Below are positions 1-64,000 of a DNA stretch of 64,000 nt, in pieces (position 1 is the stretch's first letter; every line of letters starts with the position of its first letter). A program made the translations under genes and the position numbers. The notes beneath the pieces are model-generated. The model worked only from the letters and a program-made list of their open reading frames with translations, had not been told where the DNA came from and did no database searches. Source of the stretch: Verrucomicrobiota bacterium (GTDB lineage Bacteria > Verrucomicrobiota > Verrucomicrobiia > Limisphaerales > J093); NCBI GenBank assembly GCA_022710935.1, contig JAKLFY010000018.1, positions 1 through 64,000 of the forward strand, given 5' to 3'.

Positions 1-186
1 GCGCTCCTGGTGAAGGAACTCCTCGAGTCGAGATCGGAACTCGAGTTTGTGCCCTATGATGTCGCGTACGCGCCCGGATTCGAGGACATGCGTCGTCGTC
101 GTCCCTCCGTCGACAAGCTGGAGCGGATGACGGGGTTTCGTCCATTGACACCGCTGGCGGAGATCATCCGGCGAACCGCCAGCTAA
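1..186 (+). CDS. NAD-dependent epimerase/dehydratase, C-terminal end (partial)
   Basis: Only the last 61 codons lie in the window; the frame is open from base 1. The tail reads PYDVAYAPGFEDM followed by RRPSVDKLERMTGFRP and LTPLAEIIR. This is the usual C-terminal end of extended short-chain dehydrogenases acting on nucleotide sugars (UDP-glucuronate decarboxylase or UDP-glucose epimerase type): a conserved GFEDM-RR segment, then a helix that picks the residue number for the next sugar-nucleotide. The NAD-binding Rossmann part is upstream of the window, so substrate cannot be decided. The stop codon TAA (184-186) is the first TAA of the inverted-repeat element that follows. Confidence 0.7.
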   Translation, partial: ALLVKELLESRSELEFVPYDVAYAPGFEDMRRRRPSVDKLERMTGFRPLTPLAEIIRRTAS

Positions 187-455
187 CCCGCACATTTCCT
201 GGCGCGGCAAAGCCGCGACCAGAATGTGTAACAACTGACGGCCTTTGCGGCATGACGCGTCTTTCAAAACGAAACGAACTGAAGAGAGAGTGGTACGCCC
301 CCCCAAGTGCACAAGGCGGTCAGACTTCGCTATACACAGTGTCAGAAGTTCCACCGCGTGAGGGCACGCGGCCTACAGGCTTGTAGGCCGGGTCCCCTGA
401 CCCGGCGCTGCATCATTGATGTTGCTCTCGATAAGAGGACTGCCATGCGGGTTAG
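183..455. repeat. Family B inverted-repeat element (B1), composite, interrupted by a family A copy
   Basis: Starts CTAACCCGCA and ends ATGCGGGTTAG, the inverted ends that define a dispersed family seen at eight full sites here (also 5993, 17168, 31183, 32524, 54364, 56381, 61983). The last part, GTGCACAAGGCGGTCAGACTT and GACTGCCATGCGGGTTAG, closely matches the 73-bp copy at 54364-54436, but here a family A element (329-433) lies between them. The left part also contains a strong extra hairpin, CACATTTCCTGG-CGCGGC / GCCGCG-ACCAGAATGTG, at 191-228. The left end supplies the stop codon of the preceding gene. No coding sequence is seen in 187-518. Confidence 0.6.
329..433 (+). repeat. Family A triple-hairpin repeat (A1)
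   Basis: Three adjacent hairpins: CCGCGTG-AGGG-CACGCGG (354-371), CCTACA-GGCT-TGTAGG, and CCGGGT-CCCCTG-ACCCGG ending near 406. The flanks match the copy at 62051-62158 (in reverse orientation) almost base for base, from CTATACACAG on the left to the GCTCT..ATA end on the right. That extends the unit to about 105 bp, well beyond the hairpin core. It lies inside family B copy B1. No transposase is linked to it; it behaves like a REP-type or MITE-type short repeat. Confidence 0.7.
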
Positions 456-464
456 GGTCCGTGC

Positions 465-495
465 AAAAAAAGAAGGCACCCTTTCGGGTGCCTTC
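465..495 (-). terminator. Rho-independent terminator of the prepilin-type gene
   Basis: Perfect 10-bp stem GAAGGCACCC (472-481) / GGGTGCCTTC (486-495) with a TTTC loop, flanked on the left by seven As (465-471). Read on the minus strand this is a GC-rich hairpin followed by a T run, 24 bases past the stop of the leftward gene ending at 519. Confidence 0.9.
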
Positions 496-518
496 GAATT
501 GAAACGATCGAGAACGGC

Positions 519-1277
519 TTAGTTCTTGTTGGGAACGTACGGGAAGAGCAGCAGGTGATCTTCCTGGGAGTTCTTGATCTGCTCGCGCAGGCGGGCCCCG
601 GTGACTTGCTGCACGCTGCCGTCAGACAAACCGATGTTGCCGGCGCCGTTGTGCATCGCTGTGGACCAGCCGGTGGTCTTCATGGTGGTGTCCATGAGGT
701 TCCACTTGAGGCCGGGGGACTGCTTGTTGTACGCCGTGCCGCCGCCAACGCTCGGGTTGAGGGTGGTGTTGGTGATGTTCCGATCGCCTGCAAGAATCAC
801 CTGCGGACGGCTCTCGTCTGCGTCAGGATTGACGAAGTAGCTGACGCCGCCGTTCTTGGCGCCCTTGGCGAAATCGGCCAGGTTGACCATGCCGACGAAG
901 TTGCTGGGGGCAACGCGTCCGCTGTCAGACGGGCAGACCACGGTCTTGGGGGTGGCCAGCTCGTTCGAGAGCGCGGCGAACACGCGGTACGTGTTCACGG
1001 CCAGCATGTTCGGGCTGGTGCCCAACCAGTCGGACACGCCACCTTCGTTCGTGGTCACAGACATCGGGAACCGATCGCCGTTGTCCGTGGCGAACAGCCG
1101 GAATGCAATCCCGACCTGCTTGAGGTTGTTCGCACAGTTAATCCTTTGCGCCTTCGCCTTGGCCTTGGCAAGCGCGGGCAGCAACATGCCGGCAAGGATG
1201 GCGATGATGGCAATCACGACCAATAGTTCAATCAGCGTGAAAGCCCCGTTTTTGTTTTTACGAAGTAGTCGGCTCAT
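519..1277 (-). CDS. Prepilin-type N-terminal domain, H-X9-DG protein (secreted pseudopilin-like)
   Basis: 252 residues. A short basic leader ([12 protein letters not shown]) is followed by [20 protein letters not shown], the class III signal and hydrophobic helix of type IV pilins/type II secretion pseudopilins; the conserved Glu at +5 is present. The C-terminal part has the H-X9-DG motif ([12 protein letters not shown], about residues 208-219) typical of a family hugely expanded in Verrucomicrobiota and Planctomycetota (DUF1559-like). Two cysteines (INCANN and VVCPSD) are usual in the family. It stands alone, with its own promoter (1323-1350) and terminator (465-495). The role is unknown; probably exported by a type II-like system. 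Confidence 0.9.
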
Positions 1278-1322
1278 ACGGTCTTTGGTTTTGCTATACT
1301 CGTTTTGGGTTACGGTTCGTGC

Positions 1323-1350
1323 ACTCTAGACAATCGACTCCGAGTGTCAA
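1323..1350 (-). promoter_or_regulatory. Sigma-70-like promoter of the prepilin-type gene
   Basis: On the minus strand TTGACA (bases 1350-1345) is followed after 16 bases by TAGAGT (1328-1323), a full -35 match and a 4/6 -10 match. It lies 46 bases upstream of the ATG at 1277. Prediction from sequence only. Confidence 0.5.
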
Positions 1351-1622
1351 CGAATTTTCATATCAATTGATAGCACTACCAGTGCCAGACTGAACAGAAA
1401 AACTCCCCCCGGGGGGCTCGTGTTGTAAATCATTGATAATCAACATTTATCTGGCAGGGCTGTCACTGCGAACCGCCTCCTGCCGGCCACGCATACCCTT
1501 CAACCGACTCCATGACCGCCTGAGCTTCCCGAGGCTAAACCGTCCACGTCGCCGGGCCTGTCTGTTCCGCGTCCTGTTTGCTGTTGCGATCATTGGCCGA
1601 TTTGCGAACATCCCGACAGCTC
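1351..1622. other. Intergenic region between divergent genes
   Basis: No gene is seen. It contains a 12-bp palindrome of six Cs and six Gs (1405-1416) and an AT-richer stretch near 1424-1450 (ATTGATAATCAACAT). It must hold the promoter of the rightward MBL-fold/murJ pair, but no clear -35/-10 pair can be assigned. Confidence 0.5.
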
Positions 1623-2429
1623 ATGGATTCCCTGATTCTGAACTGCCTGGGCACGGGGGACGGTTGGCCCTGTGCTGATCGCTCTCACTCGGCTTTTCTG
1701 TACCGGTTTCCTGAGACGGCGTTCTTGATCGACTGCGGCGAATCGGTCAGCCGGACGGTGAAGGCGAGCGGATGGAGCTACGACATGATCGAATGTGCCT
1801 TTTTGTCGCATCTGCATTTCGATCATTTGGGAGGTTTTTTCATGCTGATGCAGGGCTTTTGGCTCGAGCGGCGGCGGCGAACCCTGACAGTCCATATGCC
1901 CGAGGACGGGATTGCTCCTGTGAAGCGGCTTTTGGATGCGGGCTGTGTGTTCGAGGACTTGCTCTCCTTCCGCCTGCGGTTTCGGGCTCTGAGGGCGCGG
2001 CGTTCGGTGGTGATGCGGGGTGTGGAGGTGACACCGTGCCCGACCACGCATTTGGACCAACTGCGGGCGCGATTCGGATCCAAGTACGCTCAGAGGTTCG
2101 AGAGTTTCAGTTTCCTGATCGATGGGCACGGGATGCGGGTGGCGCACTCGGCGGATCTGGGTGCGGTCGGGGATTTGTCGCCTCTGTTGAGCAAGCCGGT
2201 GGATCTTCTCGTGTGCGAGCTGGCTCACTTCGACGTCGAGCCTCTGGCCGCATATCTGCGGGACAAGCCAATCGGGAGGGTGCTGTTCGTGCATCTGGCG
2301 CGGGCCTTGCGGCAGGACATGAAGGCCACGCGCAAGCGCATCCGGGGCGCGCTTGGGAGAATCCCATTCAGGATCGCGGAGGATGGAGACCGTCTGGCGG
2401 TTCGGGCTGGGGGGATGGAGGGCGGCTGA
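1623..2429 (+). CDS. MBL-fold metallohydrolase (RNase Z-like)
   Basis: 268 residues from the ATG at 1623, chosen because MDSLILNCLGTGDGWPCADR begins the first beta strand as in RNase Z-type proteins; an in-frame upstream start at 1578 adds only an unlikely leader. The metal motif HLHFDH is at residues 63-68. Later ligand candidates are TTHLDQ, the Asp in AHSADLG and the His in FVHLAR. This order (HxHxDH, His, Asp, His) fits the beta-lactamase-fold phosphodiesterase group that includes tRNA 3'-processing RNase Z, but the protein lacks a clear RNase Z flexible arm, so substrate is open. It ends 44 bases before murJ, probably one transcript. Confidence 0.75.
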   Translation: MDSLILNCLGTGDGWPCADRSHSAFLYRFPETAFLIDCGESVSRTVKASGWSYDMIECAFLSHLHFDHLGGFFMLMQGFWLERRRRTLTVHMPEDGIAPVKRLLDAGCVFEDLLSFRLRFRALRARRSVVMRGVEVTPCPTTHLDQLRARFGSKYAQRFESFSFLIDGHGMRVAHSADLGAVGDLSPLLSKPVDLLVCELAHFDVEPLAAYLRDKPIGRVLFVHLARALRQDMKATRKRIRGALGRIPFRIAEDGDRLAVRAGGMEGG

Positions 2430-2473
2430 GAGCGGGGGCGAAGGGGCGTCGGCCGCAACGCGCACGGACACGC

Positions 2474-4123
2474 ATGTCGCAAATGCTCAAGTCGTCGGGG
2501 GCGATGGGGGTTGCCACGCTGATCAGCCGGGTGCTGGGCCTGGTGCGGGAGCAGGTGTATGCGGGGTTCATGGGAGACGGGGTGGTGGCCAGCGCTTTCA
2601 AGCTGGCCTATCAGGCCCCCAACCTGTTCCGACGGCTGCTCGGCGAAGGGGCGCTGACGGCGGCCTTCATTCCGATCTTCAAGCAAAAGGAGAGGACGGA
2701 AGGGGAAGCGGCGATGTGGGAATCCGCCAACGCGGTGTTGTCGGGACTGATCCTGTTTGCCTCGATCGTGGTCGGAATCTGTCTGGCGATTGTGAGCCTG
2801 GTGCTGGCCGCCGGCTCGCTGCGTTTCTCGTCGGGCGGCGACGCGGTGTTTCCTCCGTTTCCGATACCGATTCTGGGGGAAGACACGCGGCTGGTGCTGA
2901 GGCTGTTGCAGGTGATGCTGCCGTATCTTCTGTTGGTGTGCGTGGCGGCGCTCTGCATGGGGTTGCTGAATGCGCGCGGCTATTTCTTCATCCCGGCGAT
3001 GAGCGCGACGATGCTGAACGTGGTCCTGATCGCCGCGGTGTTGCTGCTGGCGCCGCGTTTCGGCGATCAGTTGGAGACCCAGGTCTTTGCGCTGGCGCTC
3101 GGCGTCGTGGCCGCGGGGGTGGCGCAACTGGGTTTCCAATGGCCGACGCTGCGCAAGGACGGCTTTCGGTACCGCTGGATCCGGCCCTGGAACAACCCGA
3201 CGGTGCGTGAGGTTGTGCGTCGGATGCTGCCGGCGACGGTGGGGGTTGCGGCATTTCAGTTGAATGTCCTGATCATTGCGTTCATTGCGTTCTATGTCGA
3301 CCGCACGTTGGTGGCTTCCTTCGACTATGCGGTGCGGCTGATGGAGTTTCCGCAAGGGGTGGTGGGGATCTCATTCGCCACGTACTTGTTGCCGACGCTT
3401 TCGGGCCTCGCGGCGGAGAAGAAGTACCCCGAGTTTCGCGCCACCCTGCGGGAGGGCCTGGGGTACCTTCTCTTTGTCAACCTGCTGGCCGCGACGCTCC
3501 TGCTCGTGCTGGCGGAACCGATGGTCCGTCTGCTCTTCGAGCGCGGTCAATTCACCGCGTCCTCGACGCACCGGGCCGCCATGGCCCTGGCGGGCCTGGC
3601 CCCGGGCCTTGTGGCCTTTTCGAGCGTCAACGTCCTGGCGCGGGCGTTCTACGCGCTGGGGGACACGCAGACGCCGATGAAGATCAGCGTGGCCTGCCTG
3701 GTGCTGAATCTGGTCTGCTCCCTCTGGCTGATCGGTCCGTTCCGCCAGCTCGGGTTGGGCATGGCGAACAGCATCACCGCCTATGTCAATGTCTGGCTCC
3801 TGATGCGGGCGCTGCGCAAGAAGATGCCCAAGCTCGATTTCATCCCCCTGCGATCCGCCGCCCTGATGCTGCTGGCGATCGCGGCGGTGACGGGGGCGGT
3901 GGCCTGGAGCGGACAGCACCTGTGGGGGATCCGGTGGGGACACGCCACACTCCTGCAAAAGCTGGGCGAGGTGTTTGTGCCGATGGCGGTGGCGGGGTTG
4001 GTCTACTGGGGGCTTGCGGTTGCGCTCCGGGTCCCGCAGGCGAAGGAAGTCAGCCGCCTGGTGTTCGGACAACTGCGAAAGCTGCGCGCGCGGGAGATTC
4101 CGTCGGACTGGCCTCGGGGATGA
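2474..4123 (+). CDS. murJ: Lipid II flippase MurJ
   Basis: 549 residues. MurJ is the inner-membrane flippase that moves the peptidoglycan precursor lipid II to the periplasmic side. The start at 2474 gives MSQMLKSSGAMGVATLISRV, and the next segment GLVREQVYAGFMGDG plus FKLAYQAPNLFRRLLGEGAL is the classic MVF/MurJ N-terminus, with the essential Arg in the first loop and the PNLFRRLLGEGA signature. About 14 hydrophobic segments follow, including YFDYAVRLMEFPQGVVGISF-like and RLLFERGQF motifs conserved in the family. Length is normal (510-550). It follows the MBL-fold gene by 44 bp. Confidence 0.95.
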   Translation: MSQMLKSSGAMGVATLISRVLGLVREQVYAGFMGDGVVASAFKLAYQAPNLFRRLLGEGALTAAFIPIFKQKERTEGEAAMWESANAVLSGLILFASIVVGICLAIVSLVLAAGSLRFSSGGDAVFPPFPIPILGEDTRLVLRLLQVMLPYLLLVCVAALCMGLLNARGYFFIPAMSATMLNVVLIAAVLLLAPRFGDQLETQVFALALGVVAAGVAQLGFQWPTLRKDGFRYRWIRPWNNPTVREVVRRMLPATVGVAAFQLNVLIIAFIAFYVDRTLVASFDYAVRLMEFPQGVVGISFATYLLPTLSGLAAEKKYPEFRATLREGLGYLLFVNLLAATLLLVLAEPMVRLLFERGQFTASSTHRAAMALAGLAPGLVAFSSVNVLARAFYALGDTQTPMKISVACLVLNLVCSLWLIGPFRQLGLGMANSITAYVNVWLLMRALRKKMPKLDFIPLRSAALMLLAIAAVTGAVAWSGQHLWGIRWGHATLLQKLGEVFVPMAVAGLVYWGLAVALRVPQAKEVSRLVFGQLRKLRAREIPSDWPRG

Positions 4124-4165
4124 GGCGGGGTGTCAAGCGAGTTCGAGCCCGGTTCGGACGCGCTG

Positions 4166-4636
4166 TCAGGGTCTGTCCGCTGACAGGACGACGAACCAGG
4201 CGTCGCCGTATTTGTCCTTGTCATCGCCCGCCAGAACGGCGAGTTCGCCCCGGTTCAGGGCGACGACCGACTGGCGGATGGTCTTGGTCCATTTCCCTTC
4301 GCCGTAGAGTTTGATCTCGAGTGTGTGTTCGTCGAGGAACCGGACATCGATCTCGCACTTGGCGCTGAGCTTGAGCCGCTTTGTGGCGTTGGCCTCGAGA
4401 GTGACCTTTTGTTGATTGATCTCGAAGTAGTGTTTCCACTTGAAGATGCGGCTGAGCTTCCCTTTGACCTTCGGATCGACTTCCTTGTACGTGGATTCCC
4501 GGGGTTTCTCCTGGTCCGTGCCCCAGAGCAACTGGCTCTTGAGGGCCAGGTCCGCAGCCGACGCCGCGGGGGTGCCGGCGAGAAACCAGAGGGAGGCGGC
4601 GACACAGAGGAGGGCGTGGAGAGTGATTCTGTTCAT
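4166..4636 (-). CDS. Exported protein of unknown function, downstream of sigma/anti-sigma pair
   Basis: 156 residues. The start at 4636 gives a signal peptide (MNRITLHALLCVAASLWFLA, then GTPAASA with a likely cut before ADL). The mature part is about 125 residues, rich in beta-strand-like segments and charged residues (KWKHYFEINQQKVTLEAN, ECDVRFLDEHTLEIKLYG-type). I do not recognise the family. It is the last gene of a leftward cluster: 70 bp after the anti-sigma gene, so it may be an envelope protein controlled by, or sensed through, that ECF system. It converges on murJ with 42 bp between stops. Confidence 0.7.
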   Translation of the reverse strand: MNRITLHALLCVAASLWFLAGTPAASAADLALKSQLLWGTDQEKPRESTYKEVDPKVKGKLSRIFKWKHYFEINQQKVTLEANATKRLKLSAKCEIDVRFLDEHTLEIKLYGEGKWTKTIRQSVVALNRGELAVLAGDDKDKYGDAWFVVLSADRP

Positions 4637-4706
4637 GCCTGTCTGGATGCCCAACGGAGTGGCATCCCGTGAATGACCGGTGAAGATGACGAGATCATGG
4701 GAGCGA

Positions 4707-5177
4707 TCAGCGGGCGTTGACCCAGACCACCGTGATCCCTTCCGATTCGGAGCGGAAGGTGACGGAGCTGATGTCGTCGAGCGGGCTTTCGACCTCCTCG
4801 GAGGCCCATGTGACCGGGGGCGCGAACTGGTCGCGCAATCCTGGAAGCGCCAGGACCAGGGCGAGTGCGGCGAGGATGCCGGCGGGGACGAACCACCGGA
4901 CAAGCCAGGCGAAGGGCGGAGCGGCCGGGGCTTGCGGCTGCGCAGTTCGGGGGCTGGCGATCCGACGTTCGATGGCGGACCAATAGAACTCGCGGCTGAC
5001 CGGGGCGCTGTATTCGGGCTCGCCCTCGCGGAGGGCGGAGCGGGCATGGCGCAGTTCGGTGGCGAGGGCGGCGGCGTCGGGATCACGTTCCACCCATGCG
5101 GCGACCTCGCGGGCCGCGGGCGAGGGCAGTTCGCCATCGATCCAGGCCTGAATTCTCAGTGCTGCCTCGTGGTTCAT
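4707..5177 (-). CDS. Anti-sigma factor, single membrane span
   Basis: 156 residues from the ATG at 5177 (MNHEAALRIQAWIDGELPS). The first 60 residues are a short helical anti-sigma-like domain without the usual HxxxCxxC zinc motif. A hydrophobic span follows at about residues 99-121 (WLVRWFVPAGILAALALVLA), then a periplasmic tail. The start overlaps the stop of the sigma-factor gene (ATGA at 5177-5174), the usual translational coupling of ECF sigma and its cognate regulator. Function is inferred from size, topology and position rather than from a strong sequence motif. Confidence 0.75.
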   Translation of the reverse strand: MNHEAALRIQAWIDGELPSPAAREVAAWVERDPDAAALATELRHARSALREGEPEYSAPVSREFYWSAIERRIASPRTAQPQAPAAPPFAWLVRWFVPAGILAALALVLALPGLRDQFAPPVTWASEEVESPLDDISSVTFRSESEGITVVWVNAR

Positions 5178-5800
5178 GTTGGTCGTTCCTGCTTCAAATC
5201 CATCAACAAAGCGGCCAGGCGTCGGCGCGCATAAAAGAGCCGCGACATGATCGTGCCGATCGAGCATCCCATGCGTTTGGCGACCTCCTTGTATTCGAGG
5301 CCCTCGAATTCATGGAGAATCAGCACCGTTCGATGCGCGTAGGACAACTGGCTCATGGCCTGGTCGATGCGTTGGCGCACTTCCTGACGTTCCAGACCCT
5401 CGGTCGGGTTGATGATGAGAGGCGGCATCTGCCGTTCCACACCGCCCGACTCGCTGTCCATATGCTCGATCGACTCCGTCCGCAGGCGTTTCTGCTTGCG
5501 CAGGGCGTCGAGGCACAGGTTGATCACAACTCGAGTCATCCAGGTGACGAAGCTGGCCTCTCCCTGGAACTGCTGCAGTCGTTGCCATCCCTTCACCCAG
5601 GCTTCCTGTGAAAGATCGATTGCCTCGTCCTCATTCCGCATCATGCTGAAGGCGCGGGCGTAAATCTTGTCGCGGTGCCGCCCCACCAGCTCCTCGAATG
5701 CCACCATGTCGCCGCCTTGTGCTGCGCGCACCAGATCCTCGTCAGCGGCGCTGGGATACTCGATTCGTTTCCGCTGCGGTTTGGACGGCCGGCCGCTCAT
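5174..5800 (-). CDS. RNA polymerase sigma factor, ECF (sigma-70 family)
   Basis: 208 residues. Region 2 is clear: DEDLVRAAQGGDMVAFEELV, then YARAFSMMRNEDEAIDLSQE and AWVKGWQRLQQFQGEASFVTW (core and -10 binding). Region 4 follows: LSYAHRTVLILHEFEGLEYKE, VAKRMGCSIGTIMSRLFYARRRL (-35-binding helix-turn-helix). Regions 1 and 3 are absent as expected for an ECF factor. It is first in the cluster, followed by the anti-sigma gene with a 4-bp overlap. The target regulon cannot be told; the downstream exported protein is a candidate member. Confidence 0.93.
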   Translation of the reverse strand: MSGRPSKPQRKRIEYPSAADEDLVRAAQGGDMVAFEELVGRHRDKIYARAFSMMRNEDEAIDLSQEAWVKGWQRLQQFQGEASFVTWMTRVVINLCLDALRKQKRLRTESIEHMDSESGGVERQMPPLIINPTEGLERQEVRQRIDQAMSQLSYAHRTVLILHEFEGLEYKEVAKRMGCSIGTIMSRLFYARRRLAALLMDLKQERPT

Positions 5801-5876
5801 GGATATTCAGGGGCGAGGTGGGCGGGGCGTGGCCCGGTTATTTCACGCTTCGCGAGGGAGCGTAACCGGGCCAGTT

Positions 5877-5990
5877 GGCAAAACCGCGCCCAGAGAGGGA
5901 ACCAAGAGCCTCCTGTTGGTTCTGAAGGCGTTCTGCCATGCGAACAGTGTGTTGCATCTCTCGATTTCTCGGACCCGGCGCGGTTTTGCC
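5877..5990 (-). repeat. Family C repeat (C1), joined to family B copy B2
   Basis: 114 bp bounded by a perfect 14-bp inverted repeat GGCAAAACCGCGCC (5877-5890) / GGCGCGGTTTTGCC (5977-5990). It is separated by two bases from the family B element that follows. The same B-C arrangement occurs in the opposite orientation at 31183-31368. The interior is only partly conserved. No coding sequence is seen in 5801-6086. Confidence 0.75.
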
Positions 5991-5992
5991 TT

Positions 5993-6066
5993 CTAGCCCG
6001 CAGCGGTCCGCATTTTGGAGTTCTCGGCTTCGCCGTGGTCACAACTCCATGAAACATGCGGGCTAG
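5993..6066 (-). repeat. Family B inverted-repeat element (B2)
   Basis: 74 bp with perfect 10-bp ends CTAGCCCGCA / TGCGGGCTAG. Its reverse complement matches copy B5 (31183-31256) along the whole length: conserved GGAGTT/AACTCC stem and AAAATGCGGAC segment. The exception is the tip hairpin, which is CGGC-GAA-GCCG here and CCGC-CAT-GCGG there, that is, a change on both sides that keeps pairing. It lies 20 bp past the end of hisB. Confidence 0.8.
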
Positions 6067-6086
6067 CATGGGCGGGGGGCGTCCGC

Positions 6087-6758
6087 TCAGAGCCGGCCCT
6101 TGGTGGTCGGCAGTTGTCCCGGGGCGCGTGGATCGCGCTGGCAGGCGGAGTCGACGGCCTTGGCGAAGGCTTTGAAGAGGGCCTCGGCCACATGGTGCGG
6201 CTCCTCGCCGTAGAGCAGCTCGAGGTGGAGATTGCAGCGGGCTTCGTTGGCAAAGGCCTGGAAGAACTCCCGGGCCAGGCCGAACCGAAAGGCGCTGGAC
6301 ATGTCCTGCACCCTCTCGGCGCGCGCGACCTTGTAGGCCAGGCGATCCAATCCGCGCCAGACCAGGCAGGGGCGCCCGCCAAAATCGATCACGCACCGCG
6401 CCAGGCATTCGTCCATCGGAACGAAGGCTTCGCCCCAGAGAGGATTGCGGGGGTCAAAGCCGGCGCCATAGCGTCGGATGCCTTTCTTGTCGCCGAGCGC
6501 GCGTGCGAACGCCTGGCCGAGCACGAGGCCGCAGTCCTCGACCGTGTGGTGGGCATCCACGGCAAGGTCGCCGCGGCAGTGCAGTCGCAGATCCAGCAGC
6601 GCGTGCCGCGCGAAAAGCGTGAGCATGTGGTCGAAGAACGGGATGCCGGTGTCGACAACCGACCGTCCTTCGCCCTCGATCCGCAGGCGGGCACGGATCT
6701 GCGTTTCCGTGGTGCGCCGCTCGATTTGGGCCGTCCGCGCCTTCATGGCGGATTGCAC
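6087..6758 (-). CDS. hisB: Imidazoleglycerol-phosphate dehydratase
   Basis: 223 residues (219 if the in-frame ATG at 6746 is used, which fits the family start [16 protein letters not shown] better). HisB removes water from imidazole glycerol phosphate in histidine biosynthesis. The two metal-binding motifs are present: [12 protein letters not shown] and [14 protein letters not shown], plus [12 protein letters not shown] and RPCLVWRG. This is the monofunctional dehydratase; no phosphatase domain is fused. It is the second gene of a leftward pair, 3 bp after trxB. Other his genes are not in the window. Confidence 0.95.
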
Positions 6759-6761
6759 GGG

Positions 6762-7691
6762 CTACCGGGCCGATTGGGCCAGGTAGCGCTCCGCCTCGAT
6801 TGCAGCCATGCAGCCCATGCCGGCCGCGGTGATCGCCTGGCGATAGACATGATCCGCGCAATCGCCCGCCACGAATACGCCCGCGAGGCTTGTCTCGGCG
6901 CCGCGCCGGGGAACGACATACCCGTTGGCGTCCAGATCGATCTGTCCCTGGAAGATCTGTGTGTTGGGGACGTGGCCGATGGCGACGAAGACGCCGGCGC
7001 ACGGCAGATGGGTCTCCGCCCCCGTCTTGACCTGTTTGAGCCGGACGCCCGTGACCTTGTCCAGGGCGACATCGAGAATCTCGGTCACCACCGAGTCCCA
7101 GACCGGCTTGATCTTGGCGTGGGCCAGCACCCGGTCAGCCATGATCTTCGACGCGCGCAACTGGTCGCGTCGATGGACCAGGTAGACGGCCGAGGCGAAT
7201 CGCGTCAGGTACAGGGCCTCTTCGCAGGCGGAGTCGCCGCCTCCCACGACCACCAGGGGCTGGTTGCGGAACATGGGGAGGGCGCCGTCGCAAGTCGCGC
7301 AGTAGGTCACCCCCTTCTTTTCGAGCCGGGCCTCGCTCTCGAGGCCCAGATGCCTGTGCCCGGCGCCGGTCGCGACAATCACGGCCTCCGCCCTGACGGT
7401 GGAGCCATCCACCGCCAGGGCAAACGGACGCGTCGTCAGGTCCACGGACTCGACGTTGCCGAACTGGATGCGGGCGCCGAAGCGCTCCGCCTGTTTCTGC
7501 ATGCCCTCCATGAGGGCGAAACCGTCGATCCCGTCCGTGAACCCGGGGTAGTTCTCGACAGTGCTGGTGGTGGTCAGGAGGCCGCCGGGCATGGTCCCGG
7601 TCAGGACCAGGGGATTCAGGTTGGCGCGCGCGGTGTAGATCGCGGCCGTGAGTCCGGCGCAGCCCGTCCCGATGATCACCACTTTCTCCAT
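6762..7691 (-). CDS. trxB: Thioredoxin reductase
   Basis: 309 residues, the usual length. TrxB passes electrons from NADPH through FAD to thioredoxin. The redox pair is CATC at residues 131-134 (VTYCATCDGALP), the NADPH motif is VVVGGGDSACEEALYLT and the C-terminal FAD motif GVFVAGDCAD. Two consensus positions differ: the first FAD loop reads GTGCAG (usually GSGPAG), and the later loop reads MPGGLLTTTSTVENYPG (Leu instead of Gln). Both are close to the flavin, but the fold signature is intact. Directly followed by hisB; preceded by an outer-membrane protein gene 15 bp upstream. Confidence 0.93.
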   Translation of the reverse strand: MEKVVIIGTGCAGLTAAIYTARANLNPLVLTGTMPGGLLTTTSTVENYPGFTDGIDGFALMEGMQKQAERFGARIQFGNVESVDLTTRPFALAVDGSTVRAEAVIVATGAGHRHLGLESEARLEKKGVTYCATCDGALPMFRNQPLVVVGGGDSACEEALYLTRFASAVYLVHRRDQLRASKIMADRVLAHAKIKPVWDSVVTEILDVALDKVTGVRLKQVKTGAETHLPCAGVFVAIGHVPNTQIFQGQIDLDANGYVVPRRGAETSLAGVFVAGDCADHVYRQAITAAGMGCMAAIEAERYLAQSAR

Positions 7692-7706
7692 AGACCGGAC
7701 GAAGGA

Positions 7707-8639
7707 TCAGAACCGCTTCGTGAGGGTCAACGTCACGGTGTGTCCTTCAGGGCGATATTCGGCGCCGAATTCGTAGAAATAGCGCAAGGAGGCGAAGAAC
7801 GAGGCTTCCGGGAAGGTCAGGCTGATCTCGGGTCCGGCGGCAAAGACGCGATCGAGATCGTTGCTGGCCTGGGTGCCGCGGTCTTTGGTGGTCTGTTGCT
7901 GGTAATAGCCGACGGCTCCGACCTCGACCACCTTGCTCAGGCTCTTGCCGATGCCCGCTTCGAGCGAGTAGACGTCGCCCGCGGTGATGGAATACGGATA
8001 GGAGGCGGCGGGGTAATCATCGCTTTCATGGTTGATTTCGTAGCGATTGAGCAGCGAGACCGACCAGGTCTTCTGCGCATCGGGGAACCAGGTGCCGCCG
8101 AGTGTGAACATGTGGCCCCAGTAGCCCTTGCCCGGGGCGGTGCTCAGCCCGGGATCGGAGTCGCCCGTGGGCGCCCAGAAGCCGTAGCCGACGCCCAGAT
8201 CGAACTTCTGCCAATGCCAGGAGAGGGTGATGGGTTCAACGAAGATGTCGCCGAGGCCGAAGGTGCTGTCCTTGAACTTCCCGTCGGGGGTCCGCACCTC
8301 GAGGTCGGTGTAGATGAAGGGCACAAGCACATCGGCGCCGTAATGAGCCCCGAGCAGCTTGAGGTTGGTGATCCAGATCAGGCGTGGCGCCTGCGCGTAG
8401 ACCAGCAGATCGAAGTCGTCCACACCGGAGTTCTTGAGCCGGTCGGACATGTAGAACAGGTTGTAATCGCGCAAATAGAGTCCCGGAGGCGGCAGGCTGC
8501 CGCCTTTGAGGCCTTCCACACCGATGGGGTAGTGGGCGCCGAACGACGGTTGGGCCTGGACGCCCGCGGCGAGGGCCAGCCAGCCGGCCCCGCACAGGGC
8601 CAGGCGCAACGAACACGAGGCAGTGTAATGGTGTTTCAT
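7707..8639 (-). CDS. SphA/MetA-type outer-membrane beta-barrel protein
   Basis: 310 residues from the ATG at 8639 (MKHHYTASCSLRLALCGAGW...), which gives a normal signal peptide ending VQAQ; a start at 8666 adds nine residues. The mature part has alternating aromatic beta strands (PPPGLYLRDYNLFYMSD, GLGDIFVEPITLSWHW, GVGYGFWAPTGD) and ends in an aromatic residue (LTLTKRF), as in outer-membrane barrels. It resembles the 'putative MetA-pathway of phenol degradation'/SphA group of small porin-like proteins. Substrate unknown. It is the first gene of the leftward run to trxB and hisB (15-bp gap). Confidence 0.75.
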   Translation of the reverse strand: MKHHYTASCSLRLALCGAGWLALAAGVQAQPSFGAHYPIGVEGLKGGSLPPPGLYLRDYNLFYMSDRLKNSGVDDFDLLVYAQAPRLIWITNLKLLGAHYGADVLVPFIYTDLEVRTPDGKFKDSTFGLGDIFVEPITLSWHWQKFDLGVGYGFWAPTGDSDPGLSTAPGKGYWGHMFTLGGTWFPDAQKTWSVSLLNRYEINHESDDYPAASYPYSITAGDVYSLEAGIGKSLSKVVEVGAVGYYQQQTTKDRGTQASNDLDRVFAAGPEISLTFPEASFFASLRYFYEFGAEYRPEGHTVTLTLTKRF

Positions 8640-8960
8640 GATCGACTGAGTTGTTTGACTGATCAAACGCCCGAAGGCATAGCCGTCCTTGTCCGGCCCG
8701 TCAATACCGAGTGTCGGGATTCGCGGCGCCTGACCCCTTGCGCAGCAGCGTGAAAGCGTGCGACCCGGCGCGGGTCAACGCCGGGTCACCGGACCGGGCC
8801 TGGAACACGCTGTTCACGCCCTTGGCGCAGGCGTGCATCTGAGCTTGTTCAACTTCCCTGGCCTGTCGTGCTCGTCGATTAAGATTACGATTACGAGAAT
8901 GCCAGAGCGAAAAGCGTGAGATGCCCGCGGTGCGGGTTTCCTGGGTTTGGGTCTTGACAC
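8640..8960. other. Intergenic region between divergent genes
   Basis: No gene is seen. It contains a perfect 9-bp inverted repeat GACCCGGCG (8762-8770) / CGCCGGGTC (8779-8787) without a T run, and a TTGACA hexamer at 8954-8959 without a well spaced -10 box. Confidence 0.4.
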
Positions 8961-9671
8961 ATGAGCTTTGTTATGCAAAGTGATCCCATGCAATCCGACC
9001 TTGCGACCGAGCATCTCCAGGTGATTCGGATTCTGATGGAGCGGTCGATCCTGTACCGGCGCGCCCTGGCGCCGATGATGTTGCTGACCGGCGCGCTGGG
9101 CACCGCGGCGGCGCTGGTCGGGGGCTGGGCCCAGATCGGCGCGGAGGAGGCCGGGGCCCACCGGTTCGTCGTGTATTGGCTGGCGGTCGCCGTGGCGACC
9201 CTGTCCGCCGCCCTCGTCCTTGTCCGCCGCCAGGCGCTGAGGGCGTCGGAACCGTTTTGGTCGCTGCCGACGCAGCGGGTGGTGCGGGCGGGCTTGCCGG
9301 CGGCCGGCAGCGGGTTGGTCCTGGGGCTGATGGTGTATGGGGTTCTGGTGCTCGATCCGCAGGACGCGGGGCCGTGGCGGGCCGCGGCGTTGCGCGAGCT
9401 GCCGATGGCGTGGGCGGTGCTCTACGGATGCGCGTTGCACGCGGCCGGGTTTTTCATGCCGCGCGGCATCAAGTGGTTTGGCTGGATTTTGATTCTGGGG
9501 GGCTGGGCCTTGTTCGCCGGGGTGCACCTGCCCGCGGTCGAGTGGGTGGGGTTGCGGGAGGTGAGCCGGTGTCTTTGGGCTCACGGGGTGATGGGTTTGT
9601 TTTTCGGCGTGCTGCACCTGGTCTACGGCGTCTACCTCACCTGCACTGAACCCAAAGCCCTGGCCGCGTGA
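8961..9671 (+). CDS. Multi-pass membrane protein paired with a transcription regulator
   Basis: Up to 236 residues; in-frame ATGs at 8961, 8973 and 8988 are all possible. After a soluble N-terminus (HLQVIRILMERSILYRRALAP) there are about six hydrophobic segments (MMLLTGALGTAAALVGGW, VVYWLAVAVATLSAALVL, GLVLGLMVYGVLVLD, AWAVLYGCALHAAGFF, WFGWILILGGWALF, VMGLFFGVLHLVYGVYL). I do not recognise a catalytic motif. Its stop overlaps the GTG start of a winged-helix regulator, a gene pair common in bacteria where the regulator is thought to control the membrane protein. Confidence 0.75.
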   Translation: MSFVMQSDPMQSDLATEHLQVIRILMERSILYRRALAPMMLLTGALGTAAALVGGWAQIGAEEAGAHRFVVYWLAVAVATLSAALVLVRRQALRASEPFWSLPTQRVVRAGLPAAGSGLVLGLMVYGVLVLDPQDAGPWRAAALRELPMAWAVLYGCALHAAGFFMPRGIKWFGWILILGGWALFAGVHLPAVEWVGLREVSRCLWAHGVMGLFFGVLHLVYGVYLTCTEPKALAA

Positions 9672-9976
9672 ACCCCGAACCCTTTCTCCAGCTCGACCGG
9701 GTGGTCCACGAGAAGGGCCGCTTGCCGATCGTGACGTTGCTTGCGGCGAATGCGGAGCTGTCGTTCACGGAGATTCGGGACACGCTCCAGATGACCGACG
9801 GCAACCTGAGCGTGCACCTGCGCACGCTGCAGGAGGCCGGGTACGTAGCCATTACCAAGTCCTTCTACGAACGCCGCCCGCTGACGACGTGCAGTTTGAC
9901 GCCAGCGGGCCGGGCGGCGTTTCGACAGTACATCAACCTGCTCGAGCAGATTGTGCGGGAGGCGAAGCAAGTCTGA
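9668..9976 (+). CDS. Winged-helix transcriptional regulator (ArsR/MarR-like)
   Basis: 102 residues from a GTG start that overlaps the upstream stop (GTGA, 9668-9671). The helix-turn-helix is at about residues 33-55 (TEIRDTLQMTDGNLSVHLRTLQ), followed by the beta wing (EEAGYVAITKSFYERRPLTTCSLT-type) and TPAGRAAFRQYINLLEQI. This is the 'winged helix DNA-binding' (HTH_27/PF13601-like) group, which usually sits next to a membrane protein gene as here. No metal-binding cysteines are seen. Probably regulates its own operon. Confidence 0.88.
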   Translation: MNPEPFLQLDRVVHEKGRLPIVTLLAANAELSFTEIRDTLQMTDGNLSVHLRTLQEAGYVAITKSFYERRPLTTCSLTPAGRAAFRQYINLLEQIVREAKQV

Positions 9977-10031
9977 ACGCATTGCCTGCCGGGGTCATCC
10001 ACTCTTCAGATACTTTGCCACACAAAGAAAC

Positions 10032-10973
10032 ATGAGAATTCGCCGCGCAAATCACCTGGGCATGTGCTTCGGCGTCCGCAACGCCATCCGCCTCGCCCTC
10101 GATCAGGCACGCTCCCAGCCGCTGACTGTTCTTGGCGACCTGGTCCACAACGAAACCGTCCTGGCCCTGCTCCGAAGCCACGGCATTCGCACCGTCCGCC
10201 TCGGCGAACCCATCGCCACGTCCGCGGTGATGGTGACGGCGCACGGGGCCTCGAACCGGGCCAAGGCGGCGCTGCGGGCGCGCGGTCTGGACGTGATCGA
10301 GGCCACCTGCCCGCTGGTTCAGCACGCCCATCTCGCCATCGTGGCCCTGGCGCGCGCGGGGTATCATCCGGTCGTCGTGGGCCAGAGCGAACATGTCGAA
10401 GTGCGGGGTCTGACAGGCGATCTGGACGCATTCGACGTGATCCTGACCGACCAGGACGTGCGGCAGCTCCGCCCGCATCCGCGCTTCGGGGTCGCGGCCC
10501 AGACAACCCAGCCGAGCGATCATGTCCGGCATCTGGTGGGGCTCCTGCGCGAGCGGTTTCCGGAGTCGGAGGTGAAGTATGTGGACACCGTGTGCCGCGC
10601 AACCAAGGAGCGGCAGTGGGCGGCGGTTGAACTGGCGCAGGAGTGCGACGTCGTGGTGGTCGTCGGGGGCGCGCGCAGCAACAACACACGCCAGCTTGTG
10701 GCAACCTGCGCGCGGCACTGCGCCCGGGTCCACCACGTCGAATCGCCCGAGGGGGTGCGGCCCGAGTGGTTTCGAGTCGACGATACCGTCGGCCTCACGG
10801 CCGGGACGTCCACGCCCGACGATGTCATCGCCGGTGTCGACGCCCGGCTGCGGGCCGTCGCGCGGGTGGCCGATCCCGATCCAGGCCCGGACGCCCAAGC
10901 GGAGCTGCTGGCCGCGGCGGTTCCCTCGGGCGAAATCGAAAGGGCGCCCGCGTCCTGTCTTGCCGCGCACTAG
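10032..10973 (+). CDS. ispH: 4-hydroxy-3-methylbut-2-enyl diphosphate reductase
   Basis: 313 residues from the ATG at 10032 (MRIRRANHLGMCFGVRNAI). IspH/LytB is the last enzyme of the MEP isoprenoid pathway and binds a 4Fe-4S cluster. The three cluster cysteines are C12, C93 (EATCPLV) and C188 (VDTVCRATKERQ). Substrate-binding His39, His71 and His121 and the catalytic Glu123 (SEHVEV) are present, as is AAQTTQ. The C-terminal TAGTSTPDDVI fits the family. The stop TAG (10971-10973) lies in an 11-base CTAGCCCGCAT sequence identical to the end of family B repeats; hemH starts 9 bp later. Confidence 0.95.
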   Translation: MRIRRANHLGMCFGVRNAIRLALDQARSQPLTVLGDLVHNETVLALLRSHGIRTVRLGEPIATSAVMVTAHGASNRAKAALRARGLDVIEATCPLVQHAHLAIVALARAGYHPVVVGQSEHVEVRGLTGDLDAFDVILTDQDVRQLRPHPRFGVAAQTTQPSDHVRHLVGLLRERFPESEVKYVDTVCRATKERQWAAVELAQECDVVVVVGGARSNNTRQLVATCARHCARVHHVESPEGVRPEWFRVDDTVGLTAGTSTPDDVIAGVDARLRAVARVADPDPGPDAQAELLAAAVPSGEIERAPASCLAAH

Positions 10974-10980
10974 CCCGCAT
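10970..10980 (+). repeat. Solo end of a family B repeat at the ispH stop codon
   Basis: CTAGCCCGCAT is identical over 11 bases to the left end of copy B5 (31183). Only one end is seen; hemH begins two bases later at 10983. Its TAG is the ispH stop. It may be a decayed element or a chance match; 11 bases are specific enough to make decay more likely. Confidence 0.45.
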
Positions 10981-10982
10981 CC

Positions 10983-12086
10983 ATGAAGGGCGTTTTGCTC
11001 GTCAATCTGGGATCGCCGGATTCTCCCGCCGTCGAGGATGTGCGGCGGTATTTGCGGGAGTTTCTGATGGACGGGCGCGTCGTGGACATACCGTGGCTGG
11101 CGCGGTTTCTCCTGGTGCATGGGATCATACTGCCGAGGCGCCCGCGGCAATCGGCCGAGGCGTACCGAAAGATCTGGACGTCGGAGGGCTCGCCGCTGAT
11201 CGCGAGCAGCCGGCGGTTGACGGCGGCATTGCGGGAGCGCGTCGGTGTGCCGGTCGGGTTGGCAATGCGCTATCGCAACCCGTCGATTTCCGATGCGCTG
11301 GAAGGGCTCGGGGCGCAGGGTGTGACCGAGGTTCTGCTGATCCCGCTGTTTCCGCACTACGCGATGTCGAGTTACGAGACGGCTGTCGAGCGGGTGCGGG
11401 ACCTGGCGGGGCGGCGGGGCGGACCGCGGATCGAGGTTGTGCCGCCTTACTACGATCATCCCGAGTACATCCGGGCGCTGGTGGCGAGCGCGGCGGAGCA
11501 CCTCGAGGGCGACTACGACCGGCTCTTGTTCAGTTTTCACGGCATTCCCGAGCGTCACCTGCGGAAAAGCGATCCGACGGGCCGTCACTGTTTGGGCCGC
11601 GCGGATTGTTGCGCTGTTGCGAGCTCCGCTCATCGGACGTGCTATCGCCACCAGTGTTTTCGAACCGTCGGGGCCTTCGTGCAAGCGACGGGCATTCCTG
11701 ACTCGAAGTGGTCCGTGGCCTTTCAATCGCGCCTGGGGCGGGCTGCGTGGCTCAAGCCGTACACGGACCAGGAATTGGCGCGGCTGGCCGGGGAGGGTGT
11801 GAAGCGGTTGCTGGTCATCTGTCCCGCCTTCGTGACCGATTGTCTCGAGACGATCGAGGAGATTGGGATGCGCGGACGCGAGCTGTTCGTGGGCGCCGGC
11901 GGCCGGGACCTCATCCGGATCCCGTGTCTGAACGAGCATCCGGCGTGGCTCGATGCCCTGACGCGGATGGTGGAGGGATTTGCCGACGGATTTGCCCTCG
12001 GCCCTTGCGCTCGAGCCGGGAGCGTGTACAAAGAGCAAAAACACGCTACAATTCGGCATGAATCAGGGTCCATGGACGGAGATTGA
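10983..12086 (+). CDS. hemH: Ferrochelatase
   Basis: 367 residues. HemH inserts iron into protoporphyrin IX, the last step of protohaem synthesis. The start MKGVLLVNLGSPDSPAVEDV and RRYLREFLMDGRVVD are typical. The catalytic His is H186 in FSFHGIPERH, and the acidic pair is in TDCLETIEEIG. A cysteine-rich insert (HCLGRADCC ... HRTCYRHQCFRT) follows the catalytic His. Similar cysteines occur in bacterial ferrochelatases, some of which bind an Fe-S cluster; that cannot be decided here. The 3' end overlaps gltD by 29 bp in another frame. Preceded closely by ispH. Confidence 0.95.
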   Translation: MKGVLLVNLGSPDSPAVEDVRRYLREFLMDGRVVDIPWLARFLLVHGIILPRRPRQSAEAYRKIWTSEGSPLIASSRRLTAALRERVGVPVGLAMRYRNPSISDALEGLGAQGVTEVLLIPLFPHYAMSSYETAVERVRDLAGRRGGPRIEVVPPYYDHPEYIRALVASAAEHLEGDYDRLLFSFHGIPERHLRKSDPTGRHCLGRADCCAVASSAHRTCYRHQCFRTVGAFVQATGIPDSKWSVAFQSRLGRAAWLKPYTDQELARLAGEGVKRLLVICPAFVTDCLETIEEIGMRGRELFVGAGGRDLIRIPCLNEHPAWLDALTRMVEGFADGFALGPCARAGSVYKEQKHATIRHESGSMDGD

Positions 12087-13530
12087 CGCCCAGCATGACT
12101 GGTACAACCTGCCGCGATCGGCTCCGCCGAAACGTTCGGCGACGGAGCGGGTGGCCGATTTTCTCGAGGTCTACGGGGATTACGACGAGGCGACGGCCCG
12201 CGAGCAGGCGCGCCGGTGCGTGGAATGCGCGGAACCGCTTTGTGTGTCCGGATGCCCGCTGGGAAACCGGATCCCGGAGTGGATGCTGCTGACGGCGGAA
12301 GGGCAATTCCTCGAGGCGGCGGCGCTGTCCCGTTCCACCAGCAACATGCCGGAGATCTGCGCGAGGGTCTGCCCGCAGGAGCGGTTGTGCGAGGGGGCCT
12401 GTGTGCTCAACGGACGCGCCGAACCCGTCGCCATCGGAGCGATCGAACGCTTCATCAACGAATACGCTTTTGCCCACGGAGCGGTCGATCCCGTCCCTGC
12501 GCCGCCCAACGGAATGCGCGTCGCCGTGCTCGGGTCGGGTCCCGGCGGGCTGTCGTGTGCCGACGAATTGGCCCGGCGCGGCTATGCGGTGACGGTGTAC
12601 GAGTCCCAACCGACCCCGGGCGGCCTGCTGGTCAACGGCATTCCGGCATTCAAACTCGAGAAATCGGTCGTGGCGCGGAGGGTCAGCCTGCTCGAGAAAC
12701 GGGGGGTCGTCTTCAAGGTCGGGGTGACAGTGGGACGCGACATGAGCCTGGCGGAATTGCAGTTGGAGCACGACGCGATCTTCCTGGGATTTGGAGCCCA
12801 ACAGGCGCGTCCGTTGGGCATCCCGGGGTCGCATCTTGCGGGCATCTACGACGCACTGCCCTTCCTGGTGCAGAAGAACACCGAGACTCCACTGGACATG
12901 CCTCCCATCGATGTGCGCGGCAAACGGGTGGCGGTCCTGGGGGGAGGCGACACCGCAATGGACTGCCTCCGCACGGCCATCCGCTGCGGGGCGGCTGAGA
13001 CCCTCTGCATTTACCGGCGGGACCGGGCGAACATGCCCGGCAGCCGCAAGGAGTACGACAACTCGATCGAGGAGGGGGCTCGTTTCAGCTTTCTGACCAG
13101 TCCGGTCTCTCTCCTGGGCGACGCCGAGGGCCGGGTCACAACCGTGCGGTGCGTGCGGATGGAGCTGGGCGCCCCGGACCCCAGCGGGCGGCGCTCTCCC
13201 CGGCCCGTGCGCGGTTCGGAGTTTGACGTGCCGGTGGACGTGGTTCTGACGGCGTACGGATTCGAGTTGGTGCCCTTTCCGCCGGGGAGCGATCTGGCCA
13301 TGATCAAGCGCAACGACCGGGGAGAGATCGCGGTGGACGACCAGCAGATGACGAGTGTGAACGGAGTTTTCGCCGGCGGCGACCTGGTGCGCGGACCGAG
13401 CCTGGTTGTGCATGCGGTCCGGGACGCCCGCCGCGCTGCGCTCGGCATTCACCGTTACCTGTCGCACCGGCGGTTGTTTGAACTCGACGCAGACCAGACC
13501 GATCACCTCAGTCCGGAACTCACCACCTGA
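12058..13530 (+). CDS. gltD: Glutamate synthase small subunit
   Basis: 490 residues from the ATG at 12058, which lies inside hemH and gives the family start MNQGPWTEIDAQHDWYNLPR-like. GltD carries NADPH electrons to the large subunit GltB for glutamate formation. Seen: the N-terminal Fe-S cysteines (RRCVECAEPLCVSGCPLGN and CARVCPQERLCEGACVL), the FAD motif VAVLGSGPGGLSCADELARR, the NADPH motif VAVLGGGDTAMDCLRTAIRCG and the C-terminal GVFAGGDLVRGPSLVVHAVR. No gltB is in the window, so it is either elsewhere or this is a GltD-like oxidoreductase serving another partner. Confidence 0.9.
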   Translation: MNQGPWTEIDAQHDWYNLPRSAPPKRSATERVADFLEVYGDYDEATAREQARRCVECAEPLCVSGCPLGNRIPEWMLLTAEGQFLEAAALSRSTSNMPEICARVCPQERLCEGACVLNGRAEPVAIGAIERFINEYAFAHGAVDPVPAPPNGMRVAVLGSGPGGLSCADELARRGYAVTVYESQPTPGGLLVNGIPAFKLEKSVVARRVSLLEKRGVVFKVGVTVGRDMSLAELQLEHDAIFLGFGAQQARPLGIPGSHLAGIYDALPFLVQKNTETPLDMPPIDVRGKRVAVLGGGDTAMDCLRTAIRCGAAETLCIYRRDRANMPGSRKEYDNSIEEGARFSFLTSPVSLLGDAEGRVTTVRCVRMELGAPDPSGRRSPRPVRGSEFDVPVDVVLTAYGFELVPFPPGSDLAMIKRNDRGEIAVDDQQMTSVNGVFAGGDLVRGPSLVVHAVRDARRAALGIHRYLSHRRLFELDADQTDHLSPELTT

Positions 13531-13592
13531 CGCTCTCGCGCGCGGTTGGGACTTGATACCGCGTGCTGGATCGGATTCCCTGTCGCGCGTCT

Positions 13593-14294
13593 ATGGAAAC
13601 GGAATGGGTTGCTCAGGGACAGGCGCGCGCAGGTTGGATGTGGGGCTTGTCCGTGTGTTTGCCGGTGGGCTTGGCGGCCGTGCTCGAAGCAGGTGCAGCC
13701 GATGCTCCGTCGCGTTGGGAAAAGGACATTCAGGCGTTCGAGGCATCTGACCGCACCAACGCCCCACCATCGAATGCGATTCTCTTCGTCGGAAGTTCGT
13801 CGATCCGGCTTTGGAAGACCCTGGACGGGGATTTCCCCGAATGGCCGGTCATCAACCGGGGTTTTGGCGGCTCGCAGGTGGCGGATTCCGTGGCGTTCGT
13901 CGATCGGATCGTGACGCCGTACCGTCCGCGGCAGATTGTGCTCTACGCGGGCGACAATGACCTTGCGGCGGAAAGGACGCCCGAGCAGATCGAAGCCGAT
14001 TTCAAGACGTTCGTCCGCCGGGTGCACGAACGCCTGCCCCGGTGCTGGATCACGTTCATTGCGATCAAGCCAAGTCCGGCGCGCCAGGCTCTCATCGAGA
14101 AGGCCCGCGCCGCCAACGAACGGGTCCGCGAGGCCACGCGGGCCCACCCGAGGCTGTCATTTGTCGATATCTTCACCCCGATGCTCGGGGCGGACGGCCA
14201 GCCGCGTCCGGAGTTGTTCATGGCCGACAAGCTCCACCTCAATGCGGAGGGCTACCGGCTTTGGACGCAGTTGACGCGTCCGTATCTCAAGTAG
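13593..14294 (+). CDS. SGNH/GDSL-family hydrolase, exported
   Basis: About 233 residues from the ATG at 13593; starts at 13563 and 13638 are also in frame, and the last gives the shortest signal peptide (MWGLSVCLPVGLAAVLEAGA). SGNH blocks are in order: block I FVGSSSIRLW (nucleophile Ser; GSSS instead of GDS), block II NRGFGGSQ, block III YAGDNDL, block V DKLHLNAEGY with the catalytic Asp-His pair. This subgroup is annotated in many Verrucomicrobiota as GDSL-type lipase/acylhydrolase; natural substrate unknown, with carbohydrate esters a common role. It is probably the last gene of the rightward run. Confidence 0.85.
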   Translation: METEWVAQGQARAGWMWGLSVCLPVGLAAVLEAGAADAPSRWEKDIQAFEASDRTNAPPSNAILFVGSSSIRLWKTLDGDFPEWPVINRGFGGSQVADSVAFVDRIVTPYRPRQIVLYAGDNDLAAERTPEQIEADFKTFVRRVHERLPRCWITFIAIKPSPARQALIEKARAANERVREATRAHPRLSFVDIFTPMLGADGQPRPELFMADKLHLNAEGYRLWTQLTRPYLK

Positions 14295-14346
14295 GCGGGG
14301 GCTGTGATCACCTTTCGTCCGTGCAATCGAGGCAGCCGAGGCATAC

Positions 14347-14532
14347 TCAGACCGCAACCCGCCGGACTCCGACGAACTCCGTACTGGCCGGTTCGTCTTG
14401 CTCAACCTCCAAGCACAACTCAATGGCCTCTCGAATCCGCTCGATGAGTTTGTCGGGAGACCGCGCCTGCGTGTGGCAACCCGGCAGTTCTGGAACGGTG
14501 GCCGCGTAGCAACCCCGCTCGTCCTGCTCCAC
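14347..14532 (-). CDS. Orphan HicB-like antitoxin, N-terminus possibly lost
   Basis: 61 codons from a GTG. The sequence ERGCYAATVPELPGCHTQAR, then SPDKLIERIREAIELCLE and EFVGVRRVAV is a clear HicB antitoxin fold (RNase H-like). HicB normally starts several residues earlier with a first strand; that strand (REFSVIVEQDE) is encoded just upstream in frame, but no ATG precedes it, only a TGA. No HicA toxin is found on either side. It is therefore an orphan, and perhaps decaying, antitoxin at the edge of an accessory segment. Confidence 0.6.
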   Translation of the reverse strand: MEQDERGCYAATVPELPGCHTQARSPDKLIERIREAIELCLEVEQDEPASTEFVGVRRVAV

Positions 14533-15063
14533 GATTACGCTGAACTCACGCTTGGCTTCTCGCCCTGGGTAGAATCCCCAAACAAATCAGCCAAAGCCCC
14601 AACGGGGCGAAACAATCCGGGGGAGCGTCCGCGCGCGGTGCGCAACCGAGAGCCTCTCTCGCCCCTCCAGGGCTCCGGGGTCTCTTGGGGTGGCTGACCC
14701 AGGGCGACGCTCGGTCCTGCGGACGGCCACCGCAGGCTCGCTGGCCCTGGGCTGGCGCTTGAGACCCAAAGCCTCGCAACTACGCTGCGCTCGCTCTCGA
14801 CGTTTGATGCCCGCTTTGTCCGAACCCTCAGCGGTCAAGTCCGTGTCGCCGTCCAGAATGAACGCACGGACCGCAGCGCGTTTGGTGACGTGATAGCTGC
14901 GACCCATTGCGTCTTTGCCGAACGGTGAGGTGAGGCACGGCGACCACAAGCATTCTGGAGGTCACCGGGTTCAGCCATCAGAGCCAGTGATCTGGTCGCC
15001 GTTTGCCTCCACCGACTGGTTCGCCGATTTCCCATCACCCGTCTGCCAGGATCCGCCTCGGCC
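14533..15063. other. Non-coding accessory stretch
   Basis: No convincing gene. The frames here have no family features, and the bases look like degenerate intergenic DNA next to the hicB remnant. Together with the repeat at 15064-15140 and the integrase fragment at 15168-15287 it makes about 840 bp without an intact gene. Confidence 0.4.
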
Positions 15064-15140
15064 ATTCGTGTGGTTCGTGTGATTCGTGGTTCTCCTCTTC
15101 CCGCTGAGTGTCGACCACCAATGACACGAATGACACGAAT
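15064..15140. repeat. Imperfect inverted repeat built from ATTCGTG units (family D, copy 1)
   Basis: The left arm has three ATTCGTG/GTTCGTG units in a row (15064-15090). The right arm, AATGACACGAATGACACGAAT, is its near reverse complement (15120-15140). A similar arrangement with CGCGAA/TTCGCG units is found at 61870-61934. Such CACGAAT-type units recur in verrucomicrobial intergenic DNA; function unknown. Confidence 0.5.
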
Positions 15141-15167
15141 CAAGGGCAACGTGCAGACCGGGCCTTG

Positions 15168-15287
15168 CTGCAAGCCGTCGTTGACGTGGGGGGATACCCG
15201 ACCAACCTCGTCGCTCGTTTGCTTTACCGCCGCGGGTTGCGTGTGACCGAACCCCTGAACCTGCGAATCAAGGATAGTGAAACATAA
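15168..15287 (+). pseudogene. Integron-type tyrosine integrase fragment
   Basis: Forty codons ending in TAA read LQAVVDVGGYPTNLVARLLY then RRGLRVTEPLNLRIKDSE. This matches the catalytic-domain segment of integron integrases (IntI), in which LIARLLYGCGLRVTEPLNLRIKD holds the first catalytic Arg (here the Arg in GLRVTE). Everything before and after is missing, so it is a remnant. It lies 83 bp upstream of the two antitoxin-like genes. IntI of this type occurs in environmental Verrucomicrobiota and Planctomycetota, often without large cassette arrays. Confidence 0.6.
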
Positions 15288-15307
15288 CGTCCTTTATGAT
15301 TCACTAC

Positions 15308-15337
15308 TTGCCAAGCCCTGGCCAACCGTGGTAAAGT
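15308..15337 (+). promoter_or_regulatory. Possible promoter of the antitoxin genes/recombinase
   Basis: TTGCCA (15308-15313), an 18-base spacer and TAAAGT (15332-15337), 33 bases before the ATG at 15371. Four of six matches to each consensus box. Prediction from sequence only. Confidence 0.35.
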
Positions 15338-15370
15338 CGCGAGAACGTCGTTTGCGACCCCGAGGTCACC

Positions 15371-15643
15371 ATGGAAGTCACGCTTGAAATTCCCGAACCA
15401 GTCGCCAAGACCCTTGGCTACGCCCGAGAGACGCTCCCGCACCGGGCGCTCGAAGCGTTGCTCGTCCACGAGTGCGCCCGCGGCCGCCTGTCCCGCGGCA
15501 AGGTCGCCGAGCTTCTCGGCTTGAGCTTTCATGAAGCGGAAGACCTCTTTCGCTCCCGTCGCGTGCCGTATCCGGCCAAGACCACCGCCGACGATGCCTG
15601 CGAGTTGACCGGTCCGCTTCAACCATTAGGAGATGCCCAATGA
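15371..15643 (+). CDS. UPF0175 family protein (antitoxin-like)
   Basis: 90 residues. MEVTLEIPEPVAKTLGYARE, ALEALLVHECARGRLSRGKV and AELLGLSFHEAEDLFRSRRVP contain the UPF0175 (PF03683) pattern: a short ribbon, a helix pair and a helix-turn-helix-like AELLGLSFHEA segment. These proteins are usually antitoxins paired with a PIN-like (DUF3368) toxin. Here the next gene, overlapping by ATGA (15640-15643), is a second antitoxin-like protein and no toxin follows. Confidence 0.8.
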   Translation: MEVTLEIPEPVAKTLGYARETLPHRALEALLVHECARGRLSRGKVAELLGLSFHEAEDLFRSRRVPYPAKTTADDACELTGPLQPLGDAQ

Positions 15644-15891
15644 ACACCGTCGCAATTCAAATCGCAGTATCGGACACAACCGCCGACTGGCTTGACCGCA
15701 AGGCGCAAGGGCAGGGGACCGACCGCGCGCAGATTGCCTCGGCCGTACTTGAAGACGCCGCGAAGGCCGGGCCTGGCACAGCCGGGCTATCGACCCAGGA
15801 GCGGCTTCGCCGCTTTCGCGAACTGGCCGACCAGATCCCGGCCCGCCCAGGCCCGCCTGTGGACGTCAGCCGAGAGAGCATCTACGACTGA
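15640..15891 (+). CDS. VapB-like antitoxin without a toxin partner
   Basis: 83 residues starting inside the UPF0175 stop (ATGA). The N-terminus (TVAIQIAVSDTTADWLDRKAQGQGTD, in two parts TVAIQIAVSDT and TADWLDRKAQ) suggests a ribbon-helix-helix DNA-binding part. The C-terminus RPGPPVDVSRESIYD is the toxin-binding tail seen in VapB antitoxins that precede a PIN toxin, where it normally continues as SRESIYEGRGE. Here it stops at SIYD and the next gene, 21 bp on, is a tyrosine recombinase. The toxin gene seems to have been replaced or lost. Confidence 0.6.
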   Translation: MNTVAIQIAVSDTTADWLDRKAQGQGTDRAQIASAVLEDAAKAGPGTAGLSTQERLRRFRELADQIPARPGPPVDVSRESIYD

Positions 15892-15912
15892 CGGAGCCCA
15901 GCAGCCCATAAA

Positions 15913-17007
15913 ATGACAACGGATCTCGTTCTGGCCCCGCAGAATTTGCCTCCGGTGTTCGCTTCCCGCCCTTTCCCGACCGTGATCCTCCAGGCCGGCC
16001 CCGCTGCCTCCCGGCGCTTCGTCGAGTTTTTCACGGCCAACATCCGAAACCCAAACACACGCGCCGCTTACGCCCGGGCGGTTGGCCAGTTCATGGAATG
16101 GTGCGAGGCCAGGGACCTTTCGCTAAAAGACCTCTCGCCGTTTCTTGTGGCCGCGTACGTCGAGGAACTGTCGCAACGCGACCCCAGGGAACGCCCTGTG
16201 TGCCGGCGGACGCCGGCGGGCCGCTCGTTCACGGCGACCACCTCCACCCGCCCCCTTGCCCCCCCGGCAGTCAAGCAGCACCTCGCGGCCATCCGCATGC
16301 TTTTTGACTGGCTTGTGGTTGGCCAGGTGATGCCCTTTAACCCGGCCTCATCGGTCCGAGGCCCAAAACACGTCGTAAAACGAGGGAAAACTCCGGTGCT
16401 GTCCGCCGAGGACGCTCGACTGCTGCTGGATTCGATCCCGCTCACCCGCAAGGTCCCTCAACACGAAGGGGAAGACACCGTCGCGGATCTCGTTGGCCTT
16501 CGGGACCGGGCTTTCATCGGCGTCATGGTCTTTTCCTTCGCGCGTGTCGGCGCCGTGTGCGGGATGAAGGTTGAAGACTATTACCAGAACGGCAAACGCT
16601 GCTGGTTTCGACTCCATGAAAAGGGCGGGAAATTCCACGAAGTTCCTGCCCACCACAACGCTCGGGCATACCTCGACGAGTACCTTTCGGCATCGGGCAT
16701 CGCCGACCAGAAGAAGACCCCTCTCTTCCGGGCGGCTGCAGGCCGGACCAACACGCTTTCAGACAGCGGCGTCAGCCGCACGGATGTCTTTCGGATGATC
16801 AAACGCCGTGTCGTTGCCGCAGGACTTCCGGCGCGCATTTGCTGCCACACCTTTCGCGCCACTGGCATCACCGCTTACCTCGAAAACGGCGGCACCATCG
16901 ATAACGCCCAGGCCATTGCCGCCCACGAAAGTCCGAGAACCACAAAACTTTACGACCGGACAAGTGACGAGCTTACGCTCGATGAGATTGAACGGATTGC
17001 CATCTGA
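15913..17007 (+). CDS. Tyrosine recombinase/integrase
   Basis: 364 residues. The N-terminal SAM-like domain (about 30-150) has NPNTRAAYARAVGQFMEWCE and an unusual 25-residue basic insert around residues 90-114. The catalytic residues are all seen: R211 (FSFARVGAVCGM), K240 (HEKGGKFHEVP), H312 and R315 (CCHTFRATGITAYL), H338 (AAHESPRTTKLY) and nucleophile Y347. It looks active. It is 21 bp after the VapB-like gene and may share its transcript. The SSP is XerC/D-like but not the housekeeping XerC/D by sequence; probably mobilises or once mobilised this accessory segment. Confidence 0.9.
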   Translation: MTTDLVLAPQNLPPVFASRPFPTVILQAGPAASRRFVEFFTANIRNPNTRAAYARAVGQFMEWCEARDLSLKDLSPFLVAAYVEELSQRDPRERPVCRRTPAGRSFTATTSTRPLAPPAVKQHLAAIRMLFDWLVVGQVMPFNPASSVRGPKHVVKRGKTPVLSAEDARLLLDSIPLTRKVPQHEGEDTVADLVGLRDRAFIGVMVFSFARVGAVCGMKVEDYYQNGKRCWFRLHEKGGKFHEVPAHHNARAYLDEYLSASGIADQKKTPLFRAAAGRTNTLSDSGVSRTDVFRMIKRRVVAAGLPARICCHTFRATGITAYLENGGTIDNAQAIAAHESPRTTKLYDRTSDELTLDEIERIAI

Positions 17008-17167
17008 CTCGTTGTCAACCTCCGTTTCGAAAACCCCGAGACGCCGAGACGCCTGGCACCAAACTCGCTATCATTCGCTCGCGCTGTCACCCCAACGTCG
17101 CTTCGTGCTGGGCTTCCGGCGTGAGTTTGCGCGTGAGCTCGTTCGTCCGGTTGTTCGTTGGGTTGAC

Positions 17168-17239
17168 CTAGCCTGCATCTCTCACCGCTTTTTCCACCGC
17201 GAAGCCGGGGTTCTCAAGAGAAGTCAGCATGCAGGCTAG
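17168..17239. repeat. Family B inverted-repeat element (B7)
   Basis: 72 bp with perfect 11-bp ends CTAGCCTGCAT / ATGCAGGCTAG; a T/A pair replaces the usual C/G pair at both ends, so pairing is kept. The right end supplies the stop codon of tsf (CTA at 17236-17238 is TAG on the minus strand). The stretch 17008-17167 between the recombinase and this element has no gene. Confidence 0.8.
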
Positions 17240-18084
17240 GAAGCGAAGGCCTCGCCGACCTGGAATCGGACGAACCGGCGAATCGTGATTTCATCGTCGA
17301 GTTGCTTCGCCACGGTCGCCAGGTGCTCGCGCACCGTGATCTCGGAATTGCGTTTGACGAAGCCCTGATCGAGCAGGCAGGCCGTCTGGAAGAACTTCTC
17401 GAGTTTGCCCTCGATGATCTTGGCCAGGGCCGCAGGCGGCTTGTTCTTGAGCAGATCCGAGGCGGCGACGATCTCCTTCTCCTTCGCCACAATGGCGGGA
17501 TCCACCTGTTCGCGCGAGACGGCGGCCGGGCTGGCGGCGGCGATCTGCAGCGTGATATCCTTGACCAACTGCCGAAAGTCGTCGCGGGTCGTGGTGGCCT
17601 CGTTTCCGGCCCCGACCTCGACCAGCACGCCGACCTTGGCGCCGGTGTGGATGTACGCGGCCACCAGGCCGTTCCCCGAGACCTCGAACCGCTGATGCCG
17701 CGCGATCTTGATGTTCTCGCGGATGCGCGCGACGGCGTCCGTGCGCAGCGTCTCGAGATCCGCCGCCGGATTCTCGGCCAGCGCGCGCACCGCCTGATCG
17801 CAGAAGGCGCGGAACATTTCGTTCTTGGCGACGAAATCGCTCTCGCAATTCACTTCGAGCAGCACGCCCACGCGCGCGCCGGGAAGGATGCACTGGGCGA
17901 TGGCGCCCTCCCGAGCCTCGCGCTGCGCCTTCTTCGCCGCGGTGGCGACGCCCCGTTTGCGGAGCAAATCGACCGCGGCGGCGAGGTCACCATTTGTTTC
18001 CACCAGCGCTTTCTTGCAGTCCATCATGCCGGCGCTGGTCATTTCGCGCAGCTTGACAACCAGGGTTGCACTAATTTCAGCCAT
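17236..18084 (-). CDS. tsf: Translation elongation factor Ts
   Basis: 282 residues, normal for the family. EF-Ts recharges EF-Tu with GTP. The UBA-like N-terminus is clear: KLREMTSAGMMDCKKALVET, NGDLAAAVDLLRKRGVATAA (in the family TGAGMMDCKKAL). Two core repeats follow (GVLLEVNCESDFVAKNEMFR and VAAYIHTGAKVGVLVEVGAG), with the coiled-coil region after them, ending RFVRFQVGEAFAS. Second gene of the leftward rpsB-tsf operon, 90 bp after rpsB. Its stop is supplied by repeat B7. Confidence 0.97.
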   Translation of the reverse strand: MAEISATLVVKLREMTSAGMMDCKKALVETNGDLAAAVDLLRKRGVATAAKKAQREAREGAIAQCILPGARVGVLLEVNCESDFVAKNEMFRAFCDQAVRALAENPAADLETLRTDAVARIRENIKIARHQRFEVSGNGLVAAYIHTGAKVGVLVEVGAGNEATTTRDDFRQLVKDITLQIAAASPAAVSREQVDPAIVAKEKEIVAASDLLKNKPPAALAKIIEGKLEKFFQTACLLDQGFVKRNSEITVREHLATVAKQLDDEITIRRFVRFQVGEAFAS

Positions 18085-18174
18085 ACAAAAACAGTCTCTT
18101 CAGGTGTGTTCGGACACGCGGTGGCGGCGCGTGGCCCGTCGCCAGGCCGCCCGTGTGTCCTCGAATTCGCTTCT

Positions 18175-19065
18175 TCAGTTCGCCGGGGGGGCGGCCGGAG
18201 GCACAACAGGCTGAACCTCGGGCGCCAACACCGGCACGGGTAGCGGCGCGGCGGGAATCGCCTCGACCGGCGGCGCCGGTTCTGCGGCGGGGGCGGTTGC
18301 GCCCTCGGGCGCCGCGGGCTGGGCCGGCGTCTCGGCGGCGGCTTTTTCCGCCTCGGTGACACGTCGGGCGTGCTTGGCCTCGTACTCGGCGCGGGCCTGG
18401 CCGATCGTCTGGGTGATCAAGGCGAGAATGATGCGCACGGACCGGATGGCGTCATCATTGCCGGCAATCGGATAGTCCGCTTCGGTGGGGTCGCAGTTGG
18501 TGTCGACGATGGCCACGACCGGGATGCGGAGGCGGCGCGCCTCGGCGACGGCGTTGTGTTCGCGCTTGATGTCGACGACGAACAGGGCGCTCGGCAGCGC
18601 CTCCATGTCGCGGATGCCGTCCAGGTTCTTGAGCAGCCGGGCGAGTTCGCGCCGGAACATCGATTGCTCCTGCTTGCCATAATTGCCGATCGAGCCGTCG
18701 GCCAACATCTTCTCGATTTCGCGCAGGCGCCCCATCGACCGTTTGATGGTCTTCATGTTGGTCAGGGTGCCCCCCAGCCAGCGCTCGGTCACGCAGGGCT
18801 GCCCGCACATCTTGGCCGAGTCCTTCACGGCCTCCTGCGCCTGTTTCTTCGTGCCCACGAAGAGCACCTGGCCGCCGCGCTCGACGACCTCCCTGAGGAA
18901 ACTGCAGGCCGTTTCCAGTTGAACCTGCGTCTTCCCCAAATCGATGATATGAATCCCGTTGCGCGCATCGAAGATGAAAGGCTTCATCTTCGGATTCCAG
19001 CGACGGGTCTGATGGCCGAAATGAACACCGGCCTCGAGCAGTTCTTTGATGCCTACGCTAATCAC
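18175..19065 (-). CDS. rpsB: 30S ribosomal protein S2
   Basis: 296 residues from a GTG start at 19065, chosen because IGIKELLEAGVHFGHQTRRW-type sequence (VGIKELLEAGVHFGHQTRRW) begins there and a GGGAAG ribosome-binding site is 4 bases upstream. S2 motifs IHIIDLGKTQVQLE, FVGTKKQAQEAV, WLGGTLTNMKTI and VDTNCDPTEADYPI are present. From about residue 235 there is an Ala/Pro/Glu-rich tail (PAAPEGATAPAAEPAPPVEA) of some 50 residues beyond the E. coli length; such low-complexity tails occur in this phylum. First gene of the rpsB-tsf operon. Confidence 0.97.
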   Translation of the reverse strand: MISVGIKELLEAGVHFGHQTRRWNPKMKPFIFDARNGIHIIDLGKTQVQLETACSFLREVVERGGQVLFVGTKKQAQEAVKDSAKMCGQPCVTERWLGGTLTNMKTIKRSMGRLREIEKMLADGSIGNYGKQEQSMFRRELARLLKNLDGIRDMEALPSALFVVDIKREHNAVAEARRLRIPVVAIVDTNCDPTEADYPIAGNDDAIRSVRIILALITQTIGQARAEYEAKHARRVTEAEKAAAETPAQPAAPEGATAPAAEPAPPVEAIPAAPLPVPVLAPEVQPVVPPAAPPAN

Positions 19066-19333
19066 ATTCTTCCCTGGGTTCGCAGTCCGCCCATCCGCCG
19101 GCGAACCATCCCGCGGGACACGGGATTGTGTCTTTTGTTCTTGTGGCGCCCCGCGCCCACTCAGGCCCGGGATTCAACGCCGTGATCGCTTTCGCAACCC
19201 GCCCCCCCAACCGGGCGCCGCGGGCTGCGAAAGAAGTGGGAGAATACCAGAGCCCGTGAGGCGTGCAATGCCAATCTCAGCGCCGTTTTGCGTTGCCTTA
19301 CCCGTGCCGTCCATGTCAGAGCATGGCGCGACA

Positions 19334-19528
19334 ATGAACAAGAAACTGGTCCTGTTTTCGGAACTCGCCCTGGCCATCGCGGGCGTGTTTGTCTTTCGGG
19401 GGCTCTGGATGCTCCTGGACAGGGTGGCGTTCATGCACACAACCCCCGCCCTCTGGCTGTCGCTCGTGTTCGGAAGCGCCGTGACTGTCTGGGCCTTGAA
19501 CTGTCTCCTCAAGCAGGAGGCAGAGTGA
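19334..19528 (+). CDS. Small two-span membrane protein
   Basis: 64 residues from the ATG at 19334 (MNKKLVLFSELALAIAGVFV); an in-frame ATG at 19313 would add seven residues. Two hydrophobic segments (VLFSELALAIAGVFVFRGLW and ALWLSLVFGSAVTVWALNCLL) flank a short loop with LLDRVAFMHTT. No motif identifies a function. It is 21 bp before mrpA and runs in the same direction, so it may belong to the antiporter operon as an accessory membrane peptide. Confidence 0.6.
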   Translation: MNKKLVLFSELALAIAGVFVFRGLWMLLDRVAFMHTTPALWLSLVFGSAVTVWALNCLLKQEAE

Positions 19529-19549
19529 CGAACTGAAAGTTGCCTCGCG

Positions 19550-21961
19550 ATGGATGCGACCGAACTGTGCGTCGCGCTTGCGCTCGGCCTGCCGTTGCTC
19601 GGCAGCCCGCTGATTGCGCTGGCCGGGCGCCGGCTTGGCTCGCGCGTCGGCTGGCTGGCCCTGGCGTTTCCTCTGATCTCGACCGGCGCGCTGTTGACGC
19701 TGGCGGCCGGTGTCGGCCGGATGCCGCGGCGCGTTGTCGAATGGCCGTGGATTCCCACCCTGGGACTGAACCTGTCGTTCCTGGTGGACGGTCTCTCGCT
19801 GTTTTTCGGGCTGATCGTGAGCGCGATGGGATGCCTGGTGGTCTTCCACGCCATCTTCTATCTGGGCCGCGACGCGAAGCACGCGGGCCGGTTTCATGCC
19901 ACCATGGTGCTGTTCATGGCGGCGATGCTGGGCACCGTGTTCGCCAACCATCTCCTGCTGCTCTTCGTCTTCTGGGAACTCACGGGGATCGCGTCGTTTC
20001 TCCTGATCGGCTTCCTGCACGAGCAGAAGGAGGCGCGCGTCGGGGCGCGCCAGGCGCTGCTTGTCACAGGGTCGACGGGACTGGCGCTGCTCGTCGGCGC
20101 GGTGTTGGTGCAGCAGGTCTCCGGCACGGGCCGCCTCGATGCCCTGCTCTCCGCCCAACTGCCGTGGGAGCAGCACGGGTCCCTGCTGACGGCGGCGATG
20201 CTCTTGCTGCTGCTCGGCGCGTTTGGCAAATCGGCGCAACTGCCCTTCCACTTCTGGCTGCCCAACGCCATGACGGCCCCGACGCCGGTGAGCGCCTATC
20301 TCCACTCCGCCACGATGGTGAAGCTGGGCGTGTTTCTGGTGGCGCGCATCTACCCGCTGTTTGTCGAGGCCGAGCCCTGGGCGCCCTTGCTGGGGACGAT
20401 CGCCTTCACCACCATGATTCTGGGCGCGGTGCTGGCGTTGTTGTCGCACGACCTGAAGGCCATCCTTGCCTACTCGACCGTGAGCCAGCTCGGCTACCTG
20501 ATCGGCTACTATGGTCTTGGCCCGGCCGACGGCGTCGAGTGCGACTACCTCCACATCCTCAATCACGTCTTCTACAAGGGCGGCCTCTTCATGATCGTCG
20601 GCATCGTCGCGCACGCGGCGGGCATCCGCGACATCCGCCAACTGGGCGGGCTGTTCGGGCGGATGCCGCTGCTGGGCGTCGCGACCCTCGTGGCGGCGGC
20701 GACGATGGCGGGGATTCCGGGCACGACGGGGTTTCTGAGCAAGGAGATGATGCTCAAGGAGATTTTCGGCGCCCTGCGGGATCACGACGCGCTCGGCCTG
20801 TACGCCACGGCCTGCGTGGCGTTGACCTCGGTGGTGAAAGTCGCGTTCTCCGTCCGGCTTTTCGCGAACATCTTCCTCGGGCCAATGCCGTCCCGGATCC
20901 AGCGGCATTTCCACGCCCCCTCGATCGGGATGCAACTGCCGCCCGCAATCCTGGCCGGGTGCGCCCTGGGGCTCGGCCTCTTCCCGGGAGTGCTCGACGC
21001 ACCGCTCCGGGCGCTGGCGGTCGAGGGGGTGAACCGCCCGCAACACCTGTCGTTGTGGCATGGGTTCACCCTGGAACTGGCGGTGAGCAGCCTGGTGGTT
21101 GCGCTCGGTTTCGGCCTCTACTGGCTTGGGGAACGGACGCGATGGCGCTGGCACATCATCCCGCGCGCGCTGCGTTTCGACCTGGCCTTCGAGGCCGGTC
21201 TCGAGGCCTTTTCCGGGTTCACCGTGCGAGTGACCCGCGTCCTGCGCTCGGACCGTCCGGTCGATTATCTCCCGATCCTGATCGCCTTTGCCGTGGGCCT
21301 GGTGGGCGGCACGCTGCTCTGGAATCTGCCGCGCCTCGCCGGCCTGCTCATGCCGGACTGGACGGCGGTCCATCCTCTGCGGACAATGGTGGCGGCGTTG
21401 ATTGCGCTGGCGCTTGTCGGGGTGCTGGTGTTGCGGAGTTGGACAGCGCAGCTCCTCTCGCTGGGGGTGGCGGGATTCCTCACGTGCTTCTATTTCGTTC
21501 TCTACCGCGCGCCGGATCTCGCCTTGACGCAGATCCTGGTCGAGACGGTGACGCTGTTGCTGGTGCTTCTGCTCCTGGCCCGATTCCCCCGCTCCGCCCA
21601 GGCCGGCGAAGAGGCGCGCAGACCGGCGCCGCTGCGTCGTCTTTTCCACGCGCTCCTGGCGCTGGGCGTGGGGGGGACGGTGACGGCGCTGGTGCTGATG
21701 GTCACGGCGGATCCGCATCCCGAGCCGATCGGACGCGGTCTACTCGAACAGACGATTCCGCTGGCCAAGGGCAGCAACGCCGTCAACACCATCCTGGTGG
21801 ACTTCCGGGGATTCGACACCCTGGGCGAAATCACCGTGCTTGTCATTGCGTCGCTGGGGTGCCTGGGCCTGCTCATGCGCTATAAGCGCACGCCGGAGGA
21901 ATACAGGCAGGGACCGCTCGGCCCGCCGGGGGCCGGCTTTGCCAATGAACCGGAGGAATAG
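19550..21961 (+). CDS. mrpA: Mrp Na+/H+ antiporter subunit A
   Basis: 803 residues. MrpA is the largest subunit of the multi-protein cation/proton antiporter and is homologous to NuoL of complex I. The proton-channel core is seen around LFVFWELTGIASFLLIGFLH (the conserved Glu in the WE pair), STGLALLVGA, QLPFHFWLPNAMTAPTPVSA (the HFWLPNAM motif with lysine equivalents nearby), and LHSATMVKLGVFLVAR. The C-terminal third holds the MrpA-specific extra domain with DUF4040-like spans (LTCFYFVLYRAPDLALTQIL). It starts the seven-gene operon; mrpB begins two bases after its stop. Confidence 0.95.
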   Translation: MDATELCVALALGLPLLGSPLIALAGRRLGSRVGWLALAFPLISTGALLTLAAGVGRMPRRVVEWPWIPTLGLNLSFLVDGLSLFFGLIVSAMGCLVVFHAIFYLGRDAKHAGRFHATMVLFMAAMLGTVFANHLLLLFVFWELTGIASFLLIGFLHEQKEARVGARQALLVTGSTGLALLVGAVLVQQVSGTGRLDALLSAQLPWEQHGSLLTAAMLLLLLGAFGKSAQLPFHFWLPNAMTAPTPVSAYLHSATMVKLGVFLVARIYPLFVEAEPWAPLLGTIAFTTMILGAVLALLSHDLKAILAYSTVSQLGYLIGYYGLGPADGVECDYLHILNHVFYKGGLFMIVGIVAHAAGIRDIRQLGGLFGRMPLLGVATLVAAATMAGIPGTTGFLSKEMMLKEIFGALRDHDALGLYATACVALTSVVKVAFSVRLFANIFLGPMPSRIQRHFHAPSIGMQLPPAILAGCALGLGLFPGVLDAPLRALAVEGVNRPQHLSLWHGFTLELAVSSLVVALGFGLYWLGERTRWRWHIIPRALRFDLAFEAGLEAFSGFTVRVTRVLRSDRPVDYLPILIAFAVGLVGGTLLWNLPRLAGLLMPDWTAVHPLRTMVAALIALALVGVLVLRSWTAQLLSLGVAGFLTCFYFVLYRAPDLALTQILVETVTLLLVLLLLARFPRSAQAGEEARRPAPLRRLFHALLALGVGGTVTALVLMVTADPHPEPIGRGLLEQTIPLAKGSNAVNTILVDFRGFDTLGEITVLVIASLGCLGLLMRYKRTPEEYRQGPLGPPGAGFANEPEE

Positions 21962-21962
21962 G

Positions 21963-22517
21963 ATGTCCGGACTGCGCTCATACATCTTCAAGGCGGCGGT
22001 GCGCCTCCTGTTCTTCCTGGTGAATGTCTTCGCGCTCTACCTGCTGCTGCGCGGCCACAACCTGCCCGGCGGCGGGTTCATCGCGGGCCTCGCCTCGGCC
22101 ATTGCGCTCGTCCTGCTGAGCCTGGCCATCGGGCTCGAGGAACTGCACCGGGTGATGCGGTTCGATCCGATGCGCATGGCCGCGGCCGGCTTGGCCATGG
22201 CGGCGGTCACGGGCGCCGCGCCGCTGCTGTTCGGGCGTCCGTTCCTCGAGCACTTCGACGCCCATCTGACGGGCCTGCCCCTGCTGGGCGAACTGCACGT
22301 CGGCACCGCCCTGGCATTCGACATCGGCGTGTTTCTTGTGGTGGTGGGCATTGCGTGCAAGATCATGTTCGCGCTGGGCAAGTCCACGCAACGCCTGCGC
22401 GCGCTTGTCGCCGAGGAGGAAAGGCGCTACAGCGCGCCTGTCGAACAGCCGATCGAGGAGGAACCGCCCATCCGCGCCGCAACGAACCCCTCAACCCCAT
22501 CTCCCCATGTCTCTTGA
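21963..22517 (+). CDS. mrpB: Mrp antiporter subunit B
   Basis: 184 residues. The start at 21963 (MSGLRSYIFKAAVRLLFFLV) gives the family motif NVFALYLLLRGHNLPGGGFI, where the HNxPGGGF loop is the hallmark of MrpB/MnhB. Four spans, then a charged C-terminal tail (LVAEEERRYSAPVEQPIEEE) longer than in small MrpB proteins. The 3' end overlaps mrpC by 11 bp. Confidence 0.95.
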   Translation: MSGLRSYIFKAAVRLLFFLVNVFALYLLLRGHNLPGGGFIAGLASAIALVLLSLAIGLEELHRVMRFDPMRMAAAGLAMAAVTGAAPLLFGRPFLEHFDAHLTGLPLLGELHVGTALAFDIGVFLVVVGIACKIMFALGKSTQRLRALVAEEERRYSAPVEQPIEEEPPIRAATNPSTPSPHVS

Positions 22518-22854
22518 GACCGCCGTGCTCGTCGGAGTGATGTTCAGCGTCGCCACCTATTTGGTGCTGCAACGAAGCTTCGTCCGGATCCTGTTCGGAT
22601 TTCTGATCCTGACCAATGCCGCGAATCTGGTCTTGCTCGCCATGTCCGGGCGGCCGGACGGCAAGCGCGGCCCGGTTGTGCTGGATCCATCCGCTCCGAT
22701 GGTGGACCCGCTGCCGCAGGCGCTCATCCTGACAGCCATCGTCATCGGCTTCGGCGTGGCGGCCTACCTGGTGTTCCTGCTCTACCGCCTGTTCCTCGAC
22801 CAGAAGACGACGAACGCGGCGGATTTGTACGAGGAACCGGAGTCGAATTCCTGA
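22507..22854 (+). CDS. mrpC: Mrp antiporter subunit C
   Basis: 115 residues, three membrane spans, homologous to NuoK. Family features are ILFGFLILTNAANLVLLAMS and DPLPQALILTAIVIGFGVAA; the Glu/Asp positions used by NuoK for proton passage are replaced as is usual in MrpC. Overlaps mrpB by 11 bp and ends 7 bp before mrpD. Confidence 0.95.
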   Translation: MSLETAVLVGVMFSVATYLVLQRSFVRILFGFLILTNAANLVLLAMSGRPDGKRGPVVLDPSAPMVDPLPQALILTAIVIGFGVAAYLVFLLYRLFLDQKTTNAADLYEEPESNS

Positions 22855-22861
22855 GGGCTCG

Positions 22862-24373
22862 ATGAACTGGCCTGTCGCCCCCATTCTGCTGCCGCTGTTC
22901 ACGGCGCTTGCCGCCCTTTTCTGGGGGCGGCCCGGCGTCGGGCGCCGCTCTCTGGTGGCGGGATCGGCGGCGGCCCAGCTTGCCGTGTCGCTCGGCCTGG
23001 TCTGCGCGACTCTCGAGGGGCGCATCTTCGTCCTCGGGCTGGGCGCCTGGCCGGCCCGCTTCGGCATTGTGCTGGTGGTGGACTTGCTCTCCGCGCTGAT
23101 GTTGGCGCTCTCGACGCTGGTGGCGCTGGCGTCGGTGCTCTACGCCTACGCCGAGTCCCCGACGCGCGCGGAGCATCCGTTGCGCGCGCCGCTGACGCAA
23201 TTCCTGGTCATGGGCATCAACCTCACGTTCTGCACGGGCGACCTGTTCAATCTCTTCGTCGCGTTCGAGATCATGCTCATTGCGTCCTACGCCCTGCTCA
23301 CGCTCGAAGCGGACGATTGGGACATCAAGCACGCCTTTCCCTACGTGGGCATCAACCTGTTCGGCAGCGCGCTCTTTCTCAGCGCCTGCGGCCTGACCTA
23401 CGCGCTGTTCGGCACACTGAACTTCGCCCAGATCGCCCTGCGCGCCGCCCCGTGCGCCGACGATCCCCGCCTTTGGGTTCTGGCGCTTCTGCTGATTGTC
23501 GTCTTCGGCATCAAAGCCGGGCTTTTTCCGCTCTATTACTGGCTGCCGAACAGTTACCCCACGCTGCCGATTCCGACCTCGGCGCTGTTCGCGGGTATGT
23601 TGACCAAGGTGGGCGTTTACGTCCTGCTGCGGATCTTCGGCACGGTTCTGCCCCATGAACTTGCGTTCGCCCACACGCTGCTGGCGGTGATGGGCGGCGC
23701 GACCATGCTGCTGGCGGTGATGGGCGCGATTGCGCGCAACTTCATTCGCGGCATTCTCTCGTTCCACATCCTGAGCCAGATCGGCTTCATGGTGTTGGCC
23801 ATTGGCCTGTTCACGCCCCTGTCAGTGGCCGCCTGCATCCTCTACATCATCCATCACATCGTAGTGAAATCCTCCCTGTTCCTGATCGGCGGCGTGGCGA
23901 TGCGGCTGAATGGAACCGACGACCTCGAACGCATGGGCAATCTCTGGAAACGCACGCCGTGGCTGGGCGCGCTCTTCCTCTGCCAGGCCCTGTCGCTGGC
24001 GGGACTTCCGCCCTTGAGCGGTTTTTGGGGCAAGTACCTGATTGTCGTCGCCGGCCTGGAACAGGCGCAATACGCGCTGGTCGCCGTGTCCATCCTCGCC
24101 AGCATTCTGACCCTGTTCAGCATGGTGAAGATCTGGAACGGGGCATTCTGGACCGGATCGGATCGCGTGCCCGTGCGGACGAGCGACTGGCGGTGGCGGG
24201 CCATGACGGCGGTGGTGGCGGGGCTGACCTGCGTGTCGCTGGCGATCGGGCTGGGCGCGGAGGGCGTTGTGCAGATCGCGATCGAGGCCGCCGAGCGCCT
24301 CCTCGATCAGCACGCCTATGCCGACGCCGCCCTCGGTTTCCTCGGCAAGACGGCCGCAAACCCCATTCCATGA
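22862..24373 (+). CDS. mrpD: Mrp antiporter subunit D
   Basis: 503 residues, NuoN/NuoL-like antiporter module. Proton-path motifs: NLFVAFEIMLIASYALLTLE (Glu in the first half channel), VFGIKAGLFPLYYWLPNSYP (central Lys), ALFAGMLTKVGVYVLLRIFG, and LAGLPPLSGFWGKYLIVVAG (C-terminal Lys). About 14 spans. Its stop overlaps the mrpE start (ATGA at 24370). Confidence 0.95.
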   Translation: MNWPVAPILLPLFTALAALFWGRPGVGRRSLVAGSAAAQLAVSLGLVCATLEGRIFVLGLGAWPARFGIVLVVDLLSALMLALSTLVALASVLYAYAESPTRAEHPLRAPLTQFLVMGINLTFCTGDLFNLFVAFEIMLIASYALLTLEADDWDIKHAFPYVGINLFGSALFLSACGLTYALFGTLNFAQIALRAAPCADDPRLWVLALLLIVVFGIKAGLFPLYYWLPNSYPTLPIPTSALFAGMLTKVGVYVLLRIFGTVLPHELAFAHTLLAVMGGATMLLAVMGAIARNFIRGILSFHILSQIGFMVLAIGLFTPLSVAACILYIIHHIVVKSSLFLIGGVAMRLNGTDDLERMGNLWKRTPWLGALFLCQALSLAGLPPLSGFWGKYLIVVAGLEQAQYALVAVSILASILTLFSMVKIWNGAFWTGSDRVPVRTSDWRWRAMTAVVAGLTCVSLAIGLGAEGVVQIAIEAAERLLDQHAYADAALGFLGKTAANPIP

Positions 24374-24846
24374 AGTCCTTCGCCCTCAACCTGCTCATTG
24401 CCGTCATCTGGCTGCTGCTGGCCCCCGAGCCGTCGGCGGGCGCGTTCGCGCTGGGCTGCCTGCTCGGATTCGCCCTGCTGGGCGTCTTTCGCCCCGTGCT
24501 GGGCAGCGGCGACTACATCCGGCGGGTGTTCGCCCTGGGCCGCTTTCTGCTGGTGTTCACCTGGGAGTTCCTGGCCGCGAACGTCAATGTCGTCTGGACC
24601 GTCCTGTTCCGCGCGCGGACCTCGCTGAATCCCAACTTCGTCACCTACGATGTGGCAGGGCTGAGGCCTTTCGAGATCCTGCTGCTTTCCCATTGCATTT
24701 CCCTCACCCCCGGCTCGACGACAGTCCAGGTGACCGACGACTTTCAGACCCTTGTGCTGCACACACTCGATGTGGGGGATCCGGCCGCCGTGCGCGCCCG
24801 GCTCGATCGTGTGCTCAAGCGCGGCATCCTGAGTTTCACCCGATGA
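24370..24846 (+). CDS. mrpE: Mrp antiporter subunit E
   Basis: 158 residues. MrpE/MnhE proteins have two or three N-terminal spans (LLIAVIWLLLAPEPSAGAFA, LGCLLGFALLGVF) followed by a conserved soluble part with LLSHCISLTPGSTTVQVTDD, which matches the family LTPGT motif (here LTPGST). Start overlaps the mrpD stop; stop overlaps the mrpF start, both as ATGA. Confidence 0.95.
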   Translation: MKSFALNLLIAVIWLLLAPEPSAGAFALGCLLGFALLGVFRPVLGSGDYIRRVFALGRFLLVFTWEFLAANVNVVWTVLFRARTSLNPNFVTYDVAGLRPFEILLLSHCISLTPGSTTVQVTDDFQTLVLHTLDVGDPAAVRARLDRVLKRGILSFTR

Positions 24847-25148
24847 TGACGATCACCCTTTACGCGGCGTTCGGGATTCTGGGCCTGGCGATTGTCCTTG
24901 GCCTCCTGCGGCTGGCGCGCGGCCCGACAGTGATCGACCGCATTCTCGCGTTCGACCTGATCACGACCTGCGCGGTCGGCATGATCGTGCTGCTCTGCAT
25001 CCAATGGAAGACGGCTCTCTACCTTGAACTGATTCTGGTTTTCTCACTCCTCGGGTTCTGCGGCACCGTCGCCTTCGTCCATTACCTGAGCCGCACCCAG
25101 GATCTCGAACTGCCCGACCGGCCCGGAGGGAAGAGCGGACATGAATGA
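24843..25148 (+). CDS. mrpF: Mrp antiporter subunit F
   Basis: 101 residues, three spans. The signature LARGPTVIDRILAFDLITTC (GPTxxDRIxAxD) is the MrpF/MnhF/PhaF motif. Overlaps mrpE by four bases and mrpG by eight bases. Confidence 0.95.
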   Translation: MMTITLYAAFGILGLAIVLGLLRLARGPTVIDRILAFDLITTCAVGMIVLLCIQWKTALYLELILVFSLLGFCGTVAFVHYLSRTQDLELPDRPGGKSGHE

Positions 25149-25533
25149 CGTCCTGACCTCCCTGCTGACCCTGAGCGGCGCCCTGCTGGTTCTTGCCGCG
25201 GCGATCGGTGTGCTGCGACTGCCGGATGTGCTCTGCCGTGCGCACGCCGTCGCCAAGGCGTTGACGCTCGGCATTTTTCTCATGCTCCTGGGTTTGTGGG
25301 TCGACCAGGGCCAAAAGCAGGCCGCCCTCAAGATCTTCCTGGCCATCTTCTTTCAGGTCGTGACCATCCCCATCGGAAGCCATCTGATCGCCTTGTTGGC
25401 CTTCGAGAAGAACATCCCTCGCTGGCGGCATCGCCCCATCGAGGATCATCGGCGCGCCGGCGGCTCGAACGCCGTCCCGCATCCCGGGGGCGGCACGCCG
25501 TCGAGCGACGAATCTGACCGCCCTGCGCACTGA
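25141..25533 (+). CDS. mrpG: Mrp antiporter subunit G
   Basis: 130 residues. LLVLAAAIGVLRLPDVLCRA with HAVAKALTLGIFLMLLG fits MrpG, where an LRxPDxxxRxHAxxKA-type motif follows the first span. The last 40 residues are a charged tail (RWRHRPIEDHRRAGGSN) without family features. Last gene of the operon; it converges on carB with only 19 bp between stops and no visible terminator. Confidence 0.93.
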   Translation: MNDVLTSLLTLSGALLVLAAAIGVLRLPDVLCRAHAVAKALTLGIFLMLLGLWVDQGQKQAALKIFLAIFFQVVTIPIGSHLIALLAFEKNIPRWRHRPIEDHRRAGGSNAVPHPGGGTPSSDESDRPAH

Positions 25534-25552
25534 CGGGGCGTGAACGATGCGG

Positions 25553-28500
25553 TTAGCGGATGTCGGCGTGGTAGCTTTGGAGTGATTTCACCCCGGCGCG
25601 GCCCGATCGGCTCGCCTCGATGCCGACGACCGCAGCGCGCGCGGCGGCCACGGTGGTGAGGTAGGGGACCTTGTACTTGATGGCCGCCTTGCGAATGTAG
25701 GCGTCGTCAAACTGGCTGGTCTTGCCGATGGGCGTGTTGATGACCAGCGCGATCGCCCCGCTCTTGATCTCGTCCACCACGTTCGGGCGTTGGCCCTCGC
25801 GGACCTTGAAGCTCCGCTCGGAGGCGATGCCCTGCCGTTCGAGGAAGGCCTGCGTCCCCTCCGTGGCCTTGACCCGGAACCCCAGCCGCAGGAAATGCCG
25901 GGCCACGTCGGCGAGGGCCGGCTTGTCCGCATCGGTCACCGAAATGAACACCGTGCCCTGGAGCGGCAGCGGCGGGATGGCCGCTTCCTGGCTCTTGAAG
26001 TAGGCGAGGCCGAACGTGGGCGCCAGGCCGAGCACTTCTCCCGTCGAGCGCATCTCCGGCCCGAGCACGGGGTCGACTTCGGGAAACATGTTGAAGGGCA
26101 GCACGACTTCCTTCACGCCGACATGCGGGATGGTCCGGCGTTCGAGGCGCAGGTCGCGCAGCCGGGCGCCCAGCATGAGCTGAAGCGCGATGCGGGCCAT
26201 GGGCACATTGCAGACCTTCGAAACCAGCGGGACGGTGCGGGAGGCGCGGGGATTGGCTTCGAGGACGTACACCCGGCCCTCGCAGATGGCGTACTGGATG
26301 TTCATCACCCCGCAGACGTGGAGTTCGCGCCCGATGCGCAGGGTGAACTCCTCGATCGTGCGCAGGTGCTGCTCGGGCAGACTCACCGGCGGGATGGCGC
26401 AGGCGGAATCGCCCGAATGGATGCCCGCCAGCTCGATATGTTCCATCACCGCCGGCACGAAGGCGTCCGTGCCATCCGCCAGCGCGTCGGCCTCGGCCTC
26501 GATGGCGTTGGCCAGGAACCGGTCGATGAGGATGGGGCGTTGGGGTGTCACATCCACCGCCGCGGCCACATAGCACCGGAGCATCTCCTCGTCGTGGACG
26601 ACTTCCATGCCGCGTCCGCCCAGGACGAATGAAGGCCGGACCATGACAGGATAGCCGATGCGCTGGGCGATGGCGCGGGCCTCCTCGAACGAGCTGGCCA
26701 TGCCCGACTCGGGCATCGGGATGCCCATCCGCTCCATCATCTGGCGGAAGCGGTCCCGATCCTCCGCCAGGTCGATGGTGTCGGGCGACGTGCCCAGGAT
26801 GCGCACGCCGGCCGCGGCGAGTTCGCCGGCGATATTGAGCGGCGTTTGTCCGCCGAACTGGACGACCATGCCCTCCGGCTTTTCTTTCTGATAGATCGCC
26901 AGGACGTCCTCGGCGGTCAGCGGCTCGAAATAGAGCCTGTCGGACGTGTCGTAGTCGGTGGAGACCGTCTCCGGATTGCAATTCACCATGATCGTTTCGT
27001 AGCCGGCCTCGCGCAGGGCCAGGGCCGCGTGCACGCAGCAGTAATCGAACTCGATCCCCTGCCCGATGCGGTTGGGTCCGCCCCCGAGGACCATGACCTT
27101 CTTGCGAGTGCTGACGGCGACGCGGTCGGGGCCGTTGTAGGTCGAGTAGTAGTAAGCGGCCTTCTCGACGCCGCTGACCGGGATGGCATCCCAGCACTCG
27201 ACCACGCCGAGAGCGATGCGCCGTTCCCGCAGATCGGTCTCGGGCACGCCCAGCAACTGGGCCAGATACCTGTCGGCGAAGCCGTCGCGCTTGGCCTGGA
27301 TGAGGAGGGCGTCGGGGAGCTGGCGCCCGCGATACGCGAGGATCGTCTCTTCGAGATCGACCAGCTCCTTCATCTGTTGGATGAACCAGGCCTTGATGTG
27401 GGTCTTGGCGGCGAGTTCGTCCACCGTGGCGCCCTTGCGGAGCGCCTCGTACATCAGCCACTGGCGCTCGCTGGTCGGCTCGTTCAGAAGGGCCATCAGC
27501 TCGGGCAGCGATTTGCCGTGAAAATCCTTCGCAAAGCCGAGTCCGTAGCGCCCGTTTTCGAGCGAGCGGACGGCCTTTTGAAACGCTTCCTTGTAGTTCT
27601 TACCGATGCTCATGACCTCGCCCACGGCACGCATTTGGGTCCCGAGCTTGTCCTCCGCCCCCTTGAACTTCTCGAATGCCCAGCGGGCGAACTTCACCAC
27701 CACATAGTCGCCCGACGGCGTGTACTTCTCGAGCGTGCCGTCCCGCCAGTAGGGGATTTCGTCGAGCGTCAGCCCGCTGGCGAGCTTGGCCGAGATCAGC
27801 GCGATCGGGAAACCGGTCGCCTTCGACGCGAGCGCGGACGATCGGGAGGTGCGCGGGTTGATCTCGATGACGACGACGCGTCCGGTCTGCGGGTCATGGG
27901 CGAACTGGATGTTGGTGCCGCCGATCACGCCGATCGACTCGACAATGCGGTAGGAGTACTCCTGCAGGCGGGCCTGCAGTTTGGGGTCGATTGTCAGCAT
28001 CGGCGCCACGCACAGGGAATCGCCGGTATGCACGCCCATCGCGTCCACGTTCTCGATGAAGCAGACGGTGATCATCTGGTCCTTGGCGTCACGCACCACC
28101 TCGAGCTCGAGCTCCTCCCACCCGAGCACCGATTCCTCGATCAGAATCTGTCCCACCATGCTGGCCGCCAACCCGCGGTTGGCCACCAGACGCAATTCCT
28201 CGACATTGTAGACGTGCCCGCCGCCCGTGCCCCCCAGCGTGTAGGCCGGACGGACCACGACCGGGTAGCCCAGATCCGCCGCCACGCGCTCGGCCTCCTC
28301 GACGCTGAACGCCGGCGCGCTGCGCGGCATATCGATGCCCAGGCGCTTCATCGTCTCCTTGAAGATGATGCGGTCCTCGCCCTTCTCGATCGCATCCGCC
28401 TGCACCCCGATGATCTGAACGCCGTAGCGGGCCAGCACGCCCGCCTTGGCCAGTTGCGCCGAGAGGTTCAATCCTGTCTGGCCGCCCAGGTTTGGCAGCA

Positions 28501-28756
28501 AGGCGTCGGGGCGCTCCTTCTCGATGATCTCGGTCAGGGCCGCGAGCGTGAGCGGCTCGATGTACGTGACGTCGGCCGTGCCCGGATCGGTCATGATGGT
28601 GGCCGGATTCGAGTTCACGAGCACGATCTGGTAGCCCAGACCGCGCAGCGCCTTGCACGCCTGCGTGCCGGAATAATCGAATTCGCAGGCCTGCCCGATC
28701 ACAATGGGACCGGAGCCGATGATGAGGACTTTGTGGATGTCGGTTCGTTTAGGCAT
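25553..28756 (-). CDS. carB: Carbamoyl-phosphate synthase large subunit
   Basis: 1067 residues from the ATG at 28756 (MPKRTDIHKVLIIGSGPIVI), the universal CarB start; an open frame continues upstream without family features. CarB makes carbamoyl phosphate for pyrimidine and arginine synthesis using ammonia from CarA. Two ATP-grasp halves are seen: GSGPIVIGQACEFDYSG with RTSRSSALASKATGFP in the first, and GGGPNRIGQGIEFDYCC with ANPRASRTVPLVSKV in the second. The C-terminal MGS-like allosteric domain includes VINTPIGKTSQFDDAYIRKA. carA is not in the window. The 238-bp upstream gap (28757-28994) has no gene and holds a direct repeat AAATCCCGGAGG. Confidence 0.97.
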   Translation of the reverse strand: MPKRTDIHKVLIIGSGPIVIGQACEFDYSGTQACKALRGLGYQIVLVNSNPATIMTDPGTADVTYIEPLTLAALTEIIEKERPDALLPNLGGQTGLNLSAQLAKAGVLARYGVQIIGVQADAIEKGEDRIIFKETMKRLGIDMPRSAPAFSVEEAERVAADLGYPVVVRPAYTLGGTGGGHVYNVEELRLVANRGLAASMVGQILIEESVLGWEELELEVVRDAKDQMITVCFIENVDAMGVHTGDSLCVAPMLTIDPKLQARLQEYSYRIVESIGVIGGTNIQFAHDPQTGRVVVIEINPRTSRSSALASKATGFPIALISAKLASGLTLDEIPYWRDGTLEKYTPSGDYVVVKFARWAFEKFKGAEDKLGTQMRAVGEVMSIGKNYKEAFQKAVRSLENGRYGLGFAKDFHGKSLPELMALLNEPTSERQWLMYEALRKGATVDELAAKTHIKAWFIQQMKELVDLEETILAYRGRQLPDALLIQAKRDGFADRYLAQLLGVPETDLRERRIALGVVECWDAIPVSGVEKAAYYYSTYNGPDRVAVSTRKKVMVLGGGPNRIGQGIEFDYCCVHAALALREAGYETIMVNCNPETVSTDYDTSDRLYFEPLTAEDVLAIYQKEKPEGMVVQFGGQTPLNIAGELAAAGVRILGTSPDTIDLAEDRDRFRQMMERMGIPMPESGMASSFEEARAIAQRIGYPVMVRPSFVLGGRGMEVVHDEEMLRCYVAAAVDVTPQRPILIDRFLANAIEAEADALADGTDAFVPAVMEHIELAGIHSGDSACAIPPVSLPEQHLRTIEEFTLRIGRELHVCGVMNIQYAICEGRVYVLEANPRASRTVPLVSKVCNVPMARIALQLMLGARLRDLRLERRTIPHVGVKEVVLPFNMFPEVDPVLGPEMRSTGEVLGLAPTFGLAYFKSQEAAIPPLPLQGTVFISVTDADKPALADVARHFLRLGFRVKATEGTQAFLERQGIASERSFKVREGQRPNVVDEIKSGAIALVINTPIGKTSQFDDAYIRKAAIKYKVPYLTTVAAARAAVVGIEASRSGRAGVKSLQSYHADIR

Positions 28757-28994
28757 AACGGCACACGTTCGGATACAAAGGTTGCAGAGGCCCGGGGGCG
28801 GTTTCCGGGTTCCGGCGCACCAAAAAGCGGCGTGACTTATAGCGGCACCGGCGGAGCCCCCGCAACTCAAATCCCGGAGGCAAATCCCGGAGGTGGCAAT
28901 CCCGACCGGGCCTCGCAGGCGTGACCCAACGAAGAGTCCTTCGCATCCGGCGGCGTGAAGGAAGGCATGCCCCCGAAGCGAAGGATTGACGGCG

Positions 28995-29654
28995 TCACGG
29001 CCACCAGCGGAGGCTGGGGTGATTGGTGCGGGCCTTGCCGCGCTCGAAATCCCAGTAGGCCGTGCACCGGTGACGCGCGACGTGGCCGTCCAGAAACAGA
29101 AACTGCGCCCCTGCGTTGTGCAGATTGGTCGGGACAAATGACCACCCCCCGACCGCCGGCAGGTTCTTCGTGTCGAACAGCCAGATGACGGCGGAGGGTT
29201 CGCCGATTGCGCCAAGCCGGACTGGACGCGCCTCGTCGCCGGTGCCGTTGACGTGTTCATTCAGACAGTAGTGGAAGAGATTGCGCCCGTTGCTGCGCCG
29301 CTTGTTGGCCGGACATGCCCAGACCGACTTGTCCGGAGCCGCCAGGGGATTTGTTCGCCAGGCCAGATCGTGATACCGGGGAAGACCCAATTGGGCGGGC
29401 AACTGGACGTACCATCCGACGTTCGTCGCCGTTGGGGCGGGGTTGGGGGAGCCGTCAGGCGGCAGATAGTCGTCGTGGTCCGCCGTGTAGAGCTGGGTGG
29501 CCAGACCCCATTGGCGCAGGTTGTTCACACACTCGATTGCCTGGACGCGGGACTTGGCCCGAACCAGGGCGGGCAGGAGCAGCGTCGCCAAAACCGCCAG
29601 AATGCCCGCCGCAACCAAAAGCTCGATCAACGTGAAGCCAGACCGTGTTCTCAT
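28995..29654 (-). CDS. Prepilin-type N-terminal domain, H-X9-DG protein
   Basis: 219 residues from the ATG at 29654, chosen because a perfect AGGAGG ribosome-binding site lies 8 bases upstream; an in-frame ATG at 29738 would put an unlikely leader before the pilin signal. [20 protein letters not shown] has the class III signal (cut after Gly6) with Glu at +5. The H-X9-DG motif is HNAGAQFLFLDG near the C-terminus. IECVNNLRQWGLATQLYTAD is family-typical. Single gene; like the one at 519-1277 it probably is an exported pseudopilin-like protein of unknown role. Confidence 0.9.
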   Translation of the reverse strand: MRTRSGFTLIELLVAAGILAVLATLLLPALVRAKSRVQAIECVNNLRQWGLATQLYTADHDDYLPPDGSPNPAPTATNVGWYVQLPAQLGLPRYHDLAWRTNPLAAPDKSVWACPANKRRSNGRNLFHYCLNEHVNGTGDEARPVRLGAIGEPSAVIWLFDTKNLPAVGGWSFVPTNLHNAGAQFLFLDGHVARHRCTAYWDFERGKARTNHPSLRWWP

Positions 29655-29773
29655 GGGACAACCTCCTCTCCTTGACGAGCGATAATGTACGCGTGCAACG
29701 CCGGGGCGCAAGGGATGTCCGCGGCGCCAATGCCGCATTGACCTGCGCCCACCCGATGCACACTATCCGCGCC

Positions 29774-31186
29774 ATGAATCAACCGCCGATCGCGCTGACA
29801 TCTCGCCGGGACTTTCTGAAGAACACGGGCCGTTTCGCGGCCGCATCCGCCTTGGCCGGCGTGGCCCTGCCGCACGTCCATCCGGCGGGCAGCGACACGA
29901 TTCAAGTCGCCTTGATCGGATGCGGCGGGCGCGGGACGGGGGCCGCGGCCAACGCCCTGGCGGTAAAGAACGGCTCGCTGAAGCTGGTGGCGATGGCGGA
30001 TGTCTTTGCCGCGCGTCTGGACGGCAGTTACCAGGCCCTGCGTCAGGCCGCCACCGCCCCGGTCGAGGGCGCGCCGGAGACCCGGGTCAGCGGTTTCGCG
30101 GCGTCCCAAATCGAAGTGCCGCCTGACCGGCGTTTTGTCGGGTTCGACGCCTACCAGAAAGCGATGGACTGCCTGAAGCCGGGCGACATCGCGATCCTCA
30201 CCACACCGGTGGCCTTTCGCGGGATCCATTTCGAGTACGCGATTGGCAAGGGGCTGCATGTGTTCATGGAGAAACCCATCACGACCGACGGCCCGACCAC
30301 GCGCCGGATGCTGGCGTTGGGCGAAGAGTCGGTGAAAAAGAACCTCAAGGTCGGCGTCGGGCTGATGTGCCGTCACTGCCAGGCCCGCTGGGAGTTGTAC
30401 AGGCGGATCAAAGAGGGCGAAATCGGCGACATCACAACCATGCGGACCTACCGGTTGGTTGCGCCGGCCGGTTTCACGGGGCCCAAGCCCGAGGGCATGA
30501 GCGAGGTCCTCTACCAGGTGCAGCGGTATCTCGGCTTCTTCTGGGCCAGCGGCGGTGTGTTCCACGACTACGTCGCCCACAATGTCGACGAATGCTGCTG
30601 GATGAAGGAGGCGTGGCCGGTTCAGGCCCAGGGCATGGGCGCCCGCCTCTACCGCGGGGATGCCGTGGACCAGAACTTCGACCACTACTCGATCGAGTAC
30701 ACGTTCGAGGATGGAACCAAGCTTTTCCTCCAGTCACGCTACATGCCCGGCTGCCACGAGGAATTCGCCAGTTACGCCCATGGCACCCGCGGCGCCGCCG
30801 TCATCTCGACGTTCGTCCACACCCCAGCCAAATGCCGGGTCTACAAGGGACACGCCATGACCCGCGAGAATCTGGCCTGGGCCTTCCCACAACCCGAGCC
30901 GGATCCCTACCAGCTCGAATGGGACCACCTGGTCGAGGCCATCCAACAGAACCAGCCGTTCAACGAAGTGAAACGCGGCGCCGAAGCCAGCCTGGTGGTC
31001 CTCATGGGCCGCCGCGCCGTTCACACCGGCCAGGTCGTCACCTTCGACGACATGCTCCAGTGCGACGAAGAGTTCGCGCCAGGCCTCGAACAGTTGACTG
31101 CCGATTCCCCCGCGCCGGTCCGGCCGGGGCCGGATGGCCTCTATCCGTCCCCCCAACCGGGCCTGAAGAAAACGCGCGAGTGCTAG
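29774..31186 (+). CDS. Gfo/Idh/MocA-family oxidoreductase, Tat-exported
   Basis: 470 residues from the ATG at 29774 (a start at 29756 is possible). A twin-arginine signal is seen at residues 10-16 (SRRDFLK) followed by RFAAASALAGVALP. The NAD(P)-binding strand is IQVALIGCGGRGTGAAANAL and the family EKP motif is HVFMEKPITTDGPTTRRML; a substrate-binding C-terminal domain with FHDYVAHNVDECCWMKEAWP follows. Exported members of this family are very common in Verrucomicrobiota and are thought to act on sugars or sugar derivatives with tightly held cofactor. Substrate unknown. The stop TAG (31184-31186) is part of repeat B5. Confidence 0.9.
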   Translation: MNQPPIALTSRRDFLKNTGRFAAASALAGVALPHVHPAGSDTIQVALIGCGGRGTGAAANALAVKNGSLKLVAMADVFAARLDGSYQALRQAATAPVEGAPETRVSGFAASQIEVPPDRRFVGFDAYQKAMDCLKPGDIAILTTPVAFRGIHFEYAIGKGLHVFMEKPITTDGPTTRRMLALGEESVKKNLKVGVGLMCRHCQARWELYRRIKEGEIGDITTMRTYRLVAPAGFTGPKPEGMSEVLYQVQRYLGFFWASGGVFHDYVAHNVDECCWMKEAWPVQAQGMGARLYRGDAVDQNFDHYSIEYTFEDGTKLFLQSRYMPGCHEEFASYAHGTRGAAVISTFVHTPAKCRVYKGHAMTRENLAWAFPQPEPDPYQLEWDHLVEAIQQNQPFNEVKRGAEASLVVLMGRRAVHTGQVVTFDDMLQCDEEFAPGLEQLTADSPAPVRPGPDGLYPSPQPGLKKTREC

Positions 31187-31256
31187 CCCGCATGTTTCAC
31201 GGAGTTGTGACCGCCGCCATGCGGAAAACTCCAAAATGCGGACTGCTGCGGGCTAG
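31183..31256 (+). repeat. Family B inverted-repeat element (B5)
   Basis: 74 bp with perfect 10-bp ends CTAGCCCGCA / TGCGGGCTAG, an inner GGAGTT/AACTCC stem and a tip hairpin CCGC-CAT-GCGG. Its first CTAG contains the TAG stop of the oxidoreductase gene. It is directly joined to family C copy C2. The pair is a second copy of the arrangement at 5877-6066. Confidence 0.85.
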
Positions 31257-31368
31257 CCGCAAAACCGCGCCGGGCCAAAAGGTCCTGAGGAGGGCAACAC
31301 TCGGGATGGAGAGGCTCCCCGATCGGTCGCGGCTTGCCTTCTGGAGCCCATCCAGGCGCGGTTTTGCC
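31257..31368 (+). repeat. Family C repeat (C2), joined to family B copy B5
   Basis: 112 bp bounded by GCAAAACCGCGCC (31259-31271) and its reverse complement GGCGCGGTTTTGC (31355-31367). Internal bases align loosely with the reverse complement of C1 (shared GCAACAC and GGAGGCTC-like blocks). It lies between B5 and the esterase gene at 31418 and may hold or affect that gene's promoter. Confidence 0.75.
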
Positions 31369-31417
31369 TGAGCGCCGGGTTTGACACTTCTGTCGAAGGG
31401 GCGTAAAGGACTCGGTC

Positions 31418-32527
31418 ATGAATTCCACCGCTCTGCTGGCGCCCCTGCTGCTTGCCGCCCTCACGCTCGATGCCGCCGAGACACCGGCGCCGCGTCCCCG
31501 CGCCATGCCCGTCGTGTCCCCCGAGTTGCAGTCGGGCCGGCGCGTGACATTCCGCCTTCAGGCGCCCAGAGCGGAGGAGGTTGTCGTCACGGGCCAGTGG
31601 CCCGACGGGCGGGTGCCGATGACGAAGGACGCGGAGGGTGTCTGGACCGCCGCGATCGGCCCGATCGACGCCGGGGTGTGGGAATACAGCTTCCAGGTCG
31701 ACGGGTTGGCGATGATCGACCCTGGGAATCCAGCCATCAAACCGATGCGTCAGCCCCGCACCAGCATTCTGCATCTGCCCGGCGATCCCCCGCTCCTCCA
31801 CGATTTCAGGGATGTTCCCCACGGCGCGCTGCATCAGCACACGTATGTCTCGAAGACCCTGGGCCGCCCGCGCTCGATGGTCGTCTACACGCCGCCCGGA
31901 TACGGTCTCGAGCCCGATCGGCGGTACCCGGTCCTCTACCTCCAGCACGGGATGGGAGACAGCGAAGCCACCTGGACGGTCCACGGCAAGGCGCATTGGA
32001 TCCTCGACAACCTGATCGCTCAAGGCCGCGCCCAACCCATGGCGATCGTGATGCTCGATGGGCACGCCGCAATCGGAGGCCCGACGGCATTCGGCGGCAA
32101 CTCGGCCGCCTTCGAGCTCGATCTGATCGACGATGCCATGCCCTTCGTCGAGGCCAACTACCGCGTCGCCGCGGAGGCAACATCCCGCGCGATTGTCGGC
32201 CTGAGCATGGGAGGTGAGCAGGCCCTCCGCATCGGGCTCACACACCCCGATCGTTTCGCCTGGATCGGCGGGTTCAGCGCCGCCACGCCGATGCGCGACG
32301 CCGTGAAATCCGCGCTCGACAATGCCGCGTCCATCAATGCGCAACTGAAGCTCCTCTGGATTGCGTGCGGCAGGGACGATTTTCTGCTCAAGCGCAACGA
32401 GGACTTCATCGCCGTGCTCAAGGAGAAGGAGATCCGACACGAATGGCTGCTGACCGAAGGGAACCATAGCTGGCCGGTCTGGCGAGGGTACCTGGGCCAG
32501 ATCGCCTCGCGACTCTTCCAGCCCTAA
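31418..32527 (+). CDS. Exported esterase, CBM48-like domain plus esterase D fold
   Basis: 369 residues. A signal peptide (MNSTALLAPLLLAALTLDAA) is followed by an Ig-like CBM48/E-set domain (about 35-125, with VTFRLQAPRAEEVVVTGQWP and GVWEYSFQVDG). The alpha/beta-hydrolase domain carries RPRSMVVYTPPGYGLEPDRR, the nucleophile S263 in GLSMGG, the acid near D320-D321 (CGRDDF) and H350 (GNHSWP). This architecture matches bacterial feruloyl/acetyl xylan esterase-like proteins (XynZ-type), which clip ester side groups from plant polysaccharides; the exact substrate is inferred. The TAA stop is inside repeat B6. Confidence 0.88.
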   Translation: MNSTALLAPLLLAALTLDAAETPAPRPRAMPVVSPELQSGRRVTFRLQAPRAEEVVVTGQWPDGRVPMTKDAEGVWTAAIGPIDAGVWEYSFQVDGLAMIDPGNPAIKPMRQPRTSILHLPGDPPLLHDFRDVPHGALHQHTYVSKTLGRPRSMVVYTPPGYGLEPDRRYPVLYLQHGMGDSEATWTVHGKAHWILDNLIAQGRAQPMAIVMLDGHAAIGGPTAFGGNSAAFELDLIDDAMPFVEANYRVAAEATSRAIVGLSMGGEQALRIGLTHPDRFAWIGGFSAATPMRDAVKSALDNAASINAQLKLLWIACGRDDFLLKRNEDFIAVLKEKEIRHEWLLTEGNHSWPVWRGYLGQIASRLFQP

Positions 32528-32595
32528 CCCGGAAATCTCACCAGTAGGGCGGTCCCGGCATTCCTGACGGTCCGTGGGTGAGAAATGCGGGCTAA
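32524..32595. repeat. Family B inverted-repeat element (B6) serving two convergent genes
   Basis: 72 bp. The left end CTAACCCGGA holds the TAA stop of the esterase (32525-32527); the right end, TTAGCCCGCA on the minus strand, holds the TAG stop of the LolA-like gene (32592-32594). Ends are imperfectly paired (CTAACCCG / CGGGCTAA), with a second arm TCTCACC / GGTGAGA. It fills the entire gap between the two convergent genes. Confidence 0.8.
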
Positions 32596-33365
32596 CGATC
32601 CTCGATCTCGAGATCGAACTCGATCCGCGTCCGGGCGTCTGTCTCTTCGTTGCGAATCTCCATCGACTTCAATTGCCAGCGGCCCTGGACCTTCTTGAAG
32701 CTGCCGATCGAGAACTCCTTCAGGAGCCGGCGCTCCCGATCGTACCCCTCGGCACGGAGAATGCCCCGATGCTCGATGTCGATCCACGACAGCACGCGCG
32801 CGTAGTTGGTTGAACTCGGGTTTGGATTCAGACTCTCGAGGACTTTGCAGGATCGTCCCTTGCGCATCTCGCTCCGCACCACCCGCTGCCCCGGCCAATC
32901 GAGAAACTCGAGCCCCAAATCTGACAGCCAAAACTCGGACCCCGCGAACGGAATAGACGCCGCGTCGCCGGTCAAAGTGACCGCATCCGAGGCGCCCACG
33001 GCCGTCCCGAGCGCGCGCGAGTGGTCGTAGCGCGTCGGCGCCCCCTCCGCACGGGTCACAGTCAGAGTTTCGATCGGCTCCTGGCCGGGCCCCAAGGCCA
33101 AATACCGGGTCTGCCAGTACTCGGCGCGGGGCGTGATCTCCAGACGCACGGGAATCGCCTCCCGCCATTTGCCGTAAGGATCCCGGGTCCGCAGAACGCC
33201 GCCGCTGCTGAGCGGCTCTTCCGGGCGTTGACTCCGCAGTTCAGCCGCCAACAGCCGGCCCTCGGCCTCCGCGGGCGTCTGTTCCGCGGACAACGCAAGG
33301 CCTGGGACGAACGCGATCGCGATCGCGAGAGCCAGGCGAGCCTGGAGGATGATACGCGGTTTCAT
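32592..33365 (-). CDS. Outer-membrane lipoprotein-sorting protein (LolA-like)
   Basis: 257 residues. A signal peptide (MKPRIILQARLALAIAIAF, cut after ALSA) is followed by a beta-rich domain with VTLTGDAASIPFAGSEFWLS and DLGLEFLDWPGQRVVRSEMR, the pattern of the LolA-like/'outer membrane lipoprotein-sorting protein' group (PF17131). These proteins are related to the LolA/LolB half-barrel that carries lipids or lipoproteins in the periplasm. The specific cargo is unknown. The start overlaps the lon stop (ATGA at 33362-33365), so lon and this gene are probably co-transcribed. Confidence 0.8.
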   Translation of the reverse strand: MKPRIILQARLALAIAIAFVPGLALSAEQTPAEAEGRLLAAELRSQRPEEPLSSGGVLRTRDPYGKWREAIPVRLEITPRAEYWQTRYLALGPGQEPIETLTVTRAEGAPTRYDHSRALGTAVGASDAVTLTGDAASIPFAGSEFWLSDLGLEFLDWPGQRVVRSEMRKGRSCKVLESLNPNPSSTNYARVLSWIDIEHRGILRAEGYDRERRLLKEFSIGSFKKVQGRWQLKSMEIRNEETDARTRIEFDLEIEDR

Positions 33366-35827
33366 GAGGTTCGCCTCCCTTTCCTCCGATTCGATGATGC
33401 GCGCGCGTGCCCGTCGGCCAGCGCCGCTTCGAGCGCCCGATCAATCCGATCCACAAACTCGACCGCCAGCCGCCGACTCACCTCTTTGGGGATTTCACGC
33501 CAGTCCTTCTGGTTCCCTCGGGGCAGGATGACACGCCGGATGCCCGATCGGGCCGCTGCAAGGACCTTCTCCTTGATGCCTCCCACAGGCAGAACCCGCC
33601 CGCGCAGGCTGATCTCACCGGTCATCGCCGTATCCGACCGCACCCGCCGCTGGTGCAGCAGCGAGGCCAGGGCCACCACCATCGTCAAACCCGCGCTGGG
33701 ACCGTCCTTGGGTGTGGCGCCGGCGGGGACATGGATGTGCAAGTCGTGCTTGTCGAACTTGAGACCGGGGGTTTCCGGGCCTGAATTCAGGCTCCGCAAA
33801 TAGCTCAGAGCCGCCATGGCGCTCTCTTTCATCACCTCGCCCAACGAGCCGGTCAGCGTCAGTTTGCCGGTCCCCGGCATGCGCGTCGCTTCCACGAAGA
33901 GGATCTCGCCACCCACAGGCGTCCAGGCCAGGCCCGTGGCAATCCCGCAATCGCGGATCGTCTCGGCCGTCTCGGCCAGAAACTTCAGCGGCCCCAGGTA
34001 ATCCGACAACGCGTCGGGGCGCACCGAGAGTGGCTTGGCCTTTCCCCCGCGCCGCGCCAGGCGGCGGGCGGCCTTCCGAGACAGGGCCGCGAGTTCGCGG
34101 TCCAACTGGCGCACGCCGGCCTCGCGGGTGTAATCGCGGATGAGGCGGCGCAGCGTGGCGGACGGCAGGCGGATGTCACGCGGACCCAGGCCGTGCTCGG
34201 CCAGTTGACGCGGCAACAGGTGGCGGCGCGCGATGTGGAGTTTCTCCTCCGCCGTGTAACTGGGCAGTTCGATGACTTCGAGCCGATCCCGCAGGGCGGG
34301 GTGAACGGGGTCCAGCCAGTTGGCCGTCGTAATGAACAGAACGCGCGAGAGATCGAAGGGCAGATCGAGGTAATGATCGACAAACGCCTGGTTCTGCTCC
34401 GGATCGAGCACTTCGAGGAGCGCGGACGCGGGATCGCCCCGGAAATCGGCGCCGACCTTGTCGATCTCGTCGAGCAGCATGACCGGGTTGCGGCTCTCGA
34501 CACGCCGCAGGCTCTGCAGGATCCGACCCGGCAGGGCGCCGATATAGGTGCGGCGATGACCGCGGATTTCGGCCTCGTCACGCATTCCCCCGAGGGCAAT
34601 CCGCACGAACTTGCGCCCGAGGGCATCGGCGACGCTCTTGCCCAGGGAGGTCTTGCCGACGCCGGGGGGCCCGACCAGGCAGAGGATGGGTCCTTTGAGT
34701 TGCTGCCGCAGCTTGAGCACGGCCAGGAACTCGATCAGCCGGTCCTTGACTTTGGCCAGGCCATAGTGCTGCGCATCGAGAATGCGCTCCGCCTCGGCCA
34801 GATCGAGCTTGTCCGGCGTCGTTTTGGCCCACGGCAGGTTCACGATCCAATCGAGGTAGTTGCGTGAGACCGTGTACTCGGCCGCGGCGGGCGGGATCTG
34901 GCGCAGCCGTTCGAGTTCTTTCAGCGCGACCTTGTGAGCCTCGGGCGGCAATTGGGCGGCCTCGATCTGTTCGCGCAAGGCGGCGGCCTCCGTGTTTCCC
35001 TCCTCGCCTTCGCCCAGTTCGCGCTGGATCGCCCGGATTTGCTCGCGCAGGAAGTAATCGCGCTGGCTCTTCGACATCGAGGTTGTGACCTCTTTTTGGA
35101 TCTTCGAGCCCAGTTTCAAAACCTCGAGCTCGCGTGTGAGCAGGGGCAGGATCCGCTTGAGCCGCTGGTTGACATCCGCCGTCTCGAGCAGTGTCTGGCG
35201 TTCTTCGAGTGTGAGATTCAGGTTGGCCGCCATCAGGTCCGCCAGGCGGCTCGGCGCCTCGGTCTGAAGAGCGGGAATCTTGATCTGCTCGTTGAGCGTC
35301 GGCGAGTGCTCGATCACCTCCACGAAATGCTCGCGCGCGCTCCGCGCCAGGGCCGTCGTCTCGATCGAGTCGTCCGCCATGTCCGGCACATGCTCGTGGC
35401 GCGCCCGCAAGTACGGGTCCTGGCAGACGAACTCGAGGAGGCGGATGCGGCGGAGGCCTTCCACGAGCACACGCGTCGTGTTGTCCGGGAACTTCAACAT
35501 GCGGAGCACGCGCGCGGCGCAGCCCACGGTCCACAGGTCGTCCGGACCCGGATTCTCGAGCTCGGCCTTCTTCTGGAGCACCAGTCCCACAAACCGGTCC
35601 CCCGCCACCACATCGTCAATCAGGCGCGTGCTCGGGGACGACTCGACGACCAGCGGAACCACCATCCCCGGGAACACGACGATGTCCGAAAGCCCGAGGA
35701 TCGGCAGGACCTCGGGCAATGCCCGCCCTGCGGCGCGCGGGTTGGGCAAATCCGCGGGAGTCCCGGTCTGATTCGAGATACTGATCGATTCGGTGTCGGC
35801 GGAGTGCATCCCCAGTTCAGTCTCCAC
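33362..35827 (-). CDS. lon: ATP-dependent protease Lon
   Basis: 821 residues, usual Lon length. Lon degrades misfolded and regulatory proteins in the cytoplasm. The N-terminal LON domain (LPILGLSDIVVFPGMVVPLV) spans about 40-235; the AAA module has Walker A GPPGVGKTSLGKSVA, Walker B PVMLLDEIDKVG and DPASALLEVLDPEQN. The protease domain has the Ser in KDGPSAGLTMVVAL and the Lys in VGGIKEKVLAAARSGI. The first 35 residues are a non-conserved leader (ISISNQTGTPADLPNP). Upstream (43 bp) is hsp20, downstream (overlap) the LolA-like gene; heat-shock grouping is likely. Confidence 0.96.
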   Translation of the reverse strand: METELGMHSADTESISISNQTGTPADLPNPRAAGRALPEVLPILGLSDIVVFPGMVVPLVVESSPSTRLIDDVVAGDRFVGLVLQKKAELENPGPDDLWTVGCAARVLRMLKFPDNTTRVLVEGLRRIRLLEFVCQDPYLRARHEHVPDMADDSIETTALARSAREHFVEVIEHSPTLNEQIKIPALQTEAPSRLADLMAANLNLTLEERQTLLETADVNQRLKRILPLLTRELEVLKLGSKIQKEVTTSMSKSQRDYFLREQIRAIQRELGEGEEGNTEAAALREQIEAAQLPPEAHKVALKELERLRQIPPAAAEYTVSRNYLDWIVNLPWAKTTPDKLDLAEAERILDAQHYGLAKVKDRLIEFLAVLKLRQQLKGPILCLVGPPGVGKTSLGKSVADALGRKFVRIALGGMRDEAEIRGHRRTYIGALPGRILQSLRRVESRNPVMLLDEIDKVGADFRGDPASALLEVLDPEQNQAFVDHYLDLPFDLSRVLFITTANWLDPVHPALRDRLEVIELPSYTAEEKLHIARRHLLPRQLAEHGLGPRDIRLPSATLRRLIRDYTREAGVRQLDRELAALSRKAARRLARRGGKAKPLSVRPDALSDYLGPLKFLAETAETIRDCGIATGLAWTPVGGEILFVEATRMPGTGKLTLTGSLGEVMKESAMAALSYLRSLNSGPETPGLKFDKHDLHIHVPAGATPKDGPSAGLTMVVALASLLHQRRVRSDTAMTGEISLRGRVLPVGGIKEKVLAAARSGIRRVILPRGNQKDWREIPKEVSRRLAVEFVDRIDRALEAALADGHARASSNRRKGRRTS

Positions 35828-35870
35828 AGGCGATTAGATGCACCCGCCTCGAAGAAGCTTCACGGAAAAG

Positions 35871-36293
35871 TCAAAAACCGTCGTCGGTGTCGATCGGGAC
35901 ACTGAACGTCTGGGCTGCAGCGGGCGAGGACAGGGGAACGTCCACCCGCAGGAAGCCGTTCTGATAGGCCGCCTTGGCGCTGCTCGGGTCATAACCGGGA
36001 GGCAGATCGATCACGCTCTCGAATGGCCCGTAGTTGATCTCCATCAGCACAAACTTGCACCGGCCCTCCCGACACGCGTCCCGCCGCAAACCGCAAATCC
36101 GCAACCGGTTGCCCTCGACGGTCAGTTCGAGATCTTCCCGCCTCATCCCCGCCAGCTCGACTTTGATCACCAACCCGGCGTCAGTCAGGTAGACGTCCGT
36201 ATTCGGAGTCCATGCCGCCTCGGAAGCCGCTTCCGTGCGAAGCTGGGGCCGTTTGGCAAACTGAAATGTTGCCGAAATCTTGTTCAAGGCCAT
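35871..36293 (-). CDS. Small heat shock protein (Hsp20/alpha-crystallin)
   Basis: 140 residues. The alpha-crystallin domain covers about 29-125: WTPNTDVYLTDAGLVIKVEL, AGMRREDLELTVEGNRLRIC (family ADLPGxxxEDLxVxVExxxLxI), FVLMEINYGPFESVIDLPPG, and the end motif AAYQNGFLRVDVPL (YxNGVLxxxxPK type). Holdase chaperones of this type bind unfolding proteins without ATP. It is 43 bp upstream of lon in the same direction. Confidence 0.93.
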   Translation of the reverse strand: MALNKISATFQFAKRPQLRTEAASEAAWTPNTDVYLTDAGLVIKVELAGMRREDLELTVEGNRLRICGLRRDACREGRCKFVLMEINYGPFESVIDLPPGYDPSSAKAAYQNGFLRVDVPLSSPAAAQTFSVPIDTDDGF

Positions 36294-36307
36294 TGATGCC
36301 CGTGAAG

Positions 36308-36496
36308 CTAATGCACCTCCGCCCGCCTTTCAAGCGTCGGCTTGCGACGCTCGCCTTTCCGGCCCGCCGCGCAGTCGCACCTCGCGCAGACGCCCACGCC
36401 CGCGCCGAGCCGAGCCCGCCGCCTCAGCCAACCCCTCACCATCAGCCCCGCGGTCAACACAACGATCCCCAGCGCCGCGATCTGCTGTCCATCCAT
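36308..36496 (-). CDS. Small single-span membrane protein, possible
   Basis: 62 codons. One hydrophobic N-terminal span (QQIAALGIVVLTAGLMVRGW) is followed by a basic, cysteine-containing tail (GVCARCDCAAGRKGERRK). This size and layout recall FeoB-associated Cys-rich membrane proteins, but no feoB is near. It lies 14 bp upstream of hsp20 in the same direction and 71 bp past the end of nnr. May be a real short gene; evidence is only layout. Confidence 0.4.
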   Translation of the reverse strand: MDGQQIAALGIVVLTAGLMVRGWLRRRARLGAGVGVCARCDCAAGRKGERRKPTLERRAEVH

Positions 36497-36567
36497 GCGC
36501 CCAGCTTATCGCTTTCTGCCGCGACCGCAACTCAGAGGCCACCAACACTCGGACGCCCCTCCCGATC

Positions 36568-37980
36568 TCAGCCCCGACCGCCCAGGTGCGCGGCAAGATC
36601 CTCGATCGTCCAGTTGGGATGGACTTCCGACAACCGATCCGCCGCCGCGCCGTGCTGCCAGACGGCGTAGCGCGCCGCCAACGCCGGGTCGCCCGCGAGC
36701 GCCGGTTGCGCCAGCAAGCCCGCCAGGTAGCCCGCCAACAAGTCGCCGCTCCCGCCTTGAGCCAGCCCGGGATTCCCCGTCGAGTTCACAAAGACAGGTC
36801 CGCGGTCGCGTCCGACAACCGTCTGGTGCCCCTTCAACACCACCCAACACCCGCCGTACCGCCGCGACAATGCGCGCAGGGCCGCCATCCGATCCCGCTG
36901 CACCTCCGCCACGCTCGAACCGAGCATCCGGGCCGCCTCGCCCGGATGTGGCGTGACGACGCGCGCCGCCCGGATGGCTGTGGACTTCGCCGGGAGCCAA
37001 TCCAGCGCGCTGGCGTCCACAATCACCGGATCGTCGGCATCCTGCCACAGCTCGAGCACGGTATGGCGCAGGTCGCCCGGCACATCTCGATCCGCCAAAC
37101 CCGGCCCGCACAAAAAGGCGCTCACCCCATTGGGCCAGCGGACATCGGAGCGCCACGGGTGGACCATGACGGCCTGCAACTGGCTCGCCACCGGCGCGTA
37201 CACGGGCGGGGCTGTGTAGAGCGAGATCAAGCCCGGACCGGCCCGCTGCGCCCCGCGCGCCGCCAGCACGGCGGCGCCGTGATACCCGAGGCTGCCTGCC
37301 ACGATCGCAAGATGTCCGAAGCTCCCCTTGTGAGCGGCGGCAAGCCGGGCTGGAGGATAACCGGCAAAGTCGCTTCCGGGCGTCCACTGCAAATCCGACT
37401 CGCAGGGACACGGGACCAGGCCGATATCGGATTCGAGTTCGAGCCGCCCGACCGCCGCCCATGCCCCCGCGCGAAGCAAGCCGACCTTGGGCGCGCCCAG
37501 GGTGAGCGTCACCGCGGCCTCCACCGCCGCCCCGAGCGCTTCCCCCGTGTCGGCATCGATCCCGGACGGGACATCGACCGACAGCACCCGCACCCGGGCC
37601 GCGTTGAGCGCCGCAATGAACTCGATCCACGCCGAATCCAGCGGGCGGTTCAACCCGATGCCGAACAGGCCGTCGATGACCAGCCCGGGGCCTTGGCCCA
37701 AGGCGGCGACCAATGCGGTCCGGCTGGCGGCGGGATCCCGAATCGACAGGACGTCGACGCGCCGCCCGCCCAGGTGCGGCTCGGCGCACCGCGCGTCGTC
37801 GCCATTGTGCCCGCGTCCCGCAAGGATCAGGATCAAGTCGCCCTCCCGGGTCAGGCTGAGAGCGCGCCGCGCCAGGCATTCGCCGACGCGCCGGATCACG
37901 GCGTCGGGGGTCTGTCCCGCGGCCCACGTCGCCTGTTCCCATTCCCGCATCTGGCTGATCGTGACAACGGGGATTGGCAT
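36568..37980 (-). CDS. nnr: Bifunctional NAD(P)H-hydrate repair enzyme
   Basis: 470 residues from the ATG at 37980 (MPIPVVTISQMREWEQATWA). The enzyme repairs damaged NAD(P)H hydrates: the N-terminal YjeF_N epimerase (to about 215; LILILAGRGHNGDDARCAEP, VIDGLFGIGLNRPL, VLSVDVPSGIDADTGE) and the C-terminal ADP-dependent dehydratase (KGSFGHLAIVAGSLGYHGAA, VVTPHPGEAARMLG, VVLKGHQTVVGRDRG, NPGLAQGGSGDLLAGYLAGL). Both signature sites are intact. It lies downstream of the serine acetyltransferase gene, with a heptamer tract and a duplicated sequence between them. Confidence 0.95.
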   Translation of the reverse strand: MPIPVVTISQMREWEQATWAAGQTPDAVIRRVGECLARRALSLTREGDLILILAGRGHNGDDARCAEPHLGGRRVDVLSIRDPAASRTALVAALGQGPGLVIDGLFGIGLNRPLDSAWIEFIAALNAARVRVLSVDVPSGIDADTGEALGAAVEAAVTLTLGAPKVGLLRAGAWAAVGRLELESDIGLVPCPCESDLQWTPGSDFAGYPPARLAAAHKGSFGHLAIVAGSLGYHGAAVLAARGAQRAGPGLISLYTAPPVYAPVASQLQAVMVHPWRSDVRWPNGVSAFLCGPGLADRDVPGDLRHTVLELWQDADDPVIVDASALDWLPAKSTAIRAARVVTPHPGEAARMLGSSVAEVQRDRMAALRALSRRYGGCWVVLKGHQTVVGRDRGPVFVNSTGNPGLAQGGSGDLLAGYLAGLLAQPALAGDPALAARYAVWQHGAAADRLSEVHPNWTIEDLAAHLGGRG

Positions 37981-38010
37981 TGGTCCAAATCTGATAGTCC
38001 CCCCCATCTG

Positions 38011-38044
38011 AAATCTCAAATCTCAAATCTCAAATCTCAAATCT
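38011..38044. repeat. Tandem heptamer AAATCTC, four full copies plus a partial
   Basis: AAATCTC repeats at 38011, 38018, 38025 and 38032, then AAATCTA. On both sides lies a duplicated block of about 30 bp: GGGGATTGGTCTAAATCTGG (38048 on) and GGGGATTGGCATTGGTCCAA (37969 on). It is the gap between nnr and the acetyltransferase gene. Confidence 0.85.
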
Positions 38045-38057
38045 AACGGGGATTGGT

Positions 38058-39002
38058 CTAAATCTGGTAATCCCCTCCAGGCGCCAGGTCCGACTTCGCC
38101 AGCACGCGGACTCGGACGTCTTCGCTGAGCACAAGCGAGCCGGGCGGCACGCTTTGGGTGAGGAAGACGTTGGCGCCGATGGTGCTGCCGGCCCCCACCA
38201 CCGTGTCGCCCCCCATGATGGTCGCCCCGGCGTAAACAGTCACCCGATCCTCGATGGTCGGATGCCGTTTGTGTCCGCGCAAAGCCTGGCCGCCCGCGAG
38301 CGAACGGGCCACCAGGCCGACGCCCTGATACAACTTCACGTTGCGCCCGATCTCCGAGGTCTCGCCCACGACCGTGCCGGTGCAATGGTCCACAAAAAAG
38401 TGACTGCCGATCCGCGCACCCGGGTGCAGATCCAACCCCGTGCGCGCATGCGCCCACTCGGTCATGATGCGCGGAATCAGGGGCACCCGGCGCCGATACA
38501 ACTCATGGGCGAGCCGCTGGACAGCGATCGCCTCGATAAACGGGTACGCCACGATGACCTCTTCCTCGCTCAGCGCGGCCGGATCGCCCTGGTAAGCCGC
38601 CTCGACATCCGTCTGGAGCACCTCGCGCACCCGCGGCAGGCAACGGAGGAACTCGACCGTCAGTTCCGACGCCAGACCCCCCAGATCTCCGCGCTCACGA
38701 TCCGCCGGCGGCGCGTATTCGAGGCTCTTGCGCAACTCGTCCGCCAGCCGCCGCTGCACCGATCCCATCAGCGCGTCCGTCTGCGTCCGCACCTGCGACG
38801 AGTGGACGATCCGCTCGTCGAAGTACCCCGGAAACAGCAGGCGCAACAGATCGACCGTGATCACTGCAATCGCCCGTTTCGACGGCAGGTTCTCGCCGTC
38901 CAAGTGGTTGATTCCGCCAAACTGCGCGTACGATGCGATCAGGTCCTCGGTTAACGTGGAAATCGGCCCGTTCACCACCCGAGTATTCAGCACCTGAACC
39001 AT
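38058..39002 (-). CDS. cysE: Serine O-acetyltransferase
   Basis: 314 residues from the ATG at 39002 (MVQVLNTRVVNGPISTLTED). The enzyme makes O-acetylserine for cysteine synthesis. After a long helical N-terminal region the left-handed beta helix is clear: GLDLHPGARIGSHFFVDHCT, GTVVGETSEIGRNVKLYQGV, TIEDRVTVYAGATIMGGDTV. The catalytic His-Asp pair is in FVDHCTG. It belongs to the long EpsC/SAT type found in this phylum. The C-terminus ends GGDYQI, where a duplicated block places the stop; an unbroken reading of the sister block continues DYQIW. Confidence 0.92.
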   Translation of the reverse strand: MVQVLNTRVVNGPISTLTEDLIASYAQFGGINHLDGENLPSKRAIAVITVDLLRLLFPGYFDERIVHSSQVRTQTDALMGSVQRRLADELRKSLEYAPPADRERGDLGGLASELTVEFLRCLPRVREVLQTDVEAAYQGDPAALSEEEVIVAYPFIEAIAVQRLAHELYRRRVPLIPRIMTEWAHARTGLDLHPGARIGSHFFVDHCTGTVVGETSEIGRNVKLYQGVGLVARSLAGGQALRGHKRHPTIEDRVTVYAGATIMGGDTVVGAGSTIGANVFLTQSVPPGSLVLSEDVRVRVLAKSDLAPGGDYQI

Positions 39003-39030
39003 GAACGCAAGCCGCCCGCCCCCGACACCG

Positions 39031-39066
39031 CGCACTGCCGCACTGCCGCACTGTCGCACTGCCGCG
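39031..39066. repeat. Short tandem repeat (CGCACTGCC type)
   Basis: Four 9-bp units CGCACTGCC / CGCACTGTC in the 5' leader of the acetyltransferase gene, followed by GCGGTGCTGCAGTGCG, which can pair with a unit. Non-coding. Confidence 0.6.
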
Positions 39067-39110
39067 GTGCTGCAGTGCGTCTGGAGGTTGTCGGCGGGAA
39101 TCGAGTTTGC

Positions 39111-39206
39111 GCCGCGTGGGGGCAACGCGGCCTACAGCGGGAGTCTCCATCCGTTGTAGGCCCGGTGCCCTCACCGGGCGACAGAACACCAACAACAACC
39201 AGATGC
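39111..39206 (+). repeat. Family A repeat (A3)
   Basis: About 96 bp: GCCGCGTGGGGGCAACGCGGC hairpin remnant, CCTACAGCGG ... CCGTTGTAGG, then CCCGGTGCCCTCACCGGG, and a tail AACAACAACCAGATGC. It is the reverse complement of the copy at 49498-49594 with few differences. Compared with A1, the last stem has CCCGGTG/CACCGGG in place of CCGGGT/ACCCGG, so pairing is kept by changes on both sides. Confidence 0.7.
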
Positions 39207-39237
39207 ACCGGCGCTGCTGTCCGACTCGAAATCCGCG

Positions 39238-39265
39238 TTGACGACCGCACTGGTTCTCTTCTAAA
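39238..39265 (+). promoter_or_regulatory. Possible promoter of tRNA-Asp
   Basis: TTGACG (39238-39243), 16 bases, TCTAAA (39260-39265), 16 bases before the tRNA. Five of six and four of six consensus matches. Prediction only. Confidence 0.4.
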
Positions 39266-39281
39266 GTGCCGGTCCCAGTGC

Positions 39282-39358
39282 GGGGGCGTAGCTCAATTGG
39301 TTAGAGCGCTGCCCTGTCACGGCAGAGGTTACGGGTTCGAGCCCCGCCGCTCCCGCCA
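39282..39358 (+). tRNA. tRNA-Asp (GTC)
   Basis: 77-base cloverleaf with encoded CCA. Acceptor GGGGGCG / CGCTCCC (one G-T pair), D arm GCTC..GAGC, anticodon stem CTGCC/GGCAG with loop CTGTCAC (anticodon GTC), T arm ACGGG-TTCGAGC-CCCGC-type, discriminator G73 as expected for Asp. An integrase-derived reading frame begins directly after it. Confidence 0.97.
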
Positions 39359-39740
39359 TTGTTCTGTTGGTGTTTTCGAGATTCTCTTTGTTTTCCTGAC
39401 AGAGGCCTGACAGCTTGGCCGAAGCGAAAGCCGAAGTTCCCCTTCACGGTCAAAAGGGGTCACACCGTCGTCAAAACCTACCGCACGCCTTCCAAGGGGC
39501 GTCAGGCTTGCACCGTCGTTTACTATCTCGGCCGGCAACGGCAGCGGAAAATGTTCGCGGATTGGGATGAAGCGGTCACCGAGGCCGAGACCGCCGCCAA
39601 CAAACTCTCGACCGGGGCAATGGACGTGCTGACGCTTCGCAATGAGGACCGCCTTGGCTACGTGCGTGTCCTGGAAGCCCTGAAGCCCACCGGGGTGGGG
39701 TTGGAATTGGCGGTCCAGGCAGACGGAGCGGTGGCGAGGG
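39359..39740 (+). pseudogene. Site-specific integrase remnant (N-terminal part) abutting tRNA-Asp
   Basis: The frame starts at the tRNA 3' end and reads PKRKPKFPFTVKRGHTVVKT, YRTPSKGRQACTVVYYLGRQ, RQRKMFADWDEAVTEAETAA, NKLSTGAMDVLTLRNEDRLG, the typical N-terminal (arm-binding plus start of the core-binding) segment of verrucomicrobial phage-type integrases. Similarity fades near 39740, the frame then wanders to a stop at 40004-40006, and the catalytic domain is absent. There is no good start codon. Position next to a tRNA end is the classic attachment site of such elements. 39741-40002 has no recognisable gene. Confidence 0.6.
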
Positions 39741-40002
39741 CTGCCGCGAGGGGAAACAGGGCCAAGAGAGTCTTCATGATGGGAGGGAACATGGCTGGTC
39801 GAGGCGCGGATTCAAGTCGTGCCATCATTGTGGTGATTTGTGACCGCGCAAGCCTTGGAGTTGCCCTAGCCCAGCCTCTGGCGGGGGAGGTTGCCGGGTT
39901 GGTTCAGGCCCAACCTCGCCTGTTGTCCCGGGACAGACGACACACGGGGGAAAGTCCTTGTGGGGGGCTCTTGTCGCATGGTACGAGAGGCAAGCATTCG
40001 TC

Positions 40003-43000
40003 ATGAAGACTCAGTGGTTGTTCAAGGTTGCCGGTGGGGGGGGCTGCCTCGCCTGGCTGATGATGTTGGCGTTGGCACAGACGGCGCTTAGCCTGCACGG
40101 AGCGGATGGCGAAGAACCGCTGGTCCTCCGGGGCTACCGGGGCGGGGACATCAACGCTCTGCCGGGACGGGTGATCACCATCACGGACTGCGTGCTGGAC
40201 AGGTTGCCGGTCATCATCTGCGACAGCCTGACCATCACCGACTCGATCCTGCGGGGTCCGGTGACGATCTGGGAGGCGAAGTCCCTCTCGATTCGCAACT
40301 GCGAGTTCCACCACTCCTTCAGCGCCAATCTGACGGGCGGGGGGAGCGGAGCGATCATGGACAGCGTGTTCACGGTCCCCCTCGAGGTGAACTTCGACCC
40401 GGGTGCCCCGCCCACCATCCGCGGAAACAGCTTCATCGGCCCCTTCCAGGCGGTCCAGAGCCCCCGGGTCCTGCCCCTGCCCGGGAACTACTGGGGATCC
40501 AGTTCCGGCCCGAAATACCCGAACAAACCCTACCGCGGCTGGCTGCAGGTGGAAGGGGCGCACTGCGACTTCTTGGATCCCAAGGAAACGTTCCTTCTCT
40601 CCGGCATCACGCGCGCTGCGACGCACATCCCCGATTCGTTCCGGCCCCATCCGTGGGTCTGGGTCAAGGAGGCCCGGGTCGGGCAGAACGTGTTGCGCCC
40701 CGGTCCCTACCAGGGAGGCGGACTCCTGGCCCGGCAAGGCCGCGACCTTTTGGTGTGCCTCGACTTGAAGACCTCGGTGGCGGAGTACGCCGCCGAGTTC
40801 ACACTCACCTGCAATGGAACCCAGGTCGGAAGCTCCCAACCCTTCTCGGTCCGCCGGGTTTACCCGATCATCCAGGAAGGAAGCGATAATCAAAACCGCA
40901 CGCTCAATTTCGTTGTCCCGGCAGCCCTGACCGAGGCGACGAACCTGGCGCTCGAGTTGAAGATGACGGCGCTGAACGTCACGGCCTACGCCGGGCAACC
41001 CAAGGACGGCGTCGTCTGGCGGACGGAAGTGCAGCCCCAGTACCGCTTCGGGCGCCGGCTGCGGCTCGGCGTGATGCCGGTGAACCTCGAGGTTCCGTTC
41101 TGGATCACCGCGAAGGCCGATTCCAGCGCCACCCGGCAGCGGTTGGAGGGGGAACTCCCCGCGCTGTGGCCCCTGCTGCGGAGCGACTTGACGGTGGTCC
41201 AACTGCCGCCCCTGACCATCAGCCGCGGCTACCTCCGCGGCGCCGCCACCACCCTCGCTGGCGGCAACCTGATGCCATTCATGATCGCGCGCTCCGCCTC
41301 GAGCTACCTCAATTCCTGGAACGCGTCCCGGCCGCCGGAACGCTGGCTCGACGGCCTGGTCTGTGTCGTGCCCAATTCGGCGTTGAGCGGTTGGTGGGGG
41401 CTGTCCGACAACGCGGGCGCCGCCCTGGAAGTGTTTTCCTCCGTGGTGATGGTCGAGGAGGACAACCCGGCGGCCGTGCTGCACGAACTGGGACACACCC
41501 TCGGTCTCTACCTCGGCACCGAACAATACGATTTCACGACGACCGATCACCTGGGCAATCCGATTGCCCAAGTCCAATTCGGCAACTACCGCGAATGGAA
41601 TGGAGCGATGGTCCAGAGCGCCGTCATCTTCAATGACCAGGGCTTCGGCGGTATCCCGAGGATCCTCCATGTCCCGCCGCGTCCGACGGTCAACTACTAC
41701 GACTTCATGGGGGCTTCGACGCCTCAGTGGATCATCCCCACCTCCCTCGACGCGGTGTACAAGGGTCTGCGGCCGCTGCTCGGATCACGACCGACGTCGG
41801 GTGCCCTGCTCGCCGGCGCCGGGGGCGAGATCCCCGGCTCGCGACAGGTGGCGCTGATGGGCCCCCCGCCCCCGGGGCATCGGCGCGTCCTGTTCACCGG
41901 CCTGCTGCGTCGTTACCAGGACCGCAACACGCTCGCCTACTACTACCGCACCTACCCGGACACCGTGCGCATCCGCGACGTGAGCATCGAGAACTTCAAC
42001 CTCACGGAAGGCAATCGGGGCACGTGGCAGTTCCTCGAGTGCCTGGACGCCGACGGACAGCCGGTGGCGCCGCGCATCCCGATTGTCACGAGCCTGCCCG
42101 ATCCGGCGCAGTCGCCGGTGGATCCGGACTGGTTCCAGGTGGTGGACGTGCCGGTGGCCACCGCGCGGTTCGCCATTACCGACCAGGAATTCCAAGGGTT
42201 CGAGTTTCTGTCGGTCGCCGACGACGGGATCGCTTTCCAGCCGAGTTTGGCGGCCAATCCTGGCAGCGGGGCCCTGACCGGGCCGATCACGCTCGACCTC
42301 GGCCCCAACGTCGCCGGCAAGCCGCTGCCGGTCTTCAACCAGGTGTACTACAGCGCGGACGGCCGCCAGACGTGGGTGCCCATCGGGGAGATGACCACCG
42401 ACCAGATGGTGACGATCGAGGCCCGGGACCTGCCGGCTGCGGACGACCTCGCGTTCAAGGTCGTCGCGGCGGATGCGTTCCGGTCGGCGCAGGCCCAACT
42501 CACCGGCTTCCGCGTGGGGAACCGCGCTCCCGTCGTGCGGATTCTCAGTCCCAAGCCCGGGGATGCCGCCGAAGCCGGCCAGGCGTGGTTCCTCTCGGCC
42601 GAGGCCTTCGACCTCGAAGACGGCCTGCTCGCGGAGGGCACATGGCATTCCTCGCGGGACGGCCTGCTGGGCACGAACGCGGTCCTCTCATCGGTCCGCT
42701 TGAGCGCTGGCGCACACACGCTGCAATTCGCGGCCACGGATGCAGCAGGAGTGGCGGGTTCAGCCTCTGTCCAGGTCTCGAGCGGCCCGGTGGCGGCGAC
42801 GGACCTGGCTCTGGGTGAGGATTCCCTGCATATCCGCCCGGCGGGCAGCGATCCGCTCGAGCCCACGCCCAACCGCCTGCAAACCGACCGGCTCAACCTG
42901 ATCCGGGTCACCATACGCAACGGCGGCCTGACCAACGAAGCCCGGCTATCGCTCTACCTGACCATCGAGAACGCGCCGGAGGTGCTCCTGGCCTCCACCG

Positions 43001-44148
43001 CCGTGACCAACTGGGCGCCGTTCATGCCCGGTTCACTCGAAGTGCCCTACGTCTTCCCCGGCGCGGACCGCTACTCACTCCGCGCGGTGATCAGCGACCC
43101 GCTCGTGCCTGATCCTGACCCAGCCGACAACAGCCGCTCCTGGAGCTTCACGAACCAGCCGCCGGTCGCCGCGCCCGCCCGCTTCGATCTGACCCCCCAG
43201 TATCCGCTGGACTTCCGCCTGTCCGGGACGGATCCGGATGGCGATCCCCTGGAATACCGACTGGTGACCGGCCCGTCGCAGGGCGTGCTCGAACGCCGGG
43301 GCGACGTGTGGCGCTATCGTCCGCTCAACGCCGGGCAGGACAGCCTCACCTTCACCGTCAACGATGGCCGGTTCGAGTCGGCGCCCGCCACCGTGACCTT
43401 CTTCACGAGCACCACCGCCGCGCCCGTGCCGGTCCCGCCCAGCATCGTGAGTGCGGATCGCGTGCTGGGAACCGTGGGCGAAGACTTCTCCCATGCGGTT
43501 GTCGTCGCCGCGCCGCCCGCGACCTTCGCCGCGTACGGCCTGCCCGACGGGCTGAACATCCACCCCACGACCGGCGTGATCTCGGGCCAGCCGACGCAGC
43601 CCGGCGAATTCGTGGTGTTCGTGGAAGTCGTCAAGAATGGCGCCGCCTCGACCCAGGAACTCCGGCTCCGGGTGCAGGACACGTACGCACGATGGATCGC
43701 GTCGTTCGGGTTGACCGGCGCGGACGCGGCGCCCGAGAGCAATCCGGACGGCGACGGCTACGACAACCTCGCCGAGTACGCGCATCAGTTGAACCCCAAA
43801 GTGAAGGATTTCGAGGGCGGGCCGGCAGCATCGAGAAAGGCCGAGTCCGGCCCGGAATGGCTGCGGGAGGTCCAGTACCTCGTGGTCACATACCGTCAAC
43901 GCAAAGGCGGTGTAAGCAACCCCGCCCTGGATTACCGCGTGGACGGCGTTCGTTATTGTCTCGAGTACAACGACAGCCTCGACGACTCGATCGCCTGGGC
44001 CGGTGGCGACCGCGTGTTCGAAGTTCTTGAAAGCTGGCGGGTCGACAACGGCGACGGCTCCGAATGGATCAGCGTCCGGTGCCGAATCCCGATCACCGAC
44101 AATCCGGGCGGGCAAGGGTATGTCCGGCTCAGGTTGATGTTGCCGTGA
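40003..44148 (+). CDS. Very large exported metzincin-like protein with Ig/CARDB repeats
   Basis: 1381 residues from the ATG at 40003. Signal peptide to about residue 34. Residues 40-190 form short repeats like a parallel beta helix (TITDCVLDRLPVIICDSLTI, TITDSILRGPVTIWEAKSLS). A zincin core follows: HELGHTLGLYLGTE at 494-507 and a Met-turn YYDFMGAS with M569. The usual third ligand (HExxHxxGxxH/D) is Leu504 here. Further on come an Ig-like domain (about 845-935), a CARDB-like part (to about 1045), a cadherin-like domain (LSGTDPDGDPLEYRLVTGPS), a putative Ig domain (GLPDGLNIHPTTGVISGQPT) and the verrucomicrobial tail (NPDGDGYDNLAEYAHQLNPK). Likely a surface or secreted protease; activity is uncertain. 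Confidence 0.8.
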   Translation: MKTQWLFKVAGGGGCLAWLMMLALAQTALSLHGADGEEPLVLRGYRGGDINALPGRVITITDCVLDRLPVIICDSLTITDSILRGPVTIWEAKSLSIRNCEFHHSFSANLTGGGSGAIMDSVFTVPLEVNFDPGAPPTIRGNSFIGPFQAVQSPRVLPLPGNYWGSSSGPKYPNKPYRGWLQVEGAHCDFLDPKETFLLSGITRAATHIPDSFRPHPWVWVKEARVGQNVLRPGPYQGGGLLARQGRDLLVCLDLKTSVAEYAAEFTLTCNGTQVGSSQPFSVRRVYPIIQEGSDNQNRTLNFVVPAALTEATNLALELKMTALNVTAYAGQPKDGVVWRTEVQPQYRFGRRLRLGVMPVNLEVPFWITAKADSSATRQRLEGELPALWPLLRSDLTVVQLPPLTISRGYLRGAATTLAGGNLMPFMIARSASSYLNSWNASRPPERWLDGLVCVVPNSALSGWWGLSDNAGAALEVFSSVVMVEEDNPAAVLHELGHTLGLYLGTEQYDFTTTDHLGNPIAQVQFGNYREWNGAMVQSAVIFNDQGFGGIPRILHVPPRPTVNYYDFMGASTPQWIIPTSLDAVYKGLRPLLGSRPTSGALLAGAGGEIPGSRQVALMGPPPPGHRRVLFTGLLRRYQDRNTLAYYYRTYPDTVRIRDVSIENFNLTEGNRGTWQFLECLDADGQPVAPRIPIVTSLPDPAQSPVDPDWFQVVDVPVATARFAITDQEFQGFEFLSVADDGIAFQPSLAANPGSGALTGPITLDLGPNVAGKPLPVFNQVYYSADGRQTWVPIGEMTTDQMVTIEARDLPAADDLAFKVVAADAFRSAQAQLTGFRVGNRAPVVRILSPKPGDAAEAGQAWFLSAEAFDLEDGLLAEGTWHSSRDGLLGTNAVLSSVRLSAGAHTLQFAATDAAGVAGSASVQVSSGPVAATDLALGEDSLHIRPAGSDPLEPTPNRLQTDRLNLIRVTIRNGGLTNEARLSLYLTIENAPEVLLASTAVTNWAPFMPGSLEVPYVFPGADRYSLRAVISDPLVPDPDPADNSRSWSFTNQPPVAAPARFDLTPQYPLDFRLSGTDPDGDPLEYRLVTGPSQGVLERRGDVWRYRPLNAGQDSLTFTVNDGRFESAPATVTFFTSTTAAPVPVPPSIVSADRVLGTVGEDFSHAVVVAAPPATFAAYGLPDGLNIHPTTGVISGQPTQPGEFVVFVEVVKNGAASTQELRLRVQDTYARWIASFGLTGADAAPESNPDGDGYDNLAEYAHQLNPKVKDFEGGPAASRKAESGPEWLREVQYLVVTYRQRKGGVSNPALDYRVDGVRYCLEYNDSLDDSIAWAGGDRVFEVLESWRVDNGDGSEWISVRCRIPITDNPGGQGYVRLRLMLP

Positions 44149-44199
44149 TCGCAAGATCGCGGCACGGGTGCGGCACGCGCGCAGAGAGGAAATCAGACC

Positions 44200-44685
44200 A
44201 TGAAGAATCCCTATTCGACAGAGACCGGTTGTTGTTCCCGGTTCAATCCCGAGCCGTGGGACGGGAAGGAGTTCCGCTGGCAGGACAAGCTCTTCATCAA
44301 GGACCGCGTTCGATGCCTGTTCTACATGCCGATCGGCTTTGGGAATGTGATGACCCGCATCATGGAGAGGATCAGCACGGCCGATGCGTTCACGCCCGAA
44401 CCCCCCATCGCCCTCTCAGACCACACCTCGAAGTGGAACATGGACCTTTACGTCGAGGTCGCCAGGGAAGTGCCTGGCGCCGAGAACGTGCGACTCAGCG
44501 GGACTTTCCTGACCAAGGTCTTTGAAGGGCCGTTCAAGGAGACCGGACGATGGTGCGCCCAGATGAGCGAGTGGGTTCAGGCGCAGGGGAAACAGGTCAA
44601 GCGCCAGTTGATGTACTACACCACGTGCCCGAAGTGCGCCAAACACTACGGCAAGAACTACGTGGTGATCCTGGCCGAGGTCTGA
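44200..44685 (+). CDS. Conserved protein of the 'hydrolase' GyrI-like group
   Basis: 161 residues with a good ribosome-binding site (GAGAGGAAA). Conserved-looking segments are ETGCCSRFNPEPWDGKEFRW, QDKLFIKDRVRCLFYMPIGF, RLSGTFLTKVFEGPFKETGR and the C-terminal YTTCPKCAKHYGKNYVVILA with a CxxC pair. Small proteins with this pattern occur in diverse bacteria and archaea and are labelled 'hydrolase' without experimental basis; the fold may be SOUL/GyrI-like. It starts 51 bp after the metzincin-like gene in the same direction. Confidence 0.6.
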   Translation: MKNPYSTETGCCSRFNPEPWDGKEFRWQDKLFIKDRVRCLFYMPIGFGNVMTRIMERISTADAFTPEPPIALSDHTSKWNMDLYVEVAREVPGAENVRLSGTFLTKVFEGPFKETGRWCAQMSEWVQAQGKQVKRQLMYYTTCPKCAKHYGKNYVVILAEV

Positions 44686-44746
44686 CGCGCCTTGGCTCGC
44701 ATCTGTCTAGGCTGTTCCGGTCGAGATGGAGTTGGTAGCCTCGTCG

Positions 44747-44852
44747 GCAGAATCTGTGGGCCAGAATGGTCAGGATTCAAACGCAACATATTCACCAGGA
44801 GCATCTTGCCACACAGAACGCGGCAGAGTGAGTTTGTACCCACAGATTCTGC
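44747..44852. repeat. 106-bp segment bounded by a perfect 14-bp inverted repeat
   Basis: GCAGAATCTGTGGG (44747-44760) and its exact reverse complement CCCACAGATTCTGC (44839-44852) enclose 78 bp. It lies 69 bp upstream of the DUF433 start. The interior is AT-richer than its surroundings and non-coding. It could be a small MITE-like insertion or a recombination site; no direct target repeat was recognised. Confidence 0.6.
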
Positions 44853-44921
44853 TACAGACCCGAGTCGGCGTTCACCAAGACTGGCAGTGCAAAAGCGGAT
44901 TGGACGATGTAGAATACTCGT

Positions 44922-45137
44922 ATGAATCGAATTACGATTGATCCGGAGCAGTGTGGCGGCCGCCCCTGCATCAGGGGCATGCGCATCCGCGTCATTGACG
45001 TTCTGGACCTGTTGGGAAACGGTTTGACCCCCGAACAGGTTTTGGAGGAGTTGCCAGACCTCGAAGCCGACGACATTAACGCCTGCCTGCAATACGCCAG
45101 CCGCAAGCTGAACCATCCCCTTCTGGTGACTGCATGA
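44922..45137 (+). CDS. DUF433 antitoxin
   Basis: 71 residues, a complete DUF433 domain: ITIDPEQCGGRPCIRGMRIR, VIDVLDLLGNGLTPEQVLEE, LPDLEADDINACLQYASRKL. The CGGRPCIRGxRI motif and the helix-turn-helix-like region are diagnostic. DUF433 proteins are antitoxins for the PIN-like DUF5615 toxin; the toxin gene follows with an ATGA overlap (45134-45137), so the pair is complete. Confidence 0.92.
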   Translation: MNRITIDPEQCGGRPCIRGMRIRVIDVLDLLGNGLTPEQVLEELPDLEADDINACLQYASRKLNHPLLVTA

Positions 45138-45505
45138 TTTGGATTGACGTCCATCTTTCGCCCGCCCTAGCGAAATGGACTGCGGAGGAGTTTGGCGAAG
45201 CCGCCCAGTCCATGCGCGACGTTGGGTTTCTCGAAGCGAAAGACAAGGACATCTTCGCTGCGGCCCGTCAGACGAATGCCATTGTAATGACCAAGGACGC
45301 GGATTTTGCAGAGATGGTGGACAGGCTCGGCCCGCCCCCGCATGTGATCTGGCTGACCTGCGGGAACACGAGCAATGCCGCGTTGCGCCTCCTTCTCAAG
45401 AATACACTGCCCAAAGCGCTTCAACTTATCAGGCAGGGGAACACTTTGGTTGAGATTTCCGGCTCGTTATATCCACCCCGGTGTCGGCATCATTATCTAC
45501 CATGA
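45134..45505 (+). CDS. DUF5615 PIN-like toxin
   Basis: 123 residues. The Mut7-C/PIN-like core has the acidic residues expected of a metal-dependent nuclease: D5 in MIWIDVHLSPALAKW, the Asp pair in EAKDKDIFAAARQ, and TKDADFAEM; later VIWLTCGNTSNAALRLLLKN is family-typical. Normal members end near LVEISG; here 14 more residues (SLYPPRCRHHYLP) follow, which suggests the original stop was lost or moved by downstream rearrangement. Translationally coupled to the DUF433 antitoxin. Confidence 0.88.
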   Translation: MIWIDVHLSPALAKWTAEEFGEAAQSMRDVGFLEAKDKDIFAAARQTNAIVMTKDADFAEMVDRLGPPPHVIWLTCGNTSNAALRLLLKNTLPKALQLIRQGNTLVEISGSLYPPRCRHHYLP

Positions 45506-46000
45506 GCACGCGATACCCGCTCTCTATCGATGAAGAACAGGCGCTTCGTGATTTGGGCGGTTTTGAGCACTGTCGGACTATCGCCGATGCGATCCTGCGA
45601 AGCCGACCCTTCGCTGAAGATCAAGTTGACCCCTACCACGGTCCCCGAATAGCGCGCTCTGCTGTTGCCCTTGCTGCTTCGGGCGTGTCCCGACCGCCGT
45701 GGGGTGGCGTCCTTTGGCGAGCGGAATCGAGGATGTCCGACGTTCCTGGCCAAAATTGAGTCGCCGCCGCGGTGAGGTTTCCGCTTCCTGCTGCGCCCGG
45801 TCCGACTTTGGAGCCGATCCTGCCATCCTCAAAACTGCCTAATAAGGTATTGACATCTACGCGTCTGGATCTAGCTTTCAGGGCAGTGATTTGATTCGGG
45901 TGGCGGTACGTTTCTTCAGCGGGGTTCCCCACCCCCACCTCCTTGGCGTCTGCTACCCGAATCTTGCTTCTTCTGCGTATCCCATTGGCGGTTGATGGAC
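45506..46000. other. Stretch without an intact gene
   Basis: About 495 bp at the end of the tRNA-Asp accessory segment. No frame shows a known family. It holds TATTGACATC near 45849 and many short GC blocks; it looks like decayed DNA. Confidence 0.35.
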
Positions 46001-47890
46001 CTACTGCGACCCAGTCCAGGCCCGGTAAAACGCGGCGATTTCGTCCGAAGAAGGCGCGTCGGAATGGACCAGCACACGGTAGCGGAGACGAACGGTTTCG
46101 TCGGGTTCGAGTTCGAACGAACCGTCTGCGGGCCAATACATTGGCGTGGGGGAGAAGAAACCGTAATCGCGCGTGAACCAGGGGGGCCGCGACCACCGAT
46201 TGGCGGGATGGGCCAGGATCGTCACGCCCTCGGTCGCTCCACCCCATTGACCGCGGTAATCCGCCCAAAGGGCAGGCTTGCCAAATGTCCCCTTCTCGCC
46301 TTGATCGCCGGCGTCGTTCATCAGGGTCCCGCCGCCGGTCACGGCGAGCTCGGGCGCCATTCGAGCCGAGAAAAGCGAGTGGTTGGTTTTTTCGATTCGG
46401 ACCTTGCCGCGCGCGCGCAGGGTGATGTCGAAGTCAATGATGCGCCGGTCCGGCGTGGGAGCGGTGATGACGATGCGGCGCCGGTCGGTGAACGGCGACT
46501 CGGCGTCGGGGCGTTGCCAGGCGCATTCCTGTTCGAACTCGACGGCGTCGCCGGCGGCTTTGATGAGCCGCACGGACTGGGAAGCGATGCGTCCGCGTTC
46601 GAGGCCCTCCTGCCAGTAGTTGCCGCCATTCACACGATCGCATCCGAAGAAGATCGAGCTGTGGTGCGGGTAGGGATCTGAGCCGCATGTGGTCACGCTT
46701 CGTCCGGTGCGCGGCCCCATAACAGGATAGAAGAAGGGATACTTGCCGTCGGGGGTCAACAGGTACTCCGTGAACAAGCGGTCGCCGGCGTACACTCGCA
46801 CACGGTCCTCGAGGGCCTCGGCGCGCAGGCCCGGTGCAGCCGAAGAGACCGGTGCAGGCGACGGGGTCGCGCCGGGCTGCGGTCGGGAGCCCTTCTTGAT
46901 AGCGGACTCATAGGATGCGTAGGCCTGTGCGAGAACCGCGGGTTCGAGACTGCCGCGATGAACCAAGACCCGGTAGCCGCAGCGGATGGGCTTGTCCGGC
47001 GGGAACGTCTGCCTTTCCACGCCCGGCCAACCCAGGCAGAGAACCCCGTAGTGCCGGGTCAGCCACATCGGCGGGTAATCCGGGTGATCGGGCGCGACGA
47101 GGATCGCCGCGCCGCTCGATGCGGACTGCCCGGCGAAGCGCGCGCTCAGATCGGCCCAGGCGAGCCGGGTCATGTAGAGATCGTCCTTGCTGGTGCCGAG
47201 CGAGGTTGTGATCACCGTGTTGGTCCGGGGCGCAAACCGGAGAGTGAGGCCGCCGTAGCTCTTGCCTTCCGCACCGGCGAGGCTGATCGGCTTGCCGATC
47301 GGCTGCCAGGTGAACTCGAAGTCGATTGCGCGCTGCGTGTCGGTGGCGCGGTGGACGGTCATCCAGACGCGCTCCTGCATGACCTTCGAGGCGCCGATGT
47401 ACCAACCATTCTCGATGCCGAGCAGCGCGGCGTCGGCGCGCGTCTCCCGGGTCAGCCATCGCACGAACCGCTGCTCGATGCCCTTGAGCATCCAGAGATC
47501 GGTCTCCTGGCCGCCCACGCCCACATGCGGCCAGGCCCAGAAAAGACCGCGATGGTGGTAATGGTCCTTCGGAAAATCGTCAGTCAGCACTTCGCCATCC
47601 AAACCATAGAGCGGGTGAATGTACGTGCTCCGAAAGCGGTCGGCGGGGACGCCCTCCGGCTTGACCAGGTCGTGGCGATACACGAGGACGGGTCGGTCGT
47701 TCTCCCACAGCCCAAGCGAGCCTGCATCCACATCGGCAAAACGAAAGCCGGATTCGGCCAAGGCGGGAAGGGCGGCGCCGAGGACTACGATCGCGCCGAT
47801 CAGGAAAGACAGTGTGTCCGTCCGCAGGACATGGTCTTGACGACCGAGTCGAGATGGGGAGGCCGGGGTGAGCGCTGGAGGTGTTTGCAT
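46001..47890 (-). CDS. Exported protein with two tandem DUF6807 (PmoA-like) domains
   Basis: 629 residues. An N-terminal signal or membrane segment (LSFLIGAIVVLGAALPALA) is followed by one full DUF6807 domain (about 46-330; VLVYRHDLVKPEGVPADRFR, YIHPLYGLDGEVLTDDFPKD, HYHHRGLFWAWPHV) and a second one (about 357-627; LFTEYLLTPDGKYPFFYPVM, GPRTGRSVTTCGSDPYPHHS, SIFFGCDRVNGGNYWQEG). A Pro/Ala linker joins them (PQPGATPSPAPVSSAAPG). The family is called 'PmoA family' but is unrelated to methane oxidation in function; it is common in Verrucomicrobiota and Planctomycetota near sugar-degradation genes. Most members have one domain, so this is a duplication/fusion. Confidence 0.8.
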   Translation of the reverse strand: MQTPPALTPASPSRLGRQDHVLRTDTLSFLIGAIVVLGAALPALAESGFRFADVDAGSLGLWENDRPVLVYRHDLVKPEGVPADRFRSTYIHPLYGLDGEVLTDDFPKDHYHHRGLFWAWPHVGVGGQETDLWMLKGIEQRFVRWLTRETRADAALLGIENGWYIGASKVMQERVWMTVHRATDTQRAIDFEFTWQPIGKPISLAGAEGKSYGGLTLRFAPRTNTVITTSLGTSKDDLYMTRLAWADLSARFAGQSASSGAAILVAPDHPDYPPMWLTRHYGVLCLGWPGVERQTFPPDKPIRCGYRVLVHRGSLEPAVLAQAYASYESAIKKGSRPQPGATPSPAPVSSAAPGLRAEALEDRVRVYAGDRLFTEYLLTPDGKYPFFYPVMGPRTGRSVTTCGSDPYPHHSSIFFGCDRVNGGNYWQEGLERGRIASQSVRLIKAAGDAVEFEQECAWQRPDAESPFTDRRRIVITAPTPDRRIIDFDITLRARGKVRIEKTNHSLFSARMAPELAVTGGGTLMNDAGDQGEKGTFGKPALWADYRGQWGGATEGVTILAHPANRWSRPPWFTRDYGFFSPTPMYWPADGSFELEPDETVRLRYRVLVHSDAPSSDEIAAFYRAWTGSQ

Positions 47891-47955
47891 AGGCGTGGCG
47901 TGAGGGGGACGGGGCGTTGACGGGTGCAGAATACAAATCGCGGACGCCGCTCACG

Positions 47956-49431
47956 TCATTTTGGCCGATGAGATCCTCGCCCCCCCTGTTTCCTCTTGGG
48001 GGCGACCGTCTTGGGGCGGGACCGCGGGATGAGCACGATCGGGCATCCCTCGTAGCCGAACGCGCGGCGCAGTTGATCGGCCAGGTACTTCTCGTAGACG
48101 GGGGTGGAGAGCTCGGCGCGATTGACAAACAGGAGGAATGTGGGTGGGGCCTGCTTGACCTGGGTTGCGTAGTAGAACTTCATTCGCGCCCCGGCGGCGC
48201 TGACCGGTTGGCGGCGCTCGATGGCGTCGCGAAGCGTGCGATTCAGGATGGCCGTGGGGATCCGCTGCTGCATTTGCGAGGCGACGAAGCGGACAGCCTC
48301 GAGCAGGCGGTCCAGGTGGAATCCCGACTGCGCGGAGGTGAAGATGACCGGCGCATAGTCGAGGAAAAAGAGCTTCTCCTGCACCCATTGACCGAACTGA
48401 GCCAGCGTGCTCCGCGGACGCTCCCCGCGCCTGCCCCTGGCCCCGCCGGGCGTCCGCGCCCGCTGCTGCGCGCTTTGGACCGCCGCCTCGAACAAGTCCC
48501 ATTTGTTGACCACCACGAGACAGCCCTTGCGGGCCTCGACAATGCGGTCGGCGATCTTCTTGTCCTGTTCGAGGATCCCGGCCTCGGCGTCGAGGACGAA
48601 GATGACCAGATCGCATCGCTCGATCGACTGCTCGGCGCGCTTGACGCTGAAGAACTCGATCGAGTCAGCCACGCTGCGTGTCTTGCGAATGCCCGCCGTG
48701 TCCACCAGCACGTAGCGCTCGCGCCGCCCGTCGGTCTCGACCTCGAAGGGCACGTCGATCGCGTCCCGTGTCGTCCCGGGGATCGGGCTGACGATCACCC
48801 GCTCGGATCGGGTCAGGGCGTTAACGAGCGAGGACTTGCCCACATTCGGACGCCCGACAACGGCCAGCTTGAGCGGTGCCGACTCGGCCTCATCGCCCGT
48901 TCCGAGGGCGGCGGCCGGGTCGGTGTCGGGAAGAAGGCCCGCGGCCGCTTCGATCAACGACTCGATCCCGCGGCCGTGAATGGCCGAGATCGGGAAGATC
49001 CGCTCGAATCCGAGCGCGCTGAACTCGGGGAGCCCCGCCTCCGCACGCGGTTCGTCGACCTTGTTGACGGCGACCAGGACGGGTTTGCCGGCGCGTCGGA
49101 GGTGTTGGGCCACCTCCTGGTCGAGCGGGGCCACCCCTTCCTGGACATTCGTCACCAGGATGATGCCGTGGGCCGCATCCAGGGCAAGATCCACCTGCTC
49201 GGTCGTCGCCCGGACCACGACGTCGTCGGCCTTCTCCCCGCGCATCAGGCCAAGTCCGCCGGTGTCGATCAGCGTGAACGAACGCCCGCGCCACTCGGCC
49301 TCGGCCGTGATCCGGTCGCGGGTCACGCCGGGCTGATCGTGGACGATCGCGATGCGGCGTCCGACGATGCGATTGAACAGAGCGGACTTGCCGACATTGG
49401 GACGTCCGACTATGGCGATCAGACCAGGCAC
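47956..49431 (-). CDS. der: Ribosome biogenesis GTPase Der
   Basis: 491 residues. Der/EngA has two GTPase domains and assists 50S assembly. Both G1 loops are IVGRPNVGKSALFN and VVGRPNVGKSSLVN; G3 motifs are DTGGLGLMRG and DTAGIRKTRSV; G4 motifs are AVNKVDEPR and VVNKWDLFEA. The C-terminal KH-like domain includes MKFYYATQVKQAPPTFLLFV. A linker insert (RTPGGARGRRGERPRSTLAQ) in the second G domain and a basic tail (KRKQGGRGSHRPK) make it slightly long. Leftward, just 65 bp before the DUF6807 gene start. Confidence 0.96.
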   Translation of the reverse strand: MPGLIAIVGRPNVGKSALFNRIVGRRIAIVHDQPGVTRDRITAEAEWRGRSFTLIDTGGLGLMRGEKADDVVVRATTEQVDLALDAAHGIILVTNVQEGVAPLDQEVAQHLRRAGKPVLVAVNKVDEPRAEAGLPEFSALGFERIFPISAIHGRGIESLIEAAAGLLPDTDPAAALGTGDEAESAPLKLAVVGRPNVGKSSLVNALTRSERVIVSPIPGTTRDAIDVPFEVETDGRRERYVLVDTAGIRKTRSVADSIEFFSVKRAEQSIERCDLVIFVLDAEAGILEQDKKIADRIVEARKGCLVVVNKWDLFEAAVQSAQQRARTPGGARGRRGERPRSTLAQFGQWVQEKLFFLDYAPVIFTSAQSGFHLDRLLEAVRFVASQMQQRIPTAILNRTLRDAIERRQPVSAAGARMKFYYATQVKQAPPTFLLFVNRAELSTPVYEKYLADQLRRAFGYEGCPIVLIPRSRPKTVAPKRKQGGRGSHRPK

Positions 49432-49497
49432 GCCCCGAGAATGACTTGGGGAGCGACCGTGCGAAAGTCAAAAGGTGGGCTGCCGAGCGCCCTCAGC

Positions 49498-49636
49498 GCA
49501 TCTGGTTGTTGCGGGTGTTCTGTCTCCCAGTGAGGGCACCGGGCCTACAACGGACCGAGACTCCTGGTGTAGGCCGCGTGCCCCCACGCGGCGCAAGGAC
49601 AGACATCGGTGCGGACGCCGGGTCAGGCGACCCGGC
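49498..49636 (-). repeat. Family A repeat (A4) plus an extra hairpin
   Basis: 49498-49594 is the reverse complement of A3 (39111-39206), sharing GCATCTGGTTGTTG, the TGAGGGCACCGGGCCTACAA segment and the GCCGCGTG/CACGCGGC hairpin. It is followed at 49617-49636 by a perfect hairpin GCCGGGTC-AGGC-GACCCGGC, like the last hairpin of A1 and A5. It lies between der and the CPBP protease gene; 49432-49689 has no gene. Confidence 0.7.
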
Positions 49637-49689
49637 CAAGCCGATGATGCCCAGAGGAAGCCGCGCGCCCTGCCTCACGCCGCTGCGGG

Positions 49690-50799
49690 ATGGGCGGATC
49701 GAGAATGGCCAGTTGCGCAGGAAGTTCCGCGGGAAGTTCCTTGAAACCGGGGCGGGAAAGAGGCCAATGTCGGCCCGATCTCGACTTGATTGACGTGTTG
49801 AATCAGGACCCTGCCTATCCGAATTTCCGACACGCCCTGCTCTTGGTGGCGGTTGTGCTGGCTTTGCAGGTGGCGTTCGCGATCCCGCTGGCGGTGCTGG
49901 GCGTCGCGCTGAAATCGCCCGTGGTCGAGAGCCCGTGGAGCCTGGGCGTGATGAACCTGCTGGCGATCGGGGCCGTGCTGGGATGGGGGTGTTGGAAAAC
50001 CGGGGCGCCTTGGTCTGAACTCTTCCCCCTGCGCGCCGTCCCGCTCGCGGTCTGGCCTGCCGTCCTCGTCAGCCAGGCGGGAATGCTGATCGTCGGATCC
50101 GAGCTCGACAACCTCGTCCGCTCCCTGCTGCCTCCACCCTCTTTCTTTGTCGACATGTTTGCCGGTCTCACCGCCGACGCGTCCGCAGGCTCGTTTTTTG
50201 CCCTCGTCCTGGTGGCCCCGGCGACCGAAGAACTCCTCTTCCGCGGTCTCATCCTGCGCGGATTGCTTCGGCGCGGCTCCCTGACGGCCGCGATTGTCCT
50301 GTCCGCCCTCCTTTTCGGGCTGGTGCATCTGAACCCCTGGCAATCGACCACGACAACGATGATGGGGCTGTTGCTCGGGTGGTGGACGGTGCGCACTGGT
50401 TCGCTGCTGCCCGCGTTGGCGGCGCACGCCCTGAACAACTCGAGCGTTCTGTGGCATCGGCATCTGCCATTCGAGGTCACAGGATTCAACAACGCCGATG
50501 TCATGTCGGCGACCGCCCAGTTCCAGCCGTTGTGGTTCGATACGATCGGCGTGATGCTGCTCGCCGCGGGAATCGTCTGGCTTCACCGCGCCCTGCCCCC
50601 TCGGAGTCTTCGGCTTGCGGGTCCGGGCGAGCCCGCTCCGAACGCGCCGGACCTCGGGGTCGAGCCGGCCAGGCCCGGCGAAGTCCCGCCCGTGATCGAC
50701 CGCGCCCCGGGCTTGGCGAGCGAGGGGCCGGTCAACTCTCCGCAGAATTCCTTTGACAGAACCGGCATCGACGGCTCGCATGGCGGCAAATCATCTTAA
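49690..50799 (+). CDS. CPBP-family intramembrane metalloprotease
   Basis: 369 codons from the ATG at 49690; a GTG at 49795 just before LNQDPAYPNFRHALLL may be the true start. About seven spans. The Abi/CPBP (CAAX protease and bacteriocin-processing) motifs are in order: EELLFRGLILRGLLRRGSLT (EExxxR), FGLVHLNPW (FxxxH), and HALNNSSVLWHRH (HxxxN). Substrate unknown; bacterial members affect envelope functions or bacteriocin immunity. A 60-residue Pro/Gly-rich tail follows the last span. The superoxide dismutase gene starts 6 bp after its stop, so both are probably one operon. Confidence 0.85.
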   Translation: MGGSRMASCAGSSAGSSLKPGRERGQCRPDLDLIDVLNQDPAYPNFRHALLLVAVVLALQVAFAIPLAVLGVALKSPVVESPWSLGVMNLLAIGAVLGWGCWKTGAPWSELFPLRAVPLAVWPAVLVSQAGMLIVGSELDNLVRSLLPPPSFFVDMFAGLTADASAGSFFALVLVAPATEELLFRGLILRGLLRRGSLTAAIVLSALLFGLVHLNPWQSTTTTMMGLLLGWWTVRTGSLLPALAAHALNNSSVLWHRHLPFEVTGFNNADVMSATAQFQPLWFDTIGVMLLAAGIVWLHRALPPRSLRLAGPGEPAPNAPDLGVEPARPGEVPPVIDRAPGLASEGPVNSPQNSFDRTGIDGSHGGKSS

Positions 50800-50805
50800 G
50801 AGCAC

Positions 50806-51549
50806 ATGAGAAACTCGCTTATGACCCGCCGCGAGGCGATGCAACGAGCCGGGCTGGCGGCGACGGCCTGCGTGGCCGGCGCCGCTCAATTCCAGGTCGC
50901 GGCCCAGAATTCAGCTTCACCCGCCGCCGCCGGGGCGGAGCCGTATCGACTCCCGCCGCTCCCCTATGCCGCGGATGCCCTCGAGCCGCATATCGACGCC
51001 CGAACGATGGAGATTCACCATGGCAAACACCACGCCGCGTACGTGCAGAACCTCAACAGGGCGGTCGCCGAATTCCCCGCCCTGGCCGCCAAACCGGTCG
51101 AGGCGCTCGTCCGCGACCTGTCGGCACTCCCCGACAAGATTCGCACCGCAGTCCGTAACAACGGGGGCGGGCATGTGAATCACGCCCTCTTCTGGCAGTT
51201 GCTCAAGAGGAACGAGAACGGACGGCCCACCGGGGCTCTCGCCAAAGCCATCGACGACAAGTTCGGCAGTCTCGACAACTTCCGCCAGGAATTCACCAAG
51301 GCGGCCCTGGGCGTGTTTGGGAGCGGATGGGCCTGGCTGACGGTCGACGGCGCCGGTCTGCGCCTCGAAGCGACGCCCAACCAGGATACACCGATCTCGT
51401 TGAACCGGACGCCCATTCTCGGCCTCGATGTCTGGGAACACGCGTACTACCTCAAGTACCAGAACCGGCGCGCGGATTACATCGCCGCCTTCTTCAACGT
51501 GATCCATTGGGACGCCGTAGCGGATCTGTACAACCGGGCGCGCGCCTAG
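50806..51549 (+). CDS. Exported Fe/Mn superoxide dismutase
   Basis: 247 residues. A twin-arginine type leader ([21 protein letters not shown]8-R9) precedes the standard SOD fold: [80 protein letters not shown]. Metal ligands are H71, H126, D208 and H212. Whether Fe or Mn is used cannot be fixed from sequence. Export of this enzyme to the periplasm is less usual than the cytoplasmic form. Follows the CPBP protease by 6 bp; converges on the L,D-transpeptidase gene with four bases shared. Confidence 0.93.
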
Positions 51550-52181
51550 TCGGAGATCCATACCAGCGTCCCCACAGCCAGCCGGTCGTAGAGCGGCATC
51601 AGGTCGCGTGCCGCCAGGTGAACGCATCCGCGCGAGGCGGGGCGGCCCAAGGTGAGTTCATTTCCGACGCCGTGGACGTAGATGCAGCGTTCGAGCGTGT
51701 CGACATTTCCGCCGCGATTCCACCCTGGTTCGAGGCCTTCGAGCCACAAAACCCGATGAGCGATGGCGGCCTGGGGCTGCCCTTGCCACGTGAGGCCGAC
51801 CGGTTCCCGGTTCACGAGCACAACCCCGACCGGCCATCCGCCTCCGGCCTTGTGCGCGATGCGGTGGAGTCCGAGCGGCGTGCGGTTGGTGTCCATGACC
51901 TGCCCGATGCCGAAGCGCGAGGTCGAGATTCGGTACCGCATGCGTCGGCGCGCTGTGCCTGGGAGGACAGGCCGGTGGGTGGGGATCGCCTGAGCCGCGG
52001 GATCCAGTTCGAGCCATTCCATCTGTTGGGTCTGCACCCGCACAAGCAGGAGATGGCGGGTCAACCGGATCCCAAGTCTGCGGCAGGCCTGGATCATCCC
52101 CGCGGGCAGGCTTTGGGGCATTGCACGACAAGGCTTCGTCTGGTCTGCGCCAGGCACGAAGGTGGGCGGCGCGGTCCTCAC
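51546..52181 (-). CDS. L,D-transpeptidase (YkuD family)
   Basis: 211 codons from a GTG at 52181 that overlaps the argA stop (GTGA); a later ATG at 52121 is possible. The catalytic region is [20 protein letters not shown], then HLAARDLM: the His and Gly of HGxxNE and the nucleophile Cys in SRGCVHL (usually SxGCVRL). Upstream is [20 protein letters not shown] with [14 protein letters not shown], the YkuD strand region. These enzymes make 3-3 cross-links or anchor proteins to peptidoglycan. No signal peptide is obvious. Coupling to argA is odd in function but clear in sequence. Confidence 0.85.
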
Positions 52182-53458
52182 CTCAGGCTCTTGACCAACA
52201 CCTTCGAGCGCCGTCCGTTCTGGCTGTACTTCTCGCGACGCCCGGGCGGCAGATCGTCGGGAGAGCCTTCCTGGAACCCGCCTTTGGACTGGAAGTAGGT
52301 GAAGGCCTGGGTGGACAGGGCGATCAACTCGCGCAGGCCCAGCTCGCGCGCCTTGTTCTCGATGAACTGCAGCAGCTTGCGCCCGATGCCCTGGTTCTCA
52401 TGCGAGGGATTCACATACAGACAGGCCAGCTCTCCCTTGCCCGACTCGGGGTGGATATGCAGGGCCACACAGGCGACCGGGTTCTTGTCGATCTCGAAAA
52501 TGTAGTAGTCGCCGAGCGTTTTCTCGATGCTGCTCCGGCTCCGCTTCACGAGTTCCTCGGACTCGACCGAGGGCTGGATCAGTTTCAGGATGCTGGGGAT
52601 GTCCTTCTTCATCGCGCGGCGCACGTGCTGGTATTCGTTGGCGTAGACGAGCGTGCCGACCCCTTCGTTCGAGAAGACCTCGGTCAGCAACGCCTCGTCG
52701 AGTCGCCCATTGATCACGTGCACGCGTTGGACGCCGGCGCGACAGGCGGCCACGGCGTGAATGGCTTTCGAGAGCGTTTCCGCCGGCAACTGCTCCCGGT
52801 CCTCAGCCAGAACGTGGTCGAGGTCGCTGGCCAGGATCTGCCGGAACAGGCGGCCCTGCCGGAACAGGCCGTCATACGTGGTCACAAAGATCAGTTTGAT
52901 CGCTTTGAGCGCCTCGGCGACCGCCACGGCGATGCCGTCGGAATTCACACGGTAGGTGCGGCCCTCTCCATCGAAACCGAGGGGCGGGATGATGGGGATC
53001 ACGTCCTGCTCGAGCAGGGTCTGGATCAGCTCGATGTCGATCCGCTCCACCTTCCCTGTGAAGAGGTGATCGACCCCCTGAAGGATGCCCATCGGATGGG
53101 CCACGATGGCGTTCGGGCAGGCGGCCCGCAGATCCTGGGTCGCCAGGCCCTCGAGGATTTCGTGGGTGAGCCTGTTGGCGGCCGTGAGAGCCAGCTTGAG
53201 CGTCTCGGCATCCGTCACCCCGCTGCCATCCAGATTGGAGGGGTGAATCTGTTGTTGGCTGGCGAGCAGGCGGATTTGGGCCGACGCACCGTGCACCAGC
53301 ACGACGCGAATATTCAAGGACCGCAGCACGGCCACATCCATCAGGATGTTGGCGAAGTTCTCGTCCGTGACGATGGCCCCATCAACGCTGATCACGAACG
53401 TTCGTTCGCGAAAGCGCGGGATATATTGCAGGATGCCCCGCAGATCGGTTGGTTTCAC
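52178..53458 (-). CDS. argA: Amino-acid N-acetyltransferase (N-acetylglutamate synthase)
   Basis: 426 residues from a GTG at 53458 (the Val before KPTDLRGILQYIPRFR), which matches the family start MKPTDLR; an upstream ATG at 53512 is less likely. The amino-acid-kinase-like domain (about 1-280) has FVISVDGAIVTDENFANILM, VLVHGASAQIRLLASQQQIH and IIPPLGFDGEGRTYRVNSDG. The GNAT domain (290-426) has VACVALHIHPESGKGELACL, VNPSHENQGIGRKLLQFIEN (acetyl-CoA loop). It performs the first step of arginine synthesis. Its stop overlaps the L,D-transpeptidase start. Confidence 0.93.
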   Translation of the reverse strand: MKPTDLRGILQYIPRFRERTFVISVDGAIVTDENFANILMDVAVLRSLNIRVVLVHGASAQIRLLASQQQIHPSNLDGSGVTDAETLKLALTAANRLTHEILEGLATQDLRAACPNAIVAHPMGILQGVDHLFTGKVERIDIELIQTLLEQDVIPIIPPLGFDGEGRTYRVNSDGIAVAVAEALKAIKLIFVTTYDGLFRQGRLFRQILASDLDHVLAEDREQLPAETLSKAIHAVAACRAGVQRVHVINGRLDEALLTEVFSNEGVGTLVYANEYQHVRRAMKKDIPSILKLIQPSVESEELVKRSRSSIEKTLGDYYIFEIDKNPVACVALHIHPESGKGELACLYVNPSHENQGIGRKLLQFIENKARELGLRELIALSTQAFTYFQSKGGFQEGSPDDLPPGRREKYSQNGRRSKVLVKSLR

Positions 53459-53581
53459 TCTGACACCCGCATGTGTTCGTTGCGGCGCCGCCAATAGGTA
53501 GGCACTCGCCACGCAGATTCAATGAATTTCTGTCGGCCTTGTGCAATGTCCCGGCTCGAGCCATCTTCGCCCTCGACGAAA

Positions 53582-54367
53582 ATGACCATGCCTCTCAGCG
53601 ACGAGGAAATGCGCCGGTACGCGCGGCATCTGATCCTGCCGGAGATCGGTTTGGCCGGGCAGCACAAGCTGCGCGCGGGGAGCGTCTTGTGCGTCGGCGC
53701 CGGCGGGCTCGGGTCGCCCGTCGCGCTGTACCTGGCAGCGGCCGGCATTGGACGGCTGGGGATTGTGGATGCCGACGTTGTGGATTGTTCGAATCTCCAG
53801 CGCCAAATCCTGCACGGGACCGGCGATTTGGGCCGGGCCAAGACCGACTCGGCCGCCAACGCCTTGCGGCGTCTGAATCCGCACGTGGATGTCGTGCTCC
53901 ACGCGGTTCGACTGACGCGGGACAACGCGCCGCACTTGCTGGAGGGGTGGGACGTGGTCGTGGGAGCCACCGACAATCTCGACGCGCGGTACTGGATCAA
54001 CGAGGCCGCCGTGCGGCTTGGGAAACCGAATGTTTACGGCGCGATCGGACGATTCGACGGACAGGCCAGCGTGTTCGCCCCGCATCGGCGCGGGCCGTGC
54101 TATCGCTGTCTGTACCCCGAACCGTCCGCGCCGGGACATGAGTCGGAGGCGGCATCCAACGGAGTCCTGGGAGTGGTGCCTGGGATCGTCGGTTGCATCC
54201 AGGCAACCGAGGCTCTCAAGTGGATTCTCGGCATCGGATCTTCGCTGCTCGGACGGCTGTTGGTCCTCAACGCCCTCGAGATGCGGTTCCGCGAAGTCCA
54301 GATCCGTCGCGACCCGGCGTGTCCGGTCTGCGGCAAGCGCCCTGCCAGCGATGAGACGGCCGGCTAA
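53582..54367 (+). CDS. ThiF/MoeB/HesA-family adenylyltransferase
   Basis: 261 residues from the ATG at 53582 (MTMPLSDEEMRRYARHLILP). The ATP-binding loop is VLCVGAGGLGSPVALYLAAA, and the Arg-finger region is NLQRQILHGTGDLGRAKTDS. DNLDARYWINEA and two zinc-knuckle pairs (CYRC and CPVC) complete the E1-like fold. This group activates the C-terminal glycine of ThiS/MoaD-type sulfur carriers for thiamine, molybdopterin or thiolated compounds. No rhodanese domain is fused (MoeB rather than MoeZ type). Its TAA stop is in repeat B3. Confidence 0.93.
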   Translation: MTMPLSDEEMRRYARHLILPEIGLAGQHKLRAGSVLCVGAGGLGSPVALYLAAAGIGRLGIVDADVVDCSNLQRQILHGTGDLGRAKTDSAANALRRLNPHVDVVLHAVRLTRDNAPHLLEGWDVVVGATDNLDARYWINEAAVRLGKPNVYGAIGRFDGQASVFAPHRRGPCYRCLYPEPSAPGHESEAASNGVLGVVPGIVGCIQATEALKWILGIGSSLLGRLLVLNALEMRFREVQIRRDPACPVCGKRPASDETAG

Positions 54368-54436
54368 CCCGCATATTGACACACCGTCAGTGCACAGGCC
54401 GGTCAGACCTCGCAGGAAGACTGCTATGCGGGTTAG
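54364..54436. repeat. Family B inverted-repeat element (B3)
   Basis: 73 bp with perfect 11-bp ends CTAACCCGCAT / ATGCGGGTTAG. The left CTAA holds the stop codon of the ThiF-family gene (54365-54367). The right half matches the right part of B1 (183-455) but lacks the family A insert there, so it looks like an empty site. Confidence 0.85.
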
Positions 54437-54781
54437 AGAGGCAGAACCGCGCCAGGATCTCCTGGGCCGCCCCGAGCAAGACGACGGCCTGTTGATCGAG
54501 AAACCGATTCGTGTCCCCCCAGTGGTTCTTGGTCGGGAGCGGAGCCGGATCGGCCTTGGTGCACGAGGACCGGGTCGTCCTGTTTTTCAGCCTCAGGCAA
54601 TATGCCACAAGGGGCAGAGGCAATCAAAGGAGCTGAATGCGGCGCACCGCCCGATCAACGGTGATCTCGGCTGGGGAGCATCCGTCCCGGTCTCCCGTCT
54701 AACCGCAGGTGACGGACGGTCGAAGACGTCATCCTGGCCCCACGGCTGGCACCGAACTGCACCGCATCCTGAAAAGTCGAC
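54437..54781. other. Region without a clear gene upstream of the serpin
   Basis: 345 bp. A minus-strand frame contains NHWGDTNRFLDQQAVVLLGA, which I cannot match. It may be a remnant or non-coding. It should contain the serpin promoter. Confidence 0.3.
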
Positions 54782-56071
54782 ATGAAAGCTGATCTTCTCC
54801 TGGTCGCGTCTCTCGCGTTGAATCTCGTGCTCCGCCCATCCGCCGCTGGCGAAGCAGGCGCTCCGCCGGGCAATCCGGCCGCCGCGGCCCAGGCCATCAA
54901 TGCGCTGGGCCTCGAACTGCTGGCCAGAGGAACGGCGGTCGACGCCAACGCGTTGCTCTCGCCCTATTCGATCCAGACGGCGCTGGCGATGACCTTCGCC
55001 GGAGCAGCCGGCGCCACGCGCGCCGAGATGGCCGATGTGCTCCATTACGCCGGGGACGAAGCGGCCTTGCACCGATCATTTGCCGCGCTGCGACAGGCCT
55101 TGGAGGAGGTTGCCCGGAAGACGGCGGCGCAGGCCGAAGACGCCCGAACGTGGGGCGGCTCCAGCGAACCCGTTGTGCTCACCGTTGCGAACCGCTTGTT
55201 CGGCCAGGACGGCTACGCGTTTCGCGCGCCGTTCTTGACCCTGGTGAAAAACACCTATCACGCGCCGTGTCAGCCGCTGGACTTCGCCCGGGACCCTCAG
55301 GCGGCGACGCGCAAGATCAACGGGTGGGTCGAACAGGAGACGCGGCAGCGCATCCGCGATCTGGTTCCTCCCGATGGTCTCGACAAGGATACCCGGCTCG
55401 TTCTGGTGAACGCGATCTACCTGAAGGCGCCGTGGGCGGAGGAGTTCTCGGCTTCGGCGACCCAACCGCGTCCGTTCCATGTGAAGGGCGGTGCGGCGCA
55501 GGATGTGCCCACCATGGTCCGCCAGGCCCAGTTCGGGTACAGCCATCGGGACGGCTTCAGCGTGGTCACGATCCCTTACAGCGGCGGCGAGGTTCAGTTC
55601 CTCATCCTGCTGCCGGACCGGACCGATGGCTTGGCCGGGTTGGAAGCGAAAGCCACCCCAGCACTCCTGGCGGAGTGCGCCAAGCCCGAACCCACCGACG
55701 TGATCCTCTACCTGCCCAGGTTCAGGGTCGAGCCGCCGCTATTTCGACTCGGCAAGGTGCTCCAATCGCTGGGTATGCGCTCGGCCTTCGATCAACCGCC
55801 GGGCACGGCCGACTTCGACCGGATGGCGCCCCGGAGAGCGGATGACTATCTCCGCATCTCGGAGGTCTTCCACAAGACGTTCCTGGCGCTGGACGAGCGT
55901 GGGACGGAAGCGGCGGCCGCCACAGCCGTGGTGATGGCTAGGGTGACGGCCATGGTCGGGACGAAGCCCAAGCCGGTCGAGGTGCGGGTGGATCATCCCT
56001 TTCTCTTTGCCATTCAGCATCGTCCGAGCGGGGCCTGCCTGTTCCTGGGGCGGATCACCGAACCGCGGTAG
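54782..56071 (+). CDS. Serpin-family protease inhibitor, exported
   Basis: 429 residues. A signal peptide (MKADLLLVASLALNLVLRPS) is followed by a complete serpin fold: NALLSPYSIQTALAMTFAGA, VVLTVANRLFGQDGYAFRAP, TRLVLVNAIYLKAPWAEEFS, and the C-terminal DHPFLFAIQHRPSGACLFLG. The reactive loop hinge DERGTEAAAATAVV has the Gly-Thr and run of small residues typical of inhibitory serpins. Counting from hinge Gly as P15 puts P1 at Val or the adjacent Arg (MARVTAM); a chymotrypsin- or trypsin-like target is possible. Serpins are uncommon but known in bacteria. Confidence 0.95.
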   Translation: MKADLLLVASLALNLVLRPSAAGEAGAPPGNPAAAAQAINALGLELLARGTAVDANALLSPYSIQTALAMTFAGAAGATRAEMADVLHYAGDEAALHRSFAALRQALEEVARKTAAQAEDARTWGGSSEPVVLTVANRLFGQDGYAFRAPFLTLVKNTYHAPCQPLDFARDPQAATRKINGWVEQETRQRIRDLVPPDGLDKDTRLVLVNAIYLKAPWAEEFSASATQPRPFHVKGGAAQDVPTMVRQAQFGYSHRDGFSVVTIPYSGGEVQFLILLPDRTDGLAGLEAKATPALLAECAKPEPTDVILYLPRFRVEPPLFRLGKVLQSLGMRSAFDQPPGTADFDRMAPRRADDYLRISEVFHKTFLALDERGTEAAAATAVVMARVTAMVGTKPKPVEVRVDHPFLFAIQHRPSGACLFLGRITEPR

Positions 56072-56126
56072 GCGCGCCGGGCTGCCACAGCGGCTCCAGG
56101 CACGCTCTCCCGGCGTGCCGCGCGCT

Positions 56127-56380
56127 TCACTCGTAGACTTCCAACTCCGCAACGGCCATTTGCGCGCCTTTCTCGTCCGGCCCGTCCGGCTTGACTGCGC
56201 TCACGCGGACAAACTGCGCTTGAACAGACTTGGGCAACTCGCAGGCGTAGGGCTTGCCATCGAGGAACACATCAATCGACACCACCCCGCCGGTCCGATT
56301 CACCTCGGCGATGCACTCGGTCAAATCGGTTTTCGAGTACCGCACGCCCGGTTGCCCCCAACCGGCGCCCAGGTAGTTGC
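56127..56380 (-). pseudogene. C-terminal remnant of a secreted carbohydrate-active protein
   Basis: The frame reads LGNYLGAGWGQPGVRYSKTD, LTECIAEVNRTGGVVSIDVF, then LPKSVQAQFVRVSAVKPDGP, KGAQMAVAELEVYE. The pattern YLGxxWG ... RYS ... VNxxGGVVSxDV is the C-terminal end of a family of secreted verrucomicrobial hydrolase-like proteins. Coding signal stops exactly where repeat B4 begins (56381), so the rest of the gene was removed or replaced. Confidence 0.5.
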
Positions 56381-56452
56381 CTAGCGCGCATTTCTCACCA
56401 GGTTTTGGACGGCGCGAAGCCGATGTCATCGAAAGCGGTAGCCAGGCGCTAG
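56381..56452. repeat. Family B inverted-repeat element (B4)
   Basis: 72 bp with ends CTAGCGC / GCGCTAG. It matches the first part of B8 (61983 on): CTAGCGCGCATTTC, then GCCGATGTCATCGAAAG against GCCGCTGTCATCGAAAG. It truncates the pseudogene 56127-56380. Confidence 0.75.
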
Positions 56453-56574
56453 AAAAGCAAAATCGCCTTTTCTCGCCAGCATGGAACATTTAGAAATCGA
56501 CATCAATTTCGTCGATGTGCCCGCCAACCTCTGGGGTTGGAACGGGGAAACGTTCTGACGACTGCAATCCGGCT

Positions 56575-58260
56575 GTGAACACGCACTTCGTTCTTTTCAT
56601 GACCCAGCTGACACTGGTGCAGGGACTGGCGTTGGCGGGCGATGCGGTGCCGTCGGTCCGCGTCATGATGCCCGATGAGCCCGGTGCCATCACCAGGCGG
56701 GCGGTCGAGATTCTCAGCCGACAGATTGGCCAACGATGCGGGGCCAAAGTGGTTAGCAGCGGTGAAGCCGCAGGGTTGGTGGAAGTGGGCATCGAAGCCG
56801 GCATCGGGACGGAAGGTTACCGGATCGTGGACGGACCCGGGGGGGCAGTGAGGATCGTGGGTAACGACGAGAGAGGGCTGCTCTACGGCGTGGGCAGATT
56901 CCTGCGAAGCTCGCGCTATGATCGCGGTGGGTTCACTCCCGGCGCCTGGCGAGGCACCTCCGTGCCGCGCTGTCCGATGCGCGGCATCTACCTCGCAACC
57001 CACTTCAATAATTACTACGAGGCCGCTTCGCCCGAGGAACTCGAACGTTACGTCGAGGACCTGTCGTTGTGGGGTTTCAACCTGTTGATGCTCGCTTATC
57101 CTCACTGGCAGTATGCCGGCTACAATGATGCGGCGGCCCGCAAGATGACCGAGCATCTGCGCCGGATCATGAGGGTGGCCAAGCAGGTGGGGATGCGCGT
57201 GAGCGTCGGCGACGCCCTCAACGGCGGGTTTACCTCGACGCCCCAGGAGATGCGCTGCACCCCCGTCCCGGATCCGCTGGGCCGGCACGGCAACTTTGGC
57301 GTGAACCTCTGCCCCAGCAAGCCGGCGGCGAGGGCACAGTTGCTGAAGAACTGGGAACAGTTGCTGGACCAGTTCGCTGACCCCGGCTTGGATTGCGTCA
57401 CCTACTGGCCGTACGACGAAGGCGGTTGTGGCTGTCCGGACTGCTGGCCGTGGGGTGCGCGGGGGTATCTGAGTCTGTCCCGTGCCGTGTCGGCGCTGGT
57501 GCGTCAGCAAAGCCCCCACGTCAATGTCATTCTCTCGACGTGGACCTTCGACACGCCCCCCGCCGGCGAGTGGGAAGCGCTGAGCGCGGCTCTCGAGCAG
57601 GACAAGAGCTGGGCGGATTACATTCAAGCCGACGCGCACGAGGACTTTCCGCGATTCCCGCTGGAGCGGGGCGTGCCCGGCGGTCTGCCGCTAATCAACT
57701 TTCCCGAGATCAGCATGTGGGGCCAGAACCCCTGGGGCGGCTACGGGGCCAACCCCCTGCCCGGTCGCCTCCAACGGCTCTGGGACCAAACCCAGCGCAA
57801 ACTCTCTGGCGGAACCCCCTATTCGGAGGGCATCTACGAAGATATCAACAAGGCGATCTGCAGCCAGTTCTACTGGGACCCGGAACGCCCGGCGATCGAG
57901 ACGGTTCGGGAGTATGCGGCCTTCGAGTATTCACCTGCGGTCGCCGATGACGTGGTGAAGGTGGTGGAGGTATTCGAGACGAACCATCGGCGAGAGCAAA
58001 TCGGCCCGAGCGCTCAAGAGGCGTTCGAGCGCGTCAAGGGCATCGAGGCCAGGTTGGCGCCCCAGGCTCGGGAGGCGTGGCGGTGGCGGATTGTCTATCT
58101 GCGTGCGCTGATCGACTGTGAATTGCTCAGGACGCGGGGGAAGCTCGAAGGCGAGCCGCTGCAGGCGGCTTTTCGCGAGCTGACGGCGATCTACCACGCC
58201 GAACACGCTCACTCGATGCCCATTCGCCCGCCGCAAATTGGCGGTGCCGGCTCGAAGTGA
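56575..58260 (+). CDS. Exported glycoside hydrolase family 20-like protein
   Basis: 561 residues from a GTG at 56575 that gives a signal peptide (NTHFVLFMTQLTLVQGLALA); an ATG at 56515 is in frame but less convincing. An N-terminal hexosaminidase-type domain 2 (VRVMMPDEPGAITRRAVEIL, YRIVDGPGGAVRIVGNDERG) precedes a TIM-barrel-like part with CPMRGIYLATHFNNYYEAAS, WGFNLLMLAYPHWQYAGYND, and TYWPYDEGGCGCPDC. The acidic pair in YDEGGCGC is a candidate catalytic site by analogy with GH20-like proteins. Related proteins in Verrucomicrobiota and Planctomycetota are unstudied. Substrate unknown. Confidence 0.65.
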   Translation: MNTHFVLFMTQLTLVQGLALAGDAVPSVRVMMPDEPGAITRRAVEILSRQIGQRCGAKVVSSGEAAGLVEVGIEAGIGTEGYRIVDGPGGAVRIVGNDERGLLYGVGRFLRSSRYDRGGFTPGAWRGTSVPRCPMRGIYLATHFNNYYEAASPEELERYVEDLSLWGFNLLMLAYPHWQYAGYNDAAARKMTEHLRRIMRVAKQVGMRVSVGDALNGGFTSTPQEMRCTPVPDPLGRHGNFGVNLCPSKPAARAQLLKNWEQLLDQFADPGLDCVTYWPYDEGGCGCPDCWPWGARGYLSLSRAVSALVRQQSPHVNVILSTWTFDTPPAGEWEALSAALEQDKSWADYIQADAHEDFPRFPLERGVPGGLPLINFPEISMWGQNPWGGYGANPLPGRLQRLWDQTQRKLSGGTPYSEGIYEDINKAICSQFYWDPERPAIETVREYAAFEYSPAVADDVVKVVEVFETNHRREQIGPSAQEAFERVKGIEARLAPQAREAWRWRIVYLRALIDCELLRTRGKLEGEPLQAAFRELTAIYHAEHAHSMPIRPPQIGGAGSK

Positions 58261-58267
58261 GCGTTTG

Positions 58268-58931
58268 ACCCGCCGAATCCGTCGGGGCCAACCGCCCCAC
58301 CATCACGACGACGCTATCCAGTTGGGACAGAAGAAGCATCGGGCCGCGGGCAACACCGTCCGCAACAATTTCGCCCACAGCGCTCTTCCTGACGACGGCG
58401 CGAACCACATTCGATCGCTCTCGAGTCGCCCTGATTATCGGGAACAGAAGCTACCCGGTGACCTTTGCGACTCCCTCGCAGATGTCCACCGCCCTCGGCT
58501 CCATGGACCGAGGACGCATCGAGCGCCTCGATCTGACGGTCCACATTCCCATCGCCGACGTTGACAGGGACGGCCTGCCCGACGACTGGGAAACTGTGTA
58601 CTGCGGCTGCGTGACCTGCTGCGACCCAGAGGCCGATGTAGACGGCGCCGGCCTGGCGATGTGGGAGGAGTATCACGCCGGCACCGACCCAAACGACCCG
58701 CAGTCTGCCTTCCGCTTCATCCGCTACGACGTCCACCTGGCTGGCGGTTTCCAGGTGGAATGGTCCAGCATGGCCGGCCGCGCCTACGTCCTCGAGCGTT
58801 CGGCCGCCCTGGCAAACGACTGGGTTGTCGTGCGCAGTGACGTCGCAGCCACCCCGCCCCAGAACCTGTACCACGACACCACAGCCACCGGAGCCGGCCC
58901 GTACTTCTACCGGCTCCGCCTGTCGCCCTGA
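58268..58931 (+). pseudogene. C-terminal end of a verrucomicrobial secreted protein (fragment)
   Basis: An open frame from after the TGA at 58265 to 58931 with no ATG until late (a GTG at 58458 or ATG inside). Recognisable parts are LTVHIPIADVDRDGLPDDWE, a calcium-binding thrombospondin-type repeat; YHAGTDPNDPQSAFRF; and GFQVEWSSMAGRAYVLERSA, GPYFYRLRLSP, the usual end of very large secreted proteins in this phylum. Only the end is left; the large N-terminal part is missing. Probably part of a broken locus with the next two entries. Confidence 0.5.
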
Positions 58932-58943
58932 CCCACGCCTCCT

Positions 58944-60080
58944 ATGCGCCGTTACTTGCTCGCAATCTGTGTCGCCGCAGGCGTGCTCACCGCCTTGCCG
59001 TTCATCACAACCACCAATACATCAACCTTCCAATGGACTCTCCGCGGTCAGCCAGTGCGCCGCCAAATCCACTGGCTTCGCGACTCGCTCAACCTGGTGG
59101 GTTTCGGCCTGCCAACCTCCGGCACGCCCCGCTTCGACACCTTCTTCGCCGGCGAACCTGCCCTGGGCGACTTCACCCTCTTCCGCCTCGACACCCAAGG
59201 CCGCTGGGTGCCGACCTCGGGGTCGGCCCTGATGCAACCGGGTGAGGCCTTCTGGATCCGCACTCGAGGCTTGCCCGCCTTTCAAGGCCCGATCCAGGTT
59301 CAATTGGACCGCCGGGTCGGCCTGGACTTCGGCCGCATCCTGACGGAGCAAAAGCTGCGTCTCTACAACGCCTCACCCAGCCCGCGCACCATTGCGGTCC
59401 GCCTGCTGCAGTCCCAGCCTCCACCCGTCGGGAGCGGCACGGCCCTGGCCGGCGATGTGCCGTTCGCCGTCAAGCTCATCGTGCACCTGGACGCCGCGGG
59501 TCAGGCTCGGCTGCTGCAGAAGGTGGTCCAGGTCTGGCTGCCGGGCACCTACCGCTGGGCTGACGACGGCTCGGGTCACCTCGTGGCTGACCAACCGGGC
59601 CGCTTCGTGCTGCTGACGGACGACAGCCTCGCGGCGCGCTGCACCGGCGCCGCCATGGAAGACAACCACATCTCCGTCCACCCGATGACCATAGCAGCCG
59701 GCGATGAATCTCGCAGGGCCGAGTTCCCGCCTTCGCCTACGTCGCTTTGGTGTACCGCTTGTGATCGAGCACGGGCATCGGCGGGTCAATTCCCGGCGGC
59801 AGAAGGGCGTGGCGTTTACGATTCGCAGGCCGGCGACGCTTTGAAATTCCGCGACGTTGAGCGTGGCGACTTCATGGTCCAAGGCCAGGAACCCGACCAT
59901 GTTGAATTTGGCTCGCTCGTCCGCGGCCCCGATGAGAAGATGCACCTCGGGACCTGGGACGAATGGGCGACACCCAAATGTACACCCGCTCCGTCGCCTG
60001 CGGCCCCACCGGCAAGACGTACACGGGGATTGGCTACGGACGCGCGAATGTGGTGGCCTACGAGCCGAAGAGCGGCCTGA
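58944..60080 (+). CDS. Secreted verrucomicrobial protein, degenerate C-terminus
   Basis: 378 codons. A signal peptide (MRRYLLAICVAAGVLTALPF) is followed by SLNLVGFGLPTSGTPRFDTF, FAGEPALGDFTLFRLDTQGR, SALMQPGEAFWIRTRGLPAF and two beta-rich blocks, a layout found in short secreted proteins of this phylum placed beside proteins ending like 58268-58931. From about base 59700 on the reading (DESRRAEFPPSPTSLWCTAC, ...) loses this character and overlaps other remnants, so the true stop was probably lost by a frameshift. Confidence 0.5.
   Translation: MRRYLLAICVAAGVLTALPFITTTNTSTFQWTLRGQPVRRQIHWLRDSLNLVGFGLPTSGTPRFDTFFAGEPALGDFTLFRLDTQGRWVPTSGSALMQPGEAFWIRTRGLPAFQGPIQVQLDRRVGLDFGRILTEQKLRLYNASPSPRTIAVRLLQSQPPPVGSGTALAGDVPFAVKLIVHLDAAGQARLLQKVVQVWLPGTYRWADDGSGHLVADQPGRFVLLTDDSLAARCTGAAMEDNHISVHPMTIAAGDESRRAEFPPSPTSLWCTACDRARASAGQFPAAEGRGVYDSQAGDALKFRDVERGDFMVQGQEPDHVEFGSLVRGPDEKMHLGTWDEWATPKCTPAPSPAAPPARRTRGLATDARMWWPTSRRAA
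59802..59945 (-). pseudogene. Possible VapC (PIN toxin) C-terminal remnant
   Basis: The minus frame reads MHLLIGAADERAKFNMVGFL, ALDHEVATLNVAEFQSVAGL, RIVNATPF. The end DHEVATLNVAEFQSVAGL with RIVNATPF resembles the last strand-helix-strand of PIN-domain toxins (ATRNVADFxRxxGLxVVNPF), and LLIGAA resembles the DLLIAA motif. Only about 48 codons remain, overlapping the tail of the rightward frame, so one of the two readings is a chance frame. Confidence 0.3.
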
Positions 60081-60244
60081 TCTGGGGACTCACCGGCCAC
60101 AGCGTTTTTGCGGTTGATCCGGACAGCGGGGAAGTGGCCGCCATGGCCGATGCGCCGGTTCCAATCCGTTGCGGTTTCGCTCTCCGAGACGACGCGGTCT
60201 ATTTTGGGTCCGGCGCGCATCTGTGGCGATATCGCTTCCGCTGA
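59963..60244 (+). pseudogene. C-terminal fragment of a beta-propeller-like secreted protein
   Basis: 93 codons: MGDTQMYTRSVACGPTGKTY, TGIGYGRANVVAYEPKSGLI, WGLTGHSVFAVDPDSGEVAA, FALRDDAVYFGSGAHLWRYR. The GPTGKTYTGIG and ANVVAYEPKSG patterns are blades of a PQQ/NHL-type propeller; the frame just upstream (PRDLGR before MGDTQMY) continues this family but in a broken reading. It is the 3' end of a gene whose front part is lost or frameshifted. Confidence 0.45.
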
Positions 60245-60256
60245 TTCACTTCGAGT

Positions 60257-61612
60257 ATGAAAACACCTGCCTGTTTCTGTCTTGTTCTCGCCAATCTCTG
60301 GATGGGCATCGCGGCTTCCACAGCGGCCGACGGACCCACTCCGCCGGACGGCTGGCAGGGCGTCGCCGCCCGCGAGGAAATCCGGCCCGCGTTCGCCTTC
60401 GATCCATCCGGCGGCCCCGATGGCAAAGGCTGCCTCGTGATCACATCGGACGCGCGCGAGGGCCTGGATGGTCATTGGACCAAAACCCTCGCGATCCAGG
60501 GCGGTCGCCACTACCGCTTCGCCGCGCTGCGCCGCACGGAGAACGTGCCGACACCCCGCCGCAACGTGCTCGTGCGCATCCTCTGGCAGAACGACCAGGG
60601 GCGCCAGGTCCTCCACGACGATCCCGGGGCCCTCAGCTACCGCGACGGGCCCTTGCCCGTGGCCGAACCCGAGTATCCGACCGATAAAGGCCCGGACACC
60701 CCAGGGTGGACCGAAGTCTCGGACACCTACCTGGCGCCGCTGAAGGCAACCCGCGCAGTGATCGAACTGCATCTGCGCTGGGCCGCCGGCGCCCGGGTCG
60801 AGTGGAGCCGCATCTCCCTCGATGAAGTCCCTGCCCCGCAGCCCCGAATGGTCCGCCTCGCCACCGCCCATTTCCGCCCGTCCGGCCAGAAGACCGCCGC
60901 GGACAACTGCCGCCTGTTCGCCCCGTTGGTTGCGGAAGCCGCCCGCCAGAAGGCGGACCTGCTGGTGTTGCCCGAGACCATCACCATCTGCGGCAATGGC
61001 CTCAGCTTTGCGGACGCCGCCGAACCGATTCCCGGCCCCTCGACGGACTACTTCGCCGCCCTCGCCCGCGAGCACGATCTGCACCTGGTGGTGGGTTTGC
61101 TGGAACGCGATCGGCACTTGATCTTCAACGTGGCCGTGTTGATCGGCCCCGACGGACAGCTCCTGGGCAAGTACCGCAAGGTCGCCCTGCCGCGGACCGA
61201 GATCGAAGGGGGAGTCGCCCCCGGCCATGACTACCCGGTGTTCAACACCCGGTTCGGCAAGGTCGGAATGATGATCTGTTACGACGGTTTCTTCCCCGAG
61301 GTGGCGCGTCAACTCAGCATCAACGGAGCTGAAGTCATCGCCTTTCCCGTTTGGGGCTGCAATCCGCTGCTCGCCGCCGCGCGCGCTTGCGAGAACCATG
61401 TCTACATCGTCAGCAGCACCTATACGGACGCGGCGACCCGCTGGATGATCTCGGGCGTCTATGACCACGAAGGCCGCGTCCTCGCCCAAGCCAGGGAATG
61501 GGGCACCGTCGCCGTCGCGGAGGTGGACCTGAACCGGCGGCTGCATTGGTCGAGCCTGGGCGATTTCAAAGCCGAAATCCCTCGCCATCGCCCGGTCTGG
61601 AAGGGAGAGTGA
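60257..61612 (+). CDS. Exported carbon-nitrogen hydrolase (nitrilase superfamily)
   Basis: 451 residues. A signal peptide ([20 protein letters not shown]) and a beta-sandwich domain (about 30-195; [20 protein letters not shown]) precede the amidohydrolase core. Its triad is complete: E240 ([10 protein letters not shown]), K308 ([10 protein letters not shown]) and C341 ([13 protein letters not shown]). [20 protein letters not shown] is also family-typical. Enzymes of this superfamily cut amide or nitrile bonds; an exported form with an N-terminal carbohydrate-binding-like domain suggests action on extracellular amides, substrate unknown. It starts 12 bp after the propeller remnant. Confidence 0.88.
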
Positions 61613-61869
61613 GGTCATGGAGGACGAGCGCATGATGCACCCGCTGCGCCGTCCTTGAGAACGCCGCGCGCGTTGCCACAGCCGGGAAATCCGGATCGTC
61701 GTCCCGGGCTGGCCCCGATCGATCACAGGCTCGGGGCTCGACCTGATCCAGGCCTGTCCTCAAGTGAGACACCCCTTGGATCGCCGGCTCAACAACAGGA
61801 CACCCGCCCGCAAAACCGCGGGATCGCGACCAAAGACCGGAGGTGACTGTTCGCGTGGCTTGAATTGAA

Positions 61870-61934
61870 CCGCGAAATACGAAATACGCGAACCCGGCGC
61901 TGTCTGATTCACGTCCATTCGCGTCTATTCGCGG
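61870..61934. repeat. Inverted repeat of CGCGAA/TTCGCG units (family D, copy 2)
   Basis: CCGCGAAATACGAAATACGCG on the left pairs with CGCGTCTATTCGCGG on the right, around CTGATTCACGTCCATT. It resembles the CACGAAT repeat at 15064-15140 in layout. 61613-61982 has no gene. Confidence 0.45.
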
Positions 61935-61982
61935 TTTGGGGGTTTGTCTGAGGCGCGCCTCGCGAGGCATGAGATTTCAGGG

Positions 61983-62054
61983 CTAGCGCGCATTTCACAC
62001 CAACTTCTGAAGAACGCGGAGCCGCTGTCATCGAAAGGTGCACTGATGCGCGCT
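61983..62054. repeat. Family B inverted-repeat element (B8)
   Basis: Starts CTAGCGCGCATTTCAC and ends GATGCGCGCTA, where the first bases of the family A copy A2 begin. Matches B4 over GTCATCGAAAG and the flanking bases. About 72 bp. Confidence 0.65.
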
Positions 62055-62158
62055 ATACAGAGCGACATAAATGATGCAGCGCCGGGTCAGGGGACCCGGC
62101 CTACAAACCTGTAGGCCGCGTGCCCTCACGCGGCGGAACTTCTGACGCTGTGTATAGC
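62051..62158 (-). repeat. Family A triple-hairpin repeat (A2)
   Basis: Reverse-complement copy of A1: CGCTATACAGAGCGACAT at the left end and TGTATAGC at the right end form terminal inverted repeats (GCTATACA). The three hairpins GCCGGGTCAGGGGACCCGGC, CCTACAAACCTGTAGG and CCGCGTG..CACGCGG lie inside. It touches B8, as A1 lies inside B1. Confidence 0.75.
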
Positions 62159-62327
62159 AATCCTGGCACGCCAACTGCATACACGTCCCGGCACGAGGAG
62201 GTCGACACCAGGTCGGATGAGGCCAAGGTCGGATCGCTTGAATCGAACGCCAGGTCTCGGCCGACAGATGGAAGCCCTCCTCGCCAAGGAAAACACCAAA
62301 CACGTATCCATAACAGTCAGGAGCACC

Positions 62328-62975
62328 ATGAAGAAACTGTTCGTCTCATTCGTCGGCGGGGCTGTGGCGTTCACAGTCCACGCCCAAGTGTTGTTCACCT
62401 ATGAATTCCCCGGGAGCGATCCGGGCGGAGATGCCACGGTCCCGGCGCCGGAACATCTGACTCTGAGCGCCTTCTCGCGGACCCAGGTCAACGCCGCGAG
62501 TCAAATCGATGCCTTCTCGAGCTCCCAATGGACACAGGGAGCGGAGCAGGATCCGAGTGAATTCGTCTCGTTCTCGTTTCGCCCGGACGTCGGATACGAG
62601 GTCGCGCTCACCTCGCTGAGTTGGGACACCTCGCGCAGCAGCACCGGCCCGCAGATGGGCAAGGTGGAACTCTGGCGCAACGGCGTGAACTTCGAAAGCT
62701 GCCAGGAGTTCGAAGTGACCACCACACTCGGCCATCGCGCCTTTGACTTCACGCCCACAACGGGATTGTCGAGCGATTCTTACGAGTTCCGCTTCTACGG
62801 CTGGAACGCGAGCGGCACGGGCAATCTCCGGCTCGATAACGTCGCCGTCGTCGGCGCCATCACCCCGATCCCCGAACCGTCGGCCTCCGGCCTGGTCCTC
62901 GCCGCCGGCCTCGTCGGAATGACCTGGCACCGCCTGCGCCGCACCCGCCGCACCGCGTTCATCCCGAGTGCCTAG
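62328..62975 (+). CDS. PEP-CTERM sorting domain protein
   Basis: 215 residues from the ATG at 62328 (an upstream in-frame ATG at 62217 would add a leader without signal character; AGGAG precedes 62328 by 5 bases). A signal peptide (MKKLFVSFVGGAVAFTVHA) is followed by a beta-sandwich-like domain (EFVSFSFRPDVGYEVALTSL, YEFRFYGWNASGTGNLRLDN). The C-terminal PEP-CTERM signal is PIPEPSASGLVLAAGLVGMT then WHRLRRTRRT: PEP motif, hydrophobic span, basic cluster. Such proteins are processed by an exosortase; none is in the window. Surface or matrix protein of unknown role. Confidence 0.88.
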   Translation: MKKLFVSFVGGAVAFTVHAQVLFTYEFPGSDPGGDATVPAPEHLTLSAFSRTQVNAASQIDAFSSSQWTQGAEQDPSEFVSFSFRPDVGYEVALTSLSWDTSRSSTGPQMGKVELWRNGVNFESCQEFEVTTTLGHRAFDFTPTTGLSSDSYEFRFYGWNASGTGNLRLDNVAVVGAITPIPEPSASGLVLAAGLVGMTWHRLRRTRRTAFIPSA

Positions 62976-63102
62976 CCGTGCCCGAACCGTGCCCGTCAGA
63001 GGCCCGGGCCTTGCCCGCCCACCCGGCGAGCCCAAGGTCCGGGCCTTCTGACTCAGCCGAATCGCCGGGCACTCTCACGCCAACTCTTAGTGAACTGTCC
63101 TT

Positions 63103-63173
63103 GCGCCGCGTAGGGGCACGCGGCCTACAACACCGATGTCTGCCCCTTGTTGGCCGGGTCCCCTGACCCGGCG
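63103..63173 (+). repeat. Family A repeat (A5)
   Basis: GCCGCGTAGGGGCACGCGGC, then CCTACAACACCGATG, then TTGGCCGGGTCCCCTGACCC ending GGCG. It contains the first and last hairpins of A1 with a different middle. 62976-63278 has no gene other than this repeat. Confidence 0.65.
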
Positions 63174-63278
63174 TTCACCCTGGTGACCTTTTGATCCTGC
63201 TGCGCGAGGATTCGGGCACCTTCACTTTTCGCGCACTGAACGCTCGCTTTCCCAAAGGCGGCATCGGATCATCTGCCC

Positions 63279-64000
63279 ATGCTAAACCTCAGAGATCCGA
63301 ACCGCGATCGCCCCCAATCGAGTCCCGGACTCCGATCCTGCCGCGGACCAGCCCTCGTGACCCGCTCCCTTCTCCTCCTGTCCGCCCTTTGCGTGGTGTC
63401 CAGTCTCGCCGCCGTCAATTGGCCGGAATTGCGCGGCCCCCTCAGGAACGGGCATGCCCTCGACGCAAACCCGCCGCTGTCGTGGAGTGAAACCAACCAC
63501 ATCGTCTGGAAGACGGCCATCCACGATCTGGGCTGGTCTTCGCCGGTCGTCTGGGGAAAGCAGATCTGGCTCACGACGGCCACCACCAACGGGCGTGAGA
63601 TGTACGCCGTGTGCGTGGATGCCGAGACCGGGCGCGTCGTGCTGGACGTCAAGGTCTTCGATACGCCCGAGCCGGAGTACATCTCCAGCATCAACAGCTA
63701 CGCGTCGCCCACTTCGGCAATCGAAGCGGACAGGGTCTATGTCCATTACGGGACATATGGGACCGCATGCCTCGGCACGCAAAATGGCAAGGTCCTTTGG
63801 AGTCGTCGTGACTTGAATTGCGACCATCACGAAGGCCCGGGAGCATCGCTGATGCTCGATGGGGACCGCCTCTACGTTCCGGTGGATGGCCGCGATGTTC
63901 AATACGTGGTCGCCCTCGACAAGGCCACGGGTCGCACCGTGTGGAAAACAAACCGGTCGATCGATTACAGCCAGTTTACGAGCAATTGCCGAAAGGCCTT
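63279..64000 (+). CDS. PQQ-binding-like beta-propeller protein, exported (5' end)
   Basis: 240 codons to the window end. The ATG at 63279 precedes a basic leader; a GTG at 63357 (TRSLLLLSALCVVSSLAAV) gives a standard signal peptide and may be the real start. The mature part begins NWPELRGPLRNGHALDANPP, followed by propeller blades SWSETNHIVWKTAIHDLGWS, SPVVWGKQIWLTTATTNGRE, ASPTSAIEADRVYVHYGTYG, TACLGTQNGKVLWSRRDLNC, YVVALDKATGRTVWKTNRS. Proteins of this BamB/quinoprotein-like family are abundant and exported in Verrucomicrobiota; the role is unknown. The 3' end is beyond the window. Confidence 0.9.
   Translation, partial: MLNLRDPNRDRPQSSPGLRSCRGPALVTRSLLLLSALCVVSSLAAVNWPELRGPLRNGHALDANPPLSWSETNHIVWKTAIHDLGWSSPVVWGKQIWLTTATTNGREMYAVCVDAETGRVVLDVKVFDTPEPEYISSINSYASPTSAIEADRVYVHYGTYGTACLGTQNGKVLWSRRDLNCDHHEGPGASLMLDGDRLYVPVDGRDVQYVVALDKATGRTVWKTNRSIDYSQFTSNCRKA

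Follow-up and report, generated by a model that had tools for sequence, protein, structure and literature searches.

Two families of short, gene-free repeats, A and B, repeatedly meet in the genome studied here, and we think it probable that they are separate MITE families, B being derived from the IS1380 family and A being targeted to CTAG, with the nesting of A in B as the consequence. What could be read directly from the DNA was the nesting itself, the terminal sequences, the enrichment of A at B, the target words of A, and the ends common to B and an IS1380-family IS. The window, i.e., the whole stretch analyzed, is 64,000 nucleotides long (bases 1-64000 of contig C90) and belongs to a host genome of 7.52 Mb in 259 contigs. 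Detailed counts draw on roughly 1.57 Mb from the host and 0.77 Mb from the sister genome, and the host genome is a draft that probably lacks multi-copy ISs. The features that bear on the nesting are the following.

183-455, plus strand: B1, a B-III element whose 11-bp terminal inverted repeats differ at one position; A interrupts it, and its left part holds an extra segment.
331-433, plus strand: the A element inside B1 (TATACACAG...CTCGATA), 103 bp, with a hairpin-rich interior.
193-302 (approximate boundaries), plus strand: segment C, ~110 bp of additional sequence in B1's left half.
184-186, plus strand: the TAA stop codon of the gene upstream of B1, formed by the terminal CTAA of B1.
54364-54436, plus strand: B3, an uninterrupted B-III copy whose CTAA gives the TAA stop codon of ORF 53522-54367.
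61983-62055, plus strand: B8, a B-I element with A inserted into its right terminal CTAG, the final G of which is at 62157.
62054-62156, minus strand: the A element in the terminal CTAG of B8 (C-TA-[A]-TA-G).

B1 starts with CTAACCCGCAC and finishes with ATGCGGGTTAG, and its matches to B-III lie at 306-332 and 433-455. The right half of B1 matches B3 block by block: the blocks GTGCAC..GGTCAGAC and GACTGC.ATGCGGGTTAG, which adjoin without interruption in B3, have A (331-433) between them in B1. The original prediction that an A element is nested in B at 183-455 was therefore right, coordinates included, a 103-bp A splitting B1. The empty site that it proposed at 54364-54436 is indeed an uninterrupted B copy, but one that is paralogous, at another locus, and not allelic. 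The contig begins 182 bp before B1, and neither an allelic empty site for A nor a B1 orthologue free of A was found. With A removed, B1 would measure about 168-170 bp instead of 73 bp; the difference comes from the extra segment in its left half (about 193-302), which is also present in B-type elements at C192, C243, C224, and C113 and, with no B right end beside it, at C24 and C112. The gene upstream of B1 has a frame open from base 1 and a C terminus that, read by eye, is epimerase-like.

The second A copy had been described as running straight on from B8 at 61983-62158, and this too proved to be so: A begins in the last CTA of B8, and the G that completes CTAG lies just past A (62157). The A element of B1 and this inverted copy (62054-62158) are 93% identical over 105 nt.

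Near-complete A copies are 103 bp long and have the form TATACASAGCG...CGCTSTGTATA, the good copies being bordered by TATACA...TGTATA, so that terminal inverted repeats bring TA to both ends. The flanks are YTAR in 19 of the 21 near-complete copies and CTAG in 13 of them. On these flanks and borders, A is most likely a second MITE, inserting at the TA within YTAR with a preference for CTAG, and its insertion would duplicate the TA. The core of A is hairpin rich and is also found alone and in tandem arrays. A hairpin-rich repeat (GCGCCGCGTGNGGGCACGCGGCCTACA...GCCGGGTCCCCTGACCCGGCG) at 39104-39206, 49498-49605, and 63095-63175 of the window has the A core without A ends, and the same repeat forms tandem arrays at C1, C112, and C83. 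No match between A ends and transposases was found in the sampled 1.6 Mb or at the Y1 and DDE_3 loci. Another genome, G096, holds nine A-like end words, four of them near contig starts; on its contigs C58, C72, C247, and C680, an A-like end (TATACACAGCGACATAA) lies within about 130-150 bp of the contig start, the pattern expected of a multi-copy IS.

Family B has a consensus of about 74 bp with the ends CTARCSCGCAT...ATGCGSGYTAG, and it shows the features of MITEs, being short, multicopy, bounded by terminal inverted repeats, and free of genes. Two patterns together matched 56 places in the host genome (35 plus 21), the elements there being 71-77 bp long with perfect 10- to 11-bp inverted ends, and none in the reversed control; the pattern is therefore not due to chance. 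Genome wide there are 214 B left-end words (≤1 mismatch), at least five interior types have the B ends in common, and folding gives a closed hairpin stem. The window contains these further copies.

5993-6066, minus strand: B-II element with perfect 10-bp terminal inverted repeats.
17168-17239, plus strand: B-I-like element whose right CTAG is the stop codon of the minus-strand ORF 17236-18084.
31183-31256, plus strand: B-II element between the convergent ORFs 29645-31186 (plus) and 31253-32467 (minus), both of which end in its terminal CTAGs.
32524-32595, plus strand: B-IV element whose right end is the stop codon of the minus-strand ORF 32592-33365.
56381-56452, plus strand: B-I element of 72 bp with a degraded right end.

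Two other observations in the window concern B. A lone B left end (CTAGCCCGCAT) occupies 10970-10980, two bases 5' of the ATG (10983) of an ORF, and a further inverted-repeat element with the ends GCAAAACCGCGCC and GGCGCGGTTTTGC follows directly after element B5 at approximately 31259-31366, its end word adjoining many A and B copies.

Outside the host, the same-genus genome G001 has six copies with CTAG ends, the rest of the family has few, and elsewhere in the order there are elements with different interiors; the named relatives L280 and L284 carry the same elements as the host. Judged from these relatives and from its genes as read by eye, the host seems to be a Verrucomicrobiota MAG. The 18-mer B end word CTAGCCCGCATRTTTCAC was found in more than 109 stretches from many phyla, with its inverted partner 73-388 bp away in most of the stretches that had enough sequence. 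Copies of the CTAG..CTAG kind have flanks that fit either a 2-bp or a 4-bp duplication, and those of the CTAA..TTAG and TTAG..CTAA kinds fit TA only. We found no clean orthologous empty site for B.

In Burkholderiales bacterium PBB3 (L286), the inverted partner of CTAGCCCGCATRTTTCAC lies 1620 bp away, and the intervening DNA is an IS encoding a 441-amino-acid protein that matches the IS1380 transposase model NF033539 with 405 bits (cutoff, 180) and PF13701 with 552 bits. Thus, the ends of B match those of an autonomous IS with an IS1380 transposase. Nearer to home, B-type ends lay on the expected side of six of seven IS1380-type (PF13701) fragments from the host and four relatives (G000, G001, G009, G011, and G041); such words occur about 104 times per Mb, and the chance of one beside a fragment is about 0.02 per case. 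By contrast, B-type ends are absent from three PF13701 genes of full length in the related genomes (L368, L369, and L373), which may represent another branch. The host has only one IS1380-type fragment and yielded no active transposase for either family, and in the sampled host DNA no autonomous element was flanked by A or B ends. Where insertion scars of IS1380 members are known, the duplications are longer (5 bp for IS1247; PMC3281130), and a TA duplication suits the B-III copies (CTAA...TTAG) better than a 4-bp one. Because the terminal ~18 bp are common to the MITEs, the L286 IS, and the IS1380 fragments, an IS1380-type MITE is the best reading of B, a link drawn from one intact IS in a distant bacterium and from fragments near home. 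B would then be a nonautonomous derivative of IS1380-family ISs, moved in trans by their transposase.

Two other sources of mobility have to be weighed against this one. The first is that A and B are both MITEs of the IS630/Tc1-mariner type, which would suit their common occurrence at YTAR, flanks that fit a TA duplication, and the preference of IS630 for TA in 5'-CTAG-3' announced in the title of Tenzen and Ohtsubo 1991 (via PMC2170065). However, the genome has only two decayed DDE_3 fragments, neither with A- or B-type ends, and for B the link to IS1380 is direct; we therefore regard a common IS630-type origin as unlikely. For B it was rejected on the two decayed fragments and their nonmatching ends, and for A it may hold. 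The second is that B is a REP or REPIN mobilized by a RAYT (an IS200-like Y1 transposase) and not an IS1380 MITE. GTAG-type REPs elsewhere also give flanking genes TAG stop codons (PMC3733652), and the host has 12 Y1_Tnp matches (L074-L085), but the ends of B are CTAG palindromes and not a single unpaired GTAG, a B copy lies near only one of the 12 Y1 loci (L081), none of the 12 is bounded by A or B ends, and ends identical to those of B bound an IS1380-family IS. Having neither the GTAG-type tag nor the Y1 association, B was not assigned to RAYTs, and we give such an origin little credence.

With genes called simply as longest frames, B termini are the exact stop codon of a gene in 27 of 70 full copies (30 ends in 1.28 Mb), and every other offset was seen four times at most. 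A three-frame test agreed, the stop frame being open in 56 cases in the host versus 17 and 27 for the other frames, and in 44 cases in other phyla versus 14 and 15; CTAG words outside B gave no such excess. Among CTAGs outside both B and gene interiors, 34 of 88 (39%) lie at stop codons, the same share as for B elements. Since this share is reached with or without B, active recognition of stop codons by B is not needed, and CTAG targeting combined with selection against gene disruption suffices.

Alternatively, B might be kept because it provides functional gene 3' ends, as terminators or mRNA hairpins, with A tolerated there. The stop-codon coincidence in 27 of 70 copies and the closed hairpin stem are what such a role would lead one to look for, but B copies lie between 30 tandem, 16 convergent, and 12 divergent gene pairs, near the background of 315, 129, and 133 and with no clear 3' bias. 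Furthermore, orthologous stop codons in the sister genome carry other repeats or none, which implies that no particular B is conserved, and we consider a functional role very unlikely. This comparison with G001 (about 92% identical) covered about 119 kb of alignment and a handful of loci. Gene ends are kept up to the stop codon, and the neighboring element differs: the host has B-II at the 31183 locus where G001 has another repeat, B-IV at the 32524 locus where G001 has B-III plus another repeat, and B-I at the L020 locus where G001 has an unrelated repeat, and at the B3 locus G001 has none. At L017/L180 and L020/L195, other repeats (TTAGCGAGGCTTCGC..., TTAGGGTCTGTGCAAAA...) sit on the same stop codons in the sister genome. 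Replacement by recombination and independent insertion cannot be told apart as causes of these differences.

These properties of A and B bear on why the two families meet. Eleven of the 21 near-complete A copies touch or sit in B (0-2 bp), although B accounts for about 0.5% of the DNA (0.45% of 1.19 Mb), and the claim that A inserts into B structures is upheld on this count. Discounting a pair at C201 that resembles a segmental duplication leaves 10 of 20; the binomial P value for A-B contact, 3e-19, was computed on 12 of 31 rows that include weaker and some double-counted copies. CTAG is rare in this genome, with 208 occurrences versus 3908 expected from base composition in the 1.19 Mb (a 19-fold depletion), and 37 of these are at B, each B copy supplying two. 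The likely reason for the association is thus that A prefers CTAG and the ends of B are CTAG. B supplies 18% of all CTAG and 52% of A copies touch B, an excess that may arise because non-B CTAGs often lie in genes (96 of 184 are inside gene calls). Most of the association, we concluded, can be put down to a preference for CTAG and to genes not tolerating insertions. In a genome poor in CTAG, B copies would each bring two such words into insertion-tolerant sites, and A would land on the ends of B, and sometimes inside it, far above expectation; we infer this order of events at the shared CTAG ends.

A composite mobile unit made of A and B, or A traveling with B, could explain why about half of the A copies touch B, but this reading is already largely refuted and highly improbable, since A is found within B-III and at either end of B-I and B-II elements (at least three subfamilies), 10 of 21 A copies have no B neighbor, and most B copies lack A. 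The suggestion that A moves together with B is thus not supported, and the outcome named in advance as refuting an association, most A copies lying away from B, was not observed either.

For two separate families meeting at CTAG, a broader picture can be drawn, which we offer tentatively and as less than probable. IS1380-type MITEs with near-identical 18-bp ends in many phyla might normally land on stop-codon CTAGs and re-create CTAG at both ends, with stacking as the result, and in sister species one family might take the place of another at a given stop codon. Our preferred reading of A and B, for its part, would give MITE-in-MITE nesting in a bacterium a mechanical reason, in that elements re-creating a rare target word attract others, would tie abundant cross-phylum short repeats to the IS1380 family, and would explain the coincidence of their ends with stop codons. 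This would matter for the annotation of gene ends and for the turnover of intergenic DNA.

In the literature consulted, mostly non-subscription and so weak evidence of absence, we found no report of IS1380-type MITEs with these ends and nothing on bacterial MITEs that nest by way of a re-created CTAG. A known kind of MITE has TA at its borders and is mobilized by the transposase of a related IS, as exemplified by RUP of Streptococcus pneumoniae, attributed to IS630-Spn1 (PMC2229807). Like the elements studied here, RUPs are gene-free repeats of about 100 bp with terminal inverted repeats and TA insertion, and they often lie within other mobile elements; they differ in their ends and in that the mobilizer indicated for B is of the IS1380 type. 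GTAG REPs and REPINs (PMC3733652) resemble B in that they are short, number in the hundreds, and often give their neighbors a TAG stop codon through their ends, but B carries CTAG at either end, its inverted repeats are common to a DDE transposon, and no RAYT gene was found associated with it. A single IS that takes its own stop codon from its TA target is reported, ISPsp10 (PMC4133298). Close to B, too, are the IS1380 ISs themselves (NF033539, PF13701), among which the 1620-bp IS of L286 has the terminal CTAGCCCGCATATTTCAC of B; B differs from them in being about 74 bp long, in carrying no transposase gene, and in a duplication that may be TA and not 4-5 bp.
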